Source: Burkholderiales bacterium
GTDB taxonomy: Bacteria; Pseudomonadota; Gammaproteobacteria; Burkholderiales; Burkholderiaceae_C
Length of the DNA stretch: 64,000 nucleotides
Direction: 5' to 3'
NCBI GenBank assembly: GCA_020354665.1
Contig: CP070653.1
Coordinates: 550,946-614,945 of the forward strand
This document shows positions 1 to 64,000 of this stretch, in pieces. The translations under genes were made by a program, and so were the position numbers. A model generated the notes under the pieces. The model searched no databases and had not been told where the DNA came from. It saw only the letters and a program-made list of their open reading frames with translations. Numbering within the stretch: position 1 is the stretch's first letter; every line of letters starts with the position of its first letter.

Positions 1-691
1 ACAGGATGTAGGCCAGCCCGATCAGCGGCGCGGCAAGCAGCAGGCCCGTGTTCTTCGCCACGCGGCCCACCGTGCTCAGCGCGCGGTTCTTGGCAGCCGC
101 CTTGGTTGCGGTCCACGCCAGCATGCCGAGCCCGACGAACGGAAGCGCGAGGATGTAGGCGAGGCCGACGAATGGCGCGGCGAAGAACAGCGCGACGTTC
201 TTCGCAGCGGTCATCACCGCCGACCCGGTGGTCGACTCCTCTGCGACCTCGGCGGCCGCTTCGGCCGCGACCTCGACCACCGCCTCGACCGGTAGCGCGA
301 CAGCTTCGGCGACTGGCGCCCTCGCGCGTGAGAAGACGCGCCGCGCACTCGATTCGATCAGCTCGGGCGACAGCGGCTTGTGAATGAACTCGACCACGCC
401 GGCCGCTTCGGCGCGTGCGTGGTTCTCGGCGGAGCCGTATCCAGTCACGATGACCACCGGTGTCCACGGCCGGCGCGCCTTCACCTTCTCGGCGACCTCC
501 AGACCGCTCATTCCGGGCATCTTGATGTCGGTATAGACAGCGTCGTATTCCTCCTTGGCGAGCCGCTCGAGCGCCGCTGCGCCGTTCTCGGCCGTTACCA
601 CGATGTACCCCTTTGCGGACAGCACGCGGTCGAAACTCTTTCCGACGACCGGATCGTCGTCCACGACCAGCACTTTGCGTAATGCGCTCAT
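1..691 (-). CDS. Response regulator receiver protein with C-terminal hydrophobic repeats (partial, runs off left edge)
   Basis: I translated this by hand from the ATG at 691. The reading frame stays open for 230 codons to the left edge, so the C-terminus is missing. Residues 5-115 form a CheY-type receiver with acidic residues at 11-13, phospho-acceptor Asp55 (YTDIKMPG), Thr83 and Lys105. After an Ala/Glu-rich linker (about 125-155) come hydrophobic segments such as FFAAPFVGLAYILALPFVGL. These are followed by a second, similar copy at 212-230, so there is no ordinary DNA-binding output domain in what can be seen. An AAGGAG sequence precedes the start. The gene lies 36 bp downstream of another receiver gene, probably in one operon. 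I infer a membrane-attached response regulator; its partner kinase is not in the window. Confidence 0.8.
   Translation of the reverse strand, partial: MSALRKVLVVDDDPVVGKSFDRVLSAKGYIVVTAENGAAALERLAKEEYDAVYTDIKMPGMSGLEVAEKVKARRPWTPVVIVTGYGSAENHARAEAAGVVEFIHKPLSPELIESSARRVFSRARAPVAEAVALPVEAVVEVAAEAAAEVAEESTTGSAVMTAAKNVALFFAAPFVGLAYILALPFVGLGMLAWTATKAAAKNRALSTVGRVAKNTGLLLAAPLIGLAYIL
3..213 (-). repeat. In-frame 147-bp (49-codon) direct repeat coding for hydrophobic segments
   Basis: The stretch at 150-213 resembles the stretch at 3-62, offset by 147 bp. Both code for an AKN...AAP(F/L)(V/I)GLAYIL segment in the same frame. The second copy is cut by the window edge, so the total copy number is unknown. 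Confidence 0.7.
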
Positions 692-727
692 GACTTTCTC
701 CTTGACAGCGATGTTCCAAACCCTTTG

Positions 728-1186
728 TCAGTGGGCAACCCCGGGTCGCCCCTCTACGGAAGCCGCCTCAGCGACACGTCCCTCGCGCTGCATCCCCAGC
801 GGGTGCAGCGCCCACTGTTTCTGCGTCACTGCATCGCTCGTGGCCTTGATCACCTCCACCGGGCCGACCGGCTTGGCGAGGTAGTTGTGCGCACCGAGCT
901 GCACCGCCTCTTTCGCGGTCTCAACGGAGGGATAGCCGGTGATCACCACCACTTCGGTATCCGGCCACTTTTCCTTGATCGCCTTGAGCACGTCCATGCC
1001 ACTCATTCCGGGCATGCGAAGGTCCAACAAGACGACGTCAAACGGCTGTTCTTCCATCGCGCGCAACGCCTCATCGCCGTTCCAGGCCGTTTCGACATTG
1101 CACTGAGCAGCCGTCAGCGACCGCAGGTAGCTCAACCGCACGATCTCGTTGTCATCGACCACGAGGACTCTTCGCTTTTCGGTCAT
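728..1186 (-). CDS. Single-domain CheY-like response regulator
   Basis: This is a 152-residue protein. A receiver domain fills about residues 5-120: Asp11/Asp12, phospho-acceptor Asp55 in LLDLRMPG, Thr83 (ITGY) and Lys105. A short tail with no recognisable output domain follows. I chose the ATG at 1186 because AAGGTGA sits just upstream and the receiver begins at once; a longer reading would run through the promoter. A canonical sigma-54 element lies about 45 bp upstream. The next gene, 36 bp downstream, is a second receiver protein with hydrophobic repeats, so the two probably form one phosphorelay output unit. No histidine kinase is adjacent within the window. Confidence 0.88.
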   Translation of the reverse strand: MTEKRRVLVVDDNEIVRLSYLRSLTAAQCNVETAWNGDEALRAMEEQPFDVVLLDLRMPGMSGMDVLKAIKEKWPDTEVVVITGYPSVETAKEAVQLGAHNYLAKPVGPVEVIKATSDAVTQKQWALHPLGMQREGRVAEAASVEGRPGVAH

Positions 1187-1230
1187 TGCAGTCACCTTGA
1201 TCGATATCTGGTTGCGTTCTGACCTTTGTG

Positions 1231-1247
1231 ACGCAAGCACCGTGCCA
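1231..1247 (-). promoter_or_regulatory. Sigma-54 (RpoN) -24/-12 promoter
   Basis: Read on the minus strand, the sequence is TGGCACGGTGCTTGCGT. This matches the RpoN consensus TGGCACG-N4-TTGC, with GG and GC exactly 10 bases apart. It would start transcription near 1220, about 35 nt before the ATG of the CheY-like gene. An enhancer-binding activator would be required; none is visible in the window. Confidence 0.85.
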
Positions 1248-1647
1248 GCGACCCGTCCCAGGGGGCTAACTCGTTGATATTCAGTGCATTCGGCCTGTGG
1301 ATCGTGGGCACGAGCGGTATCGAAGCGGGAGCGCGGCGTGCCGCGAAGTACATCGGCGCTATGCACCCCCACACGCCTTGGCCCGACAGATCGTTTGATA
1401 TCAATGCGTTAGCTCGCGGCGGTGGGTGCATGTTTCCTTTGTTCAGTGCTGCGACCAACGCATTTTTCGCTTGACCGCCGGCCGGCGGCGACGGCGCAGC
1501 GTGAGTTCGTCGAGGCGGACCGATCTGGCCGGCCGACCCACTCACGCACGGCTGAGCGTCACCTTCGGCCCATGCCAGCGCGGGCGATCGACAGGGACGT
1601 CGGGAAGTCGAAAGGGTGAGCGTCGTCGCGTGCCGCAGAGCGACGCG
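1248..1647. other. Intergenic region upstream of the sigma-54 promoter
   Basis: I see no convincing gene here. Two related motifs, TTGATATTCAGTGCATT near 1273 and TTTGATATCAATGCGTT near 1392, resemble each other and a third GATATC site near 1203. They could be activator or bending sites upstream of the RpoN promoter. A perfect 14-bp palindrome (CCGCCGGCCGGCGG) spans 1475-1488 and could end transcription coming from the gor side. Confidence 0.4.
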
Positions 1648-1953
1648 TCATGCCGGGCGCATCGCGCCGCAGTTCCAGCACTGCTCGAACGGGCCGTCGA
1701 CCGACTCGCCGCATGCGCGACAAAGCCAGTGGTGCCACGGCAGGCGGCGCCACTCCTCGAGGAGCTTGCGCGCCGCATCGAGCTGCGCGTCGTCGAGCAC
1801 CCACACCTCGGGCAGGCTCTGGTCCGGCGGGATTTCGCCGGCGATGCTGCTCGCGTAAGGTCGCTGCACGGTCGCGTCGATGCCAGCCGCGCACAGCTGG
1901 TCGGACCACAGCGTGGCCAGCGCGAGGTTGGGGGCCTGCAGGACGCGCTTCAC
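1648..1953 (-). CDS. DUF2007-family protein with C-terminal zinc ribbon
   Basis: About 101 residues if started at the GTG at 1953, just after the stop of gor. An in-frame ATG at 2019 would instead overlap gor by about 43 bp. The first 65 residues show the DUF2007 pattern (leucine-rich start VLQAPNLALA, then LPEVWVLDD and an amphipathic helix). The C-terminus carries two Cys pairs, CRAC and CWNC, typical of a small zinc ribbon. The family is annotated as putative signal-transducing but no biochemical role is established. It is probably co-transcribed with gor. Confidence 0.7.
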   Translation of the reverse strand: MKRVLQAPNLALATLWSDQLCAAGIDATVQRPYASSIAGEIPPDQSLPEVWVLDDAQLDAARKLLEEWRRLPWHHWLCRACGESVDGPFEQCWNCGAMRPA

Positions 1954-1976
1954 CGTTGCTGCGGCCGGAGCGAACG

Positions 1977-3344
1977 CTACGCGTTGTGGCGATACGCCGG
2001 CGCGCGCATCGTCACCCACTCTTCGCCGGCGGTCGGATGCACCGGCAGCGTCGCGTCGAACTGTGCCTTCGTCGCGCCGGCCTGCAGCGCGACGCCGAGC
2101 AGCTGGGCCATCTCGCCGGCATCGGGCCCGAGCACGTGGCAGCCGAGCACGCGGTCCGTGTCGCGGTCGACCAGCAGCTTCATGAAGACCTTGTGGCCGT
2201 GGCCCGACAGGGTGGCTTTCATCGGCCGGAACTCGGTCCGGTACACGTCCAGGTGCGGGTGCTTCGCCAACGCCTGCGCCTCGGTCAGGCCGACCGTGCC
2301 GAGCTCGGGCGTCGAGACCACCGCGCTGGGCACCAGCGCGTGCTGCACCGGCGTCGGCCGGCGGCCGAACACCGTTTCGGCGTACGCGTGACCCTCGCGG
2401 ATCGCCGCGGGCGTCAGATTGACGCGGTTGGTGACGTCACCCACCGCATGGATGTGCGGCACGTTGGTCTGCGAGTACTCGTCGACTGTGATGGCGCCGT
2501 GCGCGTTGTGGCGGACCCCGGCCTCGGCCAACCCGAGGTCGACGATGTTGGGCATGCGGCCGATCGCGAACAGCACCTGGTCGGCACCGAGCGTGCGCTC
2601 GTCGGCGAGCGTGACCAGCCGTGCACCGCCTACCGCCTCGATGCTCTGCACGGTCTGGCCGGTGATCACCTCGATGCCGCCGGTCTGCATCTGAGCCTGC
2701 AGCCGCGCGCGCAGGTCGTCGTCGAAGCCGCGCAGCACCTGCTCGCCGCGATAGACGAGGCTCACCTGCGAGCCCAGGCCCTGCAACAGGCACGCGAACT
2801 CGACCGCGATGTAGCCACCGCCCTGGATCACGACGCGTTGCGGCAGCCCGGGCCATTCGAACAGGTCGTTCGAGTTGTGCGCCAGCTCGGCGCCATGGAT
2901 GCGCGGCCCCATCGCCGGAATCGCGCCCGTGGCGATCAGGATGTGCGCGGCGCGCACCGTCTCGCTGCTGCCGGCCAGGCGCAGCGTGTGCGCATCGACG
3001 AATCTCGCATGGTTGCGTAGCAGCGTCACGCCGGCCTTCGTGAGGTTGGCGGTGTAGATCTCCTCGAGTCGTGCCACTTCGCGGTCGCGGTTGGCCTTGA
3101 GCGTGCGCCAGTCGAAGCGGTGTTTGCCGGCCTGCCAGCCGAAACCTCGCGCTTCGTCGAACTCCTGCGCGAAGCGCGACGCGTAGACCATCAGCTTCTT
3201 GGGCACGCAGCCGCGGACCACGCAGGTGCCGCCGATGCGGTACGACTCGGCCAAAGCGACGCGCGCGCCGTACTGCGCAGCGATCCGCGCTGCGCGCACG
3301 CCGCCCGAACCGCCACCGATGACGAACAGATCGAATTCACGCAT
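1977..3344 (-). CDS. gor: Glutathione-disulfide reductase
   Basis: A 455-residue class I pyridine nucleotide-disulfide oxidoreductase that reduces oxidised glutathione with NADPH in the cytoplasm. Visible features are the N-terminal FAD-binding GGGSGG (about residues 10-15), the redox-active disulfide Cys41/Cys46 in GGTCVVRGCVPKK, a second dinucleotide-binding region with QGGGYIAVEFA, and the C-terminal catalytic HPTAGEE. Length is normal for Gor. The GCVPKK form separates it from lipoamide dehydrogenase, which has GCIPSK. The DUF2007 gene follows immediately. Confidence 0.93.
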   Translation of the reverse strand: MREFDLFVIGGGSGGVRAARIAAQYGARVALAESYRIGGTCVVRGCVPKKLMVYASRFAQEFDEARGFGWQAGKHRFDWRTLKANRDREVARLEEIYTANLTKAGVTLLRNHARFVDAHTLRLAGSSETVRAAHILIATGAIPAMGPRIHGAELAHNSNDLFEWPGLPQRVVIQGGGYIAVEFACLLQGLGSQVSLVYRGEQVLRGFDDDLRARLQAQMQTGGIEVITGQTVQSIEAVGGARLVTLADERTLGADQVLFAIGRMPNIVDLGLAEAGVRHNAHGAITVDEYSQTNVPHIHAVGDVTNRVNLTPAAIREGHAYAETVFGRRPTPVQHALVPSAVVSTPELGTVGLTEAQALAKHPHLDVYRTEFRPMKATLSGHGHKVFMKLLVDRDTDRVLGCHVLGPDAGEMAQLLGVALQAGATKAQFDATLPVHPTAGEEWVTMRAPAYRHNA

Positions 3345-3404
3345 GTCGGTATCGCGGTCGCCTCCGCGGCGCCGCGAAAGATCTCAAGCGCTGGGTGGTG
3401 GCTG

Positions 3405-3869
3405 TCAGCGCTGCTTCTGGTAGGTCCCTACCAGCTCGACGCTCGCCAGCACGTGGCCGCGCAGCGCCTGTTCGAGCCTGGCCTTGGTCGGACGATGCAG
3501 ATCGCCGAGCAGTGTGTCCAGCGCGTAGAGCTTGAAGAAGTAGCGGTGCCGGCCGATCGGCGGGCAAGGCCCGCCGTAGCCAGTGCGCGTCCAGTCGTTG
3601 AGCCCGTCGCGCGCCGCCGCGATCGCGGGGCGGCCGCCCTCCGGAAGCCCGGCCAGCGCCGGCGGGATGTCGTAGAGCACCCAATGGACCCACGTCATGC
3701 GCGGTGCAGCCGGATCGGGCGCGTCGGGATCGTCGACGATCAACGCGAGGCTTTTCGTGCCCGCCGGTGGCGCGCTCCACACCAGCGCGGGGGCGAGATC
3801 GTCGCCTTCGCAGGTGTGGCGCATGGGAATCGCTCCGCCGGGTGCGAATGCGGGCGAACTCAGTTCCAT
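3405..3869 (-). CDS. YbhB/YbcL family Raf kinase inhibitor-like protein
   Basis: A 154-residue phosphatidylethanolamine-binding-protein (PEBP) fold. Diagnostic segments are the N-terminal SPAF...G, then DDPDAPD, VHWVLYDIP, and the conserved GYGGPCPP-GRHRYFFKLYALD block. I preferred the ATG at 3869 because AGGAGTG lies 7 nt upstream; an in-frame ATG at 3899 is possible. The E. coli relatives have no settled role, and there is no Raf pathway in bacteria. It lies between hss and gor on the same strand. Confidence 0.9.
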   Translation of the reverse strand: MELSSPAFAPGGAIPMRHTCEGDDLAPALVWSAPPAGTKSLALIVDDPDAPDPAAPRMTWVHWVLYDIPPALAGLPEGGRPAIAAARDGLNDWTRTGYGGPCPPIGRHRYFFKLYALDTLLGDLHRPTKARLEQALRGHVLASVELVGTYQKQR

Positions 3870-3902
3870 CGTTGCACTCCTGTCGGGTTCGCCAAACACC
3901 GG

Positions 3903-5321
3903 TCAGGCCACCCTCACGTTGACAAACTGCCACGGGTCGCTCGAATCGGTCTCCTCGGGAAAGAGGTGGCTGCGATCGGTTAGGGGGGTCCAGTCAGTGT
4001 AACGCCCGACCACGGGGCCGAGGTAGGGTCGCGCGATCGCGAGCGCGCGGGCGTAGTCCATGTCGTCGGCTTCGACCACGCCGGCGCGTGGATGCTCGAT
4101 CGCCCAGACAATGCCCGCAAGCACCGCCGCGCACACCTGCAGGCTGGTCGCGCCGTTGTACGGCGCCAGCCGTCGCGCCTCGTCGATCGACAGCTGCGAG
4201 CCGTACCAGTAGGCGTTGCGCGCGTGGCCGGCCAAAAGCACACCGAGCTCGTCGATGCCCGAGACGATCTCGTCGCGGATCACGCGCTGCGATTGCTGCA
4301 TACGGAAATTGCGTCCGGCCAGCTCGTGCAGGCTCACCACCGCGGCGTCGCACGGGTGGTAGGCGTAGTGGCACGTCGGCCGATAGACGACGCGAGTGCC
4401 CTCACGCAGCGTCAGGTAGTCGGTGATCGAGATCGATTCGTTGTGCGTGATCAGGAAGCCGTGGTACGGGCCTTCAAGCGGCGTCCAGCTGCGTACGCGC
4501 ACGGTTGCGCCAGGCCGCTCGAGGTAGATCGACGCACCACAGCCGCTTTCGTGGCGATGGCCGTCGTGCGGCAGCGCGTGCTCGTGCGTGCCCCAACCCA
4601 GCTCGGCGGGTTGCATGCCTTCGCCGGCAAAACCGTCGCATGACCAGGTGTTGACGAACTCGCCGACGCGCTTGGCGCGACTCGGCACCTGCGTGTCGTG
4701 CTCGGCGATGTGGATCATGCGCACACCCAGGCGCATCGCCAGTCGCGCCCAACCCTCGCGCGTGTCGGGCACCCCGGTCTCGCCGGTGATCTCGTGCTGC
4801 AGGTCGATCAGCGCCTGCTTCACGAAATACGAAACCAGCCCCGGATTGGCGCCGTGTGCCACCACCGCGGTCGGGCCGTGGGCAAAGCGTTTGCGCAGTG
4901 CGAGTGCGGCCTCGCGCAAGGCATAGTTGCTTCGCTCACCCATCGGCACGCTGGCGTCGACATAGCCGCCAGCCCAGGGTTCGATGCAGGTGTCGAGGTA
5001 GAACGCCCCCGCCTCCTGACACAGTTCGACCAGCGCGATCGAGGAGACGTCCACCGAGAGGTTGAGCAGGAACGCTCCGGGCGGCAGCAGGGGCTGCAGC
5101 ACCTGCCGGTGGTTGTCCGGCGTCAGCGCCTTGTGGATGACGCGCGCGCCGTAGGCGGGCGGCTCGGCGAGCCCGTGATGGCCGGCGGTGATGACGGTGA
5201 TCGCCTCGGGGCTGATGTCCAGGTGCCGTAGCAGCAGCGGCAGCGTGCCTTGCGCGACCGAGCCGAACCCGAGCAGCACCAGCGGCCCCGGCAGGCGGGC
5301 GTGGATGGGTCCGCTTCTCAT
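3903..5321 (-). CDS. hss: Homospermidine synthase
   Basis: A 472-residue protein matching bacterial NAD-dependent homospermidine synthase, which makes homospermidine from putrescine or from spermidine plus putrescine. It opens with a Rossmann motif LLGFGSVAQGTLPLLLRH. It continues with family blocks such as NLSVDVSS, YLDTCIEPW, GANPGLVS and HESGCGASIYLE. An AAGGGG precedes the ATG at 5321. Upstream in the same direction lie the Usp-like and Lon-like genes. A polyamine role next to a protease and a stress protein would suit a stress-adaptation cluster, but that is inference. Confidence 0.88.
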   Translation of the reverse strand: MRSGPIHARLPGPLVLLGFGSVAQGTLPLLLRHLDISPEAITVITAGHHGLAEPPAYGARVIHKALTPDNHRQVLQPLLPPGAFLLNLSVDVSSIALVELCQEAGAFYLDTCIEPWAGGYVDASVPMGERSNYALREAALALRKRFAHGPTAVVAHGANPGLVSYFVKQALIDLQHEITGETGVPDTREGWARLAMRLGVRMIHIAEHDTQVPSRAKRVGEFVNTWSCDGFAGEGMQPAELGWGTHEHALPHDGHRHESGCGASIYLERPGATVRVRSWTPLEGPYHGFLITHNESISITDYLTLREGTRVVYRPTCHYAYHPCDAAVVSLHELAGRNFRMQQSQRVIRDEIVSGIDELGVLLAGHARNAYWYGSQLSIDEARRLAPYNGATSLQVCAAVLAGIVWAIEHPRAGVVEADDMDYARALAIARPYLGPVVGRYTDWTPLTDRSHLFPEETDSSDPWQFVNVRVA

Positions 5322-5364
5322 GGGGCGGCCCCTTGCCGGCGCGCGACGCGGGTCGGCGCCCGCT

Positions 5365-6030
5365 TCATCCCACCAGCAGTGCGGGTTGTTCCAGGCGCGC
5401 GAGATCGCCCGGTTGCACGAGCGAGCGCGGCACGACGAGCAGATCGCAGCGGCCCACCAAGGCCGGCGTGATGCCCGCGCCGGCGGTCTGGCGCACCAGC
5501 AGCATTCCGCCAAGCGCCTGCACGATCTGCCTTGCGACCTCGCGTGCCATCTGGCCCGCTGCGGAGTCGTCGACCAGCGCAGTGACGACCGGCCGGTGGG
5601 CGCGCAGCGGTCGGCGCAGTGTGGGCAGCGCCGCCGCACCCGTCGCGCGGGCGATCACGACCAGATCGGACTGGGACTGCAATTCGAAGGCGATCTGCTG
5701 CAGTGCGCCACGCATGACGCGCATCGACCAAGTCACGGCCTGGTGCGTCAGGAGGCGCTCGGTCAGCTCGCGCAGCCGCTGCGCCTGGGCCCGATAGCCG
5801 CGCTCGACGTCCTCTGGTGCAAAGGGCGCCCACTGGGTCGCACCATGCGCGAGCACCTGTGCGAAGGGCAGAGCGGCAGCGAGCAAAGCGGGGGCATTCT
5901 CGACGTAGATCACCTCCAGCGGGCGCTGCAATTGGCGCGCGAGGATCGACGACATCTCGATCACTTCGCGCGCCAGCGCCGCGTCGTCCAGCAAGGCCAG
6001 CACGTGGCGTGGCGGAATAGCGGAGCTCAC
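5365..6030 (-). CDS. Universal-stress-protein-like protein
   Basis: A 221-residue cytoplasmic protein. The start (RHVLALLDDAALAREVIEMS), the LEVIYVEN strand and SDLVVIAR at about residues 125-132 resemble a UspA fold. A shorter second half (HRPVVTALVDDS...CDLLVVPRS) looks like a degenerate repeat. I do not see a good Usp ATP-binding glycine motif. The GTG start overlaps the TGA of the Lon-like gene by 4 nt (GTGA), so it is likely translated by coupling with the protease. Confidence 0.55.
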   Translation of the reverse strand: MSSAIPPRHVLALLDDAALAREVIEMSSILARQLQRPLEVIYVENAPALLAAALPFAQVLAHGATQWAPFAPEDVERGYRAQAQRLRELTERLLTHQAVTWSMRVMRGALQQIAFELQSQSDLVVIARATGAAALPTLRRPLRAHRPVVTALVDDSAAGQMAREVARQIVQALGGMLLVRQTAGAGITPALVGRCDLLVVPRSLVQPGDLARLEQPALLVG

Positions 6031-8465
6031 GATTCATCCCCGCCTTTTACCACTTGGCGCACCAGCACCTGCGCCCGCCGTCGCGCGCCGCGGGGTTCAC
6101 CGCGCCGGATCTTCGAATACTCGTGCAGACGGCGCGCGATGCGGCCGTTGACGGTGTCGCTGCTCGGCAGGCCGGGGTCGCCAGCCGGCAGTCCCGTCAT
6201 CGCCTCGAGCGCCTCGTCGACGTTGCGCACCGCGTGGATCGCGAAGCGGCCTGATGCAACCGCATCGACGACGTCGTCGCGCAGCATCAGGTGCGCGACG
6301 TTGGCCTGCGGGATCAGCACGCCGTGCGTACCGTCAAGCCCACGCGCCGCGCAGATGTCGAAGAAGCCCTCGACCTTCTCGTTGACGCCGCCGATCGCCT
6401 GCACGTCGCCGAACTGATTGACCGATCCGGTCACCGCGAAGCACTGCTTGACCGGTACGTCGGCGATCGACGACAGCAGCGCGACCAGCTCGCCGAGCGA
6501 CGCGCTGTCGCCCTCGACCAGCCCGTAGGTCTGCTCGAACACCAGGCTCGCGACGATCGAGTGCGGCTGCAATCGCGAATAGCGCGCAGCGAGGAACGAC
6601 GACAGGATCAGCACGCCTTTGGCGTGCAGCGGGCCACCCAGGTGCGTCTCGCGCTGCACGTCGATCACCTGACCGTCGCCCAGACGCGAAGTCGCGCTGA
6701 TGCGCGAGGCCATGCCGAAGATCTCGCTGCCGACCTCGTAGACCGACAGCCCGTTGACCTGGCCGACGCGCGCGCCGACGGTGTCGATCATCAGGATGTC
6801 GCGCAGCACGGCGTCGCGCAGCCGTTCGTTGATGCGCGCGGCGCGCTCGCGCTGCGCGGCGATCGCCGCGGCGACATCGGCCGCCTCGACGCTGACCTGC
6901 CCGCGCGAGCGCGCCACGTGTTCGGCTTCGAGCAGCACGTCCTCAAGACGTCGCACCTGCGCGGTGATTCGCGTCGCATCGCCGGCCAGGCGCACGCCAT
7001 GGTCGATCAGGCGCGCGAGCGCGGTCACGCTGGCCGGCAGCAGCTCCTTGGCGCGCAGCTGGTTCGCCAGTATCCGCGCGAGGTCGCGCTGCGTGGTGGG
7101 CTCGCGTGGCATGTCGTCGCCGAGGTCGGCGACGACACGGAACAGCTCGTCGAACTCCGGATCGAGCGCCTGCACCAAGGCACACAGCCAGCGTTCACCG
7201 AACAGCACCACCTTGACCTGCAGCGGAATCGGTTCGGGTTCGAGCTGCACGGTGGAGACGAGGCTGTACATCTCAGCCAGCGACTCGATGCGAATCTCGC
7301 GCTTGAGCAACGCACGCTTGAGCGCCGGCCACGCGAACGGCTGCTGCAGCAGTTTGACCACGTCGATCAGCAAATAGCCGCCGTTGGCACGGTGCAGCAG
7401 CCCGCCCTTGATGAGGCGGAAGTCGGTGAGCAGCATGCCCAGACGGGCGATGTGGTCGATGCGGCCGACCAAGTTCTGGTACGAGGGCAGGTCGGCCTCG
7501 ATGATCGGCACCTCGGGGCTTGCCGCCGCGTCGAGCATCAGGTTGACCTCGTAGCGGGCGAGCTCGGCACGCTCGCTCGAGTGCGATCCCGATGAGTCTT
7601 CGTCGTCGTGGGCGCGGAAGTCGCTGGCATTTTCGACGACGTCGGCGCGCACCGCGTCGAGGTACTCGCACACGCGCGGCAGATCCGCATAGCGGCTCTT
7701 GACCTCATCGACCGCGTGCTCGACGGCGAGCAACGTCGTCGAACGATCGAGTGCGCGAAGGCGGTCGACGTGCTCCTTGCGCGTGCGCATCTGCGCCCGC
7801 AGCACCCGCAGCAACTGGTCCTGGACGTCGCTGACGGCCTTCTGCAGCTCGCTGCGCTGGGCTTCGGGCAGCGCCTGAAACGCCTCTGGCGACATCACCT
7901 CGCCTTCCTTCTGCGGGGCGAAGGTGAAGCCCACTGGCGTGCGGATCATCGCGAGCCCGCGCTTGCCCGCTTCCTGGGCGACCTCGGCCAGCGCGTGTTC
8001 GGCCCGCTCCTTGAATTCGTTGTTGATCCGCTCGGCCTGTGCGGCGTATTCGTCCGACTCGAACACCGCCGCGATCAGCGTGCGCAGGTCGGTCACCAGC
8101 TCGCGCATGTCGTTGCGCAACTTCGACCCGCGTCCGACCGGCAGTTCGAGCGCAATCGGCTGGTGGGGGTGCGCGAAGTTGTTGACGTAGACCCAGTCGC
8201 TGCGATGTACGCCACCCTGCAGCGCGTGGGCCTCGATGACATGGCGCGCCAGGCTGCGCTTTCCCGATCCTGGCGGCCCCATCACGAACAGGTGGAACCC
8301 GGGATGCCTCGTCGCGACGCCGAACTCGACCGCGGCGCGCGCGCGGTCCTGGCCAACGATGCGGCCGACAGCCGCGCCCTCGGCCGGTGCGACGCCATCG
8401 AGTTCGAGCGTGGCGGCGTCGCAGCGGGTGATCAGTTCGTGAGCTTCGAGGAGGCGGGCGGGCAT
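6027..8465 (-). CDS. Lon-like ATP-dependent protease (AAA plus S16 peptidase domain)
   Basis: An 812-residue protein from the ATG at 8465. Walker A is GPPGSGKR at residues 63-70. A long helical insert (about 120-270) follows, then the rest of the AAA module (FGERWLCALV, DMPREPTTQRD). The C-terminal S16 domain has the predicted Ser654 (EGDSAS) and Lys697 (GVNEKVEGFF) dyad. This architecture is that of the large Lon-related family (E. coli YcbZ-like), not classical LonA with its N-terminal substrate domain. It probably degrades cytosolic proteins. No good ribosome-binding site is seen. The start codon instead lies in a predicted hairpin, and the gene is coupled to the downstream Usp-like gene. 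Confidence 0.9.
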   Translation of the reverse strand: MPARLLEAHELITRCDAATLELDGVAPAEGAAVGRIVGQDRARAAVEFGVATRHPGFHLFVMGPPGSGKRSLARHVIEAHALQGGVHRSDWVYVNNFAHPHQPIALELPVGRGSKLRNDMRELVTDLRTLIAAVFESDEYAAQAERINNEFKERAEHALAEVAQEAGKRGLAMIRTPVGFTFAPQKEGEVMSPEAFQALPEAQRSELQKAVSDVQDQLLRVLRAQMRTRKEHVDRLRALDRSTTLLAVEHAVDEVKSRYADLPRVCEYLDAVRADVVENASDFRAHDDEDSSGSHSSERAELARYEVNLMLDAAASPEVPIIEADLPSYQNLVGRIDHIARLGMLLTDFRLIKGGLLHRANGGYLLIDVVKLLQQPFAWPALKRALLKREIRIESLAEMYSLVSTVQLEPEPIPLQVKVVLFGERWLCALVQALDPEFDELFRVVADLGDDMPREPTTQRDLARILANQLRAKELLPASVTALARLIDHGVRLAGDATRITAQVRRLEDVLLEAEHVARSRGQVSVEAADVAAAIAAQRERAARINERLRDAVLRDILMIDTVGARVGQVNGLSVYEVGSEIFGMASRISATSRLGDGQVIDVQRETHLGGPLHAKGVLILSSFLAARYSRLQPHSIVASLVFEQTYGLVEGDSASLGELVALLSSIADVPVKQCFAVTGSVNQFGDVQAIGGVNEKVEGFFDICAARGLDGTHGVLIPQANVAHLMLRDDVVDAVASGRFAIHAVRNVDEALEAMTGLPAGDPGLPSSDTVNGRIARRLHEYSKIRRGEPRGARRRAQVLVRQVVKGGDES

Positions 8466-8504
8466 CGTTGGGAGTGGTCTTGGGTGAGAGACCGTACCAA
8501 CGAT
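8463..8504 (-). promoter_or_regulatory. Predicted start-codon-sequestering hairpin in the leader of the Lon-like gene
   Basis: On the minus strand, ATCGTTGG (8504-8497) pairs perfectly with CCAACGAT (8471-8464), whose last two bases are the AU of the start codon. Inside the loop, GGTCT (8493-8489) pairs with AGACC (8480-8476). The result is a two-tier stem-loop that would hide the translation start. An RNA-thermometer-like or protein-dependent control is possible. Confidence 0.5.
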
Positions 8505-8603
8505 AGACACCCTGAGGCGCAGCGGGTTGCGGCGCATCAAGGTCGCGCGGTGCAGGCGGTTGCGGCTATTGACGCCGGCTACTGGACGGCCGAGGCTATC
8601 GTG

Positions 8604-9023
8604 ATGACCGACCGCTGGGAGCATTTTGCCCATGGCGCCGACATTGGTGTGCGTGGCTTCGGTGCGACCAAGGCCGCCGCGTTCGAGCAGGCGGCGCTCG
8701 CGCTGACAGCCGTGGTCACCGACGTTTCGACCGTCGCGTCGCAAGAGGCGGTTGAAATCCGCTGCGAGTCGCCCGACGACGAGATGTTGCTGGCCGACTG
8801 GCTGAACGCCATCGTCTACGAGATGGCCGTCAGAAGCATGCTGTTCGGTCGCTACGAGGTGCGGATCGACGGTACGTGCCTGCAAGCGCGAGCGTGGGGG
8901 GAGCCGGCTTCGGTGGCGCGGCATCACCCGGCCGTCGAGGTCAAGGGTGCCACGTACACCGCGCTGCGCGTTGCGCCGCTCGAGCAGGGTGGCTGGGTCG
9001 CGCAGACGGTCGTCGACGTCTGA
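8604..9023 (+). CDS. Archease
   Basis: A 139-residue protein with the archease signature: WEHFAHGADIGVRGFG near the N-terminus (metal-binding Asp in HGADIG), LLADWLNAIVYEM in the middle, and HHPAVEVKGATYT...VVDV at the end. Archease activates RtcB by helping guanylylation and multiple turnover, and the rtcB gene starts 18 bp downstream. The ATG at 8604 fits the family start; GTG at 8601 is an alternative. The gene diverges from the Lon-like gene. Confidence 0.92.
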   Translation: MTDRWEHFAHGADIGVRGFGATKAAAFEQAALALTAVVTDVSTVASQEAVEIRCESPDDEMLLADWLNAIVYEMAVRSMLFGRYEVRIDGTCLQARAWGEPASVARHHPAVEVKGATYTALRVAPLEQGGWVAQTVVDV

Positions 9024-9041
9024 CCGACGAGGAGCAAGGCG

Positions 9042-10472
9042 ATGGATCTCACTGCATTCACGCAACGCGGGCCCTGCGCGTGGGAGCTGCCGCCGCGCGG
9101 CGCGATGCGCGTGCCGGTCGTGATCTACGCGAGCGCGGCGCTCATGCGCGAGATGGACGACAAGGTGCTAGAGCAGGCGGTCAACGTCGCAACGCTGCCG
9201 GGCATCGTCGGTGCGTCGTATGCGATGCCCGATGCTCACTGGGGTTATGGCTTTCCCATCGGTGGTGTTGCCGCCTTTGACGCCGAGCGCGGCGGCGTGG
9301 TGTCGGCCGGCGGTGTGGGCTTCGACATTTCGTGCGGCGTGCGCTGCCTGCACACCGGGCTCGCCAGGGCCGATGTCGAGGCGGTGCAGCGCCCGCTCGC
9401 CAATGCGCTGTTCGAGCACATCCCGGCGGGCGTCGGCAGCACCGGCGCAATCCGCCTGAATGCCGAGCAGATGGACGCGATGCTCGCGGGCGGCGCGAAG
9501 TGGGCGGTCGAGTGCGGCTGGGGCAGCGAGGCCGACCTCGACCGTATCGAGGAGCGCGGCCAGATGCTGCACGCCAAGCCCGGCGAAGTGTCCGACCAGG
9601 CGAAGAAGCGTCAGCGCGCGGAGATGGGCACGCTCGGCAGCGGCAACCATTACCTCGAGGTGCAGGAGGTCAGCGAGATCCACGACGCGGCGATCGCCGA
9701 AGTGTTCGGCCTGAAGCGCGGCGACATCGTCGTGATGATCCATTGCGGCTCGCGCGGGCTCGGCCACCAGATCGGCACCGAATTCCTGCGGCGCATGGCG
9801 TTGCAGGCGTCAGCGCACGGCATCACGCTGCCCGACCGCGAGCTCGCGTGTGCACCGCTGCGCTCGGAGCTTGGCGAGAGCTACCTGGGCGCGATGCGCG
9901 CGGCGATCAACTGCGCGTTGGCGAATCGGCAGATCCTGACGCACCTGGTGCGCGAAGTGTTCTCGCAGGTGCTGCCGAAGGCGCGGCTGCCGGTGCTCTA
10001 CGACGTTTCGCACAACACCTGCAAGCTCGAAACGCACGTCGTCGATGGCGAAAAGCGCGAGCTCTACGTGCATCGCAAGGGTGCGACACGCGCGTTCGGG
10101 CCCGGGCATCCCGACGTGCCGGTGCCGCTGCGCGCGGTCGGCCAACCGGTACTGATCGGCGGCTCGATGGGCACGGGGTCGTACGTGCTCGCCGGCACGA
10201 AACCGTCGGAGTCGCTGGCTTTCTCGTCGGCGTGCCACGGCGCTGGGCGGGCGATGAGTCGCCACCAGGCGCTGAAGACCTGGCACGGCCGCGAGCTGAT
10301 GGACGAGCTTGCGAAGCGCGGCATCGTGATCCGCAGCCCGTCGCCGCGCGGCGTCGCCGAGGAGGCGCCAGGCGCCTACAAGGACGTCAGCGCGGTGGTT
10401 GATGCCGCCGATGCCGCCGGCCTGGCGCGCAAGGTGGCGCGCCTTCAGCCGCTGGTCTGCATCAAGGGGTGA
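9042..10472 (+). CDS. rtcB: RNA-splicing ligase RtcB
   Basis: A 476-residue RtcB that joins 2',3'-cyclic phosphate or 3'-phosphate RNA ends to 5'-OH ends using GTP and Mn2+. Metal-site residues Asp95 and Cys98 lie in GFDISCGVRC. GSGNHYLEV, HCGSRGLGHQ and the guanylylated His at about 399 (SACHGAGR) are all present, so it should be active. GAGGAG precedes the ATG. It forms an operon with archease upstream and a CapA-like gene 9 bp downstream. There is no RtcR activator and no RtcA cyclase in the window, unlike the E. coli rtc locus. Confidence 0.95.
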   Translation: MDLTAFTQRGPCAWELPPRGAMRVPVVIYASAALMREMDDKVLEQAVNVATLPGIVGASYAMPDAHWGYGFPIGGVAAFDAERGGVVSAGGVGFDISCGVRCLHTGLARADVEAVQRPLANALFEHIPAGVGSTGAIRLNAEQMDAMLAGGAKWAVECGWGSEADLDRIEERGQMLHAKPGEVSDQAKKRQRAEMGTLGSGNHYLEVQEVSEIHDAAIAEVFGLKRGDIVVMIHCGSRGLGHQIGTEFLRRMALQASAHGITLPDRELACAPLRSELGESYLGAMRAAINCALANRQILTHLVREVFSQVLPKARLPVLYDVSHNTCKLETHVVDGEKRELYVHRKGATRAFGPGHPDVPVPLRAVGQPVLIGGSMGTGSYVLAGTKPSESLAFSSACHGAGRAMSRHQALKTWHGRELMDELAKRGIVIRSPSPRGVAEEAPGAYKDVSAVVDAADAAGLARKVARLQPLVCIKG

Positions 10473-10481
10473 CGGACGGCC

Positions 10482-11585
10482 GTGGCTGACGAGGTCACGC
10501 TGATGCTCGCGGGCGACGTGATGACCGGCCGCGGCATCGACCAGGTGTTTGCACGGCCGAGCGAGCCGCAGCTGTTCGAGCCGTATGTCCGCGACGCGCG
10601 CGAGTACGTGCGTCTGGCCGAGCGGGTGAACGGGCCGATCGGCGCGACCGTCGCGCCGCATTACATCTGGGGCGACGCGCTCGCCGAGATCGCGCGATCG
10701 CGCCCGGATCTGCGGATCGCCAACCTCGAGACGGCGGTCACCACGTCCGACACGCCATGGCCCGGCAAGGGCATTCACTACCGGATGCACCCGGATAACG
10801 TCGGCTGCCTCGCGGTGGCCAAGCTGGACGTCTGCACGCTGGCCAACAACCACGTCCTCGACTGGGGCCGCGCCGGCCTGTCGCAGACGCTCGAGGTGCT
10901 GCGGCGGGCGGGTTTGCACAGCGCCGGCGCGGGTGGCAACGCCGAAGCGGCCGAGGCGCCCGCTGCACTGCCTTTGCCCGAGGGTGGGCGCGTGCTCGTC
11001 TTTGCCCGCGCCACGGCAAGCAGCGGCGTGCCCGACGACTGGGCCGCGCAAGCGGCTCGCTCGGGCGTGGCGTTGCTGCCCGACCTGAGCGAAGCGACCG
11101 CGCGCCGTCTGACCGGCCAGGTGGCTGCGCAGCGGCGGCCTGGCGACGTTGTCGTCGTGTCGATTCACTGGGGCGCCAACTGGGTCCCGGCGGTGCCGGC
11201 CAGCCACCGCCGCTTCGCCCGCTGGCTGGTCGAGCTGGGGGCCGCGGACGTGATCCACGGCCATTCGTCGCACCATCCGCTGCCCGGCGAGGTACACCGC
11301 GGCAAGCTGATCCTGTACGGCTGCGGCGACCTGATCAACGACTACGAAGGGATCACCGAGCGCCCACCATACCGCTCGGACGTCGGCTGCCTGTACTTCG
11401 CGACCATCGTGCGGTCGAGCGGCGCGCTGCGCAGCCTGCAGATCACGCCGATGATGTTGCGCCGGCTGCAGCTCGTGCGCGCCGATGCGGACGCGCGCGA
11501 CTGGGTGCAGCCGTGGCTGCACGGGTCGGGCGAGCGGCTCGAGCCGCTCGCCGAGGGCACCGGCTGGCGCTGGCGCTGGCAATGA
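10482..11585 (+). CDS. CapA family protein (poly-gamma-glutamate synthesis-type metallophosphatase fold)
   Basis: A 367-residue protein from a GTG start 9 bp after rtcB. CapA-family motifs are present in order: LAGDVMTGRG, NLETAV, LANNHVLDWG, SIHWGANW and VIHGHSSHHP. These are the Asp, Asn and His residues expected of a calcineurin-like metal centre. There is no signal peptide or membrane segment, and no capB/capC genes are nearby, so it is unlikely to make a capsule. Its place in an RtcB-archease operon suggests a cytoplasmic phosphoesterase, perhaps linked to RNA ends (inference). Confidence 0.85.
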   Translation: MADEVTLMLAGDVMTGRGIDQVFARPSEPQLFEPYVRDAREYVRLAERVNGPIGATVAPHYIWGDALAEIARSRPDLRIANLETAVTTSDTPWPGKGIHYRMHPDNVGCLAVAKLDVCTLANNHVLDWGRAGLSQTLEVLRRAGLHSAGAGGNAEAAEAPAALPLPEGGRVLVFARATASSGVPDDWAAQAARSGVALLPDLSEATARRLTGQVAAQRRPGDVVVVSIHWGANWVPAVPASHRRFARWLVELGAADVIHGHSSHHPLPGEVHRGKLILYGCGDLINDYEGITERPPYRSDVGCLYFATIVRSSGALRSLQITPMMLRRLQLVRADADARDWVQPWLHGSGERLEPLAEGTGWRWRWQ

Positions 11586-11595
11586 TCGAGCGACA

Positions 11596-11614
11596 AGCCG
11601 CGCTCTTCGCGGCT
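11596..11614. terminator. Hairpin between convergent CapA and CBS genes
   Basis: AGCCGCG (11596-11602) and CGCGGCT (11608-11614) form a perfect 7-bp stem with a 5-nt loop in the gap between convergent genes. There is no U-tract on either strand, so it is only a probable bidirectional terminator. Confidence 0.5.
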
Positions 11615-11636
11615 CAATCGGCCGCGCAGCCGCGGG

Positions 11637-12101
11637 CTACGGCCGCATCGTCTCCTCGCGCTTGCGCTCGCGGCCGATTGCGCGAACGATCGACTGCAAC
11701 TGCTCGGCGGCCAGCTCGACGAGATCGTCGACAGCCACCACGCCGACCAGCACGCCGGCCGCCGTCGTCACCGGCAGGCGGCGCACGCCCTTGCGCTGCA
11801 TCGCGGCGAGCAGGTCGGACAGCGAGTCCTCGGCGCGCACAGTCACGAGGTCCGTCGTCATGATGTCCTCGACGCGCAACGTGCGCGGGTCGAGCTCACG
11901 CGCGACGACGGCGGTGACGATGTCGCGGTCGGTGAGCATGCCGACGACGACGCGACCGGATTTGGTCTCGTCGACCACCACCAGACTGCCAACGTGCTGC
12001 TCGCGCATCACGCGCGCCGCCTCGGTCACGGCCGTGCTCCCGAAGGCGATCGCCACCACGCGGGTGCAGATGTCGCCGGCGGTCAGACGTTCACCGTTCA
12101 T
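11637..12101 (-). CDS. CBS-domain protein (tandem CBS pair)
   Basis: A 154-residue protein made of two CBS modules. The first covers about residues 10-70 (HVGSLVVVD...GMLTDRDIV) and the second about 75-135 (VEDIMTTDLVTV...GVRRLPVTT...GVVAVDDLVEL). Such stand-alone CBS pairs bind adenine nucleotides and act as energy sensors, but the partner here is unknown. A charged C-terminal tail follows. It is divergent from qor across a hairpin-rich 262-bp gap. Confidence 0.88.
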   Translation of the reverse strand: MNGERLTAGDICTRVVAIAFGSTAVTEAARVMREQHVGSLVVVDETKSGRVVVGMLTDRDIVTAVVARELDPRTLRVEDIMTTDLVTVRAEDSLSDLLAAMQRKGVRRLPVTTAAGVLVGVVAVDDLVELAAEQLQSIVRAIGRERKREETMRP

Positions 12102-12132
12102 GGCTGCTCCTTACCGTCAGAAGAAACCCGAT

Positions 12133-12159
12133 TTGGCACGGACCCCACTGGCCCGTGCC
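12133..12159. repeat. Inverted repeat, 8-bp arms
   Basis: TGGCACGG (12133-12140) and CCGTGCCA (12152-12159) are perfect inverted arms with an 11-nt spacer, 32 bp upstream of the CBS gene start. It could be an operator or a leader hairpin. It has a -24-like half but no -12 element. Confidence 0.5.
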
Positions 12160-12193
12160 ACGGAATCATTCTGGGCAATGCGCGCGCCGCGTT

Positions 12194-12230
12194 GCTGAGC
12201 CAGCTCAAGAAAGCCCTTGAATGGCTCAGC
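12194..12230. repeat. Long stem-loop, 9-bp outer stem
   Basis: GCTGAGCCA (12194-12202) pairs with TGGCTCAGC (12222-12230). After a small asymmetric bulge, TCAAG pairs with CTTGA. The stem is strong on either strand and could be part of an untranslated leader or a small RNA. Confidence 0.5.
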
Positions 12231-12297
12231 ACTTCCGAGGGGCATGGGGCGAGGCGACGCGGCCCGGTCCACAAAGCTGGCACCATTGGGCTAGCAA

Positions 12298-12333
12298 GCT
12301 GTTGAAATACCTGCTTGGGGGTATTTCAACGGC
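12298..12333 (+). promoter_or_regulatory. Perfect inverted repeat just upstream of qor
   Basis: GTTGAAATACC (12301-12311) and GGTATTTCAAC (12320-12330) are perfect 11-bp arms with an 8-nt loop, extendable by three more pairs including one G-T. The structure ends about 30 bp before the qor start codon, so it is either an operator for a dimeric repressor or a leader hairpin. Confidence 0.6.
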
Positions 12334-12363
12334 CTGCCAATCAACACCCGAGAGGAGCATGCG

Positions 12364-13350
12364 ATGGCCAAAGTGATCCAGATTGCCAAGTACGGCGGCC
12401 CCGAAGTCCTGCAGATGGTCGAGCGAGACGTCGGCGATCCCGGCCCGGGCGAGATCCGCATCCGCCACCATGCCTGCGGCCTGAATTTCATCGACGTCTA
12501 CCAGCGCACCGGCCTGTATGGCAACCCACTGCCGCTGACGCTCGGCATGGAGGCCGCGGGTGTCGTCGAGGCGGTGGGCAGCGGTGTCGAGCATCTGCGT
12601 CCCGGCGATCGCGCCGCTTACGCGAGCCAGCCGCCGGGCGCCTATTGCGACGTGCGCGTGATGCCGGCGAAGTCGGTCGTGCGGCTGCCCGAAGCGATCT
12701 CGTTCGAGCAGGGCGCGGCGATGATGCTCAAGGGACTGACCGCGCAGTACCTGTTTCGCAAGACTCAGCCGCAAGGGGGTTTGCGTCCGGGCGACTTCGT
12801 GTTGCTGCACGCGGCTGCCGGTGGCGTCGGGCTGATTGCCTGCCAGTGGGCGCGGGCGATGGGCCTGCAGCTGATCGGCACCGCCGGCAGCGAAGAGAAG
12901 TGCCGGCTCGCGCTCGAGCACGGCGCGGCGTTCGCGATCAACTACGCGAAGGAAGATTTCGTCGCACGCGTCAAGTCGATCACCGATGGGCGCGGCGTGA
13001 AGGTCGTGTACGACGCGGTGGGCAAGGACACCTTCGAACGCTCGCTCGACTGCGTGGTTCCGCTCGGACTGGTGGTGAATTTCGGCAATGCGTCGGGCAA
13101 GCCACCGCCGCTGGACGTCGGCGTCCTCATGGCAAAGGGGTCGCTCTATGTCACGCGGCCCACGCTGTTCACCCACCTCACGACGCACGAGAGCACCCAG
13201 GCGATGGCCGACGACCTGTTCGCGATGGTCACTTCGGGGCAGGTGAAGATCCGCATCGACCAACGCTACGCGCTGGCCGACGTAGCGCAGGCGCATCGCG
13301 ACATCGAGGCGCGCAAGACCACCGGCAGCAGCGTACTGCTGCCTGGCTGA
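12364..13350 (+). CDS. qor: NADPH:quinone oxidoreductase (zinc-independent MDR family)
   Basis: A 328-residue medium-chain dehydrogenase/reductase of the zeta-crystallin type, expected to reduce quinones or activated enones with NADPH. It shows the N-terminal catalytic fold (GLNFIDVYQRTGLY, GMEAAGVVEAVG) and the nucleotide-binding AAAGGVGLIACQWA, with the typical YDAVGKDTF block. The zinc-ligand cysteines of alcohol dehydrogenases are absent. GAGGAG precedes the ATG. The inverted repeat just upstream suggests specific control, perhaps by redox or electrophile stress (inference). Confidence 0.92.
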   Translation: MAKVIQIAKYGGPEVLQMVERDVGDPGPGEIRIRHHACGLNFIDVYQRTGLYGNPLPLTLGMEAAGVVEAVGSGVEHLRPGDRAAYASQPPGAYCDVRVMPAKSVVRLPEAISFEQGAAMMLKGLTAQYLFRKTQPQGGLRPGDFVLLHAAAGGVGLIACQWARAMGLQLIGTAGSEEKCRLALEHGAAFAINYAKEDFVARVKSITDGRGVKVVYDAVGKDTFERSLDCVVPLGLVVNFGNASGKPPPLDVGVLMAKGSLYVTRPTLFTHLTTHESTQAMADDLFAMVTSGQVKIRIDQRYALADVAQAHRDIEARKTTGSSVLLPG

Positions 13351-13380
13351 ACGGGTCGGCGCACAGTTGCTTGTCTTCGC

Positions 13381-14202
13381 CTACTCGCCGCGGCCGACCG
13401 CGGCGCGGTAGGCATGCCACGACGCGTGGCCGAGCACCGGCCCGACCGCGAGCAGGCCGACGAACCACGGCAGCAGCGCGAGCACGACCAGCGTCGTGAT
13501 CACGATGCCCCACCAGATCATCACCGCCGGCTGCGTCAGCACGAGCCGCATGCTGGTCAGGCCCGCGGTGATCGCGTCGGTCTGGCGATCCAGGATCATC
13601 GGGATGCTGATCACGCTGACTGCATAGATCAGCCCGGCAAAGATCCCGCCGATGGCCACGTAGGCGACGATGAAGTTGATGTTTTCGGGGTCGAGCAGCG
13701 CGAGCAGCGAGCCGCGCAGGTCGGGCATGCGGTCGAAGCTGACGGCGAACACCACCAGCGCGGCGCGGCCCCACAGCATCTCGAGCACGAGCAGCACGAA
13801 GCCGAAGATCGCGAGCTGGCCGGTGCGCGTGTCCCAAGCGAGCAGCGAGTCGCCGAAGTCGGGCTTCTCGTCCCTTTCGAGCCGCTGGCTCACGCGATAG
13901 AGCCCCATGCACAGGAACGGCCCCATCAGCAGGAACCCCGCCGATAGCGCGAGCACGTAGGCCGGCGCGTTTTCGTAGACCTTGAGCAGCACCCAGCCCA
14001 TCACGACGAAGCAAGCGCCGTAGAACACGCCGATCGCCGGTGCGCGCGCGAAGTCGCGGGTGCCGAGCGCGAGCCAGCGCAACGGGTCGCGAAAGGTCAG
14101 TGGCCGCAATGGCACCGAAGGGGGCGGGGCCGGCGTGTCGCCGGGCGGCCCCTCCGATGCAGCGCGCGATTCGGGAGGAGGTGCTTCAGCGGGATTGCTC
14201 AT
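13381..14202 (-). CDS. DUF2189 family integral membrane protein
   Basis: A 273-residue protein starting at the ATG at 14202. The first 45 residues are Pro/Ala-rich and cytoplasmic-looking. They are followed by the family block RPLTFRDPLRWLALGTRDF and about six membrane segments: near 65-85, 90-110, 140-165, 190-215 and two in 225-260. The family is widespread in proteobacteria and has no known function. It lies convergent with qor and in the same direction as ubiB. Confidence 0.85.
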   Translation of the reverse strand: MSNPAEAPPPESRAASEGPPGDTPAPPPSVPLRPLTFRDPLRWLALGTRDFARAPAIGVFYGACFVVMGWVLLKVYENAPAYVLALSAGFLLMGPFLCMGLYRVSQRLERDEKPDFGDSLLAWDTRTGQLAIFGFVLLVLEMLWGRAALVVFAVSFDRMPDLRGSLLALLDPENINFIVAYVAIGGIFAGLIYAVSVISIPMILDRQTDAITAGLTSMRLVLTQPAVMIWWGIVITTLVVLALLPWFVGLLAVGPVLGHASWHAYRAAVGRGE

Positions 14203-14322
14203 GGCACTGCCCGGGTGTCGGCCGTGGAGGGTAGCGTAGCGGCCGCACGCTGTAGCGGCCACGCGGATTGACCCCAGCGGAGGCGGCGATCGCGCCGGCC
14301 CGCGCAGCCGGGCGCGGCGGCG

Positions 14323-16032
14323 TCACGGCCGGTGCTTGCCGCTGCGCGTGATCGAGACCAGCAGCCACACGCCACCCACCGCCGCGCCGAGAAAGCCGAT
14401 CAGGCCGAACGCCGGCAGACCGAACAACTGCGGGCCGCCGCCGACCGTCATGACGATCGACGAGCCGATGATCAGCGCCGCGACAACGAGTCCGACCGTC
14501 AATCGGCTCGCGGCGTTGTCGAGCTGGTCGCCGACGCGCTGCAGGTTCTGCACGTCGATGTGCACCTGCACGCGCCCGCGTCGCGCGGCCCGCAGCAGCC
14601 GCGCCAGGTCGTCGGGCAGGCCGGTGACAACCTCGGCAATGCGGCGCACCGACTCCCAACCGCGCTGTGCGAGCGCCTGCGGCCGGTAGCGCTCGTGCAG
14701 CGCCTTGGTCAGCATCGGCAGCGCTTCGGTGGCCATGTGGAAGTCGGGGTCGAGCCCGCGTCCCATGCCTTCGAGCGAGATGAACGCCTTGATCAGCAGC
14801 GCGAGGTCGCCCGGCAGCGCGAGGCGGTGCTGGCGCAGGATCGTCGTCACGTCGACGAGCATCGAGCCGAGGCTGAGTCGCGCCAGCGGCACGCCGTGGT
14901 ACTGGTCGACGAACGCCTCGATGTCCGCCTGCAGCACCGACTCGTCGACCGTTGCGGTGACGTCGAGGGTGTCGGCTGCGCTGTCGGTCCATTCGAGCAG
15001 CACGTCGGCCACCGGTTGCGGGCGGCGCTGCACCAGTCCAAGCAGCAGCCGCAGCAGCTCGTCGCGGCGCCGCCTCGACAGCCGACCCACCATGCCGAAG
15101 TCGATGAACGCAAGGCGGTTGCCGGGCAGGTAGAACACGTTGCCCGGGTGCGGGTCGGCATGGAACAGACCGTCCTCGACGATCATCTTCAGCACCGCCT
15201 GCGCGCCGCGGCGTGCAAGCACCTTGCGATCGAGCCCCGCGGCGTCGACCCGGACGAGGTCCTCGCCCGGAATGCCATCGATGCGCTGCTGCACGTTGAC
15301 GCGTTCGCGCGTCCATTGCCAGTAGATCGCCGGAATCACCACCTCGGGATGGCCGGCGAAGTTGTGCGCAATGCGTTCGGCCTGGCGGCACTCGGTGCCA
15401 AAGTCGAGCTCGCGGCGCAGCGAGCGTCCGAATTGCCGTACCAGCTCAACGGGACGGTACGGCTGCAGGTCGGGCCACTCGCGCTCGGCCAACGCCGCGA
15501 GGCGTTCGACCAAGCGAAGGTCCGCCTCGATCTGCGGCTGGATGCCGGGTCGTCGTACCTTGACGATCACTTCGGTGCCGTCGGCCAGCGCTGCGGTATG
15601 GACCTGTGCGATCGACGCGCCGGCCAACGCCTCGCGATCGAAGCGCGCGAAAACCTGCTCGGGGTCGCCGCCGAGGTCCTCGGCGAGTTGCTGGCGGATC
15701 GACTCGTACGGCAGCGGCGGCACGCGGCTGTGCAGTTTCTCGAACTCGCTGATCCACTCGGGTGCGAACAGGTCGGCGCGTCCGGCGAGGATCTGGCCGA
15801 GCTTGACGAACGTGGGGCCCAGCTCCTCGAGGGCGCGCCGGGCCTGCACCGGCGGCGGCAGCTGCGCGAGGTCGGCCGCATGCTCCCAGCGCACCGCATG
15901 GCCGGCCTTCTCGAGCCATCCGGCCCAGCCGAGGCGCCGTACGACATCGCCCAGCCCGTGGCGGATCAAGACGCGCGCGATCTCGCTGACGCGCATGAAG
16001 TCAGCGGCTGCGCTGAACGGTGGATTGAGCAT
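14323..16032 (-). CDS. ubiB: UbiB/ABC1/COQ8 family atypical kinase for ubiquinone biosynthesis
   Basis: A 569-residue protein. UbiB hallmarks are present: the KxGQ motif (FVKLGQILAGR), the EC-containing DFGTECRQAERI helix, HADPHPGNVFYL and the metal-binding DFGMVGRL. Two membrane helices close the protein (GLVVAALIIGSSIVM and the following hydrophobic stretch). It supports ubiquinone biosynthesis, probably by ATPase activity at the inner membrane. I took the ATG at 16032; ATG at 15996 is equally plausible and neither has a good ribosome-binding site. No other ubi gene is adjacent, so it could also be a UbiB paralogue. Confidence 0.87.
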   Translation of the reverse strand: MLNPPFSAAADFMRVSEIARVLIRHGLGDVVRRLGWAGWLEKAGHAVRWEHAADLAQLPPPVQARRALEELGPTFVKLGQILAGRADLFAPEWISEFEKLHSRVPPLPYESIRQQLAEDLGGDPEQVFARFDREALAGASIAQVHTAALADGTEVIVKVRRPGIQPQIEADLRLVERLAALAEREWPDLQPYRPVELVRQFGRSLRRELDFGTECRQAERIAHNFAGHPEVVIPAIYWQWTRERVNVQQRIDGIPGEDLVRVDAAGLDRKVLARRGAQAVLKMIVEDGLFHADPHPGNVFYLPGNRLAFIDFGMVGRLSRRRRDELLRLLLGLVQRRPQPVADVLLEWTDSAADTLDVTATVDESVLQADIEAFVDQYHGVPLARLSLGSMLVDVTTILRQHRLALPGDLALLIKAFISLEGMGRGLDPDFHMATEALPMLTKALHERYRPQALAQRGWESVRRIAEVVTGLPDDLARLLRAARRGRVQVHIDVQNLQRVGDQLDNAASRLTVGLVVAALIIGSSIVMTVGGGPQLFGLPAFGLIGFLGAAVGGVWLLVSITRSGKHRP

Positions 16033-16229
16033 GGCGCGAGTATGCCGGGGCACGGCCGCGTTTCGCCGCGACCCGCTCCCTGGAGCTCCGGTGTTTGACG
16101 TGGCGCGTTGGCCAGCCTCTGCGGCCGCGCCCGCGTGCCGCGGTTCGGTCGGGCGCTGGATCAGCTTGTTGAAGCCGCGCGGCGCGGCGGGCAACTACAC
16201 GCGCCGCGCCAACGACGACGCTGCGGGGC

Positions 16230-16865
16230 TCAGTCTCCCAGCTGCAGGCCGAGTACGCCGCCGCGGCCGTCAACCTCGCAGCGGTAGCTGAAGTGCGACG
16301 GCGACATGCCCGGGGCGCGCGCTGCCGACCCCTGGCCCTGAAGGCTGGTGTGGCCGTTCGGCGCCGGCCGCAGGGTGCGGGAATCCGAGCCAAACACGAT
16401 GTTGACGACGTGCGGGTACCGGTCCTTCAGTGCGGTGGCAGCGGCCGTTTCGCAGGCAGCGGGCGACAGGTTTGTCAGGTCGGGTTGCCACGCCGGCTCA
16501 GCGGCTGCGCGCGGCGCCGCGCTGTCGTCGCGGAAGACCACGCCCGACGTGCCACCGGTGGCCGGGCTGAACGTGCAGGTGTAGGTGAACGGCGTCCCGC
16601 CGCTGGCACCGCTGCGGTACCTGCCTTCACCTTTGACGCCAATCTCCTCATCGGAAACGGTGTCGAGGATCCGCCGCGAGGGCACGAACCGCACGTTGCG
16701 CGCCGCGGTTCCGCGCATGCGCTGGACGGTCGAGGTGACGGCGTCCTCGCAGGCCTGGGCCGCGCGATCGTCTCGCTTGGCCGGCGCGCTCTGCGCCATG
16801 ACCTGGCCGGCGATGGCGCCACACAGCAGCGCAGCGGTGATGGTGGGGATCGAGGCGATGTGCAT
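16230..16865 (-). CDS. Secreted hypothetical protein with two similar halves
   Basis: A 211-residue protein I do not recognise by family name. Residues 1-24 form a signal peptide (hydrophobic core ITAALLCGAIAGQ, cleavage near VMAQS). The mature part seems duplicated. Each half begins with ACE-x-A and ends with a strand holding a second Cys (YTCTF in the first half, YRCEV in the second). That suggests two small domains, each with one disulfide, in the periplasm. It is unlinked by overlap to its neighbours ubiB and the M16 peptidase. Confidence 0.65.
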   Translation of the reverse strand: MHIASIPTITAALLCGAIAGQVMAQSAPAKRDDRAAQACEDAVTSTVQRMRGTAARNVRFVPSRRILDTVSDEEIGVKGEGRYRSGASGGTPFTYTCTFSPATGGTSGVVFRDDSAAPRAAAEPAWQPDLTNLSPAACETAAATALKDRYPHVVNIVFGSDSRTLRPAPNGHTSLQGQGSAARAPGMSPSHFSYRCEVDGRGGVLGLQLGD

Positions 16866-17080
16866 GGTCGTGGCCTGATTCCGACAGGGCGATCTTGGAC
16901 CGCCTCGCACGTGGAGGCAAGAGGCGCAAACCCCCGCAGAACGGCGCCGTTGCACTGGCCTTTCGGGGAAGCCGCTGCCCCGCGCGACGGCCCGTGTCGC
17001 GACGGCAAACTGCAACAGCGCGCATCGGCTGTCAAGCCGCGTGCCGCAGCGCGATTGCCGCGGTGCGAGGACCCACTGCC

Positions 17081-18403
17081 TTATCGTGACATGGCAAACG
17101 AGCCTGCGAGCACCTTGCGGGCCCGCTCACGAACATGGCGCGCGACGCGTCCTGTAACGGCCACCGATGCGCCAGCGGCGAGCATCCGTGCGAACGCCTC
17201 TCGCACGTCGGTGACGGTGACCGCGGTGATTCGCTCGAGCGCCTCCGCGTGCGTGCGAACCCGGCCGATCGCGAACAGGTCCAGTGCAGCGGCCTCGAGC
17301 CGCCGCCCCGGTTTCTCGAGCGCACGCAGGCGACGCACGACGAGCTGATTGCGTGCGCGTTCGAGATCGAGCGCATCGACCCGCGCCGACAGCGAGGTGA
17401 GCAACCGCACCACCTCACGCAGCGCGGCGTCGAATTTGTCCGGAGCCATCGAGGCTTCGACGACGAACTGCCCGTGCGTTGCAAAGACGTCGGCCGAGCA
17501 CGCAGCGTAATAGAGGAGGCCGCGACGCTCGCGCAGTTCGGCCATCAGCGGCGAACTCATGCCCTCGCCGAATACCATGGCCGCGACCAGACACGCGGTG
17601 TCTTCATCCTTCAGCGACGGGATCGGGAATCCGAGCACCATGTGCGTCTGGCTGCTGCCTTCGTGGGCCCGCGTGCGCACCCCGCCGTGATACGTCGCGG
17701 GTGTAACCGTGTTGGGCTCACCCGGTGGCATCGATCCGAATGCGGCGTGCACAGCACGCTCGATCGCCCCGATATCGACGTCCCCGGCGACGCCGACCAC
17801 GGTGTTGCATCCCGTGTACTGGTGCTGGACGTAGCCCGTCAGGTCGGCGCGGCTGAAGCGCCGGATGTTGCGGCGCGTTCCGATCACCGGCTGCGCGACC
17901 GGATGCAGCCCGTAACAGGCATGGTCGAACAGCTCGAACGCGGTGTACATCGGGTCGTCCTCGTCCTCGGTGAATTCCTCCAGCAACACCTGGCGCTCGC
18001 GCTCGAGTTCTTCTTCGGGGAACGTCGCGTTGCGCACGATATCGGACAGCATGTGCACGAACGAAACCGCATCGCGTGCCAGGCCACGCATGTGAAATGC
18101 GGTGTGGTCCTTGTCAGTGTGGGCGTTGACGTCGGCGCCCAGTCGCTCGGCGTCGAGGTTGACCTGGCGGGCGTCGCGCGTGCGCGTGCCCTTGAACGCC
18201 ATGTGCTCGACGACATGGCTGATGCCGTTGAGCGCCCGGTTCTCGTGTGCGCTCCCCGAGCACAGGTAGACGCTGACATGGGCGGTCTGCAGGCCCGGCA
18301 GCCGCAGCGTGACAATGCGTACGCCGTTGGGCAGCCTCGTCAGGTGCAGGCCATCTGCCGGCGACGTCGGCGCGCTCTGGTGCGGCTCGGAGGTTTCAGG
18401 CAT
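17081..18403 (-). CDS. M16 family zinc metallopeptidase
   Basis: A 440-residue peptidase of the pitrilysin/processing-peptidase type. The inverted zinc motif HVVEH is at 63-67, followed by the third-ligand region LLEEFTEDED. The C-terminal M16 domain includes MVFGEGMSSPLMAELRERRGL. There is no signal peptide, so it is probably cytoplasmic. Single-domain M16 proteins often pair with a second, inactive subunit, but none is adjacent. The ATG at 18403 is preceded by weak ribosome-binding sequence. Confidence 0.92.
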   Translation of the reverse strand: MPETSEPHQSAPTSPADGLHLTRLPNGVRIVTLRLPGLQTAHVSVYLCSGSAHENRALNGISHVVEHMAFKGTRTRDARQVNLDAERLGADVNAHTDKDHTAFHMRGLARDAVSFVHMLSDIVRNATFPEEELERERQVLLEEFTEDEDDPMYTAFELFDHACYGLHPVAQPVIGTRRNIRRFSRADLTGYVQHQYTGCNTVVGVAGDVDIGAIERAVHAAFGSMPPGEPNTVTPATYHGGVRTRAHEGSSQTHMVLGFPIPSLKDEDTACLVAAMVFGEGMSSPLMAELRERRGLLYYAACSADVFATHGQFVVEASMAPDKFDAALREVVRLLTSLSARVDALDLERARNQLVVRRLRALEKPGRRLEAAALDLFAIGRVRTHAEALERITAVTVTDVREAFARMLAAGASVAVTGRVARHVRERARKVLAGSFAMSR

Positions 18404-18528
18404 CAAGCAAGGATTCTCGTTCGAAGCGGCCCTGGGGCCCTGCCTGAGGGGGCGGTACCCGGCTCGCGGGATTGCTGCTGCACCGCTGTGCGATCACGAT
18501 CCGCTGCATCGACCCACGCCGGTGCCGC

Positions 18529-18687
18529 ATGGACAAGCCCAAAGCTCCGAACGTCAAGCCCGAGGATCGCCGTCCGATGACGGTGGAGGAGCGCACGCTG
18601 GTGCTGCTTCAGCTGCGGCAACAGATGCAGGAGCTGCACGCGCGTCTGGAGTTTCTCAAGCTGATGATCCGGCTCGGCGTGCGTTAG
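18529..18687 (+). CDS. Small helical protein (52 residues), unknown function
   Basis: This small gene encodes a charged N-terminus followed by a clear amphipathic helix from about residue 18 ([20 protein letters not shown] and on to the C-terminus). It suggests a short coiled coil. Its TAG stop overlaps the TAA stop of convergent lspA by 4 bp. I do not recognise the family. The low-complexity-free helix pattern supports a real gene, but the ribosome-binding site is poor. Confidence 0.5.
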
Positions 18688-19196
18688 CGCCCGCGCCGCA
18701 CGCGCAGGATCTCGTCGACGATCAACCCTGTCGCGCCAACGGTGATCGCACTGTCGGCCAAGTTGAAGCTCGGGAAGTAGCCTCCCGCGAACACGGGCTG
18801 CAGCAAGCCAAAGCGGAACTGCAGGAAGTCGACCACGTGGCCATGCTGCAGCCGGTCGATCACGTTGCCGAGCGCGCCGCCCATGATCAGACTGACCGAC
18901 AGGCAGAACAGCTTCTGCGACGGGTGGCTGCGCATCATCCACACGATGAACACGGATGCGGCCAGTCCGAGCCCGACGAAGAACCAGCGCTGCCAGCCGG
19001 AGGCGCCCGCAAGGAACGAGAACGCCGCGCCCGTGTTGTGTACCCGCACGAGATTGAAGAACGACGTGACGCTGCGGCTCTCGCCGAGCTGCAAGGCGCC
19101 GAGGATAAGTGCCTTGGTCAACTGATCGAGCAGGATCACGGCCACGGCGATGCCGAGCCAGACGGCAAGACCCGGAGCGCTCGACCGCCCTGACAT
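18684..19196 (-). CDS. lspA: Lipoprotein signal peptidase (signal peptidase II)
   Basis: A 170-residue inner-membrane aspartyl peptidase that removes the signal peptide from diacylglyceryl-modified prolipoproteins. It has four membrane helices, the family blocks [11 protein letters not shown] and [11 protein letters not shown], and the catalytic aspartates in NVIDR and FNLADSAI. It follows ileS by 110 bp in the ribF-ileS-lspA order common in proteobacteria. The usual fkpB and ispH genes are not next to it. Its 3' end overlaps the convergent small gene. Confidence 0.95.
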
Positions 19197-19306
19197 GTCA
19201 GCAGCAGCCCGGCCGCGTGCGCGCCAGTGAGGCGGCGGGGCGCACGCAGCCATGCAGCGCGGTCCGCAGCGCCAGCGAACGCGGTGCGGTTGATGCTGTA
19301 TTCACG

Positions 19307-22162
19307 TCACGCCGCCACGCGCGTCTCGCCCGCGCCGTACAGATTGCTGGTGCAGCGGCCGCAGATCGTCGGGCATGCCGCGTCGTGGCCCACGTCGTCG
19401 CGCCAGTGCCAGCAGCGCTCGCACTTGGTGGCCGCCGACGGCGTGACCGTGACCGTGAGTTCGCCGCCCGGAACCAGCGTCGCGCGCGACGTGATGAGCA
19501 CGAACTTCAGATCGTCCCCCAGCGAGGCAAGCAGCGCATGCGTTTCGGGCGGCGCGGTCACCGTCACCTCGGCTTGCAGCGAGGAGCCCACGCCGCCCGC
19601 GGCGCGCACCTCCTCGATGGCCTTGTTGACGGCGTCGCGCACGGACCGGATCGACGACCACTTGGCAAGCAGCGCCGCGTCGGTGGTCGCGCCGACGCCA
19701 GCGAAGGTCCAGTAGATCTGCTTGAAGATCGAGCCCTCGCCAGGCGCGAACACCGTCCACGCTTCCTCGGCGGTGAAACTGAGGAACGGTGCCATCCAGC
19801 GCAGCATGGCGTGCGTGACCTGCCACAGCGCGGTCTGCGCGCTCCGACGCGCGAGGCTCTTCGGTGCCGTGGTGTAGAGCCGGTCCTTGAGCACGTCGAG
19901 ATAGAACGCGCCGAGGTCCTCGGAGCAGAACACCTGCAGCTTCGCGACCACCGGATGAAACTCGTAGACGTCGTAGTGCTTGAGCACCTCGGCCTGGAAC
20001 TGCTCGGCCCGCGTCAGTGCCCATCGGTCGATCTCGAGCATCTGTTCGTAAGGAACAGCATCGCGCGCTGGATCGAAGTCGCTGGTGTTGGCGAGCAGGA
20101 AACGCAGCGTGTTGCGTATCCGCCGATACGAATCGACGACGCGCGCGAGAATCTTGTCGTCGCCGGCAATATCGCCGGAGTAATCGCTGGCGGCGACCCA
20201 CAGGCGGATGATCTCCGCGCCCAGCGTCGCGAAGACCTTCTGCGGCTCGATGCCGTTGCCGAGCGACTTGCTCATCTTGCGGCCTTGCGCATCGACCGTG
20301 AAGCCGTGGGTGAGCAGGCCACGGTACGGTGCGCGGCCGAAGATCGCGCAGGCCAACAGCAGCGAGCTGTGGAACCAGCCGCGATGCTGGTCGTGGCCCT
20401 CGAGGTAAAGATCGGCCTCCGGACCCTCGTCGTGGTGGCCCAGGCAGCCGCCGACGTGGCTGTGCGTGCCGCGCAGCACGTGCCAGAACGTCGAGCCCGA
20501 GTCGAACCAGACTTCGAGGATGTCACTGCTCTTGGTGTAGTGCGCCGCGTCCTCGGGGCCGAGGATCTGCTCGGCGCTCGCGCGGCTCCACGCCTCGATG
20601 CCGCCGCGCTCCACGAGCTCGGCGGCCTGGTCGAGGATCTCCAGCGTGCGCGGGTGCAGGTCGCCGGACTCCTTGTGCAGGAAGAATGGCAGCGGAACGC
20701 CCCAGCTGCGCTGACGGCTGATGCACCAGTCGGGCCGGTTGGCGATCATGTCGCGCAGCCGCGCGCGGCCGTTCTCCGGATAGAAGCTCGTGCGCTCGAT
20801 CGCCTCGAGTGCGAGCTGTCGCAGCGTCCTCGGCGCCTTGTCCCGCGTGAACACGCCTTCGCCCTCGTCCATGCGGATGAACCACTGCGCTGCGGCACGG
20901 TAGATGACCGGGCTCTTGTGGCGCCAGCAGTGCGGGTAACTGTGCGTGATCGTCTCGCTGGCGAACAGGCGGCCGGCGTCTCTCAGCGTCTCGAGGATCG
21001 CCGGCACGGCTTCCCAGATGTCCTCGCCGCCGAACAGCGGGAAATCCGCTGCATAGCGGCCGTCGCGCTGCACCGGGTTGATGATCTCCTCGACCTTCAT
21101 GCCGTGCGCGCGGCACGAATTGAAGTCGTCCAGACCGTAGGCGGGCGACGAGTGGACGATGCCGGTGCCGTCCTCGGCGGTGGCGTAATCGGCGAGGTAG
21201 ACCGGGCTGTAGCGGTCGTAGCCGGCATCGGCCTCGGCCAGCGGGTGCACGAAGTTCAGGCCGCCCAGCTGCTGGCCCAGGGTCGTCGCGAGCACCTTGC
21301 CTTGCAGGCCGTAGCGAGCCAGGCAAGTCTCGACCAGGGTGGTGGCGAGCAGCAGGACACCGCGCTCGGTGTCGACGAGCGCGTACTCGATGGCCGGGTT
21401 CAGGTTGAGCGCCTGGTTGGCCGGGATCGTCCACGCGGTCGTGGTCCAGATCACCACAAAGGCCGGCTTGTGCAACTTCTTCAGGCCGAAGGCCGCAGCC
21501 AGCTTGGCAGGCTCGGCGCACGGGAACGCGACGTCCAGCGCCTGGCTCTTCTTGTCGACGTACTCGATCTCGAACTCGGCCAGCGACGACCCTCAGTCGA
21601 AGCACCAGTACACCGGCTTCAGGCCGCGGTAGACGAAGCCGCGTTCGATCACGCGCTTGAACGCACGGATCTCGCCTGCCTCGTTGGCGGGGTCCATCGT
21701 CGCGTAACGGCGGTCCCAGTCGCCGAGCACGCCCAGCCGTTGGAAATCGCCCATCTGCTGCGCAATCTGCTCGGTCGCATAGGCACGGCTCCTGGCCTGC
21801 ATCTCATCGCGGGAGAGATCCCGCCCATGCGCCTTCTCGATCGCGTTCTCGATCGGCAGGCCGTGGCAATCCCAGCCGGGCACGTACTGCGCGTCGAAGC
21901 CGGCGAGCTGGCGCGCTTTGACGATCATGTCCTTGAGCACCTTGTTGACGGCATGGCCCATGTGGATCTGGCCGTTCGCATAGGGAGGACCGTCGTGCAG
22001 GATGAATTTCGGCGCATCGCGCCGTGCTTCACGCAATTGGCGATAGATCCCCGCTTCGTTCCACTGCCTGACCCAACCGGGCTCGCGCTTCGGCAGATCG
22101 CCGCGCATCGGAAACGGCGTATCGGGCAGATTCAGCGTGGCGCGGTAGTCAGTGGTGCTCAT
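19307..22162 (-). CDS. ileS: Isoleucyl-tRNA synthetase with an in-frame TGA at codon 190
   Basis: The span codes for 951 residues if codon 190 is read through, the normal length for IleS, which charges tRNA-Ile. HMGH (67-70) is the HIGH motif, [11 protein letters not shown] is the KMSKS loop, and the C-terminal zinc finger CERCWHW...CPTICGRC is intact. The frame is continuous, but at 21595-21593 a TGA stands where relatives have the second Cys of WC-x-x-C. This is a one-base change from TGC. Without readthrough only 189 residues would be made. A sequencing error is the simplest reading because IleS is essential; nonsense mutation or recoding are the alternatives. Confidence 0.9.
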
Positions 22163-22261
22163 GACGGGGCGGGCGGAGGAAACAGGCGCCCTCGTGGGCG
22201 TCGGTCGCGGGCGCGGCATCGGGCGGGCGCGGGCCGCACCCGCAGGCAGGCCGGACGAGGG

Positions 22262-23275
22262 CTAAATTCGGTCGCGCGTGGTCTGCCGGCGCAGCGCGGC
22301 GAAGTAGGCGCGAGCGTTGCGCGCATCGAGCGCAATCGCCTCGGTGAGCGCCGCGAGCGTGTCGTAGTGCAGTTCGTCGCGCAGCTTGTGCAGCAGTTCC
22401 ACGCGCACGAGTTTACCGTAGCCCCCTTCGGGGCCGAGGCGCTCGGGCCAATCGAGGCAATGCACTTCGAGCAGCACGCGGCCACTGGCGTCCACCGTCG
22501 GCCGGTGCCCGAGGTTGGCGACACCGTCGAGCGGCTGCGCGTCGAGGCCGTGCACGCTGACGACGAAGATGCCGCGTGCCGCCGGCTTGGCATGGGGAAA
22601 GCGCAGGTTCAGCGTGCGAAAGCCGTCGCCGCGGCCGGGCTGCCGCTCGCCGAGCGCCCGGCCAAGTTTGCGCCCCTGCAGGACATGGCCGCTGATGCTG
22701 TAGGGCCGGCCGAGCAAAGCGGCGGCGCGGTCCATGTCGCCGACGGCAAGCGCGTCGCGGACCTCGGAGCTCGAGACGCGCACGCCGTGCACCTGGTACG
22801 CGTTCATGCGCGCGACGTCGAAGCCGTACGCATCGCCCGCAGCGTCGAGCAGCGCGTAGTCGCCTGCGCGCTTGGCGCCGTAGCGGAAGTCATCGCCGAC
22901 CAGCACGTAGCGCGCATGCAGGCCGTCGACGAGGACATCGCGTACGAACGTTTCGGGCGATTGCGCGGCGAACGCCGCGTTGAAGCGCAGCACGACCGCC
23001 TGCTCGATGCCGCAACGCTCGAGCTCGACAAGCTTGTCGCGCAGCGTGGCCACGCGCGGCGGCGCCAGCGCGGCCTTGCCGGCCTGGGCCGCGAAGAAAT
23101 CGCGCGGATGCGGCTCGAAGGTGAGCACGCAGCTCGGCACGCCACGGTGGCGCGCCTCGTTCGTAAGCAGCGCGAGCATTGCCTGGTGGCCGCGGTGCAC
23201 GCCGTCAAAATTGCCGATCGTGCACGCGCACGCCGGCGCAATGCCCGGATGGTTACAGCCGCGAAAGACGCGCAT
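22262..23275 (-). CDS. ribF: Bifunctional riboflavin kinase / FAD synthetase
   Basis: A 337-residue enzyme that phosphorylates riboflavin to FMN and adenylylates FMN to FAD. The N-terminal adenylyltransferase has the GNFDGVHRGHQ motif at about 22-32 and the VGDDFRYGAKRAGD block. The C-terminal kinase domain has GRPYSISGHVLQGRKLGR and NLGHRPTVD. It is the first gene of the ribF-ileS-lspA cluster, 99 bp upstream of ileS, and starts at the ATG at 23275. No rpsT is seen just upstream. Confidence 0.95.
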   Translation of the reverse strand: MRVFRGCNHPGIAPACACTIGNFDGVHRGHQAMLALLTNEARHRGVPSCVLTFEPHPRDFFAAQAGKAALAPPRVATLRDKLVELERCGIEQAVVLRFNAAFAAQSPETFVRDVLVDGLHARYVLVGDDFRYGAKRAGDYALLDAAGDAYGFDVARMNAYQVHGVRVSSSEVRDALAVGDMDRAAALLGRPYSISGHVLQGRKLGRALGERQPGRGDGFRTLNLRFPHAKPAARGIFVVSVHGLDAQPLDGVANLGHRPTVDASGRVLLEVHCLDWPERLGPEGGYGKLVRVELLHKLRDELHYDTLAALTEAIALDARNARAYFAALRRQTTRDRI

Positions 23276-23473
23276 GGGGGCGGATTATCGGGTCGGCGTC
23301 AATCGGGCCGTTGCGTGTTGCGCGGCTTGCGCCCACCGGGACGTTGCGCGAGCCGAAGGAACCCCTGGCGCCGACGCGCTGCGGTGCCGCGCTTCGGCGA
23401 CTTCGCTCGCATGACGCAGGCCGGCGATCAAAGGCTCGCGAGAAGGGGGGGCGCCGCGAGCCGCACCGGCGCT

Positions 23474-24469
23474 TCAGGCCGCGGCATCGCCGAGCCCGAG
23501 ATCCCTTGCGCTCGGCACGCCGGGCACGCCGGCTGCGTGCCGCACCGCGTTGAGCACCGCCTGCGCGACGACCGCGGCCGCTGCGGCGCCGAGCACAATC
23601 GGATCGGCCGTACTGGTACTCCTGCCGGTGGCCAGCGCGAACAGCGTGTCGCCGTCGAGCGCGGTGTGCACCGGGTCGATCGTGCGCGCGAGGCCGCCGT
23701 GGCCGATCTGCGCGAGCCGGGTGGCCTGTACCTTGGTCAGCCGCGCATCGGTGGCAATCACGCCGATCGTCGTCGCAGCGCCGCCCAGCGCAAGCGCGGG
23801 CACCTCGCCGCGCAGCAGCGCGGCGGTCTGCCCGAGCGGGCGGCCGTCGTCACCGCGTGCGCCGGCGACGATGCGGCCGCTTTGCGGGTCGACGACGTCG
23901 CCCACCGCGTTGACGGCCACGAGCGCAGCCACCGTCACGCCACCCACGCGCAGCGCGGCATGGCCGATGCCACCTTTCATTGCGCGTTCGAAGCCGAACA
24001 GCTTGCCGACCGTCGCGCCGGCGCCGGCGCCGATCGATCCCTGCGCCGGCGGTTCGGCGCTCGCTGCGCTGCACGCGGCGTAGCCCGCCGCAGAATCCGG
24101 ACGAACAGTCGGATCACCGAGCGCCAGGTCGAACAGGATCGCCGCCGGAACGATCGGCACGCGCGCCGGTCCGACGTTCAGGCCGACACCGCGTTCCTCG
24201 AGCCAGCGCACGACACCCGACGCCGCATCGAGGCCGAACGCGCTGCCGCCGGCGAGCACGATCGCATGCACCTGCTCGACGGTCTGCGTCGGTGCGAGCA
24301 GCTCGGTTTCGCGCGTACCGGGCGCAGCACCGCGCACGTCGACGCCCGCGACCGCACCGCTCTCACACAGCACGACGGTGCAGCCGGTCGGGCGGCGTGG
24401 GTCGGTGAAGTGGCCGACCTTGAGCCCGGCGACGGCAGTGAACGGCAGCGCAGCCACCATCGCGTTCAT
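23474..24469 (-). CDS. P1 family peptidase (DmpA/S58-like)
   Basis: A 331-residue protein of the DmpA aminopeptidase family, whose members self-cleave into two chains and release N-terminal residues from peptides. Family features are the start LPFTAVAGLKVGH, the glycine-rich VLAGGSAFGLDAASGVVRWLEE, GAGATVGKLFG and VAALVAVNAVGDV. Its ATG overlaps the TGA of the upstream thioredoxin-like fragment (ATGA), so it was built as the downstream cistron of that gene. The substrate cannot be told from sequence. Confidence 0.88.
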   Translation of the reverse strand: MNAMVAALPFTAVAGLKVGHFTDPRRPTGCTVVLCESGAVAGVDVRGAAPGTRETELLAPTQTVEQVHAIVLAGGSAFGLDAASGVVRWLEERGVGLNVGPARVPIVPAAILFDLALGDPTVRPDSAAGYAACSAASAEPPAQGSIGAGAGATVGKLFGFERAMKGGIGHAALRVGGVTVAALVAVNAVGDVVDPQSGRIVAGARGDDGRPLGQTAALLRGEVPALALGGAATTIGVIATDARLTKVQATRLAQIGHGGLARTIDPVHTALDGDTLFALATGRSTSTADPIVLGAAAAAVVAQAVLNAVRHAAGVPGVPSARDLGLGDAAA

Positions 24470-24660
24470 CCGCCGGGGCCGAGCGTCTCGAACACCTCGA
24501 GGACCTTCCGGTCGCCCATGCTCCTGGCGCTCGAGAGTGCGCCGCCTTCGGTGGCCTTGATCAGGCGGCCCCCGCTGGCGAGTACCGCGACCGCCGGGAT
24601 GCCTTGACGGATCGGATGGCCGAGCCGTCGTGCCAGATCGAGGTGGCGATGGGGATTCAT
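24466..24660 (-). pseudogene. C-terminal remnant of a thioredoxin-fold protein
   Basis: In this frame, 64 residues resemble only the last part of a thioredoxin-like domain: the cis-proline strand GIPAVAVLASGGRLIKA, then ALSSARSMGDRKVLEVFETL. The N-terminal half with the redox CxxC is missing. Immediately upstream in the same strand is the end of an acyl-CoA dehydrogenase gene. It ends in an ATGA overlap with the P1 peptidase gene. I read it as a gene that lost its 5' half when the neighbouring DNA was joined on; a translated stub is still possible. Confidence 0.55.
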
Positions 24661-24703
24661 GGGGCCGATCGGAAACAGCAGGCCTGCACTCGATGTCGCA
24701 CCG

Positions 24704-25822
24704 TCAGGCAAACACACCTGCCGTTTCCTGCATCCGCGCGGAAACCTCGCCCAGGTGGTGCAGGGTGTCGCCGAACGCGAGCTCGAGCATGGCGAGCCGC
24801 TTGAAGTAATGGCTCGCGACGTACTCATCGGCGACGCCGATGCCGCCGTGCAGCTGGATGGCCTGCTGGCCGACGAGGCGCATGCTGTGGCCGAGCTGCA
24901 CCTTGGCCTGCGACAGCGCGCGGCGGCGCACGTCGGGCGCGTCACCCAGCCGCAGCGTTGCAAGGTAGCTCATCGAACGGGCGAGCTCGAGCTGCATCTT
25001 CATGTCGACCACGCGGTGGCGCAGCGCCTGGAACGTCGCGAGCGCGACGTTGAACTGCCGACGCGTATTCAGGTACTCGACGGTGATCTCGAGCAGCCGC
25101 TCCATCAGCCCAACGCCCTCGGCGCACGCCGCCGCAATGCCGACGTCGACCGCCCGCTCGAGCACCAGCATGCCTTCGCGTGCAATGACCACGCCCGGCG
25201 TCCCCGACAGCGTGAGTTCGGCGGCGCGTGCGCCATCGTGCGTCGGATAGCCGCGCAGCTGCGATCCTGCAGCGCCGTTGTCGACGAGGAACAGCTGGAT
25301 CCCCTGTTGGGTGTGGGCCGGAACGATGAACGCATCGGCTTCGTCGCCGGCCGGCACGACGTTCTTGGCGCCGTCGAGCATCCAGGTGCCGCCGGCGTCG
25401 CTGCCGGCACGCGTGTGCACCTCGCCAAGGCGGTAGCGGGCCGACCGCTCCTGGTGCGCGAGCGCGACGAGCGCCGAGCCGTCGGCGATACGCGGCAGCC
25501 AGATTGCCTGCAATTCCGCGCGCGCGTGAGCAAAGGCAGCAGGTGCAATCAGCGCGCCTTGCGCGTACGGCGCGTTGACCAGGCCACGGCCGAGTTCCTC
25601 CATCACGACCATCGCCTCGACCGCGCCGAAGCCCATGCCCCCGTGCGTCTCGGGTACGGCCAGGCCGGTCAGTCCGAGCTGTACCAGCTCGCGATAGACG
25701 TCACGCGCGGCGCCGCCGGCCTTCGCGATGCGGTGCCGGCGTTCGAACGGAAAAGCCTTGTCGACCCAGCGCCGCACGACGTCGCGTAGCGACTGCTGGT
25801 CCTCGGTGAACTCGAAATCCAT
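24704..25822 (-). CDS. Acyl-CoA dehydrogenase, small-subunit type (pimeloyl-CoA dehydrogenase-like)
   Basis: A 372-residue flavoprotein from the ATG at 25822. It has the N-terminal helical domain (MDFEFTEDQQSLRDVV), the PETHGGMGFG loop, a middle beta domain (WMLDGAKNVVPAG), and the C-terminal helices with QLHGGIGVADEYVASHYFKR. It lies 88 bp downstream of a second, different acyl-CoA dehydrogenase on the same strand. Such pairs form heteromeric enzymes acting on unusual acyl-CoAs such as dicarboxylyl-CoA or ring- and side-chain intermediates. The precise substrate is unknown. Confidence 0.88.
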   Translation of the reverse strand: MDFEFTEDQQSLRDVVRRWVDKAFPFERRHRIAKAGGAARDVYRELVQLGLTGLAVPETHGGMGFGAVEAMVVMEELGRGLVNAPYAQGALIAPAAFAHARAELQAIWLPRIADGSALVALAHQERSARYRLGEVHTRAGSDAGGTWMLDGAKNVVPAGDEADAFIVPAHTQQGIQLFLVDNGAAGSQLRGYPTHDGARAAELTLSGTPGVVIAREGMLVLERAVDVGIAAACAEGVGLMERLLEITVEYLNTRRQFNVALATFQALRHRVVDMKMQLELARSMSYLATLRLGDAPDVRRRALSQAKVQLGHSMRLVGQQAIQLHGGIGVADEYVASHYFKRLAMLELAFGDTLHHLGEVSARMQETAGVFA

Positions 25823-25910
25823 CACGTCGTCCTTCTCTCTGAAGTCTGGCGTCGCGCAGGGCAACTCGGCGTCATTTCGTCGTCGCGCGTTCGCGCGCGC
25901 TACAGCGATT

Positions 25911-27089
<1,179 letters not shown>

Positions 27090-27202
27090 CGGCGTGTCTC
27101 CATCGTCGCACAGCGGGGCTTCAGTCAGCTGAATCGACAGTCTATGCGCCAGCGGGATGAGCGCGCAGACGGCTCGACAGCCGGGGTCCGTGTCGACGGC
27201 GG

Positions 27203-27865
27203 TCAGGGCCGCTTGTCGAGCGTGAGCCGGTCGTTCTCGCGCTTCATCTGGAAGCGTGTCAGGAAACTGTTGCCGAGCAGCACGTGGGGCAGCGCGTTGG
27301 GCAACACGATCGCCTCGACGTTGTGCACCTCGACATCGCCGACACGCACCACGCTGAGCAGCACGCGGTGCACCGCGACCATGCCATTGGCCGTCGTCGC
27401 GCTCAGGCGGTCGGCGGACCGCAAGTCGAGGCCGATGCGCTGCGCGTCGGGCTCGCCGATCGAGACGGCAGTGGCGCAGGTGTCGACGATGAAGCTTACC
27501 GCCTTGCCGTTGATGCTGCCGGTGCTGGTGAAGTGGCCGCCGAGCCCGGCCGTCAGCACGATCTGCTGGCCGCCGCCGCCCGCGTTGCCGCCGGCCACGC
27601 GCACCGGTGCCTGGCCGATGCGCAGCGTCGAGCGCCGACCCTGCATCTCGATCTGCGCCTGGCCATCGGCGAGCCCAAGCAGCGTGACGCCGCGAAAGCT
27701 CTCGCCGACCGCGAGGGTACGCGGCTCGCCATCGATGACGAGCACGGCCTTGCGGTTGCCGAGGCTGCCGCTGAGTGTGACCGTCTGCCCGGCCGCTGGG
27801 CCGCCGGTGGCGAGCACCGCGACCAGGAGGGCAGCGCAGAGAGTGGCAGCGGACCCGCGGCGCAC
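27203..27865 (-). CDS. Retropepsin-like (clan AA) aspartic protease family protein with altered DTG motif
   Basis: A 220-residue protein with a signal peptide (about 1-26, AALLVAVLATGGPAAG). The mature N-terminal part (30-90) is a beta-rich domain; the C-terminal part (about 100-215) is the TIGR02281-type retropepsin fold with GHFTSTGSINGKAVSFIVD and VLLGNSFLTRF. The catalytic triplet reads Asp128-Thr129-Cys130 where the family has Asp-Thr-Gly. The Asp is kept, but Cys at the Gly position is unusual and may lower activity. It is periplasmic; its target is unknown. Confidence 0.82.
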   Translation of the reverse strand: MRRGSAATLCAALLVAVLATGGPAAGQTVTLSGSLGNRKAVLVIDGEPRTLAVGESFRGVTLLGLADGQAQIEMQGRRSTLRIGQAPVRVAGGNAGGGGQQIVLTAGLGGHFTSTGSINGKAVSFIVDTCATAVSIGEPDAQRIGLDLRSADRLSATTANGMVAVHRVLLSVVRVGDVEVHNVEAIVLPNALPHVLLGNSFLTRFQMKRENDRLTLDKRP

Positions 27866-27877
27866 GGCTGGCGTTGT

Positions 27878-28378
27878 TCAGTCGCGGAAATTGGTGAACG
27901 CGAGTGGCAGGTCGGCGACCTCGCGCTTGATCACTGCGATCGCGGCCTGCAGGTCATCGCGTTTGGCGCCGGTGACGCGTACCGTTTCGCCTTGGATCGC
28001 CGCCTGCAACCTGAGCTTGCTCTGCTTGACCAGGCTCTGAATCTTCTTGCCTGTCTCGCTGTCGATGCCACTCTTGACCGGCACCGGCTGCCTGAGCTTG
28101 TCGCCACCGAGCTTCTCGGGCTTCTCGTCGAGCTTGACGAAGCGCGCGTCCACCCCGCGCTTGGCCAGCTTGGCCAGCAGGATGTCGCGCACCTGACCGA
28201 GCTGGAAGTCGCTGTCCGCACACAGCGCGATCGCGCGCTCCTTGCCCTTTTCCGTGAGCTCGACGCGTGCGTCGGAGCCTTTGAAGTCGAAGCGCGTGCC
28301 GATTTCCTTATTGGCCTGGTCCACCGCGTTGCGGAGTTCGACCAGATTGGGCTCGACGACGACATCGAAGCTGGGCAT
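27878..28378 (-). CDS. yajQ: YajQ family nucleotide/cyclic-di-GMP-binding protein
   Basis: A 166-residue protein with the full YajQ pattern: [20 protein letters not shown] at the start, [12 protein letters not shown], then [20 protein letters not shown] and a C-terminal ferredoxin-like half ending FTNFRD. Members bind nucleotides, and some (Xanthomonas YajQ homologue) bind cyclic-di-GMP and act on transcription. The start at 28378 lies 45 bp from the divergent murB start, so the two share a very short control region. Confidence 0.94.
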
Positions 28379-28423
28379 GACGGATCGATCGGCAAATCGC
28401 GCTGGGGATGCGAAAATTGTGCC

Positions 28424-29455
28424 ATGCAAACCGACCTCGTGATCGAGGAAAACTGCAGCCTGCGTGACTGCAACAGCTTTGGCCTGCCCGCGGTCGCGCG
28501 CCGACTCGTGCGCGTGACGAGCGAGGCCGACGTGAAACGGCTCGTCGACGATGCGCGGCTCGGCCGTGCGCCGAAGTTCATCCTCGGCGGCGGCAGCAAC
28601 ATCGTGCTGACGCGCGACATCGCGTCGGATGTCGTGGTCAAGGTCGAAGTGCGCGGCCGGCAGCTCGTCGAGGAGCGCGACGATGCGTGGATCGTCGAGG
28701 CGGGTGCCGGCGAGTCCTGGCATGACTTTGTCGCGTGGACGCTCGACCAGCAGTGGCCGGGGCTCGAGAATCTGGCGCTGATTCCTGGCACGGCCGGTGC
28801 GGCGCCGGTGCAAAACATCGGTGCCTACGGTGTGGAATTGAGTGACCGCTTCGACTCGCTCGATGCGGTGGACCTGACGACCGGTCGGACCGTGACACTG
28901 GCTGTCGATGCGTTGCGCTTCGGCTACCGAGACAGCATCTTCAAGCACGAACTCGCGGGCAAGAGCGTGATCACGCGGGTGCGGTTTCTTCTGCCCCGAC
29001 CTTGGCGCCCGGTGCTCGGCTACGTCGATCTGGCGCGCAAGGTGGCCGAAAGGGGCCCTACGGCCCCCGACGCGCGGCAGATCTTCGACTGGGTGTGCGA
29101 AATCCGCCGTGCGAAGCTGCCCGACCCGGCGGTGATCGGCAACGCCGGCAGTTTCTTCAAGAATCCCGTCGTTACGCTCGAGCAGTGCCGCGACATCATC
29201 GGCCGCGATCCTTCGGTCGTGCACTACCCGATGACCGACGGCAGCGTGAAGCTCGCGGCGGGCTGGCTGATCGATGCATGCGGTTGGAAGGGCAAGTCGA
29301 TCGGTCGCGCCGGCGTCTACGACCGGCACTCGCTGGTGCTCGTCAACCGGGGCGGCGCCAGTGGCGCCGAGGTGGTCACGCTCGCACGCGCGATCCAGGA
29401 AAGCGTCTACGGCCGCTTCGGCATTCGGCTGGAACCGGAACCCGTGGTCGTTTGA
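28424..29455 (+). CDS. murB: UDP-N-acetylmuramate dehydrogenase (UDP-N-acetylenolpyruvoylglucosamine reductase)
   Basis: A 343-residue cytoplasmic flavoenzyme of peptidoglycan precursor synthesis that reduces the enolpyruvyl group with NADPH. It opens with [15 protein letters not shown] and the FAD-binding [10 protein letters not shown]. It then shows [20 protein letters not shown], the catalytic-Ser loop [10 protein letters not shown], and a C-terminal [14 protein letters not shown]...EPEPVVV. The length and the extra C-terminal segment are those of type I MurB as in E. coli. An upstream in-frame extension runs through yajQ antisense and is not used. Confidence 0.95.
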
Positions 29456-29610
29456 GGCGGCCTGCGGCGCGCGTGAGCGGGCGCCGCGACGAGCCGGCCA
29501 GTCCGCAACGGCCGTTGGCGCGAGGGCGGTGCGCGAGGCGTTGCGGCCGCGCAAGCGGCGATGCACTGCTTGCTACCATGCACGCCTTCGCTCTGAGTTC
29601 AAGGTGGCCG

Positions 29611-30942
29611 ATGGGCACGCATCCGGGTTTTCGATCACCGCGTCTCCTGCTGCCCAGGTCCGGCATGGACCTGCGCAAGTGGGCCGTGATCGCCTGCGAC
29701 CAGTACACGTCGGAGCCCGAATACTGGCATCGCGTTGCGCAGGAAGTTGGCGATGCGCCGTCGACGCTGCAGCTGATCTTTCCCGAGGTGTACCTCGAGT
29801 CGGCCGATGCGTCGGCGCGCGTTGTGCGAATTCAGCAGGCGATGCGGCGTTATCTCGCGGATGGGGTTTTCGTCGAGCATGCCGGCCCGGTCTACGTCGA
29901 GCGGACCGTCGACGGGCGCGTGCGCCGCGGCCTGATGCTCGAGCTCGACCTCGAGCACTACGATTTCAGCGAAGGTTCCACGAGCCTCATTCGCCCGACC
30001 GAGGGCACGATGGTGGCTCGGCTGGCGCCGCGCATCGAGGTGCGCCGCGGCGCCGAACTCGAGCTGCCGCACATTCTCGTGCTGATCGACGATCCGGCCT
30101 GTACCGTGATCGAGCCGATTGCCGCCGCGCGCGCCGCGGCCGCGCCCTTGTACGAGACCGAGCTGATGCTCGGCGGCGGCAGCGTTGCGGGTTACGCCGT
30201 TGATGCGACGCTCGCCGAGCGCGCATTGCAGGCGCTCTCCGATCTCGCGCGGCCGCAGGCCTTCGCGCAACGCTATGGCGTGAGCGCCGAGACGCCGCCG
30301 ATGCTGTTCGCGGTCGGCGACGGCAATCACTCGCTGGCCACCGCCAAGGCGATCTGGCAGCAGGCGAAGGCGACCGTCGGTGCGGAGCATCCGAGCCGTT
30401 ACGCGCTGGTCGAGGTCGAGAACATCCACGATCCGGCATTGCACTTCGCGCCGATCCACCGGCTGCTGTTCGGTGTGCGCAGCGACGTGCGGGCGGCGCT
30501 GTCCGAAGCATTCGGTGATCGCCTGACCTGTACCGACGTGGCGAACGCTGCGGCGATGCGCGAGCGCGTCCGCGCCTTGCGGGCTCAGGCGGCCGGCGCG
30601 GCGTGGGCGCACCCATGCGCGGGGCTGATCGGCCCCGGCGCGCGCTTCAGCGTGATCGAGATCGCCGACCCGCCGTCGGCGTTGGCCGTGGGTACGCTGC
30701 AGCCGTTCATCGACCGTTTCATCGAGCGTGGCGGTGCCGTGCAGATCGACTACGTGCACGGCGACGACGTGCTCGAGCGTTTGGCGCAGCAGGGCGACTC
30801 GGCCGGGTTTTACCTCGGCACCGTCGGCAAGGGCGAGCTGCTACGCCGTGTCGTGCGCGAAGGACCGCTGCCGCGCAAGACGTTCTCGATGGGCGAGGCG
30901 CACGAGAAGCGGTACTACGTCGAGGCGCGCCACATCCGCTGA
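29611..30942 (+). CDS. DUF1015 family protein
   Basis: A 443-residue protein from the ATG at 29611, which has AAGGTGG upstream; an ATG at 29578 is the alternative. The DUF1015 pattern is clear: WAVIACDQYTSEPEYWHRV early, then LMLELDLEHYDFSEGSTSLIR, FAVGDGNHSLATAKAIW in the middle and FSMGEAHEKRYYVEAR at the end. The family is common and uncharacterised; the GDGNHS block suggests an enzyme site. It follows murB on the same strand after about 155 bp. Confidence 0.88.
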   Translation: MGTHPGFRSPRLLLPRSGMDLRKWAVIACDQYTSEPEYWHRVAQEVGDAPSTLQLIFPEVYLESADASARVVRIQQAMRRYLADGVFVEHAGPVYVERTVDGRVRRGLMLELDLEHYDFSEGSTSLIRPTEGTMVARLAPRIEVRRGAELELPHILVLIDDPACTVIEPIAAARAAAAPLYETELMLGGGSVAGYAVDATLAERALQALSDLARPQAFAQRYGVSAETPPMLFAVGDGNHSLATAKAIWQQAKATVGAEHPSRYALVEVENIHDPALHFAPIHRLLFGVRSDVRAALSEAFGDRLTCTDVANAAAMRERVRALRAQAAGAAWAHPCAGLIGPGARFSVIEIADPPSALAVGTLQPFIDRFIERGGAVQIDYVHGDDVLERLAQQGDSAGFYLGTVGKGELLRRVVREGPLPRKTFSMGEAHEKRYYVEARHIR

Positions 30943-30974
30943 GCGCAGGCAACTTGGCCGACCCCGCGGCCTGC

Positions 30975-30998
30975 GGCGCGACGCTGATGCGTCGCGCC
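30975..30998. terminator. Strong hairpin between convergent DUF1015 and Spy-like genes
   Basis: GGCGCGACG (30975-30983) and CGTCGCGCC (30990-30998) are perfect 9-bp arms around CTGATG, 32 bp past the DUF1015 stop. There is no U-tract on either strand. It probably ends transcription from both sides. Confidence 0.55.
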
Positions 30999-31066
30999 TG
31001 CCGCTCGCGAATCCCTGCGCGTCGTCAAATCCTCGGTCCGCCGCCGCGCTCGCGCACTGCCTCGCA

Positions 31067-31711
31067 TCAGTCGAAGGGGCATCCGGGGCCCATGCCCCAG
31101 CCCGGGCCGCCGCCGTAGCCGCGACCGGGCCCTTGCCCGTAGCCGCGGCCGGGTCCCGCCCCAAAGCCAGGGCCGGCAAGGCGGCGGTCAGCCACGGTCT
31201 TCTGGTCGGCCGTGAGCACCGCGTACAAGTCCTTCACGACGACCGCGCGCGCCTCCGCATTGGCCTCGCGCAACTTGAACATCGCGGCGCGCAGGGCCTC
31301 GAAGTCGGCCGGTGTCTTGCCGGCGGCCTGCGGACCATGCATCTGCTCCTGCATCTGCCGGTGCATCGCCTGTAGCGACTCGGCCTGCTCCTTGGTCTGC
31401 TTCTCGAGCGCGGCCCACGCAGGTTCCTGCGCGGCGGTGATCTTCAGTTCGGTCTTCAGCGCCGCGAGCCAGCCGGCGACCGCGGCTTCGGCTTCGGGGC
31501 CGGAGGCCCATCCGCCCATGCCGGGCCCCATGCCGTAACCCATGCCGCCGTGCATGCCATAGCCGGGCCCCATGCCGTAACCCATGCCGCCGTGCATGCC
31601 ATAGCCGGGCCCCATGCCATAGCCGCCACCCGGGTGAGCGAGGCTCAGTCCCCCGGCGGTCAATGCGAGGGCAGCAACGGCGCCTGCGACGATCTTGGTG
31701 GTAAGTTTCAT
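31067..31711 (-). CDS. Spy/CpxP-like periplasmic protein rich in Gly, Met and His
   Basis: A 214-residue protein. A signal peptide covers residues 1-25 (VAALALTAGGLSLA). Residues 27-67 are a Gly/Met/Tyr/His-rich stretch with two exact copies of YGMGPGYGMHGGMG. A helical core (75-175) follows with an LTADQ sequence like the LTxxQ motif of Spy and CpxP, and the end is again glycine-rich. Spy proteins are periplasmic chaperones; Met/His repeats are often metal-binding. It diverges from an OmpR/EnvZ-type pair and is likely a target of it (inference). Confidence 0.75.
   Translation of the reverse strand: MKLTTKIVAGAVAALALTAGGLSLAHPGGGYGMGPGYGMHGGMGYGMGPGYGMHGGMGYGMGPGMGGWASGPEAEAAVAGWLAALKTELKITAAQEPAWAALEKQTKEQAESLQAMHRQMQEQMHGPQAAGKTPADFEALRAAMFKLREANAEARAVVVKDLYAVLTADQKTVADRRLAGPGFGAGPGRGYGQGPGRGYGGGPGWGMGPGCPFD
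31521..31622 (-). repeat. Perfect 42-bp tandem repeat (two full copies and a partial third)
   Basis: 31521-31562 and 31563-31604 are identical over all 42 bases, and 31605-31622 begins a third copy. The unit is 14 codons, so gain or loss of a copy keeps the frame. It codes for the Met/His/Gly-rich segment of the Spy-like protein. Confidence 0.9.
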
Positions 31712-31934
31712 GATTCGTGTCCTATCTCTGGTCCTCTGTTAGGACAGGGCCTGCCGGCTCCGCCCGGTTGCGAGGGCTCTCGCAACGCCTTCATTGGGCG
31801 ACCGCAATGTAAGCGGGGGATGTCGGCCGCAGGCCTTTTTGTCGCGCAGCGCGACAGCCAGGCGGATTGACACGCTGTGATACTTTTTCGCCGCCGGACC
31901 GCACGGTGGCGGCGCTAGGCTCAACGCCGAGGCT
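31712..31934. promoter_or_regulatory. Divergent control region between Spy-like gene and two-component genes
   Basis: A stem-loop GTTGCGAG-ggct-CTCGCAAC lies at 31767-31786. A near-perfect palindrome TGTCGCGC-A-GCGCGACA lies at 31840-31856. Beyond it, TTGACA (31867-31872) and TGTGATACT (extended -10-like, around 31876-31884) are visible but spaced too closely to be one promoter. The palindrome is well placed to act on the plus-strand regulator promoter. Confidence 0.5.
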
Positions 31935-32699
31935 ATGGAACGCACCGACCACATCCTGATCGTCGACGACGACGCCGAAATCCGCAGCCTGCTCGGCCGC
32001 TACCTCGAGAAGAACGGCCTGCGCGCGACCGCGGTGGGCGACGGGCGCGCGATGTGGCAGGCGCTGGACGCCGGTGTGTTCGATCTGGTCGTGCTCGACC
32101 TGATGCTGCCCGGCGACGATGGGCTGACGCTGTGCCGCATGCTGCGCGCGAAGTCCGACATTCCGGTGATCATGCTCACCGCCCGTGGCGAAGAGACCGA
32201 CCGCATCGTCGGCCTCGAAATGGGCGCCGACGACTACGTGCCGAAGCCGTTCAGCGCGCGCGAGCTGCTGGCGCGCATCAAGGTCGTGCTGCGCCGTACG
32301 CGCAGCCTGCCGCGCAACCTGCACCCCGAGCAGGAACCGCAGTTGCGCTTCGGCGACTGGGTGCTCGACACGGCGCACCGCCAGCTGGTCGGACCCGACG
32401 GCGTGGTGGTGCCGCTCTCCGGCGCCGAATACCGGCTGCTGCGCATCTTCGTAAGCCATCCCAACCGGGTGCTCAATCGAGACCAGCTGGTCGAGCTGAC
32501 GCAGGGTCGCGAAGCCGACGCACTCGATCGCAGCATCGACGTGCAGGTCAGCCGGCTGCGCCATCGACTGGGCGACGACCCGCGCGAGCCGCGGCTGATC
32601 AAGACCGTGCGTGGCGAAGGCTACGTGCTGGCGGTGTCGGTGCAGCCCGTGCACGCCGGCAACGCCGCAGCGCCGGGCGGTGCGGCGGGGTCCCGATGA
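31935..32699 (+). CDS. OmpR/PhoB family response regulator
   Basis: A 254-residue transcription factor. The receiver (about 5-118) has Asp11-13, phospho-acceptor Asp55 (VLDLMLPG), Thr83 and Lys105 (PKPF). The winged-helix output (about 140-235) has GAEYRLLRIF, LNRDQLVEL and RSIDVQVSRLRHRLGDDP with the RGEGYVLA hairpin. Its TGA overlaps the ATG of the sensor kinase gene (ATGA). It is divergent from the Spy-like gene, which it probably controls. Confidence 0.93.
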   Translation: MERTDHILIVDDDAEIRSLLGRYLEKNGLRATAVGDGRAMWQALDAGVFDLVVLDLMLPGDDGLTLCRMLRAKSDIPVIMLTARGEETDRIVGLEMGADDYVPKPFSARELLARIKVVLRRTRSLPRNLHPEQEPQLRFGDWVLDTAHRQLVGPDGVVVPLSGAEYRLLRIFVSHPNRVLNRDQLVELTQGREADALDRSIDVQVSRLRHRLGDDPREPRLIKTVRGEGYVLAVSVQPVHAGNAAAPGGAAGSR

Positions 32700-34207
32700 G
32701 CGTCCCGGCACGCGCGGCGGAAGGCGCGTCGTCCAGCCCGACGGCAGCCATGCAACCTTGCGCTCAAAGCGGATGGCTGGCGCGGCTGCTGCCGCAGTCC
32801 CTGTTCGGCCGCCTCGTGGCGGTGCTGGGAGTGGGACTGCTGGTGGCGCAATTGCTGAGCGCGGCGATCAACCTCGCGGAGCGTGAGAGCCTGCTGCTCA
32901 CGTCAGGCGGCATGCAGCAAGCACATCGAATCGCCGACGTGGTCAAGCTGCTTGACTCGATGGGGCCGGCCGAGCGCGAGCGCATCGTCGCGGTGCTCAA
33001 TGTGCCACCGCTGGTGCTGTCGCTGAACGATGCTCCGACGGCACCGGCTGCCTCGGCCGGCAACGGCGCCGGACCACCCGCCCGCATGTACCGCACGATG
33101 CTGCGCGCGCTGCTGGGAGATGAACGCGAAGTGCGTGTTGAAACGGCACCTTCGACGGACCCCCCGGCAACACCCGGGCCCGGGTGGGGTGGTGTCGGCC
33201 CGAGGCACGGTCCCGGGATGATGGGTGGCGACATGAGCAACATGCACGGGGCGCACGGGGCGAACGTGCTGCGCACGCAGGTGCAGTTGATCGATGGGCG
33301 CTGGGCGCGGTTCGACAGCGAGGCCCCATCGCTGCCGGACGGTCCGCCGTGGCGGCTCGCGCTCACGCTGGCGGTGCTGCTCATCGCGGTTCTCGCGCTG
33401 TCTTACCTGGCGGTGCGCTGGGTGACGCGGCCGTTGCACGTCTTGGCGACGGCGGCCGACGAACTCGGCCGCGACCTGCGACGCCCGCCGCTGCCCGAGG
33501 CGGGCCCGCTCGAGATTCGCCGAGCGGCACGCGCCTTCAACACGATGCAGGCCCGGCTGGCGCGGTTCATCGAGGACCGCACGCGCATCCTGGCGGCGAT
33601 GTCGCACGACCTGAAAACGCCGATCACCCGCATGCGGCTGCGCGCCGAGCTGCTCGACGACGACGAGACGCGCCGGCGCTTCGAAGCCGATCTCGACGAA
33701 ATGCAGTCGATGGTGCACGAGACGCTGGACTTCATGCGCGGGCTGGGCGGCAGCGAGGTGGCGCAGGCGGTCGATGTCAACGCGCTACTCGAGAGCGTGC
33801 AGGCCGACCAGCAGGCGATGGGCCGAGAGGTACGCCTCGAGGGCAGGGCGCGGACGCCTTACGTTGGCGTCGCTTCGCTGCTCAGGCGCTGCCTGGCCAA
33901 TCTGATCGACAACGCGGTGCTCTATGGCGGCCGGGCACGCGTCGAGGTTGACGATGGCCCGGCGTGGCTTACGGTACGCGTGTGCGATGAAGGGCCGGGC
34001 ATTCCAGAGCGCGAGCTGCACAACGTGTTCGAGCCTTTCTATCGACTCGAGGCATCGCGCAATCGCGCCACCGGTGGCACCGGCCTCGGCCTGACGATCG
34101 CGCGCAACATCGCACAGACGCACGGCGGCGACATTTCGCTGCGCAACCATCCCGACGGTGGGCTCGAGGCCGTGCTCACGCTGCCACGCGCACCCGGCGG
34201 AACGTGA
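32696..34207 (+). CDS. Sensor histidine kinase with Met/His-rich periplasmic domain
   Basis: A 503-residue EnvZ-like kinase. Membrane helices lie at about 37-59 and 220-241, enclosing a periplasmic domain of about 160 residues with the cluster HGPGMMGGDMSNMHGAHG at 171-188. After a HAMP segment (242-290) come the H-box with His304 (AAMSHDLKTPITR), the N-box (CLANLIDNAVLYG), DEGPGIP and GTGLGLTIA. All catalytic parts are intact. The Met/His cluster echoes the repeats of the divergent Spy-like protein and suggests copper, silver or another soft metal as the signal (inference). Confidence 0.92.
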   Translation: MSVPARAAEGASSSPTAAMQPCAQSGWLARLLPQSLFGRLVAVLGVGLLVAQLLSAAINLAERESLLLTSGGMQQAHRIADVVKLLDSMGPAERERIVAVLNVPPLVLSLNDAPTAPAASAGNGAGPPARMYRTMLRALLGDEREVRVETAPSTDPPATPGPGWGGVGPRHGPGMMGGDMSNMHGAHGANVLRTQVQLIDGRWARFDSEAPSLPDGPPWRLALTLAVLLIAVLALSYLAVRWVTRPLHVLATAADELGRDLRRPPLPEAGPLEIRRAARAFNTMQARLARFIEDRTRILAAMSHDLKTPITRMRLRAELLDDDETRRRFEADLDEMQSMVHETLDFMRGLGGSEVAQAVDVNALLESVQADQQAMGREVRLEGRARTPYVGVASLLRRCLANLIDNAVLYGGRARVEVDDGPAWLTVRVCDEGPGIPERELHNVFEPFYRLEASRNRATGGTGLGLTIARNIAQTHGGDISLRNHPDGGLEAVLTLPRAPGGT

Positions 34208-34283
34208 CGCGAACGGCGAGGGGGCGGCCGATGCACCAAGTGTGTAAAGATCGCCAGAGCTTCCAGCGTTGCGAGGGAATTCC

Positions 34284-34997
34284 ATGCCGACGACCGACTT
34301 GCTCCACCCGCAATACGTGATCGATATCGGACCGCGCCCGTCGCTGCCGGTGGCGGGCCGCGCGGAGCGGTTTCCGGTCGGCCGCATCTACTGCGTCGGC
34401 CGCAACTACGCCGACCATGCGCGCGAGATGGGCCACGACCCCGACCGCGAGCCGCCGTTCTTCTTCATGAAAGCCGCCGATTCGATCGTGCAGGACAACG
34501 CCGTGCTGGCCTACCCGGTGGGCAGCAAGGACGTCCACCACGAAATCGAGCTGGTGGTGGCGATCGGCAAGGGTGGCAGGAACATTACGGTGGACAAAGC
34601 GCTCGAGCACGTCTGGGGCTACGGCATCGGCCTGGACATGACACGGCGCGACATCCAGGGCGAGGCGAAGAAGATGGGGCGGCCCTGGGAGATGGGCAAG
34701 AGCTTCGACGAGTCAGCGCCGGTGTCGGCGCTGCGGCCAGCCAGCGAAATCGGCCATCCGGCCCGGGGCGCGATCACCCTGCGAGTCAACGGCGTGCTCA
34801 GGCAGCAGGGTGACCTGGCGATGCAAATCTGGAACGTGCCCGAGCAGATCGCCTATCTGTCGAGCCTGATCACGCTGCAGCCCGGCGACCTGATCTTCTC
34901 GGGCACGCCGGCCGGCGTCGGTCCAATCCAGCCTGGCGACAAGCTCGAAGGACACATCGACGGCGTCGGTGATCTGACCGTCACCTACCGCAGATAG
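34284..34997 (+). CDS. Fumarylacetoacetate hydrolase (FAH) family protein
   Basis: A 237-residue member of the FAH superfamily, whose small members hydrolyse, isomerise or decarboxylate beta-diketo acids. The start of the fold is IYCVGRNYADHAREMG. Metal-binding residues appear in HHEIELVVAIGK and the later GLDMTRRDIQ, and the end is the typical LQPGDLIFSGTPAGVGPIQPGD. A GAGGGA precedes the ATG at 34284. No tyrosine-degradation genes are near, so acylpyruvase (YcgM-like) is a likely activity. Confidence 0.9.
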   Translation: MPTTDLLHPQYVIDIGPRPSLPVAGRAERFPVGRIYCVGRNYADHAREMGHDPDREPPFFFMKAADSIVQDNAVLAYPVGSKDVHHEIELVVAIGKGGRNITVDKALEHVWGYGIGLDMTRRDIQGEAKKMGRPWEMGKSFDESAPVSALRPASEIGHPARGAITLRVNGVLRQQGDLAMQIWNVPEQIAYLSSLITLQPGDLIFSGTPAGVGPIQPGDKLEGHIDGVGDLTVTYRR

Positions 34998-35023
34998 GCG
35001 CCACGCGTTGCCAGAAGCGCGGC

Positions 35024-35046
35024 GCCGGCCGAAACCGCGGGCCGGC
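35024..35046. terminator. Hairpin between convergent FAH-family and argG genes
   Basis: GCCGGCC (35024-35030) and GGCCGGC (35040-35046) form a perfect 7-bp stem with a 9-nt loop in the 53-bp convergent gap. There is no clear U-tract. Confidence 0.4.
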
Positions 35047-35050
35047 AACC

Positions 35051-37073
<2,023 letters not shown>

Positions 37074-37077
<4 letters not shown>

Positions 37078-37361
37078 GGATTCTCGTCGGCGAGCAGATC
37101 CTGCGTCTGCCGGTGGCGCTTCATGTAGACGCGCACGTAGCTGCACGCCGGCACCACCTTCAGGTTCTGCTCGCGCGCCCACTCGAGTCCCACGCGCACG
37201 AGTTCCGCCGCGATGGCTTGGCCGCGCAGCGGCGGCACGACGAAGGTGTAGGTGAACATCACCTCGCCATCATGCTCGTGCAGGCGGTAGTCGAGGCGGC
37301 ACAGGTGGCCCTCGACGACCGCTTCGAAGCGATGCGCGCCGGGGTTGTGAACCACATGCAT
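37074..37361 (-). CDS. GNAT family N-acetyltransferase (small YjdJ-like type)
   Basis: A 95-residue protein from the ATG at 37361. It shows the compact GNAT core: a substrate strand (CRLDYRLHEHDGEVMFTYTFV), then the acetyl-CoA loop VPPLRGQAIAAELVRVGLEWA and CSYVRVYMKRH. This is the short class with an RGxGxA-type loop in degenerate form. The acceptor is unknown. It overlaps DUF924 by four bases, so both are likely made together. Confidence 0.85.
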
Positions 37362-37777
37362 CAGCGATTGGTCAAGTCGAGGCAACGACCTGCGCCGGTC
37401 GCCGTTGGCACGATTGTTCGCAGCCGGCGATCACGGCGAAGGCGCCAGCCGGATCGTGCCGCCGGGCCACCGGTACGCTGGCATCTGCCAGGCCGGAGAA
37501 CCCGCGCGAACGATCCTGCGCTATCGTTTGCTGGAGCGCGCAGGGCATGGGTCAGAAGACAAGCCATCATCCGTCGATCGTTCTCCGACGGCTGGCGTGC
37601 GAGCGTCACCGTCCGTTTCGCATGGGCACGGCGGGGCCCGTCTGCGGGTTGCAGTCGGCCCATCGGCCCGGCCCCATTGGCGGCCGTCACACAGCCGCAA
37701 GCCCAGAGCGCATGCGAACGCGACTTTGCCACAGCGGCGACAACAATCACGCTATTGGGTAATGCCAAGGAGACAGC
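37362..37777. other. Intergenic region, no gene recognised
   Basis: About 415 bp between the divergent GNAT and potassium channel genes. Open frames exist on both strands but show no recognisable protein. I see no strong inverted repeat. It presumably holds both promoters. Confidence 0.4.
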
Positions 37778-38668
37778 ATGAATGCGATCCCCCCGACTCG
37801 TGCTGGCCTGCGTCTGGAGGCCGACTTCGGTCGGCCACAGACGGGCTGGCGGCTGCGCGCCTACACCATCATTTTCGAGGCCGAGACGCGGGCGGGTCGG
37901 CTGTTCGACATCGCGCTGATCTGGGTGATCCTGGCCAGCGTCGCCGTGGTGATGCTCGATAGCGTCGAACCGATCAGGGCGCGCTGGGGTCGTCTGTTCG
38001 ACGTCCTCGAGTGGATCTTCACCGCGCTGTTCACGGTCGAGTACCTGATCCGCCTGGCATGCGTGCGCCGGCCGATGCGCTATGCGCGCAGCTTCTTCGG
38101 CGTGATCGACCTGCTGGCCATCGCGCCGACGTACGTGGCGTTCTTCTTTCCCGCGCTGCAGGCGTTGATCGACGTGCGGGTGCTGCGTCTGCTGCGCGTG
38201 TTCCGCGTGCTGAAGCTCGTCGAATACGTCTACGAATATGGCGCGCTCGTGCGTGCACTGTGGTCGACCCGGCGCAAGGTGCTGGTCTTCCTTTCGGTCG
38301 TGCTGCTCGTCGTGCTCGTGATGGGCACACTGATGTACGTGATCGAAGGGCCCGGCAACGGCTTCACCAGCGTGCCGATCTCGGTCTACTGGGCGATCAC
38401 GACGATGACCACGGTCGGTTTCGGCGACATCACGCCGAGGACCGACCTCGGCCGCCTGATCGCGTCATTGATGATGCTGATCGGCTGGGGCACGCTGGCC
38501 GTGCCGACCGGCATCGTCAGCGCCGAGTTCACCGCGCAGCGCCTGCGTCCGCCGCCGACCACGCGCACGTGCCCCGAGTGCCTCAGCGAGGGTCACCTCG
38601 CCAACGCCCGGTTCTGCCGGGACTGCGGTGTGAAGCTGCCGCCGCTGCAGCGCGATCCCGGCATCTGA
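37778..38668 (+). CDS. Voltage-gated-type potassium channel with C-terminal zinc ribbon
   Basis: A 296-residue inner-membrane channel subunit. Six helices are visible. S4 carries spaced arginines (RVLRLLRVFRVLKL, 134-147), and the pore loop has the selectivity filter TTVGFGD at 211-217, so K+ is the expected ion and voltage sensing is plausible. After S6 the tail holds CPEC (265-268) and CRDC (280-283), a small zinc ribbon in the cytoplasm. AAGGAGA precedes the ATG. The zinc ribbon is an unusual addition and may act in assembly or gating. Confidence 0.9.
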   Translation: MNAIPPTRAGLRLEADFGRPQTGWRLRAYTIIFEAETRAGRLFDIALIWVILASVAVVMLDSVEPIRARWGRLFDVLEWIFTALFTVEYLIRLACVRRPMRYARSFFGVIDLLAIAPTYVAFFFPALQALIDVRVLRLLRVFRVLKLVEYVYEYGALVRALWSTRRKVLVFLSVVLLVVLVMGTLMYVIEGPGNGFTSVPISVYWAITTMTTVGFGDITPRTDLGRLIASLMMLIGWGTLAVPTGIVSAEFTAQRLRPPPTTRTCPECLSEGHLANARFCRDCGVKLPPLQRDPGI

Positions 38669-38696
38669 CCCTGCCCGCCCTGCACGCGAGTCGGCT

Positions 38697-39773
38697 TCAG
38701 GCCAGGGTGCCGACTTCGCTGCGTTGTTCGGCGCTGTGTCTGCCGGACTCGAGCAGCGCCTGCACCACGACGGCCTGGTCGGCCGGTATCGGGTTCGGAC
38801 CGTGGCCGGCCAGCGCGTCGCGAAGCGCCGCGTAGTACGCGGGGTACGCGCCCGGCTCCAGCGCAAGCGCTTCGCGGCGAACCGTGTCGACGGTGGTGTT
38901 GCCCGTGGCGAGCCAGAGCGTCGCCTGGCGTTGCTCGGTGCCCCAGGCCGCTGATGCGATCGCCTGCGTGCTTGCGCCGGCCTTCAGGACCTCCTCCTGC
39001 GCGTCGAGCCCGTCGACCGAGAAGCTTCCGCGCGTCCCGTGGACCACGAAGCGCGGCACGGGACAGGCCGCCAACGCGCTCGCGTGCAGACGCACGCGCA
39101 GGCCGGCGTGCGGGCCACGCGACCAGCGCAGGATCGCGTGGAACCAGTCGTCACTGACCGCGCCATCGCGGGCGGCTGCCTGGTCGAGCCAGATCGCGTC
39201 GGGGACGCCGAACAGCTGCACCGCCTGGTCGACCAGGTGCGGGCCCAGGTCCATCCACAAACCGGCGCCCGGTCCGTCGCTCTCGCGCCAGCGCGCGCGG
39301 ACGATCGGGCGAAAGCGATCGAAATGCGAGGCCATTGCGGTGATGCGTCCGAGCCGCCCGGCGGCCAGCACGCGCCTGAGGGTCAGGAAATCACTGTCCC
39401 AGCGGCGGTTGTGGAACACGCTAAGCAGGCGAGCGCGCCCGGCGGCCAGGCGGACGAGGTCGCGAGCCTGTGCAAGGGTCAGCGTGAAGGGCTTGTCGAC
39501 GACGACGTGACGGCCCGCTTCGAGCGCGGCGCGCGCGAGCCCGAAGTGCGTGTCGTTGGGTGTGGCGATCACGACCGCGTCGATATCGTCGCTGGCGATC
39601 AACGCGCTCGGCGATCGTACCGGCATGTCGCCGCCGAGCGCCGCGCGCACCTTGGCAGCGTCGCCGCTGGCCACCGCTTGCAGCCGCAGCCCGGCGGTGG
39701 CGCCGATCAGCGGTGCGTGAAACACCTGCGCGGCGTAGCCGAAACCGATCAGTCCGATTCGCAGGGGTTGCAT
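38697..39773 (-). CDS. Gfo/Idh/MocA family NAD(P)-dependent oxidoreductase
   Basis: A 358-residue enzyme from the ATG at 39773. The Rossmann start is RIGLIGFGYAAQVFHAPLIG and the strand VVIATPNDTHFGLA precedes the catalytic DKPFTLTLAQA (Lys of the DKP motif). The C-terminal alpha/beta domain has DLGPHLVDQAVQLFG. The sequence is like the YdgJ/YhhX group of sugar or inositol-type dehydrogenases. Substrate unknown. It is convergent with the channel gene and divergent from the 2OG dioxygenase gene. Confidence 0.9.
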   Translation of the reverse strand: MQPLRIGLIGFGYAAQVFHAPLIGATAGLRLQAVASGDAAKVRAALGGDMPVRSPSALIASDDIDAVVIATPNDTHFGLARAALEAGRHVVVDKPFTLTLAQARDLVRLAAGRARLLSVFHNRRWDSDFLTLRRVLAAGRLGRITAMASHFDRFRPIVRARWRESDGPGAGLWMDLGPHLVDQAVQLFGVPDAIWLDQAAARDGAVSDDWFHAILRWSRGPHAGLRVRLHASALAACPVPRFVVHGTRGSFSVDGLDAQEEVLKAGASTQAIASAAWGTEQRQATLWLATGNTTVDTVRREALALEPGAYPAYYAALRDALAGHGPNPIPADQAVVVQALLESGRHSAEQRSEVGTLA

Positions 39774-39942
39774 GTGCGCGGTGCTTCTGCTCTTGTTGCC
39801 ATCCGGGGTCGCAGCGTAAGGCATCCAGTCGGTTGTGGAGCGTCTTCTTCCGATGCGAGCCCTGGCCGCCGCCGGGGGCCGGGGCAGAGCGATCGCGCAA
39901 CCGCGTGCCGGGGACGCCGTGTTTGATGCATGCTTGCGCTTG

Positions 39943-40683
39943 ATGACAATTCTTGCGCCCACCCTCACGCAGCCGATGGCGCTCGACGAGACGCTGCGCG
40001 AGCGGGGTCATGCAGTGCTCGATGTCGCCGGTTTGGCTTCGCTGATCGGCGAGGCCGGCTTGCGCGAGCTGCAGGGTCTTGCGCGGCTGTGGGAAGACTT
40101 GCCGCTGGATGGTCACCTCCGCGACGGCGGAAGCTACCGGCGCCGGCGCCATGGCTGCTTCGTCGTGACGGGCGAGAGGGTCGAGGCGGTGCCGCACCGC
40201 GCCCACTGGCAACCGGCCGTCTACAACGCTTTGCACGGTGGCATTGAACGCTGGTTCGAGCCGCTCGATGCGCGCATGAGCGAGGCCGCAGCATGGGAGC
40301 GGCTCCTCGTCGCGCTGGGCCGGCGCGCGTCGGCGCTGCGTGGTGCGCGCCCGTGGTTTGTCGAGGCGCACCCGTTCCGGATCGACACCGAGGGCGGCAT
40401 CGGCCGACCGACGCCCGAGGGAGCGCACCGCGATGGCGTGGACCTGGTGGCAGTGCTGCTGGTGGCGCGCCACGGCGTGAAGGGCGGGGAGACGCGCGTG
40501 TTCGAGGCACGCGGCGCGCGCGGGCTGCGCTTCACGTTAAGCGAGCCATGGACGCTGCTGCTGCTCGACGACGCGCGCGTGATCCACGAGACCACGCCGA
40601 TCCAGCCGCTGGCACCGGACGTGCGAGGCTGGCGCGACACGCTCGTGCTGACCTACCGCACCGGCGGTTTCCAGAGTCCTTGA
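39943..40683 (+). CDS. 2-oxoglutarate/Fe(II)-dependent dioxygenase family protein
   Basis: A 246-residue protein matching the PF10014-type 2OG-Fe dioxygenases, a family that includes amino-acid hydroxylases such as isoleucine 4-hydroxylase. The likely iron ligands are His162 and Asp164 (EGAHRDGVD) and His215 (VIHETTP). YRTGGF lies near the C-terminus. I took the ATG at 39943; ATG at 39976 is an alternative. Its stop is one base from that of convergent DUF502. Substrate unknown; a free amino acid is a fair guess. Confidence 0.82.
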   Translation: MTILAPTLTQPMALDETLRERGHAVLDVAGLASLIGEAGLRELQGLARLWEDLPLDGHLRDGGSYRRRRHGCFVVTGERVEAVPHRAHWQPAVYNALHGGIERWFEPLDARMSEAAAWERLLVALGRRASALRGARPWFVEAHPFRIDTEGGIGRPTPEGAHRDGVDLVAVLLVARHGVKGGETRVFEARGARGLRFTLSEPWTLLLLDDARVIHETTPIQPLAPDVRGWRDTLVLTYRTGGFQSP

Positions 40684-40684
40684 T

Positions 40685-41365
40685 TCACGTTGCGGGCGGA
40701 GGAGCCGGCGGCGCAGTGCCGAGGTGCTGCGACGAGGTCACGCCCATCGACACGTAGATGCTCGTCAAAGCTTCGACGCCGACATCGGCAGGCCGCACCC
40801 AGTCCTCCGGCACATAGATCAGAGCACCGCCGACCGGGACCGGCGCGGTTGGCACGATCACGCCCAGATAGCGCGCGTCGCCCAAGGTGACCGGCTGGGC
40901 CGTCGACAACAGCGCGAGCACCGCCGCACCGCCGGGTCCGCCGAAATGGCACCAGACCGGCCGCATCGACTGCAGCCCCTGCTGGCCCGCCTCGCTGCGC
41001 GGTGCGACGAGTTCGACGAAACGGCGGATCACGTCGTAGACGCTGCGCACCACCGGAATGCGTCCGACCAGCGCCTCGATGACACGGTGCAGCCCACGCT
41101 GCAGCCCGGTCTCGACGAGTACACCGAGCGCGAAGATCAGGCCCAGCACGACCAGCACGCCGATCAGGTAGCCGGCGACCTCGGAGCTGCCGACGCCCAG
41201 ACCAATCGAGCGTAGCAGCCGCCCGATGGCACTGTCCGGTCCAACCCAGCCGTAGACGAGGCGGGCGCCCCAGACCACGATCAGTGCGGTTGCGGCCAAC
41301 GGTAGCGCGGCGAGCAAGCCGGTCACGAAGATGCGCAAGAGCCGGTCGGGGAAATGCAATCGCAT
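40685..41365 (-). CDS. DUF502 family integral membrane protein
   Basis: A 226-residue protein with two N-terminal membrane helices (about 10-35 and 62-85). The DUF502 core follows: IPVVRSVYDVIRRFVELV, then PVWCHFGGPGGAAVLALL, and VIVPTAPVPVGGALIYVPED. The C-terminus is proline-rich. The family is conserved in proteobacteria and plants and is of unknown function. There is no spacer between it and the convergent dioxygenase gene. Confidence 0.9.
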   Translation of the reverse strand: MRLHFPDRLLRIFVTGLLAALPLAATALIVVWGARLVYGWVGPDSAIGRLLRSIGLGVGSSEVAGYLIGVLVVLGLIFALGVLVETGLQRGLHRVIEALVGRIPVVRSVYDVIRRFVELVAPRSEAGQQGLQSMRPVWCHFGGPGGAAVLALLSTAQPVTLGDARYLGVIVPTAPVPVGGALIYVPEDWVRPADVGVEALTSIYVSMGVTSSQHLGTAPPAPPPAT

Positions 41366-41436
41366 GGGTGCAGCGCCGCAGTGCTCAAAGGCCCATTATC
41401 CGCAGCGGTGACCGAGCGCCTGGCCGCCGTGGGCGA

Positions 41437-42660
41437 TCAGTCGGGTGCCAGTCGGTCGCGACCGAGCAACTCGCGAAACCAGCGCATCCACAATGCGACA
41501 ACCAACAACGTGCCGATGCCGCCGAGCAGCACCGAGCCCACCGCGCCGAGCAGCGCCGCCGTCGCGCCCGATTCGAATTCACCGAGCTGGTTGCTCGCGC
41601 CGATGAAGATCGAATTGACCGCGCTGACGCGCCCGCGCATTGCGTCGGGTGTCTCGAGTTGCACCAGCGACTGCCTGATCACCACGCTGACCATGTCGGC
41701 GCCGCCGGTGACCACGAGCGCTGCAAACGACAGCGCGAACACCGTCGACAACGCGAACGTGATCGTGGCCAGCCCATACACAGCCACGCCGATGAACAGC
41801 CAGCGTCCCGCGCGACGCTCGATCGGCCAGCGCGCGAGCGACGCCGAGACGAGCAACGCGCCCACCGCTGGCGCCGAGCGCAGCAGGCCAAGGCCCCACG
41901 GACCCGTATGCAGGATGTCCTTCGCGAAAATCGGCAGCAACGCGGTGGCGCCGCCCAGCAGCACCGCGAACAGGTCCAGCGAGACCGCGCCGAGCACCGG
42001 CTTGCGTCGCCAGATGAAAGTGAAGCCCGCCAGCATGCGCGCCAGCGTCGCCGGCTCATGCTGGGGCAACAGAGGACGCCAGGCGATGCCCAGCACGAGC
42101 GCGCAGCCGGTCAGGAAGAGGGCGCCGCACAGGCCGTACACGACGGCCGCGCCGGCCACGTAGACGAATCCGCCGACCGTTGGCCCGCCGATGATCGCCG
42201 CTTGGGTGGCCGCCGAGCTCAGCGCCAGTGCGCGTGGCAGCACGGCGGCCGGCACCAGCTGCGGCAGCATCGCCTGTTGCGCCGGCATCTGAAAGGCACG
42301 GCCAACGCCGAGCAGCACCGACACCGCGAAGATCAGGCCGCGGCTGGTCCAGTCGCCGAACGCAGCCAGCGCGAGCAGCACCGCAAGCGCGGCCTGCAGA
42401 CCCAGGCACAGTGCGAGGATGCGTCGCCGGTCGAAGCGGTCCACCGCGTGTCCCGCGGGCAGCGTCAGCAGGAGGGCCGGCACGAATTGCAGCAAGCCGA
42501 CCAAGCCGAGGTCCCACGCGCTGCCGGTGAGGTCGTAGATCTGCCAGCCCAGCGCGACCATCAACATCTGGGCTGCGGCGGTGCCTGTCATGCGCGCCCA
42601 CCAGAAGCGCATGAACGACGGCACAGTGGTCAGCGCATGCAGCGTGTGCGGGGCGGCCAT
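41437..42660 (-). CDS. MFS transporter (EntS/MDR-like)
   Basis: A 407-residue protein with about 12 membrane helices. The MFS loop 2-3 motif is GHAVDRFDRRR (about 70-80), and RGRVSAVNSIFIGASNQLGE is typical of the EntS-like exporter group. It probably exports a small molecule or siderophore by proton antiport. No siderophore genes are present, so the substrate is open. It diverges from thpR by 68 bp. Confidence 0.88.
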   Translation of the reverse strand: MAAPHTLHALTTVPSFMRFWWARMTGTAAAQMLMVALGWQIYDLTGSAWDLGLVGLLQFVPALLLTLPAGHAVDRFDRRRILALCLGLQAALAVLLALAAFGDWTSRGLIFAVSVLLGVGRAFQMPAQQAMLPQLVPAAVLPRALALSSAATQAAIIGGPTVGGFVYVAGAAVVYGLCGALFLTGCALVLGIAWRPLLPQHEPATLARMLAGFTFIWRRKPVLGAVSLDLFAVLLGGATALLPIFAKDILHTGPWGLGLLRSAPAVGALLVSASLARWPIERRAGRWLFIGVAVYGLATITFALSTVFALSFAALVVTGGADMVSVVIRQSLVQLETPDAMRGRVSAVNSIFIGASNQLGEFESGATAALLGAVGSVLLGGIGTLLVVALWMRWFRELLGRDRLAPD

Positions 42661-42728
42661 GGCGGCTGGAGCTTACGCGCCTTGCCTGCAGCGGCGAACT
42701 GCCGGGCGTGCGACGATCGAGGCTGTCC

Positions 42729-43250
42729 ATGGATGCACCAGCGACCGCCCGCTTGTTCGTCGCGCTCTGGCCTGTTGATGCGCTGCGCCGGCTTCTGGCC
42801 GAGCAGGCCGGACACTGGGAGTGGCCGCGCAGCGCGCGTCTGGTGGCGCCCGAGAACCTGCACCTGACGCTGCACTTCCTCGGATCGCAACCGCGCGGCT
42901 GCATCGCGAAGATCGACCGACTGCTGTGGCAAGTGCCGAGTCGTCCCTTCGAGCTCGTGCTGCAAGCGGCCAATGTCTGGCATCGCGGCGTGGCCGTTCT
43001 CGAGCCGCTGGAGATGCCGCGCGAGCTGACCGACTTGCACGCGGCGCTCGGTGCGGGCTTGCACCGCATCGGCATCGCGCCCGAACGCCGTCCCTGGCTG
43101 CCACACGTGACGCTCGCGCGCCGCGCCCGCGGCGCCGAGCCATCAGCGGTCGGGCTGCCGCTGCGCTGGTACGCAGAGGGCGCGGTGCTTGTCGAGTCGC
43201 ACGACGGCTACCACGTCGTCTCATCGAACCATCCGCGCAGCGAGCCTTAG
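42729..43250 (+). CDS. thpR: RNA 2',3'-cyclic phosphodiesterase
   Basis: A 173-residue member of the 2H phosphoesterase family (LigT/ThpR). Both HxTx motifs are present, HLTL at 45-48 and HVTL at 126-129, so the active site is complete. These enzymes open 2',3'-cyclic phosphates on RNA to 2'-phosphates. The window also holds RtcB, a ligase that uses 2',3'-cyclic phosphate ends, about 33 kb away. The start at 42729 is the first ATG of the domain. Confidence 0.92.
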   Translation: MDAPATARLFVALWPVDALRRLLAEQAGHWEWPRSARLVAPENLHLTLHFLGSQPRGCIAKIDRLLWQVPSRPFELVLQAANVWHRGVAVLEPLEMPRELTDLHAALGAGLHRIGIAPERRPWLPHVTLARRARGAEPSAVGLPLRWYAEGAVLVESHDGYHVVSSNHPRSEP

Positions 43251-43284
43251 GGCGGCACAGGCGCGCCTGGCGTCCCAACAGAAG

Positions 43285-45174
43285 CTACTCGACCTCGCCG
43301 GTGGCGCGCAGGCGCACGCACTGCGGGTGGTCGGCAAATTGCGCGCGCTCGCATTGCTGCTCCATGCAGTAGAGCAGCGAGAAGTTGGCTCGCCCGCCGC
43401 ACGCCGCCCGCGGGCTTTCGGGCAGGGCGGCGGTCTTGTCCGTGGTCGATGACGGGGACTCCGTCGTCATGCCCGCCCCCGCGTCTGCTCGGCCGGTTGA
43501 GCGAGTCTCGATCGGCAGGTCCGGCGCAACGCCCGCTGGCGGCCGCGCCGGCGACGGCACCTGGGCCGCAGTTGGCGCCACCGGCAGCGTGCCGCTGGGC
43601 GCCGGCACCGGGGTGTCGAGGGGCAGCGACTGCGGCGTTATGCCGCTGTCAGGCAATGCCGGACGGGGTGCCGGCGCGACGGGCGAAACCGAGGCAAACG
43701 GATCGTACGCATCCCGCCAGGCACTGACCTTGGCCGGCAGGGCTTCGATCGCCTGCCGCAGCGACTGGCCGACCTCGCCCTCGTCGTGCCACAGGTAGGC
43801 CCCCGCCGCGAGCAGCGCGCCGAGGAGGACCAGCAGCAGCGGACCCAGCAGGCTACGCCGCGGCCTCGGCTCGCCCAACGGCCGACGTTCGCCGGCCAGC
43901 GCCGCAGAGCGCACGTTCGCGGCGTCGCGCGCCGCGTGTGCGGCGACCATGCCGAGCGTGCGCTCGATGTCGGCTGCGATGGCCTCGTTGTTCGGGCCGA
44001 TCCAATGCGGCAGCTTGTCGGGGCCGTGCGTCGAGGTATCCGTCAACACGGGCAACTCTTGCGCAGGCACGCTGGGCATCCTGGCCAGCGGGGCAAGACC
44101 GGGTGGAGCAGACGGCGACACCGGCGCAGTGAGATAGCTTGGATCTTCTGCGATCGGCCGTGCGCTCGTCGCCGCTTCGACGGGATTCAATGCGCGACGG
44201 AACTGTGCGACGCTCTGTGGCCGGTCCGCAGGGCTTGCAGCCAGTCCCTGGTCGATCGCACGAACCAGAACTGAGCTGTAGTTCAGCCTGGGCCACTGCG
44301 AGCGAAGCGCGACCAGCGCACTGGCCAGTGGTCCCGGGCCGGTGGCCGGGCCAGGGGCGGTCGGCATCGCCGACGGCGCCGGCGCATGGCCGGTGATCGC
44401 GTGGAAGAGAGTCGCCGCGAGCGCATAGAGATCGGTCCAAGCGCCCAGCGGCAGGTGGTCCGCCGGCTCGCGCAGTTCCGGGGGCTGGTACGCTGCGCCG
44501 GGCCCGGCAGCGCCAGGGACCGCCAACTGCGCCCCTGGGCCCAGCAGTACCGGTCGTCCGTCGGCACGCAATGCCACGCGGTCCGGTGAAATCCCAAGGT
44601 GAAGCGCGGGCAGCGCGTGCAGGCTCTCGATCGCATCGAGCAGCGGCAGGATCACCGCGCGCAGCCACGATTCTTCGGGCGGCTGCGACATCGCGCGGCG
44701 CGCATCGGCGAGCGTGACGCCGCCGTGATACGGCATCGCCGCATACGCCGTGCCATTGCCGTACCAACACCGCCATAGCGGGAGGGTCGACGGATGATCG
44801 AAGCGCGCCTGACGCTGCGCGCGCTCGATAAAACCTCTCTGCGAGGCGAGGAACGCGTTCGCATCGCCGGCGGCGCGGAGTACCACCTGGCCGCTGCCGT
44901 TGCGATGGGCGAGCGTCGCAGGCAGGTGTTCGAGGACCACCGTGTCGCGCTGCAGCAGCAGGTCACGCGCCAGATAGGCAACGCCTGTCTCGTCGGCCTG
45001 CAGCACGCGCACGACGTGGTACTCGCCGATGCGCGCGCCAGCAGCGAGGCACTGGTCAGCCGTCGCATGGAGGGCCAGGACCTTGTCCTCATCAGCAGCC
45101 TGCGCCCGCGTGGCGTCCGGTGAGCCAGGCGCATGGCCGGGCGGGGTGGCAGGCGCGACGCGGACGGAACTCAT
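43285..45174 (-). CDS. Membrane-anchored serine/threonine pseudokinase
   Basis: A 629-residue protein. Residues 50-330 follow a Hanks-type kinase domain (IGEYHVVRVLQADETGVAYLA, then the TDLYALAATLFHAITG helix), but key residues are gone. The VAIK lysine position is Glu82 (VVLEHL), the HRD motif is HLG (192-194), and the DFG site reads LLGPG (210-214). A single membrane helix spans 442-462. The C-terminal part is a Pro-rich linker and a Cys-rich end (CGGRANFSLLYCMEQQC). I infer a catalytically dead signalling or scaffold protein with a periplasmic tail. Confidence 0.8.
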   Translation of the reverse strand: MSSVRVAPATPPGHAPGSPDATRAQAADEDKVLALHATADQCLAAGARIGEYHVVRVLQADETGVAYLARDLLLQRDTVVLEHLPATLAHRNGSGQVVLRAAGDANAFLASQRGFIERAQRQARFDHPSTLPLWRCWYGNGTAYAAMPYHGGVTLADARRAMSQPPEESWLRAVILPLLDAIESLHALPALHLGISPDRVALRADGRPVLLGPGAQLAVPGAAGPGAAYQPPELREPADHLPLGAWTDLYALAATLFHAITGHAPAPSAMPTAPGPATGPGPLASALVALRSQWPRLNYSSVLVRAIDQGLAASPADRPQSVAQFRRALNPVEAATSARPIAEDPSYLTAPVSPSAPPGLAPLARMPSVPAQELPVLTDTSTHGPDKLPHWIGPNNEAIAADIERTLGMVAAHAARDAANVRSAALAGERRPLGEPRPRRSLLGPLLLVLLGALLAAGAYLWHDEGEVGQSLRQAIEALPAKVSAWRDAYDPFASVSPVAPAPRPALPDSGITPQSLPLDTPVPAPSGTLPVAPTAAQVPSPARPPAGVAPDLPIETRSTGRADAGAGMTTESPSSTTDKTAALPESPRAACGGRANFSLLYCMEQQCERAQFADHPQCVRLRATGEVE

Positions 45175-45273
45175 GGCGGTGAAGAGTTGGCGACGGTTCG
45201 GACAGGCGCCGACTTTACAGCCGACGAGCGTTGCGACCCTTGAGGGCCGTAGCAGCGACCCCATCTTACGGCC

Positions 45274-45723
45274 ATGGAATCCACCGCTCCCCCCAGCTCG
45301 ACGCTGCACGTCGCCTGCCCGCATTGTGCCGCTACCAACCGAGTACCGGCGAGCCGGGCATCGCAAGACCCGGTCTGCGGTCGTTGCGGCGCGGCACTGC
45401 TCGACGGCAGCCCGGTCGAACTCGGCGACGCACAGTTCGACGCTGTTACCAGCAAGACCGACTTGCCGGTGTTGGTCGACTTCTGGGCCCCCTGGTGCGG
45501 CCCCTGCCGCATGATGGCGCCGCAATTCGAGCAAGCCGCTTGTGCCCTGAAAGGCAAGGCGCTGCTCGTCAAGGTCAACAGCGACGAGGCGCCGCGGCTG
45601 GCGGCGCGCTACGCGATCCGCTCGATTCCGACACTCGTCAAGCTCCATCGGGGCAGGGAAGTCGCGCGACGCTCGGGCGCGCTGCCCGCGGCCGAGATCA
45701 CGCGCTGGGCGAGCGCCGCCTAA
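45274..45723 (+). CDS. trxC: Thioredoxin 2 (zinc-containing)
   Basis: A 149-residue protein. The N-terminal zinc module has Cys15/Cys18 (CPHC) and Cys35/Cys38 (CGRC). The thioredoxin domain follows with the redox pair Cys75/Cys78 in WAPWCGPCRM and the cis-Pro loop IRSIPTL. It reduces disulfides in the cytoplasm and is often induced by oxidative stress in relatives. It diverges from the pseudokinase gene by 99 bp. The stop is followed by a small CGCCG-ATGCG-CGGCG hairpin at 45725-45739. Confidence 0.94.
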   Translation: MESTAPPSSTLHVACPHCAATNRVPASRASQDPVCGRCGAALLDGSPVELGDAQFDAVTSKTDLPVLVDFWAPWCGPCRMMAPQFEQAACALKGKALLVKVNSDEAPRLAARYAIRSIPTLVKLHRGREVARRSGALPAAEITRWASAA

Positions 45724-45919
45724 GCGCCGATGCGCGGCGTGCCGGGGACGCGTCGCGTCGGTGACCGGCCCGCGCTGCTGCGCCAAGTCCAGCCGCACCG
45801 GTTGGCGCCGTTTCGCGCATCAGCCCCGGCCATCGCTGTTACGCTGAGGCCCCGTTCGGTTCGTCTCGCGCTCGCGGCGGCGCGGCATCGCTGACTCCGA
45901 CACGTTGAGAGAGGACGAC

Positions 45920-46402
45920 ATGGCTGCAACCCTGCTGTGGATCGCCAGCGTGCTGCTGATCGTGGTCGGTGTTGCCGGGACGGTGTTGCCGGCGCTGCCG
46001 GGCACGGCGTTGGTCCTCGCCGGCATCGTGCTGGCCGCGTGGATCGACGACTTCGCCCGCGTGGGCGCGACGACGATCGCGATCGTCAGCGTGCTGGCGG
46101 TGCTGTCGTGGGTGCTCGACTATGTGGCCGGCCTGCTCGGCGCCCGCAAGGTCGGCGCGAGTCCCATGGCGATCGCCGGGGCCGCGATCGGCACCGTCGT
46201 TGGCCTGTTCATGGGACTGGTGGGCGTGCTGTTCATGCCGCTGGTCGGCGCGGCCCTTGGCGAGTTCCTCGAGATGCGCGACCACCGGCGTGCCGTCTCG
46301 GTGGGCGTGGCGACCTGGATTGGAATCCTGGTCGGGCTGGTCGCCAAGGTGGTGCTGGCGTTCATGATGGTGGGTGTGTTCGTCGGGGCACTGATCGTCT
46401 GA
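45920..46402 (+). CDS. DUF456 family membrane protein
   Basis: A 160-residue, very hydrophobic protein with about four to five membrane helices. It has the family's glycine-rich block VAGTVLPALPGTALVLAGI near the N-terminus and LLGARKVGASPMAIAGAAIG. Later comes MPLVGAALGEFLEMRD, which repeats the pattern. Function unknown. The ATG at 45920 has GAGAGAGGA upstream. It sits 57 bp before rmuC on the same strand. Confidence 0.88.
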   Translation: MAATLLWIASVLLIVVGVAGTVLPALPGTALVLAGIVLAAWIDDFARVGATTIAIVSVLAVLSWVLDYVAGLLGARKVGASPMAIAGAAIGTVVGLFMGLVGVLFMPLVGAALGEFLEMRDHRRAVSVGVATWIGILVGLVAKVVLAFMMVGVFVGALIV

Positions 46403-46459
46403 GAGGGCATCGCTAGGCGTGGCGGCCGCTGCCGCGCAGCGGACTGAGACAATGGGCGC

Positions 46460-48061
46460 ATGCCCGCGCTGTCTGTCGTCGATTGGATCGTTCTTGCGCT
46501 CCTCACGCTGAACCTGCTGTTGCTGCTGTGGACGCTGCTGCGGCGGCCCGACGCGGCAGCGGTGCAGCTGCTCGCGGAGAACCTGCGTGCATCGGCGCGC
46601 GACGAGACCGATCGTCTGGAACGACAGTTGCGCGAGGAGGTTTCGCGCAGCGGCAGCACCCTTCGGCAGGAGTTGACGCACGATGCGGGCGCACTGCGCC
46701 AGGAGATATCTCACGATGCCAGCGCGCTGCGCCAGGAGCTGACCACGTCGCTGGCGAGCTTCCAGCAGGCGCTGCTTGCGCAGAGCGGCGATGCGGTGCG
46801 CACGCAGAACGAGCAGATCGATACCTTTCGCACGCAGCTGGCCGCCCTGCAGCAGGCCATGGCCGATGGCCTGCAGCAGACCACCTTGTCGCTCGCCCAG
46901 CAGGCGCAGGGCGCGCGCGCGGCACAGGACGCGGCGCTGGCGACCGCCGCCGAGGCGCAGAGTATGGGACTGCGGCGCTTGAGCGATGTGCTCGGTGAGC
47001 AGCTGCGCGCGCTCGCCGAGGGCAACGAGCGACGCCTCTCGGAGGTGCGCACGTCAGTGCAGGCGCAGCTGACCGCGCTGCAGGAGGGCAACGAGAGGAA
47101 GCTCGAGCAGATGCGGGCGACGGTCGACGAGAAGCTGCACGCCACACTCGAGCAGCGGCTCGGCGAGAGCTTCCGCCAGGTGGCCGAGCGGCTGGATCTG
47201 GTGCATCGCGGCCTGGGCGAGATGCAGACGCTGGCGCGCGACGTCGGTTCGCTCAACCGCGTGCTGACCAATGTCAAGACGCGCGGGATTTTCGGCGAGG
47301 TGCAGCTGGCCGGTCTGCTCGAGCAGGTGTTCACGCGCGAGCAGTACGCGACCAACGTGGAAACCGTGCCCGGCAGCGGCGCACGCGTGGAGTTCGCGAT
47401 CCGCTTGCCCGGCGCGCGCGGCGATGCCGGTGCGCCAGGCGCGCCGCTCTGGCTGCCGATCGATGCGAAGTTCCCGCGCGAAGACTACGAGCGGCTCGTC
47501 GAGGCGCAGGAGCGGGCCGACCCGCAGGCCGTGGAAGTCGCGGCCCGAGCGATCGAGCAGCGGTTGCGCGCCGAGGCGCGCACCATCCGCGAGAAGTACC
47601 TTGCGCCGCCGCATACCACCGAGTTCGCGCTGATGTTCGTTCCTACCGAAGGGCTGTACGCCGAGGCGCTGCGCCGTCCTGGGCTGGTCGAGGCGATGCA
47701 GCGCGAGCACCGGGTGACGCTGGTCGGCCCGACCACCCTGCTGGCCACGCTGACGAGCCTGCAAATGGGCTTCCGCACTTTGGCGCTCGAGCAGCGGTCG
47801 GCAGAGGTGTGGGAGGTGCTGGGCGCGGTCAAGACCGAATTCGCGAAGTTCGGCGAAGTGCTCGCCAAGACGCAGAAGAAGCTGCAGGAGGCAAGCAACA
47901 CGATCGAGTCCGCACGCACGCGGACCAACCAAATGGCGCGTCGCTTGCGGGACGTCGAGGCGTTGCCCGAACCGCAGGCGCTTCAGTTGCTGCCCGGCGC
48001 GATCGACGATGTCGAATCAGGCGCTGATGACGCGTCCGACCCGTTGCCACCGACGCCGTGA
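46460..48061 (+). CDS. rmuC: DNA recombination protein RmuC
   Basis: A 533-residue protein. An N-terminal membrane helix (about 8-28) leads into a long coiled coil (about 40-260, rich in Gln, Ala, Leu and Arg). The endonuclease-like RmuC domain follows, with VKTRGIFGEVQLAGLLEQV, WLPIDAKFPREDYERL and TEFALMFVPTEGLYAEAL. RmuC limits DNA inversions at repeats in E. coli. The acidic C-terminus is poorly conserved. Nothing in the context adds to its role. Confidence 0.94.
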   Translation: MPALSVVDWIVLALLTLNLLLLLWTLLRRPDAAAVQLLAENLRASARDETDRLERQLREEVSRSGSTLRQELTHDAGALRQEISHDASALRQELTTSLASFQQALLAQSGDAVRTQNEQIDTFRTQLAALQQAMADGLQQTTLSLAQQAQGARAAQDAALATAAEAQSMGLRRLSDVLGEQLRALAEGNERRLSEVRTSVQAQLTALQEGNERKLEQMRATVDEKLHATLEQRLGESFRQVAERLDLVHRGLGEMQTLARDVGSLNRVLTNVKTRGIFGEVQLAGLLEQVFTREQYATNVETVPGSGARVEFAIRLPGARGDAGAPGAPLWLPIDAKFPREDYERLVEAQERADPQAVEVAARAIEQRLRAEARTIREKYLAPPHTTEFALMFVPTEGLYAEALRRPGLVEAMQREHRVTLVGPTTLLATLTSLQMGFRTLALEQRSAEVWEVLGAVKTEFAKFGEVLAKTQKKLQEASNTIESARTRTNQMARRLRDVEALPEPQALQLLPGAIDDVESGADDASDPLPPTP

Positions 48062-48081
48062 GGGCTGGCGTTGGCGGCGCG

Positions 48082-48720
48082 TCAGAATCTGAAGCCGGAC
48101 GATGCGTCGGGAGCCGCCGCAGGCGGCTCGGCCGGCGGCGGTGGTTCAGGCGCCGGCGCGCGCGCGGTGGCGGTCGGCCGAGGTGGCGATAGCGGCTCGG
48201 CCGCCGCAAATTCGTATCCCGGCGGCAGGCTCGACGTGCGCGGGTAGCCCGCGGCATCGAGGTAAGCGTTCCACTCGGCGGGTGTCAGACCGCGCAGGAT
48301 CTGTGTCCCGATGCGCACCGCAGGCGCCTCGGGCCCGCCCAGAGTTCGTTCCCAGACCTCGCGATCCTCGGTGCTCGAGGCAATCTTCTCGGCAAACGGA
48401 ACGCCGCGCTGGCGCAGCAACTGCCGCGCCTCCTCGCAGGGCTTGCACGACGTCGTCGTGAACAGCGTGACCGGATAGCGCGCGATCACCTGCCGCAGTG
48501 CGAGCGGTAACTGGACGTCCGGCGCTGGCAGGCCGCCTGGCTTCAGCGCGGTGACGCGGCCGGGTGCGTCGGACGGCGCACGATCGGTGTAGGTGACCTT
48601 GCCATCGGGCCCGACGACCTTGTAGAGCGCATGCGCGGCACCCGCCACCGCCAGCATCGCCAGCGCCGCGGCGGCGGACGCGATCGCGCGCAGCCGCGCG
48701 CGGGTGGGAGTCAGGGTCAT
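48082..48720 (-). CDS. Exported DUF4124/glutaredoxin-like protein
   Basis: A 212-residue protein from the ATG at 48720. Residues 1-31 form a signal peptide. Residues 32-60 are a DUF4124-like segment (LYKVVGPDGKVTYTDRAP). A glutaredoxin-like domain spans about 78-155 with the CxxC of TTSCKPCEEAR. The Pro/Ala-rich tail looks unstructured. I expect a periplasmic thiol protein; a redox partner is not seen. It is convergent with rmuC (20 bp). Confidence 0.83.
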   Translation of the reverse strand: MTLTPTRARLRAIASAAAALAMLAVAGAAHALYKVVGPDGKVTYTDRAPSDAPGRVTALKPGGLPAPDVQLPLALRQVIARYPVTLFTTTSCKPCEEARQLLRQRGVPFAEKIASSTEDREVWERTLGGPEAPAVRIGTQILRGLTPAEWNAYLDAAGYPRTSSLPPGYEFAAAEPLSPPRPTATARAPAPEPPPPAEPPAAAPDASSGFRF

Positions 48721-48797
48721 CAGTGTGTCCTTCAGGATGTCGTCGCGAGCGGGGCCCGCATGCCGCTCGAGCAATCTACCGCAGGGGTCCAGGCGGC

Positions 48798-50843
48798 TCA
48801 AGCCATGCCTTGATGACGCAACAGCGCTTCGATACTTGGTTCACGCCCGCGGAAGGCCTTGAAGCTCTCCAGCGCCGGCCGGCTGCCGCCGGCCTCCAGG
48901 ATCGCGGCACGGTAGCGGCGGCCGGTTTGCGCGTCGAGCGCACCGGTCTCCTCGAAGGCGCTCCACGCGTCGGCGCTCAGCACCTCGGCCCATTTGTAGC
49001 TGTAGTACCCCGCCGCGTAGCCGCCTGCAAAGATGTGACCAAATGTCATCGGCATGCGATTGAAGTCAGGCGGCGTGACCACCGCGACCTCGCGCCGCAC
49101 CTCGTCGAGCACTTGCATGATGTGCGCCTCGCTGCCCGGCTCGGCATGCAGCCGCATGTCGAACAGCGCAAACTCGACTTGACGCAAGGTCGCGAGCCCA
49201 CTCTGGAAGTTCTTCGCTGCGACCATCCTTTCGTGCAGCGCGCGCGGCAGCGGCTCGCCGGTGTCGACATGCGCCGTCAGGTGCTTGAGCACGTCCCACT
49301 CCCAGCAGAAGTTCTCCATGAACTGGCTGGGCAGTTCGACGGCGTCCCACTCCACGCCGGCCAACCCCGAGACGGCAATCTCGTCCACCTGCGTCAGCAT
49401 ATGGTGAAGCCCGTGGCCGAATTCGTGGAACAGCGTGATGAGATCGTCGTGCGTCAGCAATGCCGGCCGTTCGCCAACGGGCGAAGCGAAGTTGCACACC
49501 AGGTGCGCGATCGGCGTCTGCAATCTGCCGCCGGGGCGCAGCCAGCGGCTGCAGACGTCGTCCATCCAGGCGCCCGGCCGTTTGCCGGTGCGTGCGTACG
49601 GATCGAGATAGAACCGGCCCACGAGCGTCGCGCCACGCTCGATGCGATAGAAGCGCACGCTGCCGTGCCAGACCGGCGCTGTGTCGGGTCGGATCGCAAC
49701 GTCGAACAATGTCTCGACAATGCGAAACAGCCCGTCGAGCGCCTTCGGCTCGGTGAAGTACTGCTTGAGTTCCTGTTCGCTGAACGCGTAGCGCGTCTGC
49801 TTGAGCTTTTCCGAGGCATAGGCCATGTCCCACGCCTCGACGCTTGAAAGGGCGAGTTGCTCTCGGGCGAACTCACGCAGTTCGGCGAGATCGCGCTCCG
49901 CGTAGGGTCGCGCACGCCGCGCCAGATCGCGCAGGAAATCCAGCACCTCCGCTGGCGAGCGGGCCATCTTCGGCACGAGCGACACCTCGGCGTAGTTGGC
50001 ATAGCCGAGCAGTCGCGCCTCCTCCTGTCGCAGCGCGAGCAGGTCGTGCATGACCGCGCTGTTGTCGAGCGCGGCTGGGCCGAGCTCGCTGGCGCGCGTC
50101 ACGTAGGCGCGGTAGAGCAATGCGCGCAGCTCGCGGTTGTCCGCGTGCTTCATGACCGGCCCGTAGCACGGTGAGTGCAGCGTGAGCTTGAAGCCTTCGC
50201 GTCCTTCGTTGGCTGCGGCCTCTCGCGCTGCCTGCTTCACGTCGTCGGGCACGCCCGTCAGTTCGCCCTCGCTCGCGTAATGGGCGAAGCCGTCGGTCGC
50301 GTCCATCACGTGCTCGGAGAACTTCTGCGCCAGCTCCGCATGCCGCTGCTGGATTTCGGCGTAACGCTGTCGCGCCGCGCCCTGCAGTTCGGCGCCCGCG
50401 AGCACGAAATCGCGCAGCGCATTCGCGAGCGCCCGTTGCCGCGCCGCCGACAAGGCCGCCGCTGCGGGACTTGCCGCGATCGACTTGTACTTGGCGTACA
50501 GGCGCTCGTCGGCGCCCAGCCGGGTGTAGAAGGCGGTGATCTTCGGTAGCGCGGCGGTATAGGCGGCGCGCAGCTCGGGCGTGTCCGCGACGTGATGCAG
50601 GTGCGAGACCAAACCCCAGCTGCGCCCGAGGCGCTCGGTGGCGACGTCGAGCACGGCGGACACGGCCGCATAGTCGGCCGGCACCTGCGGGCCAACGGCG
50701 TGCTCGAGCGCCCCCTCGGCGCCGTGCAGCAGCGCGTCGAGGGCAGACGCCACGTGCGCGGGCCGGATGCGGTCGAACGCGGGCAGCTCGTCGGCTGCCA
50801 GCAGCGGGTTGCTGGTGTCGTCCGCTGACGCGCTGGCGGTCAT
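48798..50843 (-). CDS. prlC: Oligopeptidase A (M3 family)
   Basis: A 681-residue cytoplasmic zinc metallopeptidase that cleaves short peptides, including signal-peptide fragments. The zinc motif HEFGH is at 473-477, with the third ligand expected in the [17 protein letters not shown] region. The upstream [10 protein letters not shown]...[14 protein letters not shown] and the [17 protein letters not shown] block are typical. Its ATG overlaps the TGA of folD (ATGA), so the two are translationally coupled. E. coli prlC is not coupled to folD, so this pairing is local. Confidence 0.94.
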
Positions 50844-51703
50844 CTGTGCGACCCCGCCAGCGTCCGCTGCGCCGCCTCGAGCGTGTTGACGAGCAGCATG
50901 GTAATGGTCATTGGACCGACCCCGCCGGGCACGGGGGTGATCCACCCGGCCACCTCGCGCACGCCGGCAAAGTCGACGTCGCCACACAGCTTGCCTTGGT
51001 CGTCGCGGTTCATGCCGACGTCGATCACGACCGCTCCCGACTTGACCATCCCGGCGCTCACGATGTTGCGACGGCCGACGGCGGCAACCAGGATGTCCGC
51101 CTGTCGCGTGTGGTGTGCCAAGTCGCGCGTGGCGCTGTGGCAGATCGTCACGGTAGCGCTGGCGTGCAGCAGCAGCATCGCCATCGGCTTGCCGACGATG
51201 TTGCTGCGCCCGATGATCACCGCGTGCTTACCGCGCGGCTCGCAGCCGATCGATTCGAGCATCTTCATGCAGCCGGAGGGCGTGCACGGACGAAAGCCCG
51301 GTTGCCCGATCATCAGAGCGCCAGCGCTCGCGAGGTGAAAGCCATCGACGTCCTTGGCGGGCGAGATCGACTCGATCACGCGGTGCGCGGCCAGATGGGA
51401 CGGCAGCGGCAGCTGCACCAGGATGCCATGAATCGCGGGATCGTCGTTGAGTGCGCGCACGCGCGCGAGCAGCTCGGGCTCGGTCATCGAGGCGGGATAG
51501 CGTTCGAGTACCGAATGCAGGCCGGTTTCCGCGCAGGCCTTGACCTTGTTGCGTACGTAAATCTGGCTTGCGGGGTCGTCGCCGACGAGCACCACCGCGA
51601 GGCCCGGCCGCACGCCGCGCGCTGCGAGCGCGGCCGCGCGTTGCGCCACCTCGGCGCGCAGCTGCCGGGACAGCGCAAGCCCGTCGATGATCTGTGCGGT
51701 CAT
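50840..51703 (-). CDS. folD: Methylenetetrahydrofolate dehydrogenase / methenyltetrahydrofolate cyclohydrolase
   Basis: A 287-residue bifunctional enzyme of one-carbon metabolism. Folate-binding and catalytic residues lie in [14 protein letters not shown] (catalytic Lys in the first part). Further blocks are [17 protein letters not shown] and the NADP loop [15 protein letters not shown], ending [15 protein letters not shown]. The start is at the ATG at 51703. The neighbouring FixJ-type regulator ends 58 bp upstream on the same strand, and prlC overlaps downstream. Confidence 0.95.
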
Positions 51704-51761
51704 GCAAAGGACTCCAAACGCGCAAGGCCGCGCGAGGCGGCCTTGCGGCGGGGCGGTGCGG

Positions 51762-52385
51762 TCACGCCCGGGACGGCGCGCCGAGTGCGATCTTGAGCAG
51801 GTCGGCGACGGTGTTGGCGTTGAGCTTTTCCATGATATTGGCGCGGTGCGCCTCGACCGTCTTGATGCTGATGCCCAGATCGTCGGCGATCTGCTTGTTC
51901 AGCCTTCCCGCGACAATGCGTTCGAGCACCTGCGATTCACGCGTCGTCAGGCGCGACAGCAACGCGTCGCGACTCGCCTGTTCCTGATGATGGCTGAATG
52001 CGGTGCGTGCCTGCTCGAGCATGCGCTCGACCAGGCTGAGCAGCTCGTCTTCCTTGAAGGGCTTCTCGATGAAGTCCATCGCGCCCTTCTTCATCGTCGT
52101 CACCGCCATCGGCACGTCACCATGGCCGGTGATGAAGACGATCGGCAGCGGGCTGTTGCGCTCGACCAGCCGGTCCTGCAATTCGAGCCCGCTCATCCCG
52201 TCCATGCGGATGTCGGCGAGGAGGCAGGCCACCTCGCGCGGATCGAATCGCGAGAGGAACGACTCGGCCGAATCGAAGCACTTGACTCGGTAGTCCTTGC
52301 CCTCGAGTAGCCATTGCAGCGAATCACGCACCGCCTCGTCGTCGTCGACCACGTAAACGGTGCCCTTCTTGGGGATCAGGCTCAT
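51762..52385 (-). CDS. FixJ/NarL-type response regulator
   Basis: A 207-residue transcription factor. The receiver (about 8-120) has acidic residues at 14-16, phospho-acceptor Asp58 ([12 protein letters not shown]) and Lys in EKPF. The output is a LuxR-type HTH (about 140-200: [20 protein letters not shown], then [14 protein letters not shown]). Its ATG overlaps the stop of the kinase gene (ATGA). Such a pair next to folD and the aceE operon is, as far as I recall, a recurrent layout in Burkholderiales. Its targets are not fixed, though aceE is an obvious candidate. Confidence 0.92.
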
Positions 52386-54925
52386 GGAATGAACGCGGAG
52401 TTGGAAGTCTCGAGCGGCTCAGCCCGCACCGTGTCAACGGGCAACGAGAAGGAAAATCGACAGCCCACGATCTCCGGCCCATTGTAGAGGTTCTGCGCCC
52501 GGATCCGGCCGCGGTGCGACTCGACGATCGAACGGCATAGCGACAGACCGATGCCCAAGCCGTCGTGCTTGGTCGAGTAGAACGCCTCGTACATGCGGTC
52601 GATCACTTCTTCCTTGAGGCCCGGGCCAGTGTCCGTCACCGTGAATTCGACCACGCCGCCTTCCTCGGGCGTGTGGCGCGGCACGACGCGCAGCTCGACG
52701 CGGCGACGAGCCGCCGGCAGCTTGGCGCCGTCGATTGCCTCGGCCGCGTTCTTCAGCAGGTTCAGCACGACCTGCTCGATCAGAATGGGGTCGACCATCA
52801 GCGGCGGCAGCCGTTGCGCGACGTACGTGTGCAGCTCGACGTGGCGTCGGTGCAATTCGATGCTTGCCAGTTCCACCGCGTCATCGACGATCTCGCGCGC
52901 GTGCGCGGCCACCCGCTGCGGCTCGCTGCGCTTGACGAACGCGCGGATGCGATGGATCACCTGTCCGGCACGCTGGGCCTGGCGGGCCGTCTTGTCGAGC
53001 GTGGCGATCAGGTCGTCCTTTGCGATCTGGCCGCTGCGCACGCGTGAGATCATGCCGTTGCAGTAGTCGGTGATCGCGGTGAGGGGCTGGTTCAGTTCGT
53101 GGGCCACCGAGCTGACCATCTCGCCCATCGTGACCAGGCGGCTCGTGACCTGCGCCCTCTCGGCCTGCTGGGCGGCCTGAATCTCCGTGCGCCGCCGTTC
53201 GGTCACGTCAGTGGCGATCAGCATCTGCGCGAGCCGCCCGTCGGTCCATTGCAGGTAGCGCGTCCGCACGTCGAACCATTTCTCCAGCGATTGGACCAGC
53301 ACTTCACGCGGAGTGGTCGCGGTCTCCATCAGTGCTTGCGCGGGCAGGCCCCCCAAGGTGTCGACAGCATCGCCGTTGTCGGGCACATACGGTGCACCGG
53401 GTCGCGCGCCCGCCAACACGGCGTGCCCCGCGGCATCGGCGCCAAACCACAGCCGGTACGAGCGGTTGGCGAACAGCAACTCGCCTTCGTGCACCGAGAC
53501 GACCGACACCGCGGCGTCGAGGCCCTCAAGCACGGTCGTGAACCGCTCGTGCGACGCAGACAACTGGTCGCGGATGCGCTTGGCCTCGGTGATGTTGGTC
53601 ATCGAGGTCATCCAGCCGGTCTGCTGCCCCCGCGGGTCGATCAGCGCCGAGACGTACATGCGCGCGTCAAACAGCGACCCGTCCTTGCGCATTACTTTTA
53701 CCTCGATGCCGCCGGCCGGACTGCGCCCGCGCAGTTCCTGCATCAACAGCCGGTTGTTCTCTTCGATCAGGTCCAACGGCCAGTAGGGGAACGGGGGCAG
53801 CCGTCCGACCAGCTCGGCCTCGGAAAAACCGGTCATCGCGCAGAAGGCGGGGTTGACGTAGGTGATGCGCCCCTCCAGGTCCATCGTCCGCATGCCGGTG
53901 AGCATGGAGTTCTCCATGGCGCGACGGAAGTTGGTCTCGGAGACCAGCGCGGCCTGCATCTGCGAGCGCCGACGCACGTGTCGCCACGTGCCCAGCAGCA
54001 TCCAGACCGTCAGCCCGGAAAGGGCCAGCACCATCCAGAACAGCGTGTTGCTGATCAGGCCGACCGATGTCCGATATCCCTCGCCGCGCAGCACCAGACC
54101 GTTCAGCGCCGGCGCGACCGGAACCTCGTGCGCAAGCGGCGCGGCAGCCGGGGCCCGACCGACGCCCGAGACCGTGCTCGCCAGCACCTTGGCCTGTGGG
54201 TCGATCAGGCTGATCGCATGGCGCTGCGCGACCTCGGCCGGCACAAAGAAGCGCGCCAGAGCCTCGACTGAGTACTCGGCTATCACCACACCAGCGAACG
54301 TATTGCGCTCGATCAACGGGACTTGCACCTGAAAAACCGAGCGTCCATCGCGGTCGACAAAGGGTCGCGAATACAGGGGCTGGCGCAACTCGCGGACCGC
54401 CGAAAAGGCCTGCTCCGGCTCATTGTTGCTGCCTTCGACCGGGAGCGACGGGTCGCTGCCTTGGCCGCTGGACTCGGAAGCGGAGTGGTAGCTGAGCGCC
54501 GAGTAACTTGCCCGCGGCACCCGATTCGCGGTCAGCCAGATCAGGTGCGTGAGCTCGGGGCGTTCGCGCGTGAAGGCAGCCGCCTGCTCGACGAATGCCT
54601 CGGCATCGACCTGGCGCGTCACCAGCTCGCGGGCCATGCGCGTCAGCTGCTCCTGGTTTTCGATCAAGCGCAGCCGCATCTGCTGCTGGACCACCTCCGT
54701 GTCGCGCTGCAGTGATTGGTGTTCGCGCTCGAATTCCTCGTTGCGCAGGTACCAAAAGGCCGCGATGATGGCCGCGAGAAAGAGCAGGACGGAGACCAGC
54801 GGCCCGAGCGTCGCAAACCGGTCCTGGCGTACCGGGGACTGACGGCGCCACCAGCGGCCCAGCAGCCGTTGGCGGCGAGAAGAGCCCTGCAGGCCGTCGA
54901 TGACCGGTCCCGGTCGCGAACTCAT
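52382..54925 (-). CDS. PAS-domain sensor histidine kinase (FixL/DctB-like)
   Basis: An 847-residue membrane kinase. Helices at about 44-64 and 300-322 bracket a periplasmic sensor of about 235 residues (dCACHE-like, with ELTHLIWLTANRVPRASY). Two PAS domains follow (about 345-465 and 475-580). The H-box centres on His609 (SSVAHELNQPLTAI), and the ATPase has NLLKNAAEAI, DTGPGL and GLGIGLSLCRSIV. No haem-binding residues can be read from sequence. I took the ATG at 54925; ATG at 54958 is an alternative. Coupled to the FixJ-type gene. Confidence 0.92.
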   Translation of the reverse strand: MSSRPGPVIDGLQGSSRRQRLLGRWWRRQSPVRQDRFATLGPLVSVLLFLAAIIAAFWYLRNEEFEREHQSLQRDTEVVQQQMRLRLIENQEQLTRMARELVTRQVDAEAFVEQAAAFTRERPELTHLIWLTANRVPRASYSALSYHSASESSGQGSDPSLPVEGSNNEPEQAFSAVRELRQPLYSRPFVDRDGRSVFQVQVPLIERNTFAGVVIAEYSVEALARFFVPAEVAQRHAISLIDPQAKVLASTVSGVGRAPAAAPLAHEVPVAPALNGLVLRGEGYRTSVGLISNTLFWMVLALSGLTVWMLLGTWRHVRRRSQMQAALVSETNFRRAMENSMLTGMRTMDLEGRITYVNPAFCAMTGFSEAELVGRLPPFPYWPLDLIEENNRLLMQELRGRSPAGGIEVKVMRKDGSLFDARMYVSALIDPRGQQTGWMTSMTNITEAKRIRDQLSASHERFTTVLEGLDAAVSVVSVHEGELLFANRSYRLWFGADAAGHAVLAGARPGAPYVPDNGDAVDTLGGLPAQALMETATTPREVLVQSLEKWFDVRTRYLQWTDGRLAQMLIATDVTERRRTEIQAAQQAERAQVTSRLVTMGEMVSSVAHELNQPLTAITDYCNGMISRVRSGQIAKDDLIATLDKTARQAQRAGQVIHRIRAFVKRSEPQRVAAHAREIVDDAVELASIELHRRHVELHTYVAQRLPPLMVDPILIEQVVLNLLKNAAEAIDGAKLPAARRRVELRVVPRHTPEEGGVVEFTVTDTGPGLKEEVIDRMYEAFYSTKHDGLGIGLSLCRSIVESHRGRIRAQNLYNGPEIVGCRFSFSLPVDTVRAEPLETSNSAFIP

Positions 54926-55107
54926 GATTCCATTATCGTGGGCTCGCAAAGGGAACATCCGGCACCGATTCGAGGCACAGCATCACGCGAGATACCATGA
55001 TGCGGAATCAATAGCCATAATTTGAAATTTCACGTGGGCTGTGTCAGACTGCGCACCGCAGGCTGGCGCATCCGGCGGCCACGCTTCACCAACCCGAGGA
55101 GACACGC
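54926..55107. promoter_or_regulatory. Divergent promoter region between the sensor kinase and aceE
   Basis: This is the most AT-rich stretch in the locus, near 54990-55035. CATAAT at 55016-55021 is a good -10 match for aceE, with no strong -35 seen. TTGAAA at 55022-55027 is a -35-like alternative. AATTTGAAATT (55019-55029) is a short palindrome that could be an operator. The aceE leader would be roughly 65-80 nt. Confidence 0.4.
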
Positions 55108-57834
55108 ATGTCGGCAATGCCCGAGTCCCGTCCCGCCGTCGCTGCGAACGACAGCGACGCTGTCGAAACCCGCGAATGGCTCGACGCGCTGAGCGCAGTC
55201 ATTGCCGCGGAAGGACCGGAGCGCGCGCATTTCCTGATCGAGCGGCTGCTCGAGCATGCGCGCCAGAACAGCATTGACATGCCGTTCTCGGCCACGACGG
55301 CGTATGTCAACACGATCGAGCCCGACCAGGAGGAGCGCAGCCCCGGCAATCTAAAGCTCGAAGGTAGGCTGCGCGCCTACATGCGCTGGAATGCAATGGC
55401 AATGGTCGTCAAGGCCAATCGGCTGGACCCCGCCGATGGCGGGGATCTGGGCGGCCACATAAGTTCGTTCCAGTCGCTCGCGCATATGCTGGCCGCAGGC
55501 TTCAACCACTTCTGGCACGCCGACGACACCGATGCCGGCGGCACCCACGGTGGCGACCTGCTTTACCTGCAGGGGCACTCGGCACCGGGGATGTACGCGC
55601 GCGCCTTTCTCGAGGGCCGGCTGACCGAGCAGCAGCTCCTCAACTTCCGCCAGGAGGTGCAAGGCAAGGGCATTTCGAGCTATCCGCACCCGAAGCTGAT
55701 GCCCGACTTCTGGCAGTTTCCGACCGTCTCGATGGGGCTCGGCCCGCTGATGGCGATCTACCAGGCGCGGTTCCTGAAGTACCTGCACGCGCGCGGCATC
55801 GCCGACACCGCCAGGCGCAAGGTCTGGGTGTTCTGCGGCGACGGTGAGATGGACGAACCCGAGAGTCTCGGCGCGATCGGCCTGGCCGCGCGCGAGAAGC
55901 TCGACAACCTCGTGTTTGTCATCAACTGCAACCTGCAACGGCTCGACGGCCCCGTGCGCGGCAACGGCAAGATCATCCAGGAGCTCGAAGGCGGCTTCCG
56001 CGGCGCAGGCTGGAACGTGATCAAGCTCGTCTGGGGCAGCAACTGGGATCCGCTGCTGGCACGCGACAAGGACGGCGTGCTGAAGAAGATCATGATGGAG
56101 ACGCTGGACGGCGATTACCAGGCGTTCAAGGCCAACGACGGTGCGTTCGTGCGCAAGCACTTCTTCGGTCGTGATCCGCGTGCCCTCGAGCTGGTCACCA
56201 AGATGAGTGACGAGGACATCTGGGCGCTACGCCGGGGAGGTCACGATGCGGCCAAGGTGTACGCCGCCTTCCACCGCGCATTCCACCACCAGGGTCATCC
56301 GACCGTGATCCTCGTGAAGACGGTCAAGGGCTATGGCATGGGCAAGGCGGGCGAGGGCAAGATGACCGCCCACCAGACCAAGAAGCTCACCGACGACGAC
56401 ATTCGCTACTTCCGCGACCGCTTCAACATTCCGATCCCCGATTCGGAGCTGCACAAGATCCCGTTCTACAAGCCGGCCGACGACACGCCGGAGATACGCT
56501 ACTTGCACGAGCGGCGCAAGGCGCTCGGAGGCTATCTGCCGCGTCGCCGCGGGAAGGCCGACGAGCAGTTCACGGTGCCATCGCTGGAGACCTTCAAGGC
56601 GGTGCTCGAACCGACCGCGGAAGGGCGCGAGATCAGCACCACGCAGGCCTACGTGCGGTTCCTGGCGCAGCTGCTACGCGACAAGGCGCTCGGCCCGCGC
56701 GTGGTGCCGATCCTGGTCGACGAGGCACGCACCTTCGGCATGGAGGGGCTGTTCCGCCAGATCGGCATCTACAACCCCGAGGGTCAGAAGTACACGCCGG
56801 TCGACAAGGACCAGGTCATGTACTACAGGGAGGACAAGGCCGGCCAGATCCTGCAGGAGGGCATCAACGAGGCGGGCGGCATGAGCAGCTGGATTGCTGC
56901 GGCAACGTCGTATTCGACGAACAACCGCATCATGATCCCCTTCTACATCTACTACTCGATGTTCGGTCTGCAGCGCGTGGGCGACCTTGCCTGGGCCGCC
57001 GGCGACATGCAGGCGCGTGGATTCCTGCTCGGTGGCACGTCCGGCCGCACGACGCTCAACGGCGAAGGCCTTCAACACGAGGACGGCCACAGCCAGGTGC
57101 TGGCCAGCACGATCCCCAATTGCGTCAGCTACGACCCGACCTTCGCCCACGAGGTCGGCGTGATCCTGCACCACGGCCTGAAACGCATGATCGAGAAGCA
57201 GGACAACGTGTTCTTCTACCTGACGCTGCTCAACGAGAACTACGCGATGCCGGGGCTGAAGGCCGGAACCGAGCAGCAGATCGTCAAGGGCATGTACTTG
57301 TTGCAGGAGGCCGGCAAGACCAGGAAGGGCACGCCAAGCGTGAATCTGCTGGGCAGCGGCTCGATCCTGCGCGAGTCAATGGCTGCCCGGGAGCTCCTGC
57401 AGAAGGACTGGGGGGTTGTCGCCAACGTGTGGAGCTGTCCGAGCTTCAACGAGCTCGCGCGCGACGGCCAGGATTGCGAGCGCTGGAACTTGCTGCATCC
57501 GACCGGCAAACTGCGCGTGCCGTTCGTCACCGAGCAACTCGAACCGCACGCGGGGCCAGTGGTGGCAAGCACCGACTACATCAAGAACTACGCGGAACAG
57601 ATCCGGGCTTTCATCCCGAAGGACCGCAGCTACCGCGTGCTCGGCACCGACGGATTCGGCCGCAGCGATTTCCGTAGCAAGCTGCGGGAGCACTTCGAAG
57701 TCGACCGCCGCTACATCGTCGTCGCCGCGTTGAAGGCACTCGCCGACGACGGCGCCCTCGCTGCGGGCAAGGCCGCCGAGGCAATCAAGAAGTACCGCAT
57801 CGACACGACCAAGGTCAACCCGCTGTTCGCCTGA
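55108..57834 (+). CDS. aceE: Pyruvate dehydrogenase E1 component (homodimeric)
   Basis: A 908-residue thiamine-diphosphate enzyme that decarboxylates pyruvate and passes the acetyl group to the lipoyl arm of E2. The ThDP motif GDGEMDEPE starts near residue 244, with the conserved NCNLQ about 28 residues later. Other landmarks are GHISSFQSLAHML and FEVDRR near the end. CGAGGAG lies before the ATG. It is the first gene of aceE-aceF-lpdA. The length and sequence are those of the alpha2 E1p of proteobacteria. Confidence 0.96.
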   Translation: MSAMPESRPAVAANDSDAVETREWLDALSAVIAAEGPERAHFLIERLLEHARQNSIDMPFSATTAYVNTIEPDQEERSPGNLKLEGRLRAYMRWNAMAMVVKANRLDPADGGDLGGHISSFQSLAHMLAAGFNHFWHADDTDAGGTHGGDLLYLQGHSAPGMYARAFLEGRLTEQQLLNFRQEVQGKGISSYPHPKLMPDFWQFPTVSMGLGPLMAIYQARFLKYLHARGIADTARRKVWVFCGDGEMDEPESLGAIGLAAREKLDNLVFVINCNLQRLDGPVRGNGKIIQELEGGFRGAGWNVIKLVWGSNWDPLLARDKDGVLKKIMMETLDGDYQAFKANDGAFVRKHFFGRDPRALELVTKMSDEDIWALRRGGHDAAKVYAAFHRAFHHQGHPTVILVKTVKGYGMGKAGEGKMTAHQTKKLTDDDIRYFRDRFNIPIPDSELHKIPFYKPADDTPEIRYLHERRKALGGYLPRRRGKADEQFTVPSLETFKAVLEPTAEGREISTTQAYVRFLAQLLRDKALGPRVVPILVDEARTFGMEGLFRQIGIYNPEGQKYTPVDKDQVMYYREDKAGQILQEGINEAGGMSSWIAAATSYSTNNRIMIPFYIYYSMFGLQRVGDLAWAAGDMQARGFLLGGTSGRTTLNGEGLQHEDGHSQVLASTIPNCVSYDPTFAHEVGVILHHGLKRMIEKQDNVFFYLTLLNENYAMPGLKAGTEQQIVKGMYLLQEAGKTRKGTPSVNLLGSGSILRESMAARELLQKDWGVVANVWSCPSFNELARDGQDCERWNLLHPTGKLRVPFVTEQLEPHAGPVVASTDYIKNYAEQIRAFIPKDRSYRVLGTDGFGRSDFRSKLREHFEVDRRYIVVAALKALADDGALAAGKAAEAIKKYRIDTTKVNPLFA

Positions 57835-57858
57835 CAACCACATCAACGGAGACGAGAA

Positions 57859-59499
57859 ATGGCCGTGGTGGAAGTGAAGGTCCCCGACATCGGGGACTTC
57901 AAGGACGTTGCCGTCATCGAAGTGCTGGTCAAGCCGGGCGACACCATCAAGGCGGAGCAGTCGCTGATCACCGTCGAATCGGACAAGGCGTCGATGGAGA
58001 TTCCGTCGTCGCACGCCGGCGGGGTCAGGGAACTGAAGGTCGCGCTGGGCGACACGGTCAGCGAAGGGTCGGTGGTGCTACTGCTCGAGACACAGGGCGC
58101 GGCAGCCGCGCCGCGCGAAGCGCCGGCGGCTGTGCCGGCCGCTGTGCCTGCCGCACCAGCCAGTGCGCCGGTTGTTTCCGCGCCGACGCCCGCCGCCGGC
58201 CGCGTCGAGGTATTGGTCCCCGACATCGGCGACTTCCGCGACGTGGCCGTGATCGAGATCTTCGTCAAGCCAGGTGACGCGATCCAGGTCGAGCAGAGCC
58301 TGATCACCGTCGAAAGCGACAAGGCATCGATGGAGATTCCCTCGTCGCACGCCGGCGTGGTCAAGGAACTCAAGGTCAAGCTCGGCGACAAGGTCTCGCA
58401 GGGTTCGCCAATCGCGGTTCTCGAGGGTGCTGCGGGCGCCGCCACGGCACCGCCGGCTGCGCCCGTTGCGACGCCCGCAGCCGCGGAGGCGCAGCCGCCG
58501 GCCGTGCCCTCGGCGCCTGTGCCCGCGCCGATGCCGCCGCACCAGCCAGCTGCTGCGAAGGGCACGCTGCCGCATGCCTCGCCGTCGGTGCGCAAGTTCG
58601 CGCGCGAGCTCGGCGTGCCGCTCGACGAGGTGACGGGCAGCGGATCCAAAGGCCGCATCACGCAGGAGGATGTGCAGCGCTTCGTCAAGGGCGTGATGAG
58701 CGGTGCCACACAGACCGAGGCACAGAAGGCCAAGGCGCCCACCCAAGTGGCCGCCGGCGGCGCGCTGCCTGGGCTGTTGCCGTGGCCGCAGGTCGACTAC
58801 GCGAAGTTCGGCGAGGTCGAGCGCACGGACTTGTCGCGCATCAAGAAGATCAGCGGCGCCAACCTCCACCGCAACTGGGTGATGATCCCCCACGTCACCA
58901 ACCACGACGACGCGGACATCACCGAGCTCGAGGCGTTCCGGGTCCAGCTCAACAAGGAGTACGACAAGAGCGGCATCAAGGTCACGATGCTCGCGTTCCT
59001 GATCAAGGCCAGCGTCGCTGCCTTGAAGAGATTCCCCGAGTTCAACGCGTCGCTCGACGGCGACCAGCTGGTGCTCAAGAAGTACTTCCACATCGGATTC
59101 GCCGCTGACACGCCCAACGGGCTGGTCGTGCCGGTGATCAAGGACGCCGACAAGAAGGGCATTCTGGCGATCAGCCTGGAGATGAGCGAGCTCGCGAAAA
59201 AGGCGCGCGAGGGCAAGCTCGGTCCCGCGGAGATGACGGGCGGCTGCTTCAGCATCTCGTCGCTCGGCGGCATCGGCGGTCGCTACTTCACGCCGATCAT
59301 CAACGCGCCGGAGGTTGCGATCATGGGTGTTTGTCGCAGCAGCACCGAGCCGCGCTGGGATGGCAAGCAGTTCACTCCGCGGCTGATCCTGCCGCTATCG
59401 CTCAGTTGGGATCACCGCGTGATTGACGGCGCCGCCGCCGCGCGCTTCAACGCGTATTTCGTGCAGATCCTGGCGGACTTCCGCCGGGTGATGCTGTGA
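57859..59499 (+). CDS. aceF: Dihydrolipoyl acetyltransferase (pyruvate dehydrogenase E2), two lipoyl domains
   Basis: A 546-residue core subunit of the complex. Two lipoyl domains carry lipoylation sites at Lys43 and Lys155 (both SDKASMEIP). Ala/Pro-rich linkers separate them from a peripheral-subunit-binding domain (about 236-275: ASPSVRKFARELGVPLDEV) and the catalytic domain (about 315-546). That domain ends in SWDHRVIDGAAAARF, holding the catalytic His and Asp. It starts 24 bp after aceE. Lipoyl domain 1 is nearly identical in DNA to that of lpdA. Confidence 0.96.
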   Translation: MAVVEVKVPDIGDFKDVAVIEVLVKPGDTIKAEQSLITVESDKASMEIPSSHAGGVRELKVALGDTVSEGSVVLLLETQGAAAAPREAPAAVPAAVPAAPASAPVVSAPTPAAGRVEVLVPDIGDFRDVAVIEIFVKPGDAIQVEQSLITVESDKASMEIPSSHAGVVKELKVKLGDKVSQGSPIAVLEGAAGAATAPPAAPVATPAAAEAQPPAVPSAPVPAPMPPHQPAAAKGTLPHASPSVRKFARELGVPLDEVTGSGSKGRITQEDVQRFVKGVMSGATQTEAQKAKAPTQVAAGGALPGLLPWPQVDYAKFGEVERTDLSRIKKISGANLHRNWVMIPHVTNHDDADITELEAFRVQLNKEYDKSGIKVTMLAFLIKASVAALKRFPEFNASLDGDQLVLKKYFHIGFAADTPNGLVVPVIKDADKKGILAISLEMSELAKKAREGKLGPAEMTGGCFSISSLGGIGGRYFTPIINAPEVAIMGVCRSSTEPRWDGKQFTPRLILPLSLSWDHRVIDGAAAARFNAYFVQILADFRRVML

Positions 59500-59542
59500 G
59501 CGGAGGCTCCGCCATGGGCATCCCCGCTCACGTTCGTTCGCT

Positions 59543-59576
59543 GGCCCCTGCGGGGGCGCAGGCCCCCGTTGGGGCC
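59543..59576 (+). terminator. Very strong intercistronic hairpin between aceF and lpdA
   Basis: GGCCCC (59543-59548) pairs with GGGGCC (59571-59576), and inside it CGGGGGC (59551-59557) pairs with GCCCCCG (59562-59568) around a GCAG loop. The two stems are separated by a small TG/TT internal loop. No U-tract follows. It may lower lpdA expression or protect the upstream aceEF message. Confidence 0.6.
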
Positions 59577-59595
59577 GGCCGGCAGGAGTCCTGAC

Positions 59596-61365
59596 ATGGC
59601 CCTCATCGAAGTCAAGGTTCCCGACATCGGCGACTTCAAGGACGTTGCCGTCATCGAAGTGCTGGTCAAGCCGGGCGACACCATCAAGGCGGAGCAGTCG
59701 CTGATCACCGTCGAGTCGGACAAGGCGTCGATGGAGATTCCTTCGTCGCACGCCGGCGTGGTCAGGGAAATGAAAGTCGCGCTGGGCGACAAGGTCAGCG
59801 AAGGCTCGACGATCCTGACGCTGGAGGCACAACCGGCGGCCGCACCGGCCTCGGCACCTGCAGCGGCGTCCGTTGCTGCACCGTCGGCTCCGGCAGTCAG
59901 CACGGCGCCGGCAGCAAGCTACGCCGGCGTGGCCGACCTCGAGTGCGAGATGCTGGTGCTTGGTGGGGGTCCCGGTGGCTATTCGGCGGCGTTCCGTGCC
60001 GCCGACCTCGGCATGAAGACGGTGCTCGTCGAGCGCTATCCGGCGCTGGGCGGCGTGTGCCTGAACGTCGGCTGCATCCCGAGCAAGGCCCTGCTGCACG
60101 TGGCGGCGGTGATCGACGAAGTCAGCCACTTCGCGGGCATCGGCGTCGAGTTTGGAAAACCGAGGATCGATGCGAAGAAGCTGCTTGCCCACAAGGTCAA
60201 AGTCGTCGGCAAGCTGACCGGCGGCCTGGCCGCAATGGCCAAGATGCGCAAAGTGACGGTGGTGCGCGGCTACGGCAGCTTCGTCGATCCGCACCATCTG
60301 GCCGTCGAGGAGACCACCGGCAGTGGCCAGGACAAGACTGGCAAGACGCAGACCATCCGATTCAGGCAGTGCATCATCGCCGCTGGGTCGCAGGCGGTGC
60401 ACCTACCGTTCCTGCCCGACGATCCGCGCATCGTTGACTCCACCGGCGCGCTCGAGCTGCGCGAGCTACCCCAGAGGATGCTGATCATCGGCGGCGGCAT
60501 CATCGGCCTGGAGATGGGCACCGTCTATTCGACGCTCGGGGCGCGGCTGGACGTTGTCGAGATGATGGACAACCTCATGCTCGGAGCGGACCGCGACCTG
60601 GTCAGGGTGTGGCAGAAGATGAACGCGCCGCGCTTCGACAACATCATGCTCAAGACGAAAACCGTCGGGGCCGAAGCGATGGCCAAGGGCATCCGCGTCA
60701 AGTTCGAGTCTGCCGACGGCAAGAGTAGCGACGGGTTGTACGACCTCGTGCTGCAAGCCGTCGGCCGCACCCCGAATGGCAGCAAGATCGGCGCGGAAAA
60801 GGCGGGGGTCGCTGTGACCGACCGCGGCTTCATCGCGGTAGATGTGCAAATGCGCACGAACGTCGGACACATTTTCGCGATCGGCGACATCGTTGGCCAG
60901 CCGATGCTGGCACACAAGGCAGTGCACGAGGCGCACGTTGCGGCCGAGGTGGCGGCTGGAGAGAAAGCGGCCTTCGATGCGCGCGTGATTCCGAGCGTTG
61001 CCTACACCGATCCCGAGGTCGCGTGGGTCGGCCTGACCGAGGACGAGGCGAAAGCCAGTGGCGTCAAGGTGAAGAAGGGCCTCTTCCCATGGACCGCATC
61101 AGGGCGCGCAATTGCCAATGGCCGCGACGAGGGCTTCACGAAACTGTTGTTTGACGAGCAGACGCACCGCCTCGTCGGCGGCGGCATCGTCGGCACGCAC
61201 GCCGGCGACTTGATCAGCGAGATCGCACTGGCGATCGAGATGGGCGCCGATGCGGTCGACATCGGCAAGACGATCCATCCGCATCCGACGCTCGGGGAAA
61301 GCATCGGGATGGCCGCCGAGGTCGCCCACGGCTCGTGCACCGATCTGCCGCCCCAGAAGAGGTGA
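59596..61365 (+). CDS. lpdA: Dihydrolipoyl dehydrogenase (E3) with N-terminal lipoyl domain
   Basis: A 589-residue E3 that reoxidises dihydrolipoamide with NAD+. Residues 1-80 are a lipoyl domain (Lys43 in [10 protein letters not shown]). An Ala/Pro linker leads to the flavoprotein: FAD motif [16 protein letters not shown], redox cysteines in [19 protein letters not shown] motif [12 protein letters not shown], and the C-terminal HPHPTLGES with the catalytic His. Lipoyl-fused E3 is typical of the pyruvate complex in betaproteobacteria. The ATG at 59596 is preceded by GGCAGGAG. Confidence 0.95.
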
Positions 61366-61368
61366 GCT

Positions 61369-61382
61369 ACCCGGAGCCGGGT
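61369..61382 (+). terminator. Possible terminator after lpdA
   Basis: ACCCGG-AG-CCGGGT (61369-61382) lies 4 bp past the lpdA stop and is followed by TTC. The loop is very small and the U-tract short, so it is only a weak candidate. Confidence 0.3.
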
Positions 61383-61572
61383 TTCAGCGCCGTCGGTTCT
61401 GCACAAACGCGCGATTCGCGCAAGATGCCCCAACACCGCGGCCGCATCGGCAGGGCTCGCCTACGCGTGCATGCGCTAACATTCCGGGGCGTGGCGGCTT
61501 GCGCGCGGGCTGACGCCTGACGTGTGGCGCGGCGGGCGGGTCGCCGACCCGCCATCGACCCCGATCGTTACC

Positions 61573-62742
61573 ATGCGGCGTATCCCTGTAGTGCAGTTCA
61601 GTTTGTCGGTCCGGTGCTCGATGGTGGTGATGGCAGCCGCCGCTTGCATGCCCATGGTTGGCTGGACACAGCAGGTCGGCTCGGCGCCGGATCAAGGTAA
61701 GGACGCGGCCAAGGCGGCAGCAAATGCGGCATCGGCGAGCGAAGCGGCACGGCGTGTCGCGCGCTTTCTTGCATCGAGCCATCCGCTCGATCCGCAACTG
61801 CAGCTGCGCCGCGGGTTGAGTCTCGCCGAAGAAGGCCGTGCCGACGAAGCGATCAACATCTTCACGCGACTGACCATTGAGCACCCCGAGCTGCCGGAGC
61901 CCTACAACAACCTCGCAGTGCTCTACGCCGGCGAGGGTCAGTACGACAAGGCGCGTCAGTCTCTGGAGTCGGCGCTGCGAACGCATCCGAGCTATTCGGT
62001 GGCGTTCAGCAACCTGTCCGAGGTGTACTCGCAGCTGGCGAGCGAGGCGTATGCAAAGGCGCTTCCCGCCACCGCCGCGAGCGCGCCCGCGCCGCCGCGC
62101 TTGGCGATGATCCGCGAGGTGGCGCCCGCCATTGCGAAGGGGCCGACGGAAACCACCGAGGCTGCAACGGCCCCGACGCCTGCGCCCGCACCGGCGGCCG
62201 CTACCGACGCGGCGGCACAGTCGGCGGCCGCGTCGGCTGCGCGCTACCCCACCGCGCCGCCGCAGGTGCCGCCGCAGGCGCCGACGATTGCAACGCTGGC
62301 AAAGGCAGCGCCGCCGGCTGTTGCTCCAGCGTCGTCTGCAACGGCCGCATCGTCAGTCACTGCTGCTGCCAAGCCGGCGGCCAGTGTGGAAGCCGCGGCC
62401 GCACAAGCTGCCGCCGAGCAGGTGCACGCCGCAGTGCAGGCTTGGGCAAGGGCTTGGAGTCGCAAGGACCTCGATGCGTATTACGCGGCCTACACGCCCG
62501 ATTTCGACGGCGGCAAGACACGCCAGGCGTGGCTGGCTGAGCGCCGCGCGCGCATCGCCGGCAAGAAGCAGATCTCGGTCACCGTGTCGGGCGTCGAGGT
62601 TGTCGTCGAGGGTAAGCGGGCTACCGCTCGCTTCCACCAGAGCTATGCCTCCGACCGCTTGAAGGTTTCCGGGTCGAAGACGCTGCGTTTCGTGAAGTCC
62701 GGCGAGAAGTGGTTGATCAACGACGAGAACGTCGAGTCGTGA
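61573..62742 (+). CDS. Exported TPR protein with C-terminal NTF2-like domain
   Basis: A 389-residue protein from the ATG at 61573. A signal-like hydrophobic stretch covers about 8-30. TPR repeats fill about 70-165 (LRRGLSLAEEGRADEAINIF, then PEPYNNLAVLYAGEGQYDKA). A long Ala/Pro linker (about 180-290) leads to an NTF2/SnoaL-like domain (about 295-389: AWARAWSRKDLDAYYAAYTP ... KSGEKWLINDEN). I infer a periplasmic scaffold. Its stop and the next start overlap (TGATG), so it is made with the Csd6-like enzyme. Confidence 0.78.
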   Translation: MRRIPVVQFSLSVRCSMVVMAAAACMPMVGWTQQVGSAPDQGKDAAKAAANAASASEAARRVARFLASSHPLDPQLQLRRGLSLAEEGRADEAINIFTRLTIEHPELPEPYNNLAVLYAGEGQYDKARQSLESALRTHPSYSVAFSNLSEVYSQLASEAYAKALPATAASAPAPPRLAMIREVAPAIAKGPTETTEAATAPTPAPAPAAATDAAAQSAAASAARYPTAPPQVPPQAPTIATLAKAAPPAVAPASSATAASSVTAAAKPAASVEAAAAQAAAEQVHAAVQAWARAWSRKDLDAYYAAYTPDFDGGKTRQAWLAERRARIAGKKQISVTVSGVEVVVEGKRATARFHQSYASDRLKVSGSKTLRFVKSGEKWLINDENVES

Positions 62743-64000
62743 TGCGACAGCGAGTTCGTTCAGAGTCGGCGGGCCGGTCAGGATGGCCTGTCGTGGTCGC
62801 CGGCGCGCTTCTGCTCGCACAGGCGATCGTGCCCGCCGGCTGGGCACAGGCGGATGAGGGGAGCGATGGGCGCAGTGGCGCCGTCAGTGCCGCCGGCCCT
62901 CTCACCGCGGCGCAATCTCCGGAGCGGCGGTTGATTGCGGTATACCGCTTGATCGGTGAGGCGCGCCTGGGCGAAGCCCTCGAACAAGCCGACGCGCTGG
63001 TGCGCGACGTACCCAACTTCAGGCTCGCTCACCTGGTGCGCGGCGACCTGTTGACGGCACGGCGCGGCGTGTTGAGCGGATTCGCTGGCGGGGTGACGCG
63101 CACGGCGCCGGATTCGAGCGACCTGGCCCAGCAGAGCGAGCAGATTCGCCAGGAAGCCGTCCTTCGCCTGCTCGCATTGCAAGACATGCCGCCGCCCGGG
63201 GCGGTGCCGCGGCAGTTCGTCATGCTGCCGGCATCGACCAGGCATGCGATCGCGGTGGACGCGGCGCGCTCGCGGCTCTATCTGTTCGAGCACCGTTCGG
63301 GCAAGCTCGCACTGATCGAAAGCCACTACGTGTCGATTGGCCGGGCGGGCGTTGACAAACGGGTGGAGGGCGACCAGCGCACCCCGCTGGGCGTCTATTT
63401 CATCACCAGCAAGCTTTCTGACAAGCAGCTGAAGGACTTCTATGGCGCCGGTGCGCTGCCGTTGAACTACCCCAACGAATACGACCGCCGCATCGGGCGC
63501 ACTGGCAGCGGAATCTGGTTGCACGGCGTTCCGAGCGAGAGCTATGCGCGCGCGCCGCGTGAGACCGACGGTTGCGTCGTGTTGGCCAACGATGACCTGC
63601 GCCGGATCATGAGCACCGTGCGGGCGCGGCAGACCCCGGTAGTCATCGTCGAACGCATCGATTGGGTGGCGCCCGATTCGCTCGACGGCGAGCGCCGCCA
63701 GGTTCTTGCGCTGCTCGAGGGGTGGCGGGGCGTGCGCTGGGACCCGTCCCGCGCGGTGGACTTCTACGCCACCTCGCTCGGTGATGACGACAAGGCGCAG
63801 CCGTCGCGCGTCTCCCCCGAACGCCTGTTCAAGACTTCCCGGCCGCGGCCGACCCAGCTCAAGGAGGTCTCGATTCTCGCCTGGCACGATGGCCGGGATT
63901 TGCTCGTCGTGACCTTCGGCGAGGTGCCGCAGGGTGCGCGTTCAGGCGCGGTGCTGCGGCAGTACTGGGCGGACGACGGCAATGGCTGGAAGATCGTCCA
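62742..64000 (+). CDS. Csd6-like L,D-transpeptidase/carboxypeptidase family protein (partial, runs off right edge)
   Basis: I translated this by hand from the ATG at 62742; it is open for 419 codons to the window end. A signal-like segment (about 15-37) leads into a helical N-terminal region. The YkuD catalytic domain covers about 165-310, with His261 (WLHG) and predicted nucleophile Cys278 (ETDGCVVL). The C-terminal part begins another NTF2-like domain (LKEVSILAWHDGRDLLVVTF ... GWKIV). This matches the Csd6 layout known from Helicobacter pylori, where it trims peptidoglycan peptides and sets cell shape. It is coupled to the TPR/NTF2 gene. Confidence 0.85.
   Translation, partial: MRQRVRSESAGRSGWPVVVAGALLLAQAIVPAGWAQADEGSDGRSGAVSAAGPLTAAQSPERRLIAVYRLIGEARLGEALEQADALVRDVPNFRLAHLVRGDLLTARRGVLSGFAGGVTRTAPDSSDLAQQSEQIRQEAVLRLLALQDMPPPGAVPRQFVMLPASTRHAIAVDAARSRLYLFEHRSGKLALIESHYVSIGRAGVDKRVEGDQRTPLGVYFITSKLSDKQLKDFYGAGALPLNYPNEYDRRIGRTGSGIWLHGVPSESYARAPRETDGCVVLANDDLRRIMSTVRARQTPVVIVERIDWVAPDSLDGERRQVLALLEGWRGVRWDPSRAVDFYATSLGDDDKAQPSRVSPERLFKTSRPRPTQLKEVSILAWHDGRDLLVVTFGEVPQGARSGAVLRQYWADDGNGWKIV

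Follow-up and report, generated by a model that had tools for sequence, protein, structure and literature searches.

Most response regulators are soluble proteins, and most exert their effect on DNA or second messengers. The window analysed here, a stretch of 64,000 nucleotides from a Burkholderiales genome, opens with a gene whose product joins a receiver to repeated hydrophobic segments, raising the question of what a receiver could control if it has no output domain and is held at a membrane. A preliminary description, made from the letters of the window, had proposed that this protein acts at or within the membrane. We followed up this proposal in the window protein, in its relatives and in the operon that encodes it.

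Receiver and hydrophobic units of the window protein

The gene at the left edge of the window comprises the following features.

2 to 691, minus strand: gene of the receiver and hydrophobic unit protein; 230 residues visible, 3' end cut, aligned with 11 homologues
350 to 673, minus strand: receiver domain (PF00072), residues 7–114, with D11–D13, D55, T83 and K105
206 to 337, minus strand: linker rich in Ala, Val and Glu, residues 119–162; poorly conserved, in the model mostly of low confidence and lacking regular structure
83 to 205, minus strand: hydrophobic unit 1, residues 163–203, KNVALFFAAPFVGLAYILALPFVGLGMLAW...; uncharged stretch at residues 166–196 (window 104–196), model helix at residues 157–201
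2 to 58, minus strand: start of hydrophobic unit 2, residues 212–230, KNTGLLLAAPLIGLAYIL...; cut by the gap

Residues 7–114 matched PF00072 with an E-value of 1.9e-27 and 96.1 bits, far above the curated cut-off of 30.2, and the acidic pair D11–D13, the phospho-accepting D55, T83 and K105 are all kept, so that the receiver has the full set of phosphorylation residues as originally claimed. A Foldseek search with a homologous model matched CheY-like receivers, such as 3crn_B (E 8.6e-12). The AlphaFold predictions for a complete two-unit relative (mean pLDDT 79) and for the window protein (mean pLDDT 80) agree: the receiver is modelled with confidence, the linker with low confidence, and long helices make up the C-terminal part. 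Mean identity among the relatives is 69% in the receiver, 60% in the unit and 25% in the linker.

Within the window lie one full unit and roughly half of the next. The GLAYIL segment occurs at residues 176 and 225, a spacing of exactly 49 residues (147 nt), and the in-frame copies have 13 of 19 residues and 41 of 57 bases in common. None of 2000 DNA shuffles and none of 5000 protein shuffles reached the observed repeat score, which bears out the 49-residue repeat of the preliminary description. The repeat that it reported at the DNA level is also real (73% identity at a spacing of 147 nt), although the coordinates given, 3–62 and 150–213, were slightly too long and should read 3–58 and 150–205.

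The open reading frame at 2–691 runs into the window edge without a stop codon, in line with the earlier statement that the C-terminus lies outside the window. In the genome, 100 N stand directly to the left of window position 1; the truncation therefore goes beyond a mere window edge, and the end of the gene is absent from this locus because of the assembly gap.

Predicted membrane insertion of the unit

All units contain 19-residue segments well over the usual hydropathy threshold of 1.6, and the receiver contains none. The uncharged run spans about 31 residues per unit, with 19-residue Kyte-Doolittle maxima of about 2.0–2.7; the complete unit of the window protein has 31 uncharged residues and a 19-residue mean of 2.19. 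The insertion energy per unit is approximate and near +1; like the hydropathy values, it was obtained by plain summation. Insertion into the membrane is the natural reading of these properties, and the hydropathy of all units together with the helices in the AlphaFold models lends computational support to the suggested response regulator at or within the membrane, its location being a prediction. Lys or Arg residues flank each unit on both sides, and each unit has two invariant prolines 11 residues apart; the cationic flanks and the prolines are compatible with either a spanning or a re-entrant topology. The conservation moment of the unit at 100 degrees gave no significant helical face (p=0.72), so no specific intramembrane partner is indicated.

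Relatives of the window protein end after the units

A scan with the tail of the window protein recovered seven loci, and a search with a model of the unit then added more in the order and the family. The full-length alignment had 12 rows, namely the window protein, ten complete homologues (from L024, L025, L026, L028, L030, L050, which holds two, L051, L052 and L053) and a degenerate copy at L054. The complete homologues are 190–294 residues long, and each consists of a receiver, then one, two or three units, then a stop codon; L086 and L089 provide further examples, one truncated at its 5' end and one complete. No output domain was recognisable after the units in any complete homologue, so these proteins agree with the claim that the receiver lacks one; the last residues of the window protein itself lie outside the visible sequence. 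The phosphorylation residues are kept in all aligned homologues except L054, where the gene (L054:9059–10047) is a decaying copy with Glu at the phospho-site and altered neighbouring residues, and where the adjacent kinase is only an N-terminal fragment.

The domain search suggested for the tail returned no Pfam family above cut-off for the window protein or the tails of four relatives, with no match to OmpR, NarL, NtrC, GGDEF/EAL, HD-GYP or CheB. NCBIfam matches centred on the receiver half, with none for two stand-alone unit proteins tested, and the PDB yielded no convincing relative of the unit. More repeats and predicted helices had been named as supporting signs, and both appeared, as up to three units in the relatives and as helices in the AlphaFold models. 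The receiver and unit proteins thus form a small family built on an uncatalogued unit, as judged from sequence comparison. The unit also occurs in small proteins with two copies and nothing else recognisable.

L026:1652–2023: stand-alone two-unit protein
L027:129–524: stand-alone two-unit protein
L029:2956–3324: stand-alone two-unit protein
L055:9435–9800: stand-alone two-unit protein
L087:6229–6681: stand-alone two-unit protein
L089:13882–14265: stand-alone two-unit protein

The position of the gene at a contig end and its GC-rich sequence might suggest a chance or assembly artefact. However, the same architecture recurs in many independent assemblies, including that of Ramlibacter alkalitolerans KACC 19305 (L030), a named strain without a MAG label, and the homologues refute this explanation, to which we assign a negligible probability.

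The unit is rare. It was found in 7 of 399 sampled genomes of the order, one of them a weak match that was not counted, or about 2% of genomes, and in 5 of 301 genomes of the family sample, two of them weakly. Samples across the class and the phylum gave no strong unit match beyond Burkholderiales, and no plasmid-borne copies were found. Weak matches in G358, G1161 and G1076 were set aside; the match in G358 sits in a long open reading frame of another membrane-protein type.

A conserved operon with a predicted sigma-54 promoter

Upstream of the window gene lie two further features on the same strand.

728 to 1186, minus strand: CheY-like receiver-only protein, 152 aa, first gene of the operon (PF00072, E=3e-30)
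1233 to 1247, minus strand: predicted sigma-54 (-24/-12) promoter, TGGCACGGTGCTTGC, starting 61 bases before the start codon of the CheY-like gene

The promoter is the sole exact match to a sigma-54 site in the window, where 0.21 are expected by chance. Of 13 operon heads, 10 carry a site of the type TGGCA-N6-TTGC, an element form also given as TGGCAC-N5-TTGC close before the first gene, at -47 to -65 from that gene; the background count is 12 in 659,494 positions, the operon-head sites themselves being part of it. The operon is thus predicted to be sigma-54-dependent, and the NtrC-type regulator encoded beside the cytochrome genes likely controls it. The CheY-like homologues are conserved and carry a K-x-W-x-L motif C-terminal to the receiver. 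Window 1648–2019 (minus strand), located between the promoter of the operon and a gene for a pyridine nucleotide-disulphide oxidoreductase, encodes a DUF2007 'putative signal transducing protein'.

Six loci (L024, L025, L028, L030, L051 and L089) have the gene order CheY-like protein, receiver and unit protein, multiheme cytochrome c and b561-type cytochrome, with an opposing NtrC-type gene; a HAMP histidine kinase gene is also present where the examined stretch extends far enough. Large parts of the cluster are kept in the variants at L026, L050, L053, L054 and L086. Flanking genes of L024–L030 were identified by visual inspection and from the resemblance of their starts, and a part of them was scanned. 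Across the loci the cytochrome c has 7 or 9 CXXCH motifs (7–9 hemes). Genes for an MtrB/PioB porin, a multiheme cytochrome, Fe-S and NrfD proteins neighbour the cluster at L050, and multiheme cytochrome and Fe-S genes do so at L054. The product of L050:7007–8170, near the receiver and unit genes, combines a receiver with an N-terminal hydrophobic segment and a glycine cleavage H-like domain (PF01597). At L053 (genome G103) the protein stands beside the kinase and the NtrC-type gene, the examined stretch contains no cytochrome, and a search of the G103 genome gave no cytochrome c match at E below 1e-40. At that threshold, the cytochrome c was found in 5 of the 399 order genomes, and each of these belongs to the six genomes in which the unit match is convincing; a hand calculation puts this co-occurrence at about 1e-10 if the genomes are taken as independent, which they are not fully.

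The probable missing half of the operon in the window's genome

The genome of the window is a single 3.64-Mb scaffold with 100-N gaps, and genes closely related to those for the cytochrome c, the cytochrome b, the NtrC-type regulator and the kinase lie at 3.208–3.213 Mb. The cytochrome c encoded there has 9 CXXCH motifs, and the cytochrome b matches PF01292 (E=2.7e-26). The features that bear on the break are as follows.

L002:9847–9946: 100-N gap at the left edge of the window
L075:9668–9767: 100-N gap directly preceding the cytochrome cluster
L075:13452–15086: HAMP histidine kinase with CXXCH and CX4CH in its periplasmic domain

The far side of the second gap opens with LMKRTDE and a stop codon, about 130 bases before the cytochrome gene, a spacing similar to that in the relatives, whose proteins end in the comparable ALMKRA and ALMKKKD. 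Most likely, judging from these ends, the scaffold is mis-ordered and the contig that ends at window position 1 would continue at L075:9768 instead of running into the permease-like gene to its left. The cut in the window protein leaves room for an ordinary output domain in the missing C-terminus, with the hydrophobic repeats as an internal spacer. Such a domain is absent from every complete homologue, and the candidate end resembles theirs and stands close before the cytochrome gene, which makes this alternative very improbable.

The left neighbours on the scaffold were rejected as the true context, the contigs being parted by 100-N gaps and the operon remainder lying at 3.208 Mb. The nearest of them encodes a membrane protein that by eye looks like an ABC permease and has no Pfam match, and beyond it are HSP20/DnaJ and fumarate-reductase-like genes; L002:3330–5891 contains a DnaJ-type chaperone gene, two adjacent HSP20-family genes and a third gene of the array without a Pfam family. 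A stress-tolerance island, suggested by the nearby HSP20, DnaJ, LonB-like protease and disulphide reductase genes, was dropped as well, since the operons of the relatives lie among unrelated genes.

A putative heme-sensing kinase and the proposed role of the tethered receiver

In five kinases, CXXCH and CX4CH are invariant in the periplasmic domain. The sensor matched PF21563, a chemotaxis sensor family, with an E-value of 0.039, which is below the Pfam cut-off, and has no convincing relative in the PDB. Sensor domains with c-type heme have already been described in kinases (PMC12889525), and this kinase, with its two motifs, is a probable c-type heme redox sensor.

Taken together, we tentatively favour a model in which the window protein is a membrane-anchored receiver without output domain, tied to a quinone-cytochrome module of the CbcBA/CbcL kind and acting by phosphorylation-dependent membrane contacts. 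The receiver would be anchored at the inner membrane through its C-terminal helical hydrophobic units, of which there are one to three. The kinase, with its predicted periplasmic c-type hemes, would read the redox state of the periplasm and phosphorylate the NtrC-type regulator, which would switch on the operon. It may also phosphorylate the tethered receiver, which would be concentrated at the membrane beside the quinone-linked bc cytochrome and could adjust the activity or assembly of that cytochrome through phosphorylation-dependent contacts. A stronger version, which we regard as rather doubtful, has the inner-membrane receiver directly gating or assembling the quinone-linked multiheme bc cytochrome, such that the heme-reading kinase would control extracellular-type electron transfer at two levels, post-translationally and through sigma-54 transcription.

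The main alternative is a feedback sink, in which the tethered receiver, perhaps together with the CheY-like protein, only competes for phosphoryl groups at the kinase and so damps the NtrC-type regulator, without a target of its own. It would fit a protein made from a sigma-54 operon that this regulator likely controls, and the presence of three receivers alongside one kinase. The L053 protein, retained with kinase and NtrC-type gene and no cytochrome, points the same way; because of this locus, the cytochrome need not be the target. However, the unit is conserved nearly as well as the receiver, beyond the needs of a mere anchor, and cytochrome genes follow directly at most loci; we consider a sink unlikely, if the strongest competitor. 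It predicts a different outcome for a D55 mutant from that of the favoured membrane-contact model.

The stand-alone two-unit proteins bring up another alternative, that the units bind each other or these small proteins and so gather kinase, receivers and cytochromes in a membrane patch, with phosphorylation only tuning assembly. Such genes do exist and lie inside the cytochrome cluster at L026 and L089. However, those at L029, L055 and L087 lie outside it, and a search of the genome that holds the window gave no stand-alone unit protein, leaving a localisation or assembly factor a distinctly improbable reading. If the favoured membrane-contact model is right, this operon would be a concrete example of a two-component system acting directly on a respiratory enzyme, by way of a protein family that may serve as a switch for respiration at the membrane and not for genes; the unit would be an uncatalogued module of predicted membrane nature that is also found in small stand-alone proteins.

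Comparison with known systems

Single-domain response regulators of the CheY/Spo0F kind likewise have an intact receiver and no DNA-binding or enzymatic output, and must act via protein contacts. The window protein differs from them in its linker and its one to three C-terminal hydrophobic helical units, and a true CheY-like protein is encoded separately just upstream.

Geobacter cbcBA depends on the sigma-54 regulator BccR. The downstream pair of a 7–9-heme cytochrome c and a b-type PF01292 cytochrome resembles the inner-membrane bc quinone oxidoreductases CbcL/MtoC/MtrH and CbcBA of metal-respiring bacteria (PMC6295460, PMC12307469, PMC10553843), and two of our loci adjoin MtrB/PioB, Fe-S or NrfD genes. 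Whereas CbcL is one protein, the cytochromes here are two separate genes paired with receiver genes; the likeness is one of composition. The kinase resembles the sCache_heme/DUF3365 sensors such as GSU0582 (PMC12889525) in being a HAMP kinase with CXXCH in its periplasmic sensor, but it has two motifs, CXXCH and CX4CH, and its only Pfam match is the sub-threshold one to PF21563.

Among open-licence papers, a search for membrane-anchored bacterial response regulators returned only a note on an archaeal one with MetOD3, in the methanogen Methanoregula (PMC5847659). That protein likewise joins a receiver to a lineage-specific membrane anchor; its arrangement is MetOD3-REC-MetOD2 with an N-terminal anchor of about 180 aa, whereas the proteins described here have C-terminal units of about 42 aa and come from Burkholderiales. 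A membrane-anchored response regulator has thus already been noted in a methanogen, and single-domain receivers are common; the novelty here lies in the uncatalogued unit, in its being encoded together with an electron-transfer module, and in how that operon is regulated.
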